Origin: Chloroflexota bacterium
GTDB lineage: Bacteria > Chloroflexota > Chloroflexia > Chloroflexales > Chloroflexaceae
Assembly: GCA_030550625.1 (NCBI GenBank)
Contig: JAUQOZ010000017.1
Location: forward strand, 1 to 33,969
DNA: 33,969 bases
Direction of reading: 5' to 3'
Made by a program: the position numbers and the translations under genes. The notes beneath the pieces are model-generated. The model saw only the letters and a program-made list of their open reading frames with translations. It had not been told where the DNA came from and did not search any database. Shown in pieces: positions 1 to 33,969 of the stretch (its first letter is position 1; the number at the start of each line of letters is the position of its first letter).

Positions 1-210
1 ATGGTGCTGGTGGACGAAGCCGCGATTGCGCGAGCGATGCGCTGGCTGCTCGACGAACACCACCTGATTGCCGAGGGCAGCGCCGCTGTGCCGCTGGCCG
101 CTCTCTTGGAAGGTCAGATCGGCGATTTACGCGGGCGGCGGATCGTCGCGCTGATCTGCGGGCGCAACGTCGCTAGCGCAACCTTGCAGCAGATTGTGAT
201 GGATAGATAA
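1..210 (+). CDS. Threonine dehydratase-like PLP enzyme, C-terminal fragment (5' end outside window)
   Basis: The last 69 residues of a reading frame that is open from the first base. The segment around IAEGSAAVPLAALL, followed by a strand ending in GRNVA, resembles the C-terminal end of the catalytic domain of fold-type II PLP enzymes of the threonine ammonia-lyase/serine racemase group. These deaminate threonine to 2-oxobutanoate or act on serine. The lysine and glycine-loop PLP residues lie upstream of the window, so the exact substrate cannot be judged. No ACT regulatory domain follows, which would fit a short catabolic or biodegradative type rather than a long regulated IlvA. Although the window begins with ATG, that codon is probably internal, because the fold needs about 250 more residues. 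The stop is TAA at 208-210. Confidence 0.7.
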   Translation: MVLVDEAAIARAMRWLLDEHHLIAEGSAAVPLAALLEGQIGDLRGRRIVALICGRNVASATLQQIVMDR

Positions 211-239
211 ACTGCTCGCAGCCGGGCCTGATTTGGATC

Positions 240-332
240 AATGGGACACGGATTGGCACGGATTAAGACTGATCAACACGGTGTTTTCGATCCGTGCCAA
301 TCCGTCCCATCCGTGTGAATCCGTGTCCCATT
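240..332. repeat. Inverted repeat with AATGGGACACGGATT ends
   Basis: AATGGGACACGGATT at 240-254 is exactly mirrored by AATCCGTGTCCCATT at 318-332. Inside, GGCACGGAT (255-263) is mirrored by ATCCGTGCC (290-298), and the unit ATCCGT recurs several times on the right side. The structure lies just after the dehydratase gene and could fold as a long imperfect hairpin. It has no T-tract, so it is more likely a dispersed intergenic repeat than a terminator. Confidence 0.6.
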
Positions 333-378
333 CCTAGCATCCCGCCAAAGTTCAGCCTAACGGCTGAGCCAACCTGCA

Positions 379-407
379 TTGACAGACGCTTGCCGGCATG
401 CTATGCT
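379..407 (+). promoter_or_regulatory. Strong sigma70-type promoter upstream of a 32-codon leader ORF
   Basis: TTGACA at 379-384 is a perfect -35 box. A 17-nt spacer (385-401) leads to TATGCT at 402-407, a 5/6 -10 box. Transcription would start near 414, about 37 nt ahead of the small ORF at 451. It would run through two hairpins before reaching the gene at 720. Confidence 0.75.
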
Positions 408-450
408 GCACGGGCAAGAGTATTATGTATTCCGGTCAGAGGAGGCAGCC

Positions 451-549
451 ATGACACACATCACTCACGCACTCGTAACGCTTACAACGGTCGTGATGGT
501 GTCGAGCGACTCCGCTGGCACAGGAGGGGCTTCGCACAGCGCGGGCTAA
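451..549 (+). CDS. 32-residue candidate leader peptide
   Basis: A short ORF with an excellent Shine-Dalgarno sequence (AGGAGG ending about 6 nt before the ATG) lies 44 nt downstream of a near-consensus promoter. The peptide begins MTHITHALVTLTTVVMV and is rich in Thr, Val, Leu and Ile in its first 17 residues; the rest is Ser/Gly/Ala. No domain is recognisable. Its position between a promoter and a pair of mutually exclusive hairpins, the second followed by a T-run, fits a transcription-attenuation leader sensing threonine or branched-chain aminoacyl-tRNA. That is inference: the downstream genes are not obviously amino-acid biosynthetic, although a threonine dehydratase-like gene lies upstream. 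It could instead be a free-standing small protein. Confidence 0.5.
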   Translation: MTHITHALVTLTTVVMVSSDSAGTGGASHSAG

Positions 550-571
550 ACAGGCATCCACCTGTTATACC

Positions 572-611
572 GGCGGGCTGTGGGAAGCTGACCAAGCGCC
601 TACAGCCCGCC
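572..611 (+). promoter_or_regulatory. First hairpin of leader (possible antiterminator/pause hairpin)
   Basis: GGCGGGCTGT (572-581) pairs perfectly with ACAGCCCGCC (602-611). Its 3' arm includes ACAGCC (602-607), which can also pair with GGCTGT (621-626) of the next hairpin. Separately, GGCTGTGGG (576-584) can pair with CCCACAGCC (639-647). The two hairpins are therefore alternatives to other pairings, as in attenuators. Confidence 0.5.
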
Positions 612-618
612 TTGTTTT

Positions 619-656
619 GAGGCTGTGGCGCAAGGCAACCCACAGCCTCTTTTGTT
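619..656 (+). terminator. Intrinsic terminator (attenuator-type) after leader ORF
   Basis: GAGGCTGTGG (619-628) pairs with CCACAGCCTC (640-649), a 10-bp perfect stem with an 11-nt loop. It is followed by TTTTGTT (650-656). It lies 63 nt before the start of the next gene, so it would end leader transcripts or control read-through into the 720-1941 genes. Confidence 0.65.
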
Positions 657-719
657 CCCTCCACCCAGCGGGCGTTCGACGGAGCGGGTTCTCGCAGCAA
701 GCGTGAAAGGAAGTTTGAG

Positions 720-983
720 ATGACGGATTACAACGCCATCATTACCGCCGCCGATCGTAATCAACCGTCAGAGGTGGAGGGAACTACCGTGATTATTCTA
801 GAGCGTGACGGCTCGTTATCATACCATCCGCCCAAACGCGGGCGGTACCAACAAGCATCTACAACACTGGCCGCAGCGACGCCAGCCGACCTGCCGCCGG
901 CGTCGTTGATTGAACGGATTGTGAGTATGGCTTTTGATCTACTGGGGGTGAACCGGCTGGAGGTGCGCGTCGATGAGTCGTAA
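720..983 (+). CDS. Small hypothetical protein translationally coupled to rsgA
   Basis: An 87-residue protein that I do not recognise. It has no signal peptide or membrane segment. A polar, proline-containing middle is followed by a hydrophobic helix-like C-terminal stretch (SLIERIVSMAFDLLGVNRLEV). The start has a purine-rich ribosome site (GAAAGGAAG) a few bases upstream. The end overlaps the rsgA start by 11 nt, a layout typical of translational coupling, so it may be made together with the ribosome-assembly GTPase. Function unknown. Confidence 0.65.
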   Translation: MTDYNAIITAADRNQPSEVEGTTVIILERDGSLSYHPPKRGRYQQASTTLAAATPADLPPASLIERIVSMAFDLLGVNRLEVRVDES

Positions 984-1941
984 AGCAGCAGAACTGATCG
1001 AACCAGCGCCGGCCACCGCCACCAACCGGCTGACCGGCGCAGTCTTACGAGCGCAGAGCGGCTTCTTCTGGGTCAAGACCGAGCAGGGCATCCTCGAATG
1101 CCGGCTGCGCGGGCGGCTCAAGAAAGAGCGCCAAGCGACCGATCTGGTCGTGATCGGCGATCAAGTCGAGGTGACGCCAGTCGGCAACGGCCAAGGCGCG
1201 ATCGAGGCCGTCTTGCCGCGACGGAGCCGGCTGGCGCGCCGGGCCGCCGGGCCGCGCGGCGCGTACAAGGAAGACGTGATTGTCGCGAACGTCGATCAGG
1301 TCTTGCTCGTCTTTGCCTGCGCCAAACCCGAATTCACGCCGCGCATGCTCGACCGCTATCTGGTGATCTGTGAACACAGCGAATTACCGGTGATCATCGT
1401 CGCCACCAAGATCGATCTGGTCGAGCGCGAAACGGCGGCGGCCATGTTCAAGCCCTACGAACAGATCGGCTATCCGGTCGTCTATACCAGCATCATCAGC
1501 GGCGAAGGCATCGCCGAGCTGCGCGAGCGGCTGATCGGCAAGATCAGCGTCGTCACCGGCAAGTCAGGCGTCGGCAAGAGCAGTTTGCTCAACGCGATCC
1601 AACCCGGCCTCAACCTACGCACCGGCGAGGTGAGCGAGCGGCTGACCAAAGGTCGCCACACCACCACCGTCGCCGAACTGATCCCGCTCACGATGCCGGG
1701 GGGCGGCTACGTCGCCGACACGCCGGGCATTCGCGAGATCGGGTTGTGGAACTTGCCGGCAGAAGATTTGGCATGGTGCTTCCGCGAATTTCGCCCATTT
1801 TTGGGTGATTGCTACTTTGCCGGCTGCACGCACCTGCACGAACCGCATTGCGCCGTGCGCGAAGCCGTCGAGCGCGGCGAGATTGCGGCAGCACGGTACG
1901 ACAGCTATGTGCGCTTGATGAATAACGAGGACACCCCGTAG
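973..1941 (+). CDS. rsgA: Ribosome small subunit-dependent GTPase A
   Basis: A 322-residue circularly permuted GTPase of the RsgA/YjeQ family, which helps late maturation of the 30S subunit and is stimulated by the ribosome. An N-terminal OB-fold (about residues 20-85) precedes the permuted G domain. The G4 motif TKID is at 145-148, the P-loop GKSGVGKSS at 196-204, and the G3 motif DTPG at 249-252. The C-terminal zinc site has C280, C285, H287 and C293 in the family spacing. Length and domain order are normal and all key residues are present. The ATG lies inside the end of the preceding small gene (11-nt overlap), so translation is probably coupled. Confidence 0.95.
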   Translation: MSRKAAELIEPAPATATNRLTGAVLRAQSGFFWVKTEQGILECRLRGRLKKERQATDLVVIGDQVEVTPVGNGQGAIEAVLPRRSRLARRAAGPRGAYKEDVIVANVDQVLLVFACAKPEFTPRMLDRYLVICEHSELPVIIVATKIDLVERETAAAMFKPYEQIGYPVVYTSIISGEGIAELRERLIGKISVVTGKSGVGKSSLLNAIQPGLNLRTGEVSERLTKGRHTTTVAELIPLTMPGGGYVADTPGIREIGLWNLPAEDLAWCFREFRPFLGDCYFAGCTHLHEPHCAVREAVERGEIAAARYDSYVRLMNNEDTP

Positions 1942-1983
1942 GAACACGGCGCTGCTGTGTCCCGCCAATAACAGGTGCGCACT

Positions 1984-2541
1984 ATGAGCGAACGATCACG
2001 ACCCGTCATTATGGCCGGCGAAAAGGTTTTTCTCAGCCACGTCTTGGCTGAAGATGCACCACTCTTGGCGCAGTGGTTCGCCGATCTGGAATTTACGGCG
2101 CTGTTGGGCCAACAGGGACGCAGCAACACTCTCGAACAAGAACAGCAGTGGATTCGGGAAAACGCTACGGCGCGCGATGATCAACGCACCTTTGCGATTA
2201 TGCTGCGCGACGGCGAGCGGCTGATCGGCACGTGCAGCCTGTTTGACATCAACCTGCTGCACGGCATCGCCGAACTCGGCATCGCGATCGGCGATAAAAC
2301 GGCGTGGGGGCAAGGCTATGGCCGTGAAGCGGTGCGGCTACTGGCAACGTATGGCTTTCGCTACCTCAACCTGCACAACATCCGCTTGTGGGTGCATAGT
2401 TTCAACGAACGGGCCTACCGGGCCTACCTGCGGGCCGGCTTCCGCGAAGCTGGCCGGCTCAGTGGCGCGACGCTGTTCGATGGCCGGCGCTACGATCGGA
2501 TTTTGATGGAACTGGTGCGTGAGGAAGGGGCGGGGAGGTAG
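1984..2541 (+). CDS. GNAT-family N-acetyltransferase (RimJ/RimL type)
   Basis: A 185-residue protein with the RimJ/RimL acetyltransferase layout. An N-terminal strand-helix region is followed by the acetyl-CoA motif A, seen as GIAELGIAIG then WGQGYGREA, and the typical ending ERAYRAYLRAGFREAGRL. Members acetylate N-terminal amines of ribosomal proteins, other amines or small molecules; the substrate here cannot be told. I chose ATG 1984 because an AGG lies 8 nt upstream. A GTG at 1975 in the same frame would add three residues. The gene follows rsgA on the same strand after about 40 nt and may be co-transcribed. Confidence 0.88.
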   Translation: MSERSRPVIMAGEKVFLSHVLAEDAPLLAQWFADLEFTALLGQQGRSNTLEQEQQWIRENATARDDQRTFAIMLRDGERLIGTCSLFDINLLHGIAELGIAIGDKTAWGQGYGREAVRLLATYGFRYLNLHNIRLWVHSFNERAYRAYLRAGFREAGRLSGATLFDGRRYDRILMELVREEGAGR

Positions 2542-2568
2542 GGGTTAAGGTTGGTGCGGCTCTCGCTT

Positions 2569-2848
2569 GTCATTGCGAGGGAGCACCCCTCCCCGGCTGT
2601 CATTGCGAGGGCGCAACGCGCCCACAGCACACCCATCCCCTCCCCCTCCGTCATTGCGAGGGGCGCAGCCCCACTGCACATCCCTCCCGCTCCCCAACTG
2701 TCATTGCGAGGGGGTGGGGTGACCCCGCGTAGCGGGGTACACTGCCCCCGAAGCAATCTCCTGCTTCAGCGAAAATAGTTCCTCAACGTCCCGCTCCCGC
2801 CGCAGTGGGAGCTTGCTTCGCCGCACTGCACGCGGCTCGCACTGACAG
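2569..2848. repeat. Intergenic repeat cluster with four GTCATTGCGAGGG units
   Basis: GTCATTGCGAGGG occurs at 2569-2581, 2599-2611, 2650-2662 and 2700-2712. It is followed by GAAGCAATCTCCTG (from 2750). On the right side comes a decayed reverse copy: GGGAGCTTGCTTCG (2807-2820) and GGCTCGCACTGACAG (2834-2848). The ends are thus inverted copies of the element at 4201-4345. This fills the 341-nt gap between the acetyltransferase and glycosyltransferase genes. I see no convincing gene in it. Confidence 0.75.
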
Positions 2849-2882
2849 CAGGGCAGGAGAACAGCCTCCGCGCAACCACTCC

Positions 2883-4154
2883 CTACTCCCCTGCACTAAC
2901 CCTCTCACTGTACAACGGGCGAATCCGGCGGTAGACCGCATCCCATGTCAATTCACGCCAAACCCGCGCCTGCCCGGCGGCTCCCATCGCCCGCGCCAGC
3001 GCCCGATCGCGCAACAGGCGATCGATAGCCGCCGCAATTGCCGGCACGTCGCCAAACGGTACCAGCAGACCATCAACCCCATGCCGGATCACTGCCGGCA
3101 CACCGCCGGCCCGCGCGCCGATCACCGGCACGCCGTTGCACCACGCTTCGAGGTAAGTGATACCAAAGCTGTCGGTGCGCGAGGGTTGCACGTAGACATC
3201 GGCGGCAGCCAGCGCGTCGCGGCGGGTAGCGTTATCGACATAGCCGAGCACCCGCACCCGCGCCTGCTCGGCTGGCGTGAGCGCCTCCACCGCCGCCTGA
3301 AAGCCGCCAAAAGCCGGGCCGCACTGCACCCACACCGCGTCGCTACCCTGCTGCCACAGCCGCCGCATCGCCGCCAGCGTATGCACTGCTCCTTTATCAA
3401 ATGCAGCCACACCCAAACTCAGCACGACCGGCCCGCTAATCTGGTGCGCGGCGCGAAACCGCTGGCCGTCGCCGCCAGTCACTTCAGCGGGAGTTACCCC
3501 CGCGCCAACGGTAACGATCTTCCCGGCAGGCACCCCGCGCCGGATGAGATAGGCTCGTTCGATATCGGTCATTGTCGCTACCCGCGTCGCCTGCCGCAAC
3601 AGATCAATTTGGTGCGGCATCGCGTAATAGCGCACCACCTGCTCGCTCCCCGGCTCACCTACATGCACGAACGGCGTGCAGAGATGGGGAATGCCGCGCT
3701 GCCGCGCCCACCGCGCAACCGGCAGCAAGGCAAAGTCGAGGGTAATGTTGGTGGTATGCACCACCGCCACATCGGCCAACGCTGGATCAGCCAGCGTCGC
3801 GGCCAGATCGGGCAACTGCGGGGTGAGCGTAGCCAGCCGGCGCAAGAGCGGCACGCTCGGACGGCCCAGCCGGCCCAATTCGACCATCAGCCGGCGAATG
3901 ATCGGGTAGAGCAAGGCCGGGCCGGGCAAGCGCCGCACCGCCAGCCGCCGGATCTGCACGCCATCGTGGGCGCCGTTTGGCTCGGCGATCCGCCGTTTGC
4001 CGGCCATCCAGAGGTATTCAAGGTCGAAAGCATCGGTGGCCAACACCGTCACCCGATGGCCTTCGGCTACCAACCGCGCGCCGATCTCTTGAAAATAACG
4101 GGCCGCGCCGCTCGGCGCCGGCCAATAGAGCTGCACAACGTGGAGGATATGCAT
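2883..4154 (-). CDS. Glycosyltransferase family 4 protein
   Basis: A 423-residue GT-B glycosyltransferase. The N-terminus MHILHVVQLYWPAPSGAARY carries the usual first strand and glycine-rich turn. The C-terminal half has the GT4 nucleotide-sugar motif DSFGITYLEAW, then NGVPVIGARAGGVPAVIRHG and GLLVPFGD. Such enzymes transfer a sugar from an activated donor, retaining configuration, to lipids, polysaccharides or small molecules; acceptor unknown. The frame stays open upstream for 74 more codons, but that part translates the 4201-4372 repeat element, so I place the start at the ATG whose complement is at 4152-4154, where the conserved domain begins. It stands alone between two copies of the repeat. 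Confidence 0.88.
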   Translation of the reverse strand: MHILHVVQLYWPAPSGAARYFQEIGARLVAEGHRVTVLATDAFDLEYLWMAGKRRIAEPNGAHDGVQIRRLAVRRLPGPALLYPIIRRLMVELGRLGRPSVPLLRRLATLTPQLPDLAATLADPALADVAVVHTTNITLDFALLPVARWARQRGIPHLCTPFVHVGEPGSEQVVRYYAMPHQIDLLRQATRVATMTDIERAYLIRRGVPAGKIVTVGAGVTPAEVTGGDGQRFRAAHQISGPVVLSLGVAAFDKGAVHTLAAMRRLWQQGSDAVWVQCGPAFGGFQAAVEALTPAEQARVRVLGYVDNATRRDALAAADVYVQPSRTDSFGITYLEAWCNGVPVIGARAGGVPAVIRHGVDGLLVPFGDVPAIAAAIDRLLRDRALARAMGAAGQARVWRELTWDAVYRRIRPLYSERVSAGE

Positions 4155-4200
4155 GGAAGTTGGATAGCCACAAAAAAAGAATGTTGACAAGATTATAGCT

Positions 4201-4372
4201 GTCATTGCGAGGGGGCGCAGCCCCGAAGCAATCTCCTGTTTCGGCGGAACCCATGCCTGAGAGGATGCCATCCGTGCTCGCGGGAGATTGCTTCGCCGCA
4301 CGGGGGCAGAGCATCGCTCTTCCCCTTCGCGCGGCTCGCAATGACAGAGGGATGGCGGCTCGCAATGATTGT
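4201..4372. repeat. MITE/REP-like inverted-repeat element
   Basis: GTCATTGCGAG at 4201-4211 is matched by its exact reverse complement CTCGCAATGAC at 4335-4345, with a further copy CTCGCAATGA at 4359-4368. Inside, CGAAGCAATCTCC (4224-4236) is mirrored by GGAGATTGCTTCG (4283-4295). The same terminal and internal words build the cluster at 2569-2848, so this is a dispersed family. It has no coding capacity of its own and fills most of the gap between the glycosyltransferase start and the end of the DUF255 gene. Confidence 0.75.
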
Positions 4373-4427
4373 ACACCCTTCCCTATTCTACCGCGCTCTC
4401 ACGCCGCTGATGCCCACACCTTGGCGT

Positions 4428-6521
<2,094 letters not shown>

Positions 6522-6597
6522 GGTTCCTCCTTTCGATAGCAGGTGCTGTCTGAATTGTAGCACAGATGCCGGGAATAGAACATCTTTTCGCAAACAT

Positions 6598-6626
6598 TCG
6601 ACAAAACCGCCCGGATCGGGTATAAT
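6598..6626 (+). promoter_or_regulatory. gyrA promoter
   Basis: TCGACA (6598-6603, 5/6 match to the -35 consensus), a 17-nt spacer and a perfect TATAAT (6621-6626). The gyrA start codon lies 55 nt further on. The site sits in the divergent gap shared with the DUF255 gene. Confidence 0.8.
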
Positions 6627-6681
6627 ATCAGATGGCAAACATCGCATTATGATGCGCTAAAACCGACTAACGGAGCAACCA

Positions 6682-9156
6682 ATGGAAATCGGCATCGTCC
6701 GGCCCGTCAACATCACCAACGAGATGCGGACGGCCTACCTCAGTTACGCGATGAGCGTGATCGTTTCGCGCGCTTTGCCCGACGCGCGCGACGGTCTCAA
6801 ACCGGTGCAGCGGCGCATCCTGTACGGGATGTGGGATATGGGCTTCCGCAGCAACCAACCCTACAAAAAGAGCGCCCGTATCGTCGGCGATGTGCTCGGC
6901 AAGATGCACCCGCACGGCGACAGCGCCGTCTACGATGCGCTGGCCCGCATGGCGCAGCCGTGGAGCATGCGCTACCCGCTCATCGACGGCCAAGGCAACT
7001 TCGGCTCGATTGACGGCGACCCGCCGGCGGCGATGCGCTACACCGAAGCCCGTCTCGCCCCCATCGCCGAAGAGCTGCTGAGCGAGATCGAGAAAGACAC
7101 GGTCGATTTCCGCGACAATTTCGACGGTAGCTACCGCGAGCCGGTCGTGTTGCCGGCCATCTTGCCCAACCTACTGCTCAACGGCGCTTCCGGCATCGCG
7201 GTCGGCATGGCCACCAACATCCCGCCCCACAACCTCGGTGAGCTGTGCGACGCGATCAGCTATCTGATCGACAACCCCGAAGCGACGGTCGAAGAGTTGA
7301 TGAAGATCATCCCCGGCCCCGATTTTCCCACCGCCGGGTTGATTTTGGGCACCGAAGGCATCTTGGCAGCCTATAGCACTGGGCGCGGCCAGATCACGCT
7401 GCGGGCCAAGACCCACATCGAAGAGGCAGGCCGCGGTGCGTTTATGATCGTCGTCACCGAGCTGCCTTATCAGGTCAACAAGGCCCGTCTGCAAGAGCGC
7501 ATCGCTGAGTTGGTCAAAGACCGCAAGATCGAGGGCATTCGCGATGTGCGCGACGAGAGCGATCGCAACGGCATGCGGCTGGTCATTCTGCTCAAGCAAG
7601 ACGCTCAACCCAAGAAGGTGCTCAACGCGCTCTACAAGCACACCCAGATGCAGACCACCTTCGGCATCAATATGCTGGCGCTGGTCGAGCATGGCCGCCA
7701 ACCGCGCGTCTTGACCCTCAAGCGACTGCTGCAAGAGTACATCAGCCACCGCCAAGAGGTCATCCGCCGCCGCACCGAGTTCGATCTGGCCCGCGCCCGC
7801 GAACGCGCTCATATCCTCGAAGGCTTGAAGATCGCGCTCGATAACCTTGACGCGGTGATCCAGACCATCCGCGACTCGCGCACCGCCGAGAGCGCGCGCA
7901 ACAACCTGATGCGCAACTTCTCACTCACCGAGCGGCAGGCGCAGGCGATTCTCGACCTGCAACTGCGCCGGCTGGCTGCGCTTGAGCGCAAGAAGATCGA
8001 GGATGAATACCGTGAGGTGATTAAGCTGATCGCCGAACTCGAAGATATTTTGGCCAATCCGCGCAAGGTGCTGCACCTGATCCAAGAAGACTTGAGCCGG
8101 CTGAAAGAAAAGTACGGCGACCCGCGCCGCACCCGGATTATTCCTGATGTCACCGGCGAGGTCAGCGACGAGGATCTGATCCCCGATGTGCGGGTGATGA
8201 TTACCCTCACCGATCGCGGCTACATCAAGCGCCAATTGCCCGATGTCTACCGCACCCAGCGTCGCGGCGGGCGCGGCATCAAGGGCATGCTCACCCGCGA
8301 GCAGGATATCGTCCGCCACCTGCTGACCTGCAATTCGCTCGATAACCTGCTCTTCTTCACCGACCGCGGCAAGGTCTACCAAATCAAAGCCCACGAAGTG
8401 CCCGACAGCTCGCGCACCGCCAAAGGCCTGCCGCTGGTCAACCTTGTGTCGCTCGAACCGGGTGAACAGGTGACTTCGATGCTGGCCGTGCGCGAATTTG
8501 ACGCCGAGTATCTGGTGATGGCGACGGTGCGCGGCAAGATTAAGCGCACCCAACTGCGCGAATATAGCCAAGTGCGCTCGAACGGCCTGATTGCAATCGG
8601 GTTGGAAGAGGGCGATGTGCTAGGGTGGGTGCGGGTCAGCCACGGCCACGAAGACATCTTGCTCACCACCGCGCGCGGGCAGACGCTGCGCTTCGAGCAG
8701 AGCGAGGTGCGCCCGATGGGCCGCCCGGCCACCGGCGTGATCGGGATCAATCTGGCTGAGGGCGACCGGGTGGTGAGTATGGATTTGGCCGAAGAAGGGG
8801 CCGATCTGCTCGTCGTCACCGCCCGCGGCATCGGCAAGCGCACCGCGCTCAGCGAGTATCCGGTGAAGGGCCGGGCGACCGGCGGCGTGATCACGATCAA
8901 GCTGCGCAACGAGAGCGATGAAGTCGCCGCCGCCGCTGTCGTCCACGAGCATTCACTGCTCACCTTCATCACCACCGGCGGCATGGTCATGCGCACCAGC
9001 GCCAGCGAGATTTCGCGCTTGGGCCGGGCCACCCAAGGCGTGACGGTGGTGAACGTCGCCACTGGTGATCGCGTCGCCGCCCTCTCAGTCGAAGACCCCG
9101 ATGAGAACGGCAATGGCAACGGCGCCACACCGACACTCATCGACCCAATGGGGTAA
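6682..9156 (+). CDS. gyrA: DNA gyrase subunit A
   Basis: An 824-residue type IIA topoisomerase A subunit, which breaks and rejoins DNA while GyrB supplies ATP hydrolysis. The winged-helix catalytic domain carries the active tyrosine Y120 in [10 protein letters not shown]. The quinolone region reads [10 protein letters not shown], with S81 and D85 at the positions equivalent to E. coli Ser83 and Asp87, so no classic resistance change is present. The C-terminal beta-pinwheel begins with the GyrA box QRRGGRG (526-532), which marks gyrase rather than topoisomerase IV. The C-terminal tail is Asn/Gly rich and lacks a clear acidic run. The gene is monocistronic, with its own promoter and a hairpin terminator at 9188. 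Confidence 0.97.
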
Positions 9157-9187
9157 CTCGGAGCGAGTATGTTGCCCAACCAAGCTG

Positions 9188-9220
9188 TACGGGCGGGTTT
9201 GCGACCCGCCCGTATTGTTG
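9188..9220 (+). terminator. Rho-independent terminator after gyrA
   Basis: TACGGGCGGGT (9188-9198) and ACCCGCCCGTA (9204-9214) form a perfect 11-bp GC-rich stem with a 5-nt loop, followed by TTGTTG. It lies 31 nt beyond the gyrA stop and ahead of the convergent cdaR end. The T-rich side serves the plus strand only. Confidence 0.75.
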
Positions 9221-9263
9221 CGTCTGCGCCACACCATCATCGCAGCCAGTTACTTGCAATCCA

Positions 9264-10586
9264 TCACCCTGTATCCGGAGTCGGCGTTGGCTCAACTTCC
9301 GGCGATGGTTCTGGTTCAGGGGTAGGAGTCGGCGTGGGAACCGGCACAATCGTCACCGTAACTTCAGGCGGTTCGCCAACAATGCTCACACCGCTCGGCA
9401 AGGCGGGGCGTACCGCAAACTGGTAGGCACCGGGGCCAAGGGTACTGAGGTCGAGCTGCACCACCAGCGGCGCTGAAGCAAGCGCGCTGAGCTGCGCACT
9501 CGTGCCGGCAAAGGTCATCTCAACCACATTAGGTCGCACCGAAGCCAGCAAATCTCGGTTCAAGCCGGTAAAGATCACCTCTACCGGCAGACGAACCTGA
9601 AACGGCAACGGGATAGGGGCGATATTAATTGTCACCTGCACTGCATCCGGCTCACCCTGCGCCGGCGATGTGCCGGTCGGAATAATCAGCGGCACAATCC
9701 GCACCAACGTCTCGCGGGCATCACTAATATCAATAGCTTCAGTTTGCAACAAGCTAATGGCATCGAGCGGGCCGGAACTGCCGGTCAGCGTAATCAGCGG
9801 CGGTTCTACCTCGATCCCGGTCACGGCAAAACCCGACGCTGGGGAACCAATCACGACCGGCGATACCGGAACTAAGCGCAAACCGACTACGGGATTGATC
9901 GGAATGATGACCGTGATCGAAGCTGGCCGCACCTGCACGCCCTCAACCGGTTGATTGTTGGCATCAATCGGGGTAAGACTGAGGGGGGCGATGTACGTAG
10001 CGCGCAATTGGGCGATATTCGCTACCGTGCGCACCGCCACGACTCGCTGCACCCGACTCTGCGGGCCGCTGATTGTCACCGTACTAATCGGTTCGCCGTT
10101 GTAGCGCAATTCTGGCGTGCCCCGCTCGAAACTAAACGGCGGCGAGCCGAAGATTTCCAGATTAATCGGCGCCGTCACCGTTTCAACCGGTTCCAACCGC
10201 ACGCTAATCGCCGCTGGTTCCACACCGCCGGCAGGAACGCTAAACGAGAGATTGCTGCGGGTCGGCTGCACATTGATCGGCACCAGATGATCACCGGGGC
10301 CAAGGCCGCTCAGATCGGCCACCACCCGAATATCCACTGGGCGTAATTCCGAGCGTTGGCGGCGATCGGTGCGGAGCGTGACATCAATTGTGGGAAACGT
10401 CGTTGTGGGCAGACCGTTGGCATCAACGACGATCAAATTATCGGCCAGACCGACAATTTGCAGGGTGAGATCCTCAAACCGGGCCGTCTCTTCTGGGTTC
10501 TCGCTAAACGAGACGAATGACCAGAGGGCAAAGCTCAAGCCAATGGCCAACAACACCCGCAAGACAATCGAGCGCACGCCGTTCAT
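9264..10586 (-). CDS. cdaR: YbbR-domain protein, CdaR-like regulator of diadenylate cyclase
   Basis: A 440-residue protein with one N-terminal membrane anchor (about residues 8-28, LRVLLAIGLSFALWSFVSF) followed by several YbbR-type beta repeats. These show recurring segments such as DVTLRTD, VTISGPQSRV, ITLTGSSGPLDAI and VEMTFAG. A low-complexity tail rich in Pro, Thr and Glu ends the protein. The bulk should face the outside, as in CdaR, which binds and modulates the membrane cyclase CdaA. The ATG overlaps the cdaA stop by 4 nt (ATGA), so the pair is translationally coupled, the usual arrangement for cdaA-cdaR. The Pro/Thr/Glu tail is an extra that could span or bind the cell envelope. Confidence 0.87.
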   Translation of the reverse strand: MNGVRSIVLRVLLAIGLSFALWSFVSFSENPEETARFEDLTLQIVGLADNLIVVDANGLPTTTFPTIDVTLRTDRRQRSELRPVDIRVVADLSGLGPGDHLVPINVQPTRSNLSFSVPAGGVEPAAISVRLEPVETVTAPINLEIFGSPPFSFERGTPELRYNGEPISTVTISGPQSRVQRVVAVRTVANIAQLRATYIAPLSLTPIDANNQPVEGVQVRPASITVIIPINPVVGLRLVPVSPVVIGSPASGFAVTGIEVEPPLITLTGSSGPLDAISLLQTEAIDISDARETLVRIVPLIIPTGTSPAQGEPDAVQVTINIAPIPLPFQVRLPVEVIFTGLNRDLLASVRPNVVEMTFAGTSAQLSALASAPLVVQLDLSTLGPGAYQFAVRPALPSGVSIVGEPPEVTVTIVPVPTPTPTPEPEPSPEVEPTPTPDTG

Positions 10587-11416
10587 GCCGCCCTCTTCGC
10601 TTCCGATTCTAGCGGCACCTGCATCAGATCGGCCAGCATTGTCCGTAGCCGGGCTTCGGTCAGATAACTGACCAACCGGCCATCACTGACCAGCGAAATC
10701 GCGCCGGTCTCTTCTGATACCACCACCGCCAGTGCGTCGGACTGTTCAGTAATTCCCTTGGCAGCACGATGGCGTGTGCCATAGCGGCGCGGCCCGGCGA
10801 TATCTTCACTGAGCGGCAATACCACATTCGCAGCCAAAATGCGATTGCCGCGAATGATCACCGCCATATCGTGCAGGGGCGAATTGGGGTAGAAAATATT
10901 GAGCAGAAGCGGCACCGAAATGCGCGAATCGAGAATCACACCCCGATCGGCAAACTCTTGCAGTTGGGTGCGCCGTTCGATCACCATCAACGCACCTACC
11001 CCCTGTTGTGAGAGTTGAGCAGCGGCGCGGCTGATGACCGTAATCGTCTCGATCAGTTCAGAACGGTTTGCGCCGCCAAATGGCCGGCCAAACAGATCGC
11101 TCGAACGGCCAAGGCTTTCGAGCGCGCGCCGCAATTCTGGCTGAAAGAGCACCGGGATCGCCACAATTAAGGCTGGTGAAATCACATTAACCACCAGCCA
11201 ATTTAGCAGGGTCAGGCGATCACTGGCGATCGACGGCATAAGGAAGGCTATCGCCAACAAAATACCGACGCCGCGCAGCAACTGCACGGCGCGGGTGCCG
11301 CGCACAATGCCGAGCAGCCAATAGAAAAATGCCGCAACGATCAGGATGTCGATTAGCGTAAAGGGCGAGGTGAGCGGATTCAGCCGCGCCCAGAGACGCT
11401 CAAGCTCTACCATCAT
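10583..11416 (-). CDS. cdaA: Diadenylate cyclase CdaA (c-di-AMP synthase)
   Basis: A 277-residue membrane enzyme that makes cyclic di-AMP from two ATP. Three N-terminal hydrophobic segments (about residues 18-38, 46-64 and 69-91) are followed by the DAC domain. The RHR motif is present at 215-217 (YGTRHRAA). The other signature, normally DGA, reads D183-M184-A185 here (SPLHDMAVII), so the catalytic aspartate is kept but the glycine is replaced. The ATG chosen overlaps the TGA of the upstream TPR gene by one base; a TTG one codon earlier is possible. The downstream cdaR overlaps by 4 nt. Family membership is clear; activity given the Gly-to-Met change is likely but not certain. Confidence 0.92.
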   Translation of the reverse strand: MMVELERLWARLNPLTSPFTLIDILIVAAFFYWLLGIVRGTRAVQLLRGVGILLAIAFLMPSIASDRLTLLNWLVVNVISPALIVAIPVLFQPELRRALESLGRSSDLFGRPFGGANRSELIETITVISRAAAQLSQQGVGALMVIERRTQLQEFADRGVILDSRISVPLLLNIFYPNSPLHDMAVIIRGNRILAANVVLPLSEDIAGPRRYGTRHRAAKGITEQSDALAVVVSEETGAISLVSDGRLVSYLTEARLRTMLADLMQVPLESEAKRAA

Positions 11417-14400
11417 CAACTCTGTGGGGGCGCCGGCTTCCGTTGCTCAAGCATACGATTGGCGGCGCTCAACATCGCTTCGACTCGTTCCGTTTCGATC
11501 CCCGGCATCTTGAGCATCCGCCGGCAAAGCTGGCTCGCCTGCCCGTACTCTTCACGCCGCATGAGCATCTCATACAGCATATAGTAGGCATCTAAATCTT
11601 GCTGGTCGAGACCGATAATCTGGTGCAATTCAGCGATCGCGTTATCGTAATCACGCTGTTGGGCAAAAATACGGGCAATTTGCTTCTTTTCTTTAATCGC
11701 CTCTTTGGTGCGGCGGCTCAGCGTGTGCATTAAGGCTAACCATTGGCGCGCCTCAATATCGTTGGGCGCAATCTGCACGATCCGATCGTACATCTCGCGA
11801 GCACGCTCGTGATTGCTCAGCATCCAATAGGTCTGCGCCACTTCCTGCAATGAGGCCACCGCATCTTTCAACTGGCCGGCGCGCTTTTGCAGCTCGCTGA
11901 CACGCACTAATCCTTCCAAGCCTTGATCGAGGAAACCGCGCCGCAGTTGCATGCGGGCCAGCCGGCTGCTCATTCCGATATGGTTTGGGGCAAGTTGCAC
12001 CGCCGACTCAAGAGCTTCAATCGCGCGATCGAGCTGTTGATGCTCTTCGTAGTAGGTCGCGAGTTCATCAAGTTGGGCCAATGCTTCTGCCAATTTCCCT
12101 TGCCGGAAATAGACGTTCGCTAGTTTGGTATAAATCGCCCGATCATACGGCAACAGCTTTTTGGCTTCGAGCAATGCTTGTTCGGCGCCGGCCAAATCCT
12201 CACTCATCGCGTAGGCTTCAGCCATCCGGCGCACAAGATCACCGCGTGAGGGCGGAATGGCAAAGGGATGGCGGCTCGACGGTTCAGGCGTCGTTTGTCC
12301 GGCAACAGCCTGCCCTCGTCGCAACTGATCAAGCGCCGCCTCAGCTTGGCCCAAGGCAATATAGCTATCGGCTGCCGCGCGATAGACCAGCGCCAGCGGC
12401 AACATTGGGTCAGGCTCGCTCTCCAGCAGAATCTGAGCTTGTTCCAGTTCCATCAGCGCCAAATGGTGCTGCTCGTGCTGTTGCTGGATGATCGCCAGCA
12501 TATAGTGCAACAAGGCCCGATCGACGATCAACAAGGCTGCGCGATACTCGGCTTGCACAGCGGCAAATTCGCTCGGGCGCTGGCGCAACTGGGCCAGCAC
12601 GGTCGCCAACGAATCCCAGATCACGGCAGGTTGTTCGCCCATCAAGGCCAGTGTGATGTTCAGCCGGGCCAAGGTCACAGGATCATCGGGCGAACCCAGC
12701 TCAAGCGCCTGCCGGAACTCATCGAGCGCCGCTTCAAACCGCTCGAGCTTGAGCAAGGCCAAGCCATATTGGGCATGCACCTCGCGATGTTTGGGCGCCC
12801 ATTGCAGCAAGCGACGAAACTCTTCTAGCGCCTTGTTGGTTTGGCCAAGGCGGAAGTAGGTGTTGGCAACTTGTAACAACTGGATCACCGCTTCATCAAT
12901 CCGCCCGGTTTGCTTCAGCAATTCGGCCAGCTTCGAGCGCGCATTGACGGTATCGGGAGACAACTCGATAAAACGGAAGTAGACATCAATCGCCTTTTCC
13001 GCCTCACCCCGTACCCGATACGTCTCGATCAACAACTGGTACTTCGCTAGCGCCTCTTCGGGCCGGCCCTGCCGCTCGTAGATTTCACCCATGCGGAGAT
13101 GGATCGGCAGATACTCGACATTGTGATGGATCACTTCCATACAAGCGTCGAGCGCGGCATCCAGCAACCCCTGTTCGAGGTAAGTGCCGCTGAGTTCCAG
13201 CCACCCAGCCGTGACTTCATCAAGACCGGTTGGATCGAGCGGGGTTGGCGGCGGAAATTCCGGTTTCGGCAGTGCTGCCGGCACGCTCATGCGCTCGATG
13301 ATCGGCAACTGTTCAGGGGTTGCGACAACGCTCGGCGGCGCCGGTTCATCCTCTAACTTCTTTGCCGACCGGAGGAAATCGGTGATGGGCCGGATCTTCC
13401 CCCACCGCTCGCTCTCAGCATCAATTAACGGCGGTTCGGGCGGGGGTGGCGGCGGCTGAGGCTGCAAGACGCCAGTGCCGATCGTGCGCAGCTTGGCGAA
13501 CATATTGCGATCGGCCAGTTCTTTAGCCCGGTTTTTGAATTCAGCGGCCCGATCGCGTCCCCATCGCTTGCTGGCCAAAAAGTCAGCCAAGGTGCCGTAG
13601 AGGATCGAAGCGCGGGCCAAATCGCCAATCTGCTCGTAAATGGTGGCCGCGCTCTCGTACATCGCGATCAGGTCATCAACTTCAGCCTTCCCGATCGTTT
13701 CTAGATCGACAAGGCTAATAGTGGTTTCAAATTCCTGCGCCGCCTGCGGCAACTGGCCCAACGCCTGATAGACCTGCCCCAAGGCAAAGTGGGCTGAAAG
13801 GGCGTATTCTGGATCACCGGCGGCCCGCGTCAATACTGCCACCGCCGCTTTCAGATCGCCGCGGGCTTGGTAGAGCAAGCCAAGCGAATAGAGCACATCG
13901 GCCCGTTCGAGACCGGCCTGCAATGCTTGCTCATAGAGCGCAATGGCCCGTTCTTCATCGCCGGCTTGCTGGCAAGCGATCGCCTCGGCCACCAATTGTT
14001 CGGGTTGCGTCGCCGAACCACGCAATGCGCTGGTAGGATACGCAGGGCGCAAGCCGCTCGTGCCACGGATCGGCGGCGCCCCAGTCTGCCCGCCGAGTTG
14101 CTCGCGAAGGCGCGCGGCCAATTCACGCGCGACACGATGGTTCGGCACAAGGCGCAACGCCCATTCAACCTCTTGCAAAGCAGCGGCGGGATCGTTCTGA
14201 GCAATAAGACGTTGCGCCAGCTCGAGATGGGTCTCGGCGGCTTCGGCGATGGCGCCAATATCTTCGTAGAGTTGGGCTAACCGGCGACGTTGATCGTCAA
14301 GTTCCGGCTGCAACGCGAGCAATTCGCGCAACGCTTCGGCGGCTTGCAACGTGCGCCGCTGTGCGCTGTGCAGATCGGCTAATACGCTGTACGCCTCGAC

Positions 14401-14685
14401 AGCAGCCGCGGTATCACCCTGCCGGCGGTAACACTGGGCAATGTAGTTGATATAGAACGCATTGTCCGGATCGGCCTCGTGTAGATCGCCAAAGGCTTGG
14501 AGCGCCTTATCCAGCCGGTTGGTCTGGAACAGAGCGACTGCGGCGGCAGTGCGCGCCTCTACATCTTGCGGAAACTCTTGCAATGCCCGTACCGCCGCGC
14601 GCAGCGCATCTTCCCAACGCCCTTGCGCCGATGCCTCCCGGCACTGCTCCATCGCCCGATCGAAGATTGCCCGGTTGCCTGCCAT
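11416..14685 (-). CDS. Large tetratricopeptide-repeat protein
   Basis: A 1089-residue protein made almost wholly of TPR-type helix pairs. Typical 34-residue units include EDALRAAVRALQEFPQDVEA, AIALYEQALQAG and KALEEFRRLLQWAPKHREV. They fall in an N-terminal block (about 1-400) and a C-terminal block (about 480-1080), separated by a proline-rich linker near residues 405-425 and a second Pro-rich stretch near 455-485. No signal peptide or membrane segment is visible, so it is probably cytosolic, or held at the membrane through partners. TPR proteins act as scaffolds; the partner is unknown. It lies 25 nt after argF, and its stop overlaps the cdaA start by one base, so it belongs to the cdaA-cdaR transcription unit and may link to c-di-AMP signalling. 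GGAAAGAG precedes the ATG. Confidence 0.87.
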   Translation of the reverse strand: MAGNRAIFDRAMEQCREASAQGRWEDALRAAVRALQEFPQDVEARTAAAVALFQTNRLDKALQAFGDLHEADPDNAFYINYIAQCYRRQGDTAAAVEAYSVLADLHSAQRRTLQAAEALRELLALQPELDDQRRRLAQLYEDIGAIAEAAETHLELAQRLIAQNDPAAALQEVEWALRLVPNHRVARELAARLREQLGGQTGAPPIRGTSGLRPAYPTSALRGSATQPEQLVAEAIACQQAGDEERAIALYEQALQAGLERADVLYSLGLLYQARGDLKAAVAVLTRAAGDPEYALSAHFALGQVYQALGQLPQAAQEFETTISLVDLETIGKAEVDDLIAMYESAATIYEQIGDLARASILYGTLADFLASKRWGRDRAAEFKNRAKELADRNMFAKLRTIGTGVLQPQPPPPPPEPPLIDAESERWGKIRPITDFLRSAKKLEDEPAPPSVVATPEQLPIIERMSVPAALPKPEFPPPTPLDPTGLDEVTAGWLELSGTYLEQGLLDAALDACMEVIHHNVEYLPIHLRMGEIYERQGRPEEALAKYQLLIETYRVRGEAEKAIDVYFRFIELSPDTVNARSKLAELLKQTGRIDEAVIQLLQVANTYFRLGQTNKALEEFRRLLQWAPKHREVHAQYGLALLKLERFEAALDEFRQALELGSPDDPVTLARLNITLALMGEQPAVIWDSLATVLAQLRQRPSEFAAVQAEYRAALLIVDRALLHYMLAIIQQQHEQHHLALMELEQAQILLESEPDPMLPLALVYRAAADSYIALGQAEAALDQLRRGQAVAGQTTPEPSSRHPFAIPPSRGDLVRRMAEAYAMSEDLAGAEQALLEAKKLLPYDRAIYTKLANVYFRQGKLAEALAQLDELATYYEEHQQLDRAIEALESAVQLAPNHIGMSSRLARMQLRRGFLDQGLEGLVRVSELQKRAGQLKDAVASLQEVAQTYWMLSNHERAREMYDRIVQIAPNDIEARQWLALMHTLSRRTKEAIKEKKQIARIFAQQRDYDNAIAELHQIIGLDQQDLDAYYMLYEMLMRREEYGQASQLCRRMLKMPGIETERVEAMLSAANRMLEQRKPAPPQS

Positions 14686-14710
14686 AGCGCTCTTTCCACT
14701 TCTACCGGCG

Positions 14711-15640
14711 CTACTTCCCCAACAAAAGCAAAATTAGCGCCTTCTGCACGTGGAGACGGTTTTCCGCCTGCTCAAACACGACTGATTGCGGCCCATCGAT
14801 CACCTCAGCCGTCACCTCTTCACCGCGGTGCGCCGGTAGACAGTGCATTGCCAGCGCATGCGGTGCGGCGTGAGCCATCAACGCCGCATTCACTTGATAC
14901 GGTGTAAAGACTGGCCGGCGGCGGGCCGCTTCGTGCTCTTGGCCCATCGAGGCCCATACATCAGTATACACCGCATCAGCGCCGCTCACCGCCTCCACCG
15001 GCGAGGTGGTAATGGTCAACGTGGCGTCGTGCTCGCGGGCCAATTGCTCGGCCAGTTCGGTGATATCAGGCGCTGGGCGGTAATCGAGCGGGCAGCCAAC
15101 GCGCACATTGACCCCCAACGTCGCCCCTAATAACATCAACGAATGGCAGACGTTATTTCCGTCGCCGACGTAGGCCAGCGTCAGCCCTTGCAGGCGACCA
15201 AACCGCTCGCGCAGAGTCAGCATATCGGCTAGTGCTTGGCAGGGGTGCTCGCGGTCGGAAAGGGCGTTAATCACCGGCACCGTTGCGTAGCGGGCAAGGG
15301 TTTCCACTGTGGCGTGCTTGAAGACCCGGGCCGCAATCACCGCTACCCAACGGCTAAGGTTACGGGCGACGTCGGGCACGCTCTCGCGTCCGCCCATATC
15401 AATATCGTTGGCCGAGAGGTAGGAAGGATGGCCGCCGAGCTGGGTCATGCCCGCTTCAAACGCCACCCGTGTGCGCAACGAGGGTTTCTCAAAGACGAGC
15501 GCCAACGTCTGGCCCAACAAAGGCCGGTCATCGGTAATGCCGGCGCGCCATGCCGCCTTGAGGGCCGCCGCCCGATCGAGCAGAGCTTCGGCTTCGGCGC
15601 GGCTGAGGTCGGCCGCCGAAAGAAAATGGCGTAGGGTCAT
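14711..15640 (-). CDS. argF: Ornithine carbamoyltransferase
   Basis: A 309-residue enzyme that joins ornithine and carbamoyl phosphate to give citrulline in arginine synthesis. The carbamoyl-phosphate loop is S54-L-R-T-R58, the HPCQ motif is at 132-135, an ornithine-side segment DVWASMGQE is near 227-235, and HCLPAHRGEE begins at 266. Length is normal for an anabolic ArgF. I placed the start at the ATG complementary to 15638-15640. The frame runs 33 codons further upstream, but that extension has no family resemblance. It sits between a helicase-loader gene and the TPR-cdaA-cdaR genes on the minus strand, an unusual setting for arginine synthesis; no ARG box was recognised. Confidence 0.95.
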   Translation of the reverse strand: MTLRHFLSAADLSRAEAEALLDRAAALKAAWRAGITDDRPLLGQTLALVFEKPSLRTRVAFEAGMTQLGGHPSYLSANDIDMGGRESVPDVARNLSRWVAVIAARVFKHATVETLARYATVPVINALSDREHPCQALADMLTLRERFGRLQGLTLAYVGDGNNVCHSLMLLGATLGVNVRVGCPLDYRPAPDITELAEQLAREHDATLTITTSPVEAVSGADAVYTDVWASMGQEHEAARRRPVFTPYQVNAALMAHAAPHALAMHCLPAHRGEEVTAEVIDGPQSVVFEQAENRLHVQKALILLLLGK

Positions 15641-15680
15641 GGTGCGATGCTTTCTGTTCTCCTCGATCGCGCGCCAAGCG

Positions 15681-16427
15681 TTACCGTTGCGAACGGGAAT
15701 TGTCGCCCCGCCGCCGGCGCGGATGATACCGTTGTTCAAGGCTCAGGCGACGATAATCACCAGCCTCGATCAAGATCCGCTCGCGGCAGATGGCCGCGTC
15801 AAACATCCGGGAAAGGATGCGCGGATCAATGTCCTTCGGGTCACGATTGCTGGTGATCACCGTCGGTAGAGCATAATTATACCGATGGTTCATGATCTGG
15901 TAAAGTTTTTCCCGCGCCCACGGCGTCGTGTTTTCCGTTCCCAGATCGTCGAGAATCAACAGCGGCACATCGCGCACCAGCTCGAAACGTTCATCGTAGG
16001 CCGTTTCCGAGTTGGGGCCGAAGGTTGAACGCAAGTGATCAAGCAGGTCAGGCACAACCGTAAAGAGCACTTGCGTATGGCGATCAAGCGCCTCATTGGC
16101 GATCGCCGCCGCCAGATGGGTCTTGCCGCAGCCATAACCGCCAAACAAAATCAGCCAGCCCTGCGGATTTTGGGCATATTCGTAGGCGCGGGCAAAGGCG
16201 CGCTGCACGCCGGGTACGGTGCGATCAAACGTGGCAAAGGTTTTGTCACGCAATGGGGCTAGATTCGAGAGCCGCTCCAGCTCTTCAAACCGGCGGCGCT
16301 CCTTCTCGGCCTGCTTGCAACGGCAGGTGATGAGCACGCCGAAGTTGGGATCGCCGTACGGCACATCGAGGGTATAATAACCAGCCCCGCGACAGATCGG
16401 GCACACCGCCTCAGAGGTCGCTCTCAT
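15681..16427 (-). CDS. DnaC/DnaI-like AAA+ ATPase (replicative helicase loader)
   Basis: A 248-residue AAA+ protein of the DnaC/IstB group. An N-terminal zinc-ribbon-like part has C9-x2-C12 and C35-x-C37. The ATPase has the Walker A GGYGCGKT (96-103), Walker B LLILDD (156-161) and a sensor segment TSNRD (192-196). Family members load the replicative helicase at origins. The neighbour upstream is a DnaD-like protein and the two genes overlap by 17 nt, which strengthens the replication assignment over a transposition IstB, as no transposase is nearby. The chosen ATG (complement of 16425-16427) has GGAAG a few bases upstream. An alternative start near 16523 would overlap the previous gene by over 100 nt. 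Confidence 0.85.
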   Translation of the reverse strand: MRATSEAVCPICRGAGYYTLDVPYGDPNFGVLITCRCKQAEKERRRFEELERLSNLAPLRDKTFATFDRTVPGVQRAFARAYEYAQNPQGWLILFGGYGCGKTHLAAAIANEALDRHTQVLFTVVPDLLDHLRSTFGPNSETAYDERFELVRDVPLLILDDLGTENTTPWAREKLYQIMNHRYNYALPTVITSNRDPKDIDPRILSRMFDAAICRERILIEAGDYRRLSLEQRYHPRRRRGDNSRSQR

Positions 16428-17118
16428 CGCTTCCGCGGCGGAAGAGGTATCCGAGTTGTCCGCTGGTATATTTTTCAATATCGATAGGTCGTCCGGTCTG
16501 ATACGGCGCAGATTCTCGTCCATTGGCGGCCCACCTCTCCAGCATGCGCTGAATGTAACGCCACGAGCGCACATTGGCCCGCACCGCCTCGCGAATGGCG
16601 TCTTCCAGCCATTCGGCTGGGTAGCGGGCGCTGGCAGCGCGCAATTCTTCTAGCAACAATGGCGTCACCAGACCAATATTTTGTTCGTATAACTCGATGA
16701 GTCCCGGCCGCTCGCTCAGCTCATCAGCCGGCGGCGCAATCCCGCTCGCGGCCACTTGCTCGGCCCATGCACGATTGGCCGGTGTGTTGATGAGATACCA
16801 ACTACGCACCCGCCCATCGAGCGGCTCGACCAGATGTAACACCGTGCCGCGCCGCACCGCCGCCGCCAACCCCTCGTCAAGCAACTCCTCGAACGAGCGG
16901 AGCGAGCTAAGCGCCTGTAACGAGCGCCGCAAGAGATCATCGCTGCGCAGATCATCCCAACTGATCCGGCGCGGGCGGCTACGCAAGCGGCTCAGCCGGT
17001 AAAACAGGTGGAGCGTGACTTTGAGCTCGCTCGGTTTCGTGATCGCCGGCAGTACGTCGGTAAAAAACTCCGGCGGGATGCCGGTGAGCCGTTCGGTGGT
17101 AAAGCCGTTGAATGCCAT
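16411..17118 (-). CDS. DnaD-domain replication protein
   Basis: A 235-residue protein with the two-part layout of DnaD. The N-terminal winged-helix-like region spans about residues 1-110 (SELKVTLHLFYRLSRL, then DDLRSDDLL). The C-terminal DnaD/DnaB2 domain, about residues 150-215, begins IELYEQNIGLVTPLLLEEL and ends in SWRYIQRMLERW. In Bacillus such proteins remodel origin DNA and help recruit the helicase loader. The DnaC-like gene follows with overlap, so they form a replication-initiation pair. The ATG is preceded by AGGAG, which fixes the start; an upstream in-frame start at 17166 lacks this. It heads the long minus-strand operon. Confidence 0.85.
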   Translation of the reverse strand: MAFNGFTTERLTGIPPEFFTDVLPAITKPSELKVTLHLFYRLSRLRSRPRRISWDDLRSDDLLRRSLQALSSLRSFEELLDEGLAAAVRRGTVLHLVEPLDGRVRSWYLINTPANRAWAEQVAASGIAPPADELSERPGLIELYEQNIGLVTPLLLEELRAASARYPAEWLEDAIREAVRANVRSWRYIQRMLERWAANGRESAPYQTGRPIDIEKYTSGQLGYLFRRGSDESDL

Positions 17119-17205
17119 ACTGCTCCTGCTGCCGGAAGGCGTTGGTTGCTGCCGCTCAGCTCGCATGATACCGTGCTTCGGCTTTCCATGCTACCACATC
17201 TCTCC

Positions 17206-17276
17206 TTGCACAGACTTTGGGCAAATTCTGTGCAAAGTATTGACAAAAGCTGTGAAATGCCATATAATTTGCACAG
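17206..17276. promoter_or_regulatory. Perfect-consensus promoter of the MFS gene with flanking CTGTGCAA operators
   Basis: TTGACA (17240-17245), a 17-nt spacer and TATAAT (17263-17268) match consensus at all 12 bases. The 8-bp word CTGTGCAA lies just upstream of the -35 (17228-17235). Its reverse complement TTGCACAG lies at 17206-17213 and immediately after the -10 (17269-17276). Inverted sites that frame the core promoter suggest a dimeric repressor (inference). Divergent dnaD transcription could share the region. Confidence 0.8.
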
Positions 17277-17325
17277 CAAACCTTTCTGGTTGCAAGTTGC
17301 TTGCCATATTATGAGGGTTCCATCC

Positions 17326-18609
17326 ATGAAACGCCGCTCACCGCTCTTCTTCATCTTCCTGACCATTTTCATTGACTTGCTCGGCATCGGCATTGTGCTG
17401 CCGCTGCTGCCCGAATATGCCAAAATCGTCGAACGTTCGAGCTGGCCGTGGCTGGCCGATAACCGCGCGCTGATTGTCGGCGCGCTCACCGCTTCATACG
17501 CGCTGATGCAGTTTCTCTTCGCGCCAATCCTTGGTGCGCTTGGCGACCGCTTTGGCCGCCGCCCGGTGCTGCTCTTCAGCCTGTTTGGCGCTGGTCTCAG
17601 CTATCTGGTCTTTGCGCTGGCTGAGAATCTGACCTTCCTTGGCGTCGAGACAGTGATAGGGTTGTTGTTCCTTGCCCGCATTGCCGCCGGTATCACTGGC
17701 GCTAGCATTAGTACGGCGCAAGCCTATATCGCCGATGTCACCCCGCCCAACGAGCGCGCGCGCGGCTTGGGCATGATCGGCGCGGCGTTCGGCCTCGGCT
17801 TTATGCTTGGCCCGGCCATCGGCGGTCTGTTGTCTAACGTTAGTTTGCAGGCGCCGGCGCTCTTCGCTGCTGCGCTGAGCTTCGCCAATTTCGCCTTCGG
17901 CTTCTTCCGCCTGCCCGAGTCGTTGCCGCCTGAGAAGCGCGCCCACACGGTGTCGCGCAACCTTAATCCCGTCAGCCGGTTGGTTGCTGTCGCCGGTGAT
18001 GTCCGCGTCCAGCCCTTTATTCTCGGCAGTGTGCTGCTCAACCTCGCCTTCGCCGGTTTGCAAAGCAACTTCCCGGTGTATAGCGATGTGCGCTTCGGGT
18101 TTGGCCCGCAACAGAACGCGCTCGTCTTTGCCTTTATCGGTTTGATCGCGGTGATTGTGCAAGGCTTTCTGATCCGCAAGCTGGCGCCGCAGTTTGGCGA
18201 GGCGCGGCTGGCTATTGCTGGCTTGACGTTGATGACGATCGGTTTCATCGCCACTGGATTAGCCACCGCGGCATGGATGCTCTTCCCAGCGGTTGGTTTG
18301 GTCGCCCTCGGCAGCGGGATGGTCACGCCGTCGCTGACCAGCCTTGTTTCGCAATCAGTGCTGGCAACTGAACAGGGTACAACCCTTGGCGGTGTGCAGG
18401 CCTTCACGAGCCTCACGATGGTCTTCGGGCCATTGCTGGCCGGCATGCTGTTCGACCTCATCGGGCCGAGCGCGCCGTACCTGATCGGCGCCGGCTTGTT
18501 AGCCAGCGCCCTAGCAGTCTTGTTTGGCACACTGCGCAACCGGCTGCTTACGCTGCCCCAGCCGGTCACAACGAATGCTACCGCCGAGGTGGCGGTGCAT
18601 ACCGACTAG
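17326..18609 (+). CDS. MFS drug/metabolite exporter (TetA-like, DHA1 group)
   Basis: A 427-residue membrane transporter with about 12 hydrophobic helices. It begins MKRRSPLFFIFLTIFIDLLG, and the next stretch reads IGIVLPLLPEY, typical of the TetA-like 12-helix drug:proton antiporters. Motif A is LGDRFGRRPVLL in the loop between helices 2 and 3, and the helix-5 glycine/proline motif appears as GFMLGPAIGGLL. Substrate cannot be inferred; related proteins export tetracyclines or unrelated compounds. The start was set at ATG 17326 with GAGGG 8 nt upstream; another in-frame ATG lies at 17311. The perfect promoter flanked by inverted CTGTGCAA sites suggests tight, inducible repression. The regulator is not in the window. 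Confidence 0.9.
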   Translation: MKRRSPLFFIFLTIFIDLLGIGIVLPLLPEYAKIVERSSWPWLADNRALIVGALTASYALMQFLFAPILGALGDRFGRRPVLLFSLFGAGLSYLVFALAENLTFLGVETVIGLLFLARIAAGITGASISTAQAYIADVTPPNERARGLGMIGAAFGLGFMLGPAIGGLLSNVSLQAPALFAAALSFANFAFGFFRLPESLPPEKRAHTVSRNLNPVSRLVAVAGDVRVQPFILGSVLLNLAFAGLQSNFPVYSDVRFGFGPQQNALVFAFIGLIAVIVQGFLIRKLAPQFGEARLAIAGLTLMTIGFIATGLATAAWMLFPAVGLVALGSGMVTPSLTSLVSQSVLATEQGTTLGGVQAFTSLTMVFGPLLAGMLFDLIGPSAPYLIGAGLLASALAVLFGTLRNRLLTLPQPVTTNATAEVAVHTD

Positions 18610-18630
18610 TGCATAGTATCGGTACTCGAT

Positions 18631-18658
18631 GGAGTGCGGCGGCAACCTGCCGCGCTCC
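18631..18658 (+). terminator. Possible terminator hairpin after the MFS gene
   Basis: GGAGTGCGGC (18631-18640) and GCCGCGCTCC (18649-18658) form a 10-bp stem with one G-U pair and an 8-nt loop. No T-run follows, so termination may be weak or factor-assisted. Confidence 0.4.
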
Positions 18659-18735
18659 CTATCCTGAACAGTGTTACCTTGCCCGGTTGCGTTCGACAAT
18701 ATCACCAATTCCTCACATTTCGGTGTCTAAACCTA

Positions 18736-18774
18736 TTGACATATCTGTGCAACAGTGCTATGCTAACTGTGCAA
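18736..18774 (+). promoter_or_regulatory. Promoter of the SRPBCC gene with two CTGTGCAA sites
   Basis: TTGACA (18736-18741), a 17-nt spacer and TATGCT (18759-18764). CTGTGCAA occurs inside the spacer (18745-18752) and again just after the -10 (18767-18774). The copies are in direct orientation and start 22 nt apart, two helical turns. A site just downstream of the -10 is also found at the MFS promoter. Confidence 0.75.
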
Positions 18775-18806
18775 ATCATTGACAACACCAGAGACAGGAG
18801 AGTTCC

Positions 18807-19280
18807 ATGATTAAAGTAGGACGGCGCTGCCACATTGAGGGGGTTACGCCTGAGCAGGTGTTCACGACGTTGTCGGATCCTAGCCTGATTAGCCAGATTT
18901 TGCCGCGTGTGCAAAAAACCGAGTTGCTGGATCGCGACGATGTGGTTCGCCATGCCCGCCTCGTCACCTATATGTCGATGGGTGGATTGTTTGGCACCAT
19001 CCGCTGCGAAGGCGACTTAGTGTGGCAAGACAACCGCGAGATTGTGTTTACGGTGCGCACGCCGCTGCCGGTCGAAACGCGCTGGGTGATCAACCAAGCC
19101 GTCAACGGCACTGATATTCAAGTGGTCATGGGCATTGACCTTGCGCCGATGCTGGGGATGATGGCATCGTTCGTGCCTGAAAAGACGGTCGCTGATATGC
19201 TTGGTGCTGATCTAGAAACCGCCCTGCGCGGCCTCGCTCGTCACACTCGGCAATCGCTGTCAGCCCGCGCTGCTGCCTGA
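18807..19280 (+). CDS. SRPBCC-superfamily (CoxG/polyketide cyclase-like) protein
   Basis: A 157-residue single-domain protein with the START/SRPBCC pattern: an opening strand (VGRRCHIEGVTPEQVFTTLSDPSLISQILP), a run of beta strands, and a long C-terminal helix (VADMLGADLETALRGLARHTRQ). Such folds bind hydrophobic ligands in a deep cavity; some members act as cyclases, others as lipid or stress carriers. The ligand is unknown. AGGAG precedes the ATG. It follows the MFS exporter and shares its operator word, so the two may answer to the same regulator and perhaps the same small molecule (inference). A strong palindromic terminator follows. Confidence 0.8.
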   Translation: MIKVGRRCHIEGVTPEQVFTTLSDPSLISQILPRVQKTELLDRDDVVRHARLVTYMSMGGLFGTIRCEGDLVWQDNREIVFTVRTPLPVETRWVINQAVNGTDIQVVMGIDLAPMLGMMASFVPEKTVADMLGADLETALRGLARHTRQSLSARAAA

Positions 19281-19306
19281 GTAACACTCTTTCTGTCTCT
19301 GGTATA

Positions 19307-19347
19307 ATCGCAGAGCGCCATTATAATGGCGCTCTGCGATCTTTTTT
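19307..19347 (+). terminator. Strong rho-independent terminator
   Basis: A perfect 34-bp palindrome (19307-19340) built from ATCGCAGAGCGCCATTA and its complement, followed by CTTTTTT (19341-19347). It ends the SRPBCC gene 26 nt after its stop. Confidence 0.9.
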
Positions 19348-19377
19348 GCCGCTCCGGCGTAGAGTCGGGGGAAGACT

Positions 19378-20211
19378 ATGATCGACCTCATGCAGATCGG
19401 GCTTGGGTTCATGCTCAGCGTTGCGATCGGCGGCGTCGCGTTTGCCCGTCGCTCACTGAGCGAGAGCGGCTGGTTGGGCGCGGTGTTGGTCGGAACGCTG
19501 ACGTTTGGCTTTGGTGGTTGGCCATGGGGATTAACGCTGATCGTTTTTTTTGTGACGAGCAGCATTCTCTCGCACTACAAAGAATCGATTAAAGAGCGGC
19601 GGGCTGCCGAGAAGTTTTCCAAGGGCGGCAGACGCGATTTCTTCCAGACCATCGCCAACGGCGGGTTGGGTGCGCTCTGCGCGGTCGCGTTTGCGCTCAG
19701 CGGCCAGCCGTGGTGGCTGCTTGCCGCCTTCGTTGGCCTGATGGCAACGGTGAATGCTGATACGTGGGCCACCGAACTCGGCGTGCTCAGCCCGCACCAA
19801 CCGCGCCTGATCACCACCCGCCAGCCGGTGCCGCCGGGTACGTCGGGTGGCGTCACCGTGCTCGGCACCTCGGCTGCCGCAGCCGGCGGCCTCATTATTG
19901 GGCTGGCCATGTTTGGCTTTAGCGCGCTGGCCACGCCGGGCGATCCCTTACCGTGGTGGATGATCCCCGCCGGTCTGATCGGTGGCTTGGGTGGCGCCCT
20001 GTTTGACAGTTGGCTCGGCGCGACTGTCCAAGCCATTTATGTCTACCCCGACGGGCGCGAAACCGAGCGCCGGGTGGCTCGCGACGGCACCCCTAACCGC
20101 TTCCTACGCGGCTGGCGCTGGATGGATAACGATCTGGTGAATTTGATTAGCTCGGTGGGTGGAGCGATCATCGCGATTGTGATCGCGATGATCGCCGGGG
20201 GCGCGCGGTAG
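19378..20211 (+). CDS. DUF92 integral membrane protein (VTE6/phytyl-phosphate kinase-like family)
   Basis: A 277-residue protein with about six hydrophobic segments and the DUF92 signatures: NADTWATELG in the middle, then GTSGGVTVLG, and DSWLGATVQ towards the end. DUF92 includes the plant and cyanobacterial VTE6 phytyl-phosphate kinase, which salvages phytol from chlorophyll, as well as archaeal and bacterial members of unproven role. In a phototroph a prenyl-phosphate or phytol-recycling role is reasonable, but no pigment or quinone gene sits beside it. The ATG at 19378 follows GGGGGAAG closely. The C-terminus ends inside a short inverted repeat shared with the convergent PspC gene. Confidence 0.85.
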   Translation: MIDLMQIGLGFMLSVAIGGVAFARRSLSESGWLGAVLVGTLTFGFGGWPWGLTLIVFFVTSSILSHYKESIKERRAAEKFSKGGRRDFFQTIANGGLGALCAVAFALSGQPWWLLAAFVGLMATVNADTWATELGVLSPHQPRLITTRQPVPPGTSGGVTVLGTSAAAAGGLIIGLAMFGFSALATPGDPLPWWMIPAGLIGGLGGALFDSWLGATVQAIYVYPDGRETERRVARDGTPNRFLRGWRWMDNDLVNLISSVGGAIIAIVIAMIAGGAR

Positions 20212-20250
20212 GGGTGCGTGGTAGGTGCAGCGCGGCGCACTGCCCCTACC
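20207..20250. terminator. Inverted repeat between convergent genes
   Basis: GGTAGGGG (20207-20214) and CCCCTACC (20243-20250) flank a GC-rich centre that can extend the fold. It spans the DUF92 stop and ends just before the PspC stop. It may act as a bidirectional block, but it has no T-run on either strand. Confidence 0.35.
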
Positions 20251-20255
20251 CGACC

Positions 20256-20783
20256 CTACCGCGCCCGCCGCAAGAGCACTAAACCCGCCACGATCATCAA
20301 CACCGGGAACAGCAACGAGAGGTTGATCCCCAATTGCTCGAGCAGGATGATCCCGCCGATTCCAATCAAGATCAAGCCAAGCAAGCTCCAGTTCCGCCGG
20401 CGGGGTGGCGTGGTCGCCAGATTGACCGTCTCACCAACCGCCGGCCCGCCAATCGGTTGGCCAGTCAGCGGATCAAACCGATAGCTCGGATCAGGTGCAT
20501 ACCCTACTCGTGCTTGCCCGCCGCTTTGCGTTTGGCGGGCAAAGACCTCTTGGCTGGCTGGTGTTGTACCGCTGGCCGAGGGGGTAAACGGCGTTGTCGG
20601 GGTGTCTTTTGGCATCACAATCCAGAGCACGAGATAGATCGGTAAGCTAATACCGTTGATGAAAAAGACCAGCACAAAGATGAGGCGGACAATCACTGGG
20701 TCAACGGCAAAGTATTGCGCCAGCCCGCCACAGACGCCGCCAATCATCTTGTCGGTGCTGCTGCGCGTGAGTCGAGTCTGCAT
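20256..20783 (-). CDS. PspC-domain membrane protein
   Basis: A 175-residue protein. The N-terminal PspC domain (about residues 1-60) carries the family's [14 protein letters not shown] followed by a membrane segment ([20 protein letters not shown] and on to [10 protein letters not shown]). A polar Pro/Thr/Gln linker follows. A C-terminal hydrophobic pair ([19 protein letters not shown], then [15 protein letters not shown]) resembles the LiaF/DUF5668-type membrane region. PspC-type proteins take part in membrane-stress responses. No PspA or sensor kinase gene is adjacent. GGAAGGAG lies upstream of the ATG. Confidence 0.85.
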
Positions 20784-20879
20784 AGCTCACTCCTTCCAAC
20801 CGGGGCGCATGAGGCGCGCCTGCATGCTCTGGCAATATGACGCCGGCAACGCCGGATTGTTGCACCTTCCCGCCAATGA

Positions 20880-21428
20880 TTATGCCTGCATCTGCGCTAA
20901 TGCCTCCCGGTAGACCGGAAAGGTATCGTGCCAGAGCACCATGCGCACCAGCGCCGGGGCCTGATGGAGCAGCAAATCTTCGCGGAGTGCGCGCAAGACC
21001 AACGGCGCCGCGCGCTCGACCGGGAAGCCGTAGATGCCGGTGGCGATGCTGGGGAAGGCAATGCTGTCCAGACCGTATTGGCGAGCCAACGCCAGACTGG
21101 CATGGTACGCGCTAATCAACAGCCGGTCGGCTTCTGCTGGGTCATAACGGCGAAAGATCGGCCCCACCGCGTGAATCACATACCGCGCCGGCAAAGCAAA
21201 ACCGGGGGTAATCCGCGCCTCGCCGGTCGGGCAAGGCGCGACCGCGTTGCACGCCTGCTGCATCTGCTCGGCGCCGGCAGCGCGGAAGATCGCGCCGCAC
21301 ACCCCGCCGCCTTGCTGCAACGCCTCGTTGGCGGCATTGACAATCGCATCGACCGCTTGGGTGACAAGATCCCCCTCAACCAGCTCAATCCGGGATTGGC
21401 CTACGTGCAGCGAGAGCACTTGATCCAT
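20880..21428 (-). CDS. Macrodomain protein (O-acetyl-ADP-ribose deacetylase type)
   Basis: A 182-residue single macrodomain. The ADP-ribose-binding signatures are GDLV (19-22), AIVNAANEAL with NAAN at 31-34, the glycine run GGGVCGAI, and the phosphate-loop segment SIATGIYGFPVERAA. It resembles YmdB/MacroD hydrolases that remove ADP-ribose from proteins or deacetylate O-acetyl-ADP-ribose. AAGGAGG precedes the ATG. It is divergent from the NYN/OST-HTH gene and shares a 202-nt upstream region containing a CTGTGC/GCACAG palindrome. Confidence 0.9.
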   Translation of the reverse strand: MDQVLSLHVGQSRIELVEGDLVTQAVDAIVNAANEALQQGGGVCGAIFRAAGAEQMQQACNAVAPCPTGEARITPGFALPARYVIHAVGPIFRRYDPAEADRLLISAYHASLALARQYGLDSIAFPSIATGIYGFPVERAAPLVLRALREDLLLHQAPALVRMVLWHDTFPVYREALAQMQA

Positions 21429-21561
21429 CGCGCGCCTCCTTAGCTTGCCTACAGCTTGTTCGACGCCGTATGTAACGCAGAACTGTAGCAGACCATGCAG
21501 CGTTTGTAAAACACCTATCGTTAAGAGTAATCGTCAGCCTTCGTACCCGATTTGCCTCAAT

Positions 21562-21582
21562 CTGTGCAACGTTTGCGCACAG
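21562..21582. promoter_or_regulatory. Palindromic operator candidate between macrodomain and NYN genes
   Basis: CTGTGC (21562-21567) and GCACAG (21577-21582) are perfect inverted half-sites 9 nt apart. The left side extends to the shared word CTGTGCAA. It lies 49 nt before the NYN start and about 135 nt from the macrodomain start. I did not find a convincing -35/-10 pair for either gene. Confidence 0.5.
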
Positions 21583-21630
21583 GCAACGTATCTTACAGTA
21601 AAGGAACATCCTTAGCTTCACGAGGTCACG

Positions 21631-22626
21631 ATGCCGCCATCACCACCCAACCTCTTGCTCAAGCACGTCAACAGCGCCTTTCGCCAGTTGATTCGCACCG
21701 ATCACCATCTCCCGCCAACCAACGACATCATCACGACCCCGGCCACCCTGCTCGCGCCGGAACGCCGGGTGGCGCTGCTGATCGACGGCGAAAACTGCCC
21801 AGCCACCTACGCCGAACAGGTCATGCGTCACCTTGCCCACGAACATGGCGCAATCGTGGTTCGCCGGGTCTACGCCAACTGGTCACTCCCCAATAACCAC
21901 AGTTGGATCGAGCCGGTGGCGCGCTACGATCTGCGCCCCATCCATCAGGGCCGGGTGGCGACCAACAAGAACGCAATCGACATTTTGCTCACCGTCGAGG
22001 CAATGGAGCTGCTCTATCAAGAACGGATCACCTGCTTCTATCTCGCGGCCAGCGATAGCGACTACACACCGCTGGTCAACCGCTTGCGCGCCGCTGGCGC
22101 GGAAGTGATCGTGATCGGCAATGGCCATACCTCCGACTCCCTGAAAGAAGCGTGTAACCGCTTTATCCCGTTGACCAAGCCAGAACCGGCCACAAGCGGC
22201 GAGGGTGCAAGTATGGCTGAAGTTACGCCCCAGCCACCAACACCTACGTCGTCCCACGCAACGGCCGTACCGCCACGCTCCGCTGCTACACTGCCTAGTG
22301 CATCTACACTTGCCGGCCAGTCTGCACCAGCGACCACGGACTCAACGGCAGCGACCATCAGGCCCCTCTACGAAGCGGCCTTCCTGATTGTGCAAGCTAT
22401 CTGTCAAGCGCCCAAACGTGACCGCGAAGGATGGGTTGGCATTGGCGTGCTCGGCCAGCATCTGCGCCGTCTTGATCGAACGTTCGACGCCAAGCAGTTC
22501 GGCCATAGCAAGCTGTCACAACTCGCCGCAGCTTGCATAGCAGAATACCCACATTTCTTCGAGCTACGGGAGTCGAATCCTTACCCACTCGATATCCGGC
22601 TCAAAGTGAGGACATCCATCCCTTAG
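21631..22626 (+). CDS. NYN-domain (LabA-like PIN nuclease) protein with C-terminal OST-HTH/LOTUS domain
   Basis: A 331-residue protein. The NYN/PIN domain (about 45-170) has its acidic residues in place: D52 in ALLIDGEN, D117 in NAIDILLTVEAM, and D142/D144 in ASDSDYTPLV. These suggest a metal-dependent RNase. A low-complexity Pro/Thr/Ala/Ser linker (about 185-245) leads to a C-terminal region beginning YEAAFLIVQAIC and including WVGIGVLGQHLRRLD and FELRES, which fits an OST-HTH/LOTUS RNA-binding domain. This NYN plus OST-HTH pairing is a known bacterial architecture thought to act on RNA. GAGG precedes the ATG. A perfect 16-bp palindrome (22629-22644) follows the stop. Confidence 0.87.
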   Translation: MPPSPPNLLLKHVNSAFRQLIRTDHHLPPTNDIITTPATLLAPERRVALLIDGENCPATYAEQVMRHLAHEHGAIVVRRVYANWSLPNNHSWIEPVARYDLRPIHQGRVATNKNAIDILLTVEAMELLYQERITCFYLAASDSDYTPLVNRLRAAGAEVIVIGNGHTSDSLKEACNRFIPLTKPEPATSGEGASMAEVTPQPPTPTSSHATAVPPRSAATLPSASTLAGQSAPATTDSTAATIRPLYEAAFLIVQAICQAPKRDREGWVGIGVLGQHLRRLDRTFDAKQFGHSKLSQLAAACIAEYPHFFELRESNPYPLDIRLKVRTSIP

Positions 22627-22628
22627 TT

Positions 22629-22644
22629 GAGCGATCGATCGCTC
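22629..22644. repeat. 16-bp perfect palindrome after the NYN gene
   Basis: GAGCGATCGATCGCTC begins two bases after the NYN stop. It resembles GCGATCGC-type words common in some genomes. With no T-run it is a poor terminator. Confidence 0.5.
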
Positions 22645-22676
22645 GCCAATCACCCCATCACTTGTGCTATCATGGC

Positions 22677-22708
22677 GTTGTAAAAACCGCGCGATCAGGT
22701 TTTACAAC
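22677..22708. promoter_or_regulatory. Inverted repeat upstream of rsfS
   Basis: GTTGTAAAA (22677-22685) and TTTTACAAC (22700-22708) are perfect inverted arms around a 14-nt centre, 56 nt before rsfS. It could be an operator or the terminator stem of the preceding gene; no T-run follows. Confidence 0.45.
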
Positions 22709-22764
22709 CTGCGTCAAATATGATAGGATCAAGATAACGATAACGCGACGCAACATAGGAGGAC

Positions 22765-23115
22765 ATGACCATCGAGACAGGAATGATTGCCCGCCGCATC
22801 GTCGAGCTGGTCGAAGACAAGCAGGCCCACGACATTATGCTGCTTGACATTCGCCCGCAGACAACCATCGCCGATTACTTCATCATCTGCACCGCCGACA
22901 ACGATCGGCAAATGCGCGCGATCATCGACCACATCGACGAGAAGATTTCGACCGAGCACGGGTTGAACCCGCGCATCGAGGGGAGCGCCGACACCGGCTG
23001 GATCGTGCTCGACTATCGTGATATTGTCGTGCATATCTTTAGCCAGAGCCAGCGTGAGTACTACCGGCTCGAACGTCTCTGGAGCAAGGCGATGCCGGTA
23101 GTCGTCGTACAGTGA
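22765..23115 (+). CDS. rsfS: Ribosomal silencing factor RsfS
   Basis: A 116-residue protein of the RsfS/Iojap family. The core LLDIRPQTTIADYFIICTAD, followed by RQMRAIIDHIDEKI and the ending WIVLDYRDIVVHIF then SQREYYRLERLW, is diagnostic. RsfS binds protein L14 of the large subunit and blocks subunit joining when nutrients are scarce. Length is normal. TAGGAGG lies just before the ATG. A small membrane protein gene starts 9 nt after its stop and is probably co-transcribed. Confidence 0.95.
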   Translation: MTIETGMIARRIVELVEDKQAHDIMLLDIRPQTTIADYFIICTADNDRQMRAIIDHIDEKISTEHGLNPRIEGSADTGWIVLDYRDIVVHIFSQSQREYYRLERLWSKAMPVVVVQ

Positions 23116-23123
23116 GGAGCATT

Positions 23124-23339
23124 ATGGGCAAGGAGACTACGCGGCGCAAGGCGGCGTCGCGACGCAAGCGGTTCGTGTTGTTCGCCAGTGGCGCTGCGCT
23201 CGGCAGCGCGCTCGGCCTCATCGCCGGATCAGTCCTAACCTTCTGGCTCGGCGAGGGGGCGCTGCGCGCTATTCAGCGCGGGTTGCGCCGGCTCGGCGGC
23301 GACGATGGACGGCCGCATTTTGACCTGCTGATGCAGTAG
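23124..23339 (+). CDS. Small basic single-pass membrane protein
   Basis: A 71-residue protein with a very basic N-terminus (KETTRRKAASRRKR), one membrane helix (about residues 18-43, FVLFASGAALGSALGLIAGSVLTFWLG) and a short polar tail. The Lys/Arg-rich start and Gly/Ala-rich helix recall YtxH-like proteins, but similarity is too weak to name it. GAGGAG lies 4 nt before the ATG, and the gene follows rsfS closely on the same strand. Function unknown. Confidence 0.6.
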   Translation: MGKETTRRKAASRRKRFVLFASGAALGSALGLIAGSVLTFWLGEGALRAIQRGLRRLGGDDGRPHFDLLMQ

Positions 23340-23409
23340 GCCATGCCGAATCGGGTAACGATGGAGTTGCCTGCAAGGGGATGCTCTCCGGTTGTCTGAG
23401 CATAAAAGG

Positions 23410-23443
23410 CGACTCTGGCGTTAGCATGCGCCAGAGTCGTTTG
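23410..23443 (+). terminator. Rho-independent terminator upstream of the SDR gene
   Basis: CGACTCTGGCG (23410-23420) and CGCCAGAGTCG (23429-23439) form a perfect 11-bp stem with an 8-nt loop, followed by TTTG. It ends the rsfS transcript 70 nt after the small membrane gene and lies directly before the SDR start, so a promoter for the SDR gene is not obvious. Confidence 0.7.
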
Positions 23444-23463
23444 TATCAGCGAGAGGAGTGCCC

Positions 23464-24165
23464 ATGGATCTGGCAGGAAAAGTGGCGATTGTCACCGGCG
23501 GAACCGGCGGGTTAGGAGTTGCGGTGGTGGAACGGCTGCTTGGCGCTGGCGCAACCGTAATAACACCGTATCTTGATGAGACGGCCTTTGCGCGGCTGCA
23601 TGAGTGCTGCCCCGCCGCCATCGGCGTGCGTGTCGATTTGACCGATGAAGCGGCGGCCAAAGCGACCTACGACGCTATTGCGGCGACGCACGGCGGCATC
23701 GACATTCTGGTCAATTCCGCCGGCGGCTTCGCTGGCGGCGAGCCGGTGCATCAAACGCCGTGGTCGCTCTGGCAAAGCCAGCTCGACATCAACCTCAAGA
23801 CGGCGGTCATCTCGTGCGCCGCGGCCATTCCCCACATGATCGCCCGCGGCGGCGGCGCGATCGTCAATGTCAGCAGCCGCACCGCCACCCAAGCCGGCGC
23901 CAACCTCGCCGCCTATGCCGCTGCCAAGCGTGCCGTGCTGCAACTGACCGAAGCGCTCGCCGCCGAACTCCTCCCCCACGATATTACCGTCAACGCCGTC
24001 CTGCCGAGCGTGATCGATACGCCGGCCAACCGGGCAGCCATGCCCAAGTCCAACCACGAGCGCTGGGTCAAACCCAGCGAGATTGCGGCGGTGATCCATT
24101 TTCTAGTCGGCCCCGCCGCGCGCATCATCAGCGGCGCCGCCATCCCGGTGTATGGGAAGGCGTAG
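23464..24165 (+). CDS. Short-chain dehydrogenase/reductase (SDR)
   Basis: A 233-residue classical SDR. The dinucleotide loop is TGGTGGLG (11-18). The next signature reads NSAGG at 84-88 in place of the usual NAG. N110 lies in LDINLKT. The catalytic serine region is VNVSSRT (S137/S138), and Y151-x3-K155 is in YAAAKRA. All four catalytic-tetrad positions are therefore filled. It uses NAD(P)H to interconvert an alcohol and a carbonyl; substrate unknown. AGGAG sits 5 nt before the ATG. A GTG two codons earlier is in frame but would overlap that site. It is the last ordinary gene before the four-gene operon. Confidence 0.92.
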   Translation: MDLAGKVAIVTGGTGGLGVAVVERLLGAGATVITPYLDETAFARLHECCPAAIGVRVDLTDEAAAKATYDAIAATHGGIDILVNSAGGFAGGEPVHQTPWSLWQSQLDINLKTAVISCAAAIPHMIARGGGAIVNVSSRTATQAGANLAAYAAAKRAVLQLTEALAAELLPHDITVNAVLPSVIDTPANRAAMPKSNHERWVKPSEIAAVIHFLVGPAARIISGAAIPVYGKA

Positions 24166-24391
24166 CGGGGAGGGGGTAATGACTCCATCGCGTCAGGTCG
24201 AAAAAACAGCAACTTCATCATCCAATGGCTGATCTTTCCAATTGAATCTAGTGCAACGAATATCTGTGCAACCAATCCTGCCAGTACAGCGAGCTATCCT
24301 GTGATGGCTTTGCAGACCATTCCTTGGTAATTGCTTAGTAACATCCTCATGTATAGTAGAGGCAGGATATGCCTTTACTTTTTTTCAAGCT
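24166..24391 (+). promoter_or_regulatory. Upstream region of the four-gene operon with CTGTGCAA and a start-site hairpin
   Basis: A 226-nt gap, AT-richer than its left neighbour. CTGTGCAA at 24264-24271 lies in ATATCTGTGCAAC, a 13-nt word also present at the SRPBCC promoter. GTGCAAC occurs twice (24251-24257 and 24266-24272). TATAGT (24352-24357) could be a -10, with TTGCTT (24331-24336) as a poor -35 at only 15-nt spacing. GCAGGATA (24362-24369) is mirrored by TATCCTGC (24397-24404), spanning a T7 run and the start codon. No Shine-Dalgarno sequence is seen. Confidence 0.45.
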
Positions 24392-26020
24392 ATGCCTATC
24401 CTGCGTGAACGATCAGACGGCCGGTTTTATATCCGCGCATGGATGCCGGGAACTACGAATATCGGGACATGGCAACTGCACAAGGATGGTTTAGCATATT
24501 TAAACAGTATCGGCATTACGAAAGACGGCGATAGATTTGATTGGGAAATTTTAAATTTGTTGAAGGAAAAAGGATGGGTTTTCACAGCAGGAACAGGTTT
24601 TAACGGACCCACCACACCTGACCCCACCGCACTTGACCTCATTATTAAACCAGATCCTCAACCTAAACCTGAACCTGTTAGACGAGGCGCCTCGCTGCGC
24701 ATCCTCATTAACAAAACTGATTGGCAAATAGCGATTTTCCTGCGTGAAATCCCGCGCGGATGGGCGAAGAGCACCGATGATATAGTCGCATCACTCCAAT
24801 CTTGGGCGATTCAGGTCGAGCAAACCAAGGTGCCGGCAATGCGCCTCTACCCCGGCCAAGGCGGCGCGCTCGTGCCGGTAGCGCCAGCGCAGGGGCGTTA
24901 TAGCGTCCATCTACTAGGTACATGGCCCAAAGCGTGGAGCGTGCAAGAACGGTACTTTTCCGTACTTGGGTTAAGCGAGGGCATCACGATATTCGACGAA
25001 GAGCGAGGTGAACGGATCGCGCCTAACAGCCAGTTAGAGAGTGGCAAGTCCTATGTGTTGGCGGGCAACAAGGGTCTGAATGTACCACCTGAAATCATCA
25101 AGCGTAATCTCGACTCTCTTGATGAATGGAATGCATGGCGAATTACTATTCCAAAGGCGCCATCAGATCAGCTTGTGCAGTGGTTTCAGCAGTTTAAGAT
25201 GGAGATAAAGTCTCCTTGGTCTAAAGTAACGTTACTCACGCCAGTTATCGCCTATACGACAAATGATCAACCTATTATTAAGCAAGACGGTCGGATTATT
25301 GTTGCAATACCATTCAATAATGCTGCCAATCCTGCCATAAAGTACTTTGAACTGCCAAACCCCGGGATTGGACGTTTCCAGATCACGCTCGACGACCTAC
25401 CGGTCAAACCGCTCTCTATAGATGTCCGCGCCGATGATCAGGTAACGCTGCCTCAGCCGCTGCAAACGATTATTCGCTGGCATGATCAAACAACAACGTT
25501 GCGCGCCTTCACTGACAGCTCAACGACGTTCCAACCGGTTCACGCCGACGAGACATCGCTTGAGGTGACTGTGCTCTGCCTCGTGCCGGTTAAACTCACC
25601 TTATCAGGATCGCCAAGCAGCGAACAGATGTTCAAGCTCGATCCGGCTGAGGCTAGTGAACGGATCAAGCGCGCGATGTTGACCGCCGTGCGCCGAGGGC
25701 AAAACCTATCGGTGCGCATCGATGGTCAAGCCTTCGGCGCAGTCACGTTTGCAATCAATCCGCAACCGGTTTCTCCTCCGCCTGATCCAGCGGATACAAC
25801 CATTCACGCCTATTTGCGCCGGCTAGCTATCCTAGCGACGGTACCACACCGGCAACACGCGGTTGTTTCGCTGCCATCGCGCACACAACAGACCTTGCAG
25901 CAACTTGCTATCACCTATCACTATCCGCAACTCCGCAATGTACGGCGGGTTGCGCCAAATCTGTTGCCAATGATTAATACGATTGTAAAACTCGTAAACG
26001 AAAGGAACAATCATGAGTAA
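24392..26020 (+). CDS. Gene A: unrecognised protein of candidate defence operon
   Basis: A 542-residue protein I do not recognise. The N-terminal part (about 1-70) opens ILRERSDGRFYIRAWMPG and is followed by a Pro/Lys linker (about 74-98, with PDPQPKPEP). The rest appears rich in beta strands with short helices, perhaps several small barrel or Ig-like modules, such as GRYSVHLLGTW and SGKSYVLAGNKG. A second Pro-rich linker (QPVSPPPDP) precedes a helical C-terminus. It has no signal peptide, membrane helix or evident catalytic motif. It is the first gene of the operon and overlaps gene B by 8 nt. The start lacks a Shine-Dalgarno sequence and lies in a possible hairpin. Base composition near 24481-24600 is about 37% G+C by hand count, far below the flanks. 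A sensor or scaffold role is only a guess. Confidence 0.75.
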   Translation: MPILRERSDGRFYIRAWMPGTTNIGTWQLHKDGLAYLNSIGITKDGDRFDWEILNLLKEKGWVFTAGTGFNGPTTPDPTALDLIIKPDPQPKPEPVRRGASLRILINKTDWQIAIFLREIPRGWAKSTDDIVASLQSWAIQVEQTKVPAMRLYPGQGGALVPVAPAQGRYSVHLLGTWPKAWSVQERYFSVLGLSEGITIFDEERGERIAPNSQLESGKSYVLAGNKGLNVPPEIIKRNLDSLDEWNAWRITIPKAPSDQLVQWFQQFKMEIKSPWSKVTLLTPVIAYTTNDQPIIKQDGRIIVAIPFNNAANPAIKYFELPNPGIGRFQITLDDLPVKPLSIDVRADDQVTLPQPLQTIIRWHDQTTTLRAFTDSSTTFQPVHADETSLEVTVLCLVPVKLTLSGSPSSEQMFKLDPAEASERIKRAMLTAVRRGQNLSVRIDGQAFGAVTFAINPQPVSPPPDPADTTIHAYLRRLAILATVPHRQHAVVSLPSRTQQTLQQLAITYHYPQLRNVRRVAPNLLPMINTIVKLVNERNNHE

Positions 26021-27548
26021 AGATAATCAATTGAACAAACTGCCGCCAAAAAGCAGCGAAGAAATCTCTGGATTATTAATCCAACTATTAACGAAACCTA
26101 ATGAAAGAGAGAGGATATGGAATCAGCTCATTGAGTCGATTCTTAAAGTAATTAATACCAATAATAAGAACGAAATAAAAACTTTTCAACAGAGCATTAC
26201 TCAACTTGAGCAACGTGAAACCCAGCTCCAAAAGCAAATCGACCAGCTCACTGCTGCTCAAACAGAGTATGAGCGGCTGAAACAGGAGCTGCAACTCGTG
26301 CGGAGGGGGCTAAAGTTATTCTCAGCTTCACGCCAAACAGAGTATGAGCGGCTGAAACAGGAGCTGCAACAGGCCCGAACTCAGCTCGCAGCCTTAGAGC
26401 AATCGTATCAACAGCTTCAGCCGCAACCCAACCAACATCTGCAGGCCGAAATCACCCGCTTAAGCCGCGAACTGAAACAGTACGGCGAGCGGATCGACCA
26501 ATTGCAACAAACCTTATCACGCTTTATCAACGATCAGCCGGCAAGTCCGCCTTCTAGCCATACCAGCGCAATCGCACCGCCAGCAACTGTCCTCCAATCA
26601 GAAGCTGCTTCGATCGCCGATCAAAACCAGCTTGTCGCTCTCCTGCGCAAACGGATGCAGCGCGTCGGCTTGGATGAATCGGTGACATTAGCGTTGCACG
26701 CCGCCTTTATGAGCGGTCTGATGCCCATCGTCAAGGGTTCCGCCGCAATGGCTGCACTAGAAGCGTATGCGCACGTCATCGCTGGCGGACGCTTGGCAAG
26801 CCTGAGCATTGTGCCGACCATCGTCCAGCCAGCCGATCTGTTTGTCGTATCACCGGCTGACCGGCAAGCATGCATTGCCCATCCAGCCGGTTTACTTGAT
26901 ACGGTGCTGTTTGCGCAGCAGCCGGAACAAGCCGATACCCTCTTTCTGATCGTGCTTGAGGGGATCAACCGATCGACCGTCGAAACCTATCTCTTGCCAT
27001 TATTGCAGTGTTACGCCACTGCCCAACAACCGCAGGCTCACCGCTACCTGCCGCTCTTCCACCCCTCCCTGCTGCCCCAAGACCATCCCTATACGCCGGC
27101 AGCACGGCTGGTATGGCCAAAGAATGTGTTGTTGGCCGGCACTGTCGTTGAAGGTATTGCAACGCTGCCCTTACCAGCCGAGCTATGGTCGTATGCCTGC
27201 TTGATCAATGTTGACGCCAGAATTGATCTTCACACAGCTTCATCTTCCGCTGCGAGGCATAGCGTCACAGCGCATCAATGGCTTACATGGCACGCTGAAG
27301 CGATGTCACGCTTTGGTGCAGCGCTGAAAGATTGCCGCGATTTGCTTGACTCAGAAAAAGATTTGCGCATCCCTGAGATGGTGCTGGCTGCCGGAGCTAG
27401 ACTCTTTGCATGTTGTCAAACGAATGAAGCCGAGCAGCTAGCGGTAAGCGGCGTATTTGGCCCGTATGCCGTGGCAACCAATCAGCAACAAGCCTTGCAT
27501 CAAATCATCGATTCGTATGGATTGGAAGTTGATGTTACAGCGCTGTGA
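26013..27548 (+). CDS. Gene B: coiled coil fused to a degenerate McrB-like AAA+ domain
   Basis: A 511-residue protein. Residues about 45-170 are a Gln/Glu/Leu-rich coiled coil containing two copies of QTEYERLKQELQ. From about 205 the order follows the McrB-clade AAA+ fold, with altered motifs. The P-loop position reads IVKGSAAMAAL (239-249), lacking the GKT/S. A strand and PTIVQPADLFVV match the conserved Pro-x-D-L segment. The Walker B position reads FLIVLEGINR (311-320), keeping E316 but not the aspartate. Sensor 1 reads NVLLAGTVVEG (371-381), like the family's GTVN. The GTP-specific NxxD motif was not seen. It is therefore probably a non-hydrolysing structural partner; this is my reading, not a database result. 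AAGGAA precedes the ATG, which overlaps gene A. Confidence 0.75.
   Translation: MSKDNQLNKLPPKSSEEISGLLIQLLTKPNERERIWNQLIESILKVINTNNKNEIKTFQQSITQLEQRETQLQKQIDQLTAAQTEYERLKQELQLVRRGLKLFSASRQTEYERLKQELQQARTQLAALEQSYQQLQPQPNQHLQAEITRLSRELKQYGERIDQLQQTLSRFINDQPASPPSSHTSAIAPPATVLQSEAASIADQNQLVALLRKRMQRVGLDESVTLALHAAFMSGLMPIVKGSAAMAALEAYAHVIAGGRLASLSIVPTIVQPADLFVVSPADRQACIAHPAGLLDTVLFAQQPEQADTLFLIVLEGINRSTVETYLLPLLQCYATAQQPQAHRYLPLFHPSLLPQDHPYTPAARLVWPKNVLLAGTVVEGIATLPLPAELWSYACLINVDARIDLHTASSSAARHSVTAHQWLTWHAEAMSRFGAALKDCRDLLDSEKDLRIPEMVLAAGARLFACCQTNEAEQLAVSGVFGPYAVATNQQQALHQIIDSYGLEVDVTAL
26259..26370 (+). repeat. 37-bp direct repeat inside gene B (75-bp period)
   Basis: An identical 37-bp stretch occurs at 26259-26295 and 26334-26370. 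The offset is 75 bp, exactly 25 codons, so the frame is kept. It encodes QTEYERLKQELQ twice, separated by a basic stretch (VRRGLKLFSASR) that breaks the heptad pattern. This implies a recent in-frame duplication or insertion in the coiled coil. Confidence 0.85.
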
Positions 27549-28636
27549 GTAATGAAATGCAGCAAAAACCGCTTTCGCCAGCAGAAGCGCAGCGCCGCTG
27601 GCTAGAGGCGTTTGGCCTCATGACAGTCAATGGGTCACTCAATCTGCCGGCACTGGTTGCCGAAGCGCTGCGTGTCGTCATCTGGACGCAATGGGCAACC
27701 GATTACCAACCGATCCATGTATTGCGCCTGATCAACAAGGCGTATGATCTGCTCGTGCCATGGCGCAGCGACATAGCGCGTTGGCTTGAAGCAATTCGTG
27801 CCGCGTCAGCGGGTGACGCAAGTGACAATGCGCGGCAGGTAGTCTCCGAAAAGCGATGGCTTAAAACGATCCTGACCACGCTAGAGGAGGCCGGTGATAT
27901 TGCACACGGAGGACAGGGTTTTTGGTGGCCGGCGCCATTACGTTATGTCTCACTGCCGGCAGCGCAGCGCTGGCTCATGCTTGGCGGGCCGCCTGCCCAT
28001 CTGTTGCCGCGCACCGTCCAGAACCGCCTTGAATGGGTAGGATTAGCGCGCTTACTGCCGCAATCTTCTGCGCAGTCCAAGTTAGCCGCTCCCGTTATCA
28101 CCCTGCACGATTGGCTTGGCATACCAGCCATGCCGTTAATTGAATGGACGCAAGCGATCCTGAACCAGACCCGGCTGGAACCGACTAGTGGCGTTGCGGC
28201 TGAGATATATATCCCACCAAACTGGCAAACGTCATTACGCGACGTACCAGATGGCCGGTACTTGATACGGATGCGATCACGTTTCAAAAGCTATTCCTAC
28301 GCGATCGCTAATGTTCAAACTGGACGAATCACCGCGATCGGCAGGCTGGATCACACCACGTGTGATATACCACGTTTACGGTATGGTCTACGTGCATTAG
28401 CCGCCAAACCTGTTCAAGTCACCATCCAGTCGCAGCAATCCGATGTTATATTCACCTTGTATCGAAGGCTGCCGCGCGCTGAAGCATTGCTGTTCCAGAT
28501 GCTTGGTCGCAGCAACGCGCCGGTTGACGCTGCACAGCCGCCATTCACGTGGATCGTTCCGCTGAAGTATGCAGAACAGCTATACGACGCCTTAAGAGGG
28601 TTGCACGTTGCAATCGTTTCGAGCACTGCAAGGTGA
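27545..28636 (+). CDS. Gene C: unrecognised protein with winged-helix-like N-terminal half
   Basis: A 363-residue protein. It starts at GTG 27545, overlapping the gene B stop by 4 nt (GTGA); ATG 27557 is an alternative. Residues about 30-130 are helical, with KRWLKTILTTLEEAGDIAHGG followed by GFWWPAPLRYVSL, which resembles a winged-helix pair with its beta wing. A short segment LMLGGPPAHLLP follows. The C-terminal half looks alpha/beta with no catalytic motif visible. It has no membrane segment. The spacing and order tie it to genes B and D. A DNA-binding or adaptor role is plausible but not shown. In size and position it could parallel a Druantia accessory protein such as DruD; I cannot confirm this by eye. 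Confidence 0.72.
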   Translation: MSNEMQQKPLSPAEAQRRWLEAFGLMTVNGSLNLPALVAEALRVVIWTQWATDYQPIHVLRLINKAYDLLVPWRSDIARWLEAIRAASAGDASDNARQVVSEKRWLKTILTTLEEAGDIAHGGQGFWWPAPLRYVSLPAAQRWLMLGGPPAHLLPRTVQNRLEWVGLARLLPQSSAQSKLAAPVITLHDWLGIPAMPLIEWTQAILNQTRLEPTSGVAAEIYIPPNWQTSLRDVPDGRYLIRMRSRFKSYSYAIANVQTGRITAIGRLDHTTCDIPRLRYGLRALAAKPVQVTIQSQQSDVIFTLYRRLPRAEALLFQMLGRSNAPVDAAQPPFTWIVPLKYAEQLYDALRGLHVAIVSSTAR

Positions 28637-28640
28637 GTCG

Positions 28641-31600
28641 ATGACTATGCTCAATGATTCCGCAGGCGAGTTGCAGAGCATCGCCCACACATTGCGAACG
28701 AAATTGCACCAATACATTGAAGCAACCTTCTTTATTCGCGATCCGTCACTGGTAGCGGAACGGTGCGCGTTGTTGAATCAGACCATCGCGATTGCGCGTG
28801 AGCCTTTTATTGAGACAACCCCGTCTTATGCCATCACAGACGGCTACCATTCACTTCCGCTGCCGGAACTGATCCGTACCCAGTTCGCCACATTTGCTCA
28901 ATGGCAACCCAGCATTGGCATCTTCCCCCACCCCTACCAACATCAAGCTGCGGCGCTAACGGCTTTTTTTCGCGATCGCTGCGATCTGATCGTCGCTACC
29001 GGTACGGGATCGGGTAAAACCGAAACCTTCTTAATGCCGATTCTTGGTCATTTGCTGCAAGAAGCATCTGAACGGCGCGCTACCTTTGCGCTGCCCGGCA
29101 TGCGTGCGCTCATCCTTTACCCGATGAACGCTTTGGTGAACGATCAGATTGCGCGTTTGCGGCGGCTGTTTGGCGATCAACGCTTGAGTGAATGGTTTGA
29201 TCGTCACTATGGCCGGCATCCATTCTTTGGCGCTTACACGAGCCGTACCCCTTACGCCGGCATGCGTGATGACAAGCGTGATCAACAGTTCGTCGCGCCG
29301 CTCGTCGCACATTACCTCAAACTTATCCAACTCGCCACGATTCATGGCCCTCATTCTTATGAAGCGCAATTAATCAACGACTTACAACAGCGTGGACGGT
29401 GGCCGGCGAAAGATCTGATCGCTTTCTTTGGCAAGCCGGACACGATGTGGAAAAATCGGTTCCTAACTCAACCCGGCGACCGCGAATTGCTAACCCGCCA
29501 CGAGATGCATGAGCGTTGCCCTGATATTTTGGTGACGAATTATTCAATGCTCGAATATATGCTGCTGCGCCCGATCGAGCGCAGCATGTTTGAGCAAACG
29601 CGCCATTGGCTTGCAGCGCATCCGGCCAACGAATTGATCCTCGTCATCGATGAAGCGCATTTGTACCGCGGCACCGCTGGCGCAGAAGTGGCTTACCTGA
29701 TTCGGCGGCTGCAAACGCGGCTTGGCATTGAGCGTGATCGCATGCGCTGCATCCTCACCAGCGCTAGTTTCGGCGCAAATGCCGCCATTGCCGATGAAGT
29801 GATCGCGTTTGCAGCGCAATTAACTGGCTCACTGCATACCCGTCGCTTTCAGTTTGTACAGGGTGTGTACGAATCTCGTCCGCCGGCGCGAACAGGTACA
29901 GCCCAAGAAGGAACCGCGCTCGCTGCTTTTCAGCAGCAACGATTTACCCATCGCGCCATCGATCGAGCGGCTGCCATCGCTGAACTGGCGCGATTAGCCG
30001 AGGCGCTGCAGTGGCCGCCACTGCCAACCGATCACGATGATGCTGCTTTGCGCGCCTATCTTTACCAACAGTGTTATGGCTTTGGCCCCTTAGAAACCTT
30101 GATCGCAGCAAGTGCAGGCCGAGCCATGAGTCTTGACGCCTTAGCCCAACAGATGTTTCCCACGCTCGCGTTAGCCACCGCGCGCCGGGCCACTGAGACC
30201 TTACTTCACCTAGGCACGTATGCGCACAATGGGCAACGACCCCTCGTGCAAACACGCCTGCATGTCTTGTTCCGCGGCTTGCCTTCGTTGTGGGCATGCA
30301 TCAATCCTCATTGTACGGCGCGTCTCGCTCCTGCCCATCCTCGATCGTTGCTTGGACGTTTGTTTACCGAGCCCCGCACCCATTGTGATTGTGGCGGCAG
30401 AGTGTATGAACTCCTCGTTCACCGGCCCTGTGGCGCGGCTTTCTTACGGGTGTTCGGCTCTAGCCGGCAAGCCGACTTCTATTGGCACGAAGCCGGCGGC
30501 TGGCTACGCCGGTCAACCCCGCTGATTGAAGACTGGTTGATTATTGAAACACCGTTGCCGAAATATCAACAAAAGGGTCTGGTAGAGCCGATCTGGATCG
30601 ACATCCAGACGGGCAGAGTAATGACTGATCCGCCGGCAAACGTCGAACGATATCGCCAATGCTGGCGGATGCGTTCATCAACCATCGCAGAGCGCGCTGA
30701 TAGAGATAGTGACGATGAAGCGGATGCCCTACCCTATCCTTTCAAATCGTGCCCAAACTGTGATCGGCGTAATCCAAGCAAAGTGCTTGATCTCGCGATC
30801 CGTGGCGAACGACCGTTCGCTAATCTCGTTCAGACCGCCTTCAGCACCTTGCCGCCAACCAAACCCGCCTCGCGCCATCATCCTAACGGCGGGCGCAAAC
30901 TGCTCATTTTTGCCGACGGACGTCAAAAAGCGGCCCGGCTAGCGCGTGATTTACCGCGTGAGGTCGAACGCGATACCTTTCGACAGGTGTTGGCCTGCGC
31001 CGTACATCGGTTGCAACAATTACATTTTGAACCAAAACCCGATAATAGTTTATATACCGCGTTTGTGGCAATCTGTCGCGCATTAGATCTCTACTTTTTT
31101 GATCGCGCAGACAATTCGCAAGAAATCTTCCTAAATGCACTGCAGAAGTTTGAAGAGCAATTCGATAACGATCTTGCGCTTGCGCTTTCTACGGCTAATC
31201 CGCTTGGTGATCCGCCATCACTTTACCGGCAACATCTTTTATATCAACTTTCAGACCAGTTTTACAATCTTTACGATGTAGGGGTGATGGTCGCGAAGCC
31301 ATCGAGATTGGCTATGCGTCACATTAAACACGAAGTAGCCCAAAAACCGAAACTCGCACCCTTTCAGTCTGAATTACTTGAGATTGCTACATTTTGGATA
31401 CAGAGCATGCTAAGCAAAGGAGCTTTTGATGGTAGTCTTCCTCACCATATTCGGCAACGAGCGCTTGGTTTAGAGAATGCGCCAACTGCTGATAAAATTC
31501 TCCTCGACGAACATTTTCAAGAATTTGAAGAACAAAAAGTCAGGGATTTGAATCAGATTTTTTACAACATTTTAACCAAAAATAAGAATGGGTTTATCTA

Positions 31601-33956
31601 TCTCAAACCAGAGACGCTCACGCTCACCTTAGCGGTTGATGAGGTCTGGTATCGTTGCCAAACGTGCGGCAACATCCAGCACGCGCCACTTTTCGGACGA
31701 TGTTTCGCGTGTCGCGCACCCCGCTTGGTTGCTTGCCCGCCGACCGACCCGACGCTGGCGGCACGACTCGATTATTTCCGCCAACCGGTGCGTGAGGCGT
31801 TGCACGGCAAAGCGCCGCGACATATCTATGCCGAAGAGCATACAGCGCAGCTTTCCCACCGCGATGAAGGCGCAATCTACGCCACCACGGAAGAATTTGA
31901 ATTGCGGTTTCAAGATATTGTGCTTGATACACAACATCCGCCGGTTGACGTGCTGAGCTGCACCACAACGATGGAGGTCGGGATCGATATTGGTTCCTTA
32001 CAGGCCATTGGGTTGCGCAATGTTCCGCCGCAACGCGCAAACTACCAACAACGCGCCGGACGCGCCGGACGCCGCAGCGCTGCTATCGCCTTGGTAACAA
32101 CGTATGCCGAGCATAATTCACACGACCAACACTATTACTACAACCCCGAGCAGATGATCGCCGGTGAACCGCGCCTGCCCTATCTCAGCATTGATCGACC
32201 ACGGTTGGCGAAACGACACATCAATGCTTTCCTAATCCAAACCTTTTTCCAGCAGCAAGAAATTTATGCCGCTCGCCGCAATCTCTTTAGCGTGCTCGGT
32301 ACGTGTAAAGAATTTTTCCTCACCAATGCGCATGAATATTCATTTGAGGCGTTTTGTCGCTGGATCGCTCAGCATGTGTATGTGCGAGAAAGTCCGCTGC
32401 TGCAACAAATTGCCGGCTGGTTGCCTAAGTCTATGCTTGCCCAAGCGCAGCAAGAGGCATTTGCATTTGTGCAAAGCGCGGCACACAAGCTCATTAATGA
32501 CCTCCAGCAGCTCAAACAGCACGTCATTGAGCATAAGCGGGCGAATGCCTCCCTGCTCGAAACCCTGTTTGATGCCGGTCTGTTGCCCTCGTATGCCTTT
32601 CCGAATGATGTGGTCAGTTTTTACGCCTTTGATCGCGAGACCGGCGAGATCAAGGAACAACCGCAACTTCGCAAGTGGCAAGCGCTCAGTGAATATGCCC
32701 CCGGTCGCTTGCTCGTCATCAACAAAGAAACGTATCGCGTAGGAGGCGTGTACCATCCCTATGCCGAAGGCAAACCTTTCTCCGCACAACTCCAACGCTA
32801 TACGTACTGTTCAGCATGCTCGTATGTGCGGATCGATGCAAGCAATACGCCGTTGGAACAATGTCCGGTTTGCCGGCATCGGCGTCTCAAGCAATATCCG
32901 ATGCTCGATCCGGTTGGATTTTCGCCCGAAGCAGGCTTACCCACTCTTGAACACGATACATCGCAAGAGCTAAGCTATGCTGACGATATTCAGTTGCCAT
33001 TGCCGGTTGAACCCGAACGGCTGTCATGGCGATCAGGCGGCGGCAAACGGCTCCAGATAGCCTACGCGGAGAATCAACAATTTGTGGTCGTGAATGCTGG
33101 TCCCGAACAACAAGGCTTTCGCGTCTGTGAAGCGTGCGGCGCAGCCGCTCCAGCCAACATCGGTTTATCACCAGCACATCTTAGACCATACCCTACGCCA
33201 TCTGGACAATCAGGATCACGAATTTGTCGGGGTGCGCAACACACAGTCTATCTAGGCGCGACCTTTCGGAGTGATCTGCTCTTGTTGCGCGGGTCTTTGG
33301 CTGAGCCGATTACGCGGGATCCGCTTTCGCGTCCATTGCAAGATGCGCTGCAAACGGCTGCCGATGCGCTCGCGCTAGCGGCTAGCTACCACCTTGATGT
33401 TGATCCGGTTGAACTTAGCGCCGGCTACCGTTTCTTGCCCGAATCCGGTCGGGTTGATCTCTTTCTGGTAGACACAGCGTCGGGCGGTGCGGGTTTTGCC
33501 GCCGAGGCCGGACGGCAGATCGATCAGATTCTCCAAGCGACGCTACGCTTGGTCGAAGAGTGCCCCCGGCAATGTGAACGATCATGTACGGCCTGTCTCC
33601 GCCACTACGGTAATCGCATACGACACGCGCAGCTCGATCGACGGCTGGCAGCGCAGTTGCTCCGTTATCTGATCGATGATCAACTGCCCGCAATTCCGCC
33701 AACGGATCAGCAAACAAAATTGCTTGAACCATTGAAACGATGGTTTGAACTGGAGGGATGGAAGGTTAGTCATACCTCTCGCGCGCCGCTTATGGTAGAA
33801 CGTGATCATCGCACAATTACGATTGGTGTTTACCCTGCATTACTCAATCCATCATCGCCGCGTTTCCTCCATCCCCTCCAAGGATATGGCAAGTTGGTCA
33901 GTGACTATCTAGTAAGTCGTGATTTGCCTGCGGCGTATAAACATATTATTCGCTAA
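28641..33956 (+). CDS. Gene D: large DEAH superfamily-2 helicase with zinc clusters and DUF1998 domain (DruE/MrfA-like)
   Basis: A 1771-residue protein. Helicase lobe 1 has motif I GTGSGKT (121-127, K126), LYPMNALVNDQ, TNYSMLEYMLLRP, motif II DEAH (337-340) and motif III SAS (374-376). Lobe 2 has LLIFADGRQKAARLA near 755, TTMEVGIDIG (1109-1118) and motif VI QRAGRAGRR (1137-1145). Paired cysteines between and inside the lobes suggest zinc sites: C553/C558/C582/C584, C704/C707 and C1006/C1009/C1021/C1024. The DUF1998-type region has C1496/C1499 and the cluster C1641-x3-C1645-x3-C1649-x2-C1652. All motor motifs are intact, so ATP-driven DNA translocation is expected. Size and layout match DruE-type defence helicases; MrfA is about half as long. 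ATG 28641 follows AAGGTGAG and lies 4 nt after the gene C stop. The coding sequence is complete. Confidence 0.92.
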   Translation: MTMLNDSAGELQSIAHTLRTKLHQYIEATFFIRDPSLVAERCALLNQTIAIAREPFIETTPSYAITDGYHSLPLPELIRTQFATFAQWQPSIGIFPHPYQHQAAALTAFFRDRCDLIVATGTGSGKTETFLMPILGHLLQEASERRATFALPGMRALILYPMNALVNDQIARLRRLFGDQRLSEWFDRHYGRHPFFGAYTSRTPYAGMRDDKRDQQFVAPLVAHYLKLIQLATIHGPHSYEAQLINDLQQRGRWPAKDLIAFFGKPDTMWKNRFLTQPGDRELLTRHEMHERCPDILVTNYSMLEYMLLRPIERSMFEQTRHWLAAHPANELILVIDEAHLYRGTAGAEVAYLIRRLQTRLGIERDRMRCILTSASFGANAAIADEVIAFAAQLTGSLHTRRFQFVQGVYESRPPARTGTAQEGTALAAFQQQRFTHRAIDRAAAIAELARLAEALQWPPLPTDHDDAALRAYLYQQCYGFGPLETLIAASAGRAMSLDALAQQMFPTLALATARRATETLLHLGTYAHNGQRPLVQTRLHVLFRGLPSLWACINPHCTARLAPAHPRSLLGRLFTEPRTHCDCGGRVYELLVHRPCGAAFLRVFGSSRQADFYWHEAGGWLRRSTPLIEDWLIIETPLPKYQQKGLVEPIWIDIQTGRVMTDPPANVERYRQCWRMRSSTIAERADRDSDDEADALPYPFKSCPNCDRRNPSKVLDLAIRGERPFANLVQTAFSTLPPTKPASRHHPNGGRKLLIFADGRQKAARLARDLPREVERDTFRQVLACAVHRLQQLHFEPKPDNSLYTAFVAICRALDLYFFDRADNSQEIFLNALQKFEEQFDNDLALALSTANPLGDPPSLYRQHLLYQLSDQFYNLYDVGVMVAKPSRLAMRHIKHEVAQKPKLAPFQSELLEIATFWIQSMLSKGAFDGSLPHHIRQRALGLENAPTADKILLDEHFQEFEEQKVRDLNQIFYNILTKNKNGFIYLKPETLTLTLAVDEVWYRCQTCGNIQHAPLFGRCFACRAPRLVACPPTDPTLAARLDYFRQPVREALHGKAPRHIYAEEHTAQLSHRDEGAIYATTEEFELRFQDIVLDTQHPPVDVLSCTTTMEVGIDIGSLQAIGLRNVPPQRANYQQRAGRAGRRSAAIALVTTYAEHNSHDQHYYYNPEQMIAGEPRLPYLSIDRPRLAKRHINAFLIQTFFQQQEIYAARRNLFSVLGTCKEFFLTNAHEYSFEAFCRWIAQHVYVRESPLLQQIAGWLPKSMLAQAQQEAFAFVQSAAHKLINDLQQLKQHVIEHKRANASLLETLFDAGLLPSYAFPNDVVSFYAFDRETGEIKEQPQLRKWQALSEYAPGRLLVINKETYRVGGVYHPYAEGKPFSAQLQRYTYCSACSYVRIDASNTPLEQCPVCRHRRLKQYPMLDPVGFSPEAGLPTLEHDTSQELSYADDIQLPLPVEPERLSWRSGGGKRLQIAYAENQQFVVVNAGPEQQGFRVCEACGAAAPANIGLSPAHLRPYPTPSGQSGSRICRGAQHTVYLGATFRSDLLLLRGSLAEPITRDPLSRPLQDALQTAADALALAASYHLDVDPVELSAGYRFLPESGRVDLFLVDTASGGAGFAAEAGRQIDQILQATLRLVEECPRQCERSCTACLRHYGNRIRHAQLDRRLAAQLLRYLIDDQLPAIPPTDQQTKLLEPLKRWFELEGWKVSHTSRAPLMVERDHRTITIGVYPALLNPSSPRFLHPLQGYGKLVSDYLVSRDLPAAYKHIIR

Positions 33957-33969
33957 TATTTAACCCCCA

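Follow-up and report, generated by a model that had tools for sequence, protein, structure and literature searches.

We conclude, with a probability that we put at about 0.85, that the four genes at the right-hand end of the window (the whole stretch of DNA analysed here, 33,969 nt, which is the entire contig C390 of the source genome) constitute a horizontally acquired variant of the Druantia type I defence system that lacks DruA and retains druB, druC, druD and druE. All four genes lie on the plus strand and, as the initial annotation had described and the open reading frame coordinates confirm, overlap by 8 nt (A and B) and 4 nt (B and C), with 4 nt separating C from D (Table 1). The mechanical start of the last frame is a TTG at 28608; the ATG start is at 28641. 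Upstream of the operon the genes are housekeeping in nature (RsgA, gyrase A, a DisA-type DAC and YbbR), and the contig ends 13 nt past the stop codon of druE, so that the 10 kb further right that the initial annotation proposed to examine lie outside it. Druantia type I was reportedly defined by Doron et al. in 2018 as a five-gene system, DruABCDE. The initial annotation had recognised a defence operon, and in this it was right; it had also listed methyltransferase and PLD genes as missing, but to our knowledge neither is expected in Druantia type I.

Table 1. Features of the druBCDE operon and of its insertion site (window coordinates).
Feature	Coordinates	Strand	Size or basis
Left edge of insertion (SDR gene end and first bases after it), 53 nt	24124..24176		Identical to C353:1-53
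Gene A, DruB-like	24392..26020	+	542 aa
Gene B, DruC-like	26013..27548	+	511 aa
DruC coiled coil, residues 52-173	26166..26531	+	AlphaFold2 helices 52-135 and 141-173; Pfam and PDB coiled-coil matches
DruC predicted pseudo-AAA+, residues 200-505	26610..27527	+	Foldseek, VIA-align, motif loss
Gene C, DruD	27545..28636	+	363 aa
Gene D, DruE1, YprA-family SF2 helicase	28641..33956	+	1771 aa from ATG
DruE motif I GTGSGKTE, residues 121-128, intact	29001..29024	+	Invariant in DruE alignment A1
DruE motif II DEAH, residues 337-340, intact	29649..29660	+	D337, E338, A339 and H340 invariant in alignment A1
DruE MZB/DUF1998 zinc-binding domain, residues 1574-1653	33360..33599	+	Pfam PF09369, 8.4e-13

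The identification of the genes draws on two sets of profiles and on gene order. Against PADLOC-DB, gene D gave a full-length match to DruE1 (1859 bits, model positions 7-1770 of 1776), so that the motor previously called DruE-like is a complete DruE1, and gene C matched DruD1 (2.7e-24, residues 107-359). Gene A matched DruB1 at 5.3e-10 over 118 residues (193-310), weakly outside this central region, and gene B matched DruC1 at 1.8e-7, with most of the score coming from its coiled coil; the four matches stand in the canonical order B-C-D-E. HMMs built independently from 11 proteobacterial DruABCDE operons, with the window sequences left out, identified A as DruB (7e-11), B as DruC (2e-12, again largely through the coiled coil), C as DruD (6.5e-37, residues 36-358) and D as DruE (1707 bits), while the other open reading frames of the window scored E 0.1 or worse against the same DruB to DruE models. 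The DruABCDE operon of the Pseudomonas putida plasmid pKF715A (NZ_AP015030.1), which is complete and annotated as Druantia type I, encodes homologous proteins of similar sizes in the same order and orientation, albeit with a longer DruC (625 aa against 511 aa in the window). Since the PADLOC models, the proteobacterial HMMs and the pKF715A operon agree, we identify the four genes as druB, druC, druD and druE of Druantia type I, and the suggestion that the sizes of A, B and C recall DruB, DruC and DruD is upheld. The match to a named system that would have spoken against novelty was thus found in substance, strong for C and weak for A and B, where it is propped by gene order and the window-free HMMs. 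Indeed, the window DruB and DruC have diverged strongly (their identity to relatives is about 9-26%), and their tentative assignments, given low scores to the curated models, lean on gene order and on intermediate sequences: gene B has relatives 25-26% identical over the whole protein in the druBCDE loci L046, L047, L067 and L072, through which its AAA+ part can be linked to DruC. The annotated DruD of pKF715A (WP_172901773.1, 260 aa; L042:8868-9992) is itself probably short at its start, as its open frame is 374 aa long, with a match to the DruD model that starts at residue 29.

The operon possesses the DruE1, DruD, DruB and DruC features of Druantia type I, whereas DruA was sought and is absent, and for this reason we do not file it as a full member of the type. 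The earlier remark that DruA is missing holds for the genome as a whole: a profile search for DruA (DUF4338, PF14236) gave no match in the 4.74-Mb assembly, which is 99.75% complete, and the positive controls W01, G400, G401 and G402 all gave matches. A search of the genome contigs with DruE alone as query gave no match, and an alignment as query did. Our survey comprises 89 loci, drawn from collections of genomes and of plasmids. Of these, 48 carry druB, druC, druD and druE together; because the gene order is kept in these 48 loci across many phyla, as the comparison across genomes proposed in the initial annotation could establish, it is not due to chance. DruA was found in the flank of 22 of the 48 and in the flank of none of the other 26, and when PF14236 was searched for in the whole genomes of these 26, DruA proved absent from 25. 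The sole exception, L047, has a PF14236 match approximately 10 kb upstream of druB and was therefore rejected as a DruA-less locus. The DruA-less state is clustered on the DruE tree, requiring 4 changes against a mean of 15.4 when shuffled, and most of the DruA-less DruE sequences belong to a single large clade made up mainly of Bacillota. In the same tree, which was made by a quick method and contains several long branches, the window DruE groups with that of the DruA-less locus L035 and with an Oscillochloris DruE on a cut contig (support 93). The absence of DruA is thus not a local loss; the same shortened operon occurs in many distant bacteria. Since many lineages keep BCDE without DruA, we infer that DruA is dispensable or replaceable. 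We found no phage assay of any DruA-less Druantia system in the literature, and these operons are natural four-gene cases that allow a direct test of whether DruA is needed. Moreover, as about half of the druBCDE loci lack druA genome-wide, in contrast to the five-gene description of the type, any definition or detection rule that makes DruA obligatory would overlook them.

Could the operon instead be a truncated and decaying remnant of DruABCDE that has lost druA and no longer works? DruA is indeed gone from the genome, and in some related Chloroflexota loci druE stands by itself (L037:10070-15646, L038:5042-10621 and L039:4982-10561 encode a DruE1-type helicase, with druB, druC and druD not found nearby). 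Yet in the window the four frames are intact and their junctions overlap, the motor motifs are conserved, 25 genomes belonging to several phyla maintain the DruA-less BCDE arrangement, and the clustering of such loci on the DruE tree is not what would be expected of decay, which together make this explanation improbable. A longer system, with a fifth component (an effector or DruA) lying past the contig end, in the gap to contig C353, on which the empty site described below is found, or elsewhere in the genome, also appears unlikely. As only 13 nt of contig lie beyond druE, a further gene downstream is possible, and druA or druB does follow druE in some loci (L052, L054, L065 and L074). However, the PF14236 search covered the whole assembly, and druE is the last gene in most BCDE loci. 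Nor is there assembled room for such a gene, the next conserved host gene beginning 258 nt into a contig whose first 53 nt are the end of the SDR gene, although unassembled sequence could exist.

In this Chloroflexota genome the operon is a recent insertion: its site is empty in congeners, and an empty copy of that site is present in the same assembly. In six genomes of the same genus, the stretch homologous to the window runs only as far as 24164-24176, immediately past the SDR gene, and the gene that lies next to SDR in these relatives is found in the source genome at C353:258-1109 with 94% identity. Contig C353 opens with the 53 nt that form the left edge of the insertion in the window and then continues as an uninterrupted site. 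The operon also differs in composition from its flank, with a GC content of 53% against 61% and a GC3 of 0.53-0.57 against 0.77-0.83. The shared 53 nt may mean that the sequenced population is a mixture of filled and empty forms, that a repeat of at least this length flanks the insert, or that the assembler made a chimeric join at this point.

The reading of gene B as a coiled coil fused to a dead McrB-like AAA+ domain is substantiated by structure prediction. The AlphaFold2 model (pLDDT 82), built with the alignment of the window protein, has a long coiled coil and a confident AAA+ domain, whose best Foldseek matches are McrB (6hz4_A, 2.4e-5, and 6ut6_D); VIA-align matched it to the MoxR-type 2r44 (Z 16.1) and to McrB 6ut6_D (Z 15.9, rmsd 3.4 over 181 residues). 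A PDB sequence search with DruC yielded coiled coils or noise only. The window protein has KGSAAMAAL in place of the P-loop and LIVLEGINR in place of Walker B, so that, by motif loss and predicted fold, its AAA+ domain should be catalytically dead. Since neither GK[ST] at the P-loop nor hhhhDE at Walker B is kept in any of 38 DruC relatives, a dead AAA+ domain would be, as judged from sequence, a trait of the DruC family, complete DruABCDE operons included. This bears on the proposal, made in the initial annotation, that the operon is a categorically new defence system defined by the pairing of a McrB-derived pseudo-ATPase with a DruE-like motor. Gene B does carry such a fold, but the pairing is already a trait of Druantia type I because DruC itself is the pseudo-ATPase, and D, C, A and B match the DruE, DruD, DruB and DruC models of PADLOC; we therefore rejected novelty of this kind, which we consider very improbable. 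The sections of PMC12458937 consulted describe a McrB-like protein, CnuB, for Druantia type II only, and neither these nor the other literature looked at made mention of a dead AAA+ domain in the DruC of type I. DruC, annotated until now only as of unknown function, thereby gains a testable identity as a pseudo-McrB AAA+ protein with a coiled coil.

That gene A is beta-rich is borne out by its AlphaFold2 model (pLDDT 73), which has tandem beta-sandwich (Ig-like) domains at about residues 100-460, but Foldseek and VIA-align returned generic Ig-like matches only (best Z 7.0) and we claim no function for DruB from them. A PDB sequence search gave nothing meaningful for either DruB or DruD, and DruD, which the initial annotation had described as winged-helix-like, had no Pfam match.

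The SF2 motor of DruE appears intact as judged by its motifs. Pfam recognised DEAD/DEAH (1e-18), Helicase_C (1.5e-6) and MZB/DUF1998 (8e-13) domains, and with motifs I and II the protein retains motif VI (QRAGRAGR at residue 1137) as well as seven CxxC pairs, in agreement with its original description as a DEAH/DUF1998 helicase of 1771 aa. A profile of DruE and its relatives matched the solved helicases 9tu7, 9wae and MrfA/YprA 6znp. No nuclease domain was recognised in the four proteins by Pfam or PADLOC profile searches, as had been noted before. According to Bell et al. (PMC12458937), the YprA-type helicase of Druantia I ends in an inactivated Vsr nuclease.

Motors and folds of this kind recur in other systems. 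Druantia type III (DruH-DruE) has a YprA-family DruE motor in common with the window operon but its DruE bears two PLD domains and is partnered by DruH (PMC13192584, PMC13316683), whereas in the window operon no PLD domain was found and DruE is accompanied by DruB, DruC and DruD. Druantia type II, or 'Type IV CoCoNuT' (DruMFGE), combines a DruE-family motor with the coiled-coil McrB-like CnuB, according to PMC12458937, and in this resembles the window operon, which in contrast has no DruM and whose DruE fits the E1 model (1859 bits) over the E2 model (706 bits). With McrBC type IV restriction the operon shares the McrB/MoxR-clade AAA+ fold of DruC; this assignment was nonetheless rejected, as gene B lacks intact Walker A and B motifs and no match to McrC was found among the four genes with Pfam or PADLOC. 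DISARM was likewise discarded: the MZB/DUF1998 domain is fused within the helicase rather than split between DrmA and DrmB, the DrmA match to D reached 3.7e-14 against 1859 bits for DruE1, and there is no methyltransferase among the four genes.

Most likely, the operon is a DNA-directed helicase defence that does not itself include a nuclease. In Druantia III, DruE has a preference for 3'-tailed DNA, onto which it loads, and its substrates are replication intermediates (PMC13192584). By analogy with it, DruE of the window may load onto phage replication intermediates where their DNA is single-stranded or 3'-tailed, and would then translocate along or unwind the phage DNA. DruC could serve as a coiled-coil scaffold or oligomerisation platform rather than as an ATPase or GTPase, and DruB, a string of beta-sandwiches, and DruD might be subunits for recognition or adaptors. 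Phage DNA replication would thereby be disrupted or blocked, with any degradation left to host nucleases.

We further propose, tentatively and at somewhat less than even odds, that DruA-less druBCDE is a distinct and long-lived Druantia subtype, in which the role of DruA is absent or has been taken over by other modules; in several Bacillota-type loci a type II restriction pair lies directly upstream of druB. On this view all Druantia I systems of the BCDE kind would use a dead McrB-type AAA+ protein, DruC, as the structural base on which the DruE motor is mounted.

As regards the upstream genes themselves, several DruA-less loci of the Bacillota type have type II restriction genes directly upstream of druB: an m5C methyltransferase with an Eco47II-like endonuclease at L079:2508-4546, an m5C methyltransferase with an EcoO109I-like endonuclease at L088:3487-5417 and an Eco47II-like gene at L107:4515-5408. 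The set that was scanned, which includes L084:2574-4623 and L098:3427-5380, contained four m5C methyltransferases, together with a single endonuclease of each of the two kinds. Another Druantia I-like architecture is seen in 11 loci (L090, L092, L096, L099, L100, L101, L110, L112, L117, L119 and L120), where a DruB-like stretch lies inside larger proteins (about 690-1500 aa) that adjoin druD and druE, with DruC not detected. Finally, the source genome encodes a second YprA-family helicase of 1726 aa (L151, G000:C10, 1001-6181), for which the best PADLOC match is a partial one to DruE3 (336 bits); it is preceded by a TPR-repeat protein and possibly belongs to a TALON-type locus such as those that PMC12458937 reports in Chloroflexota.
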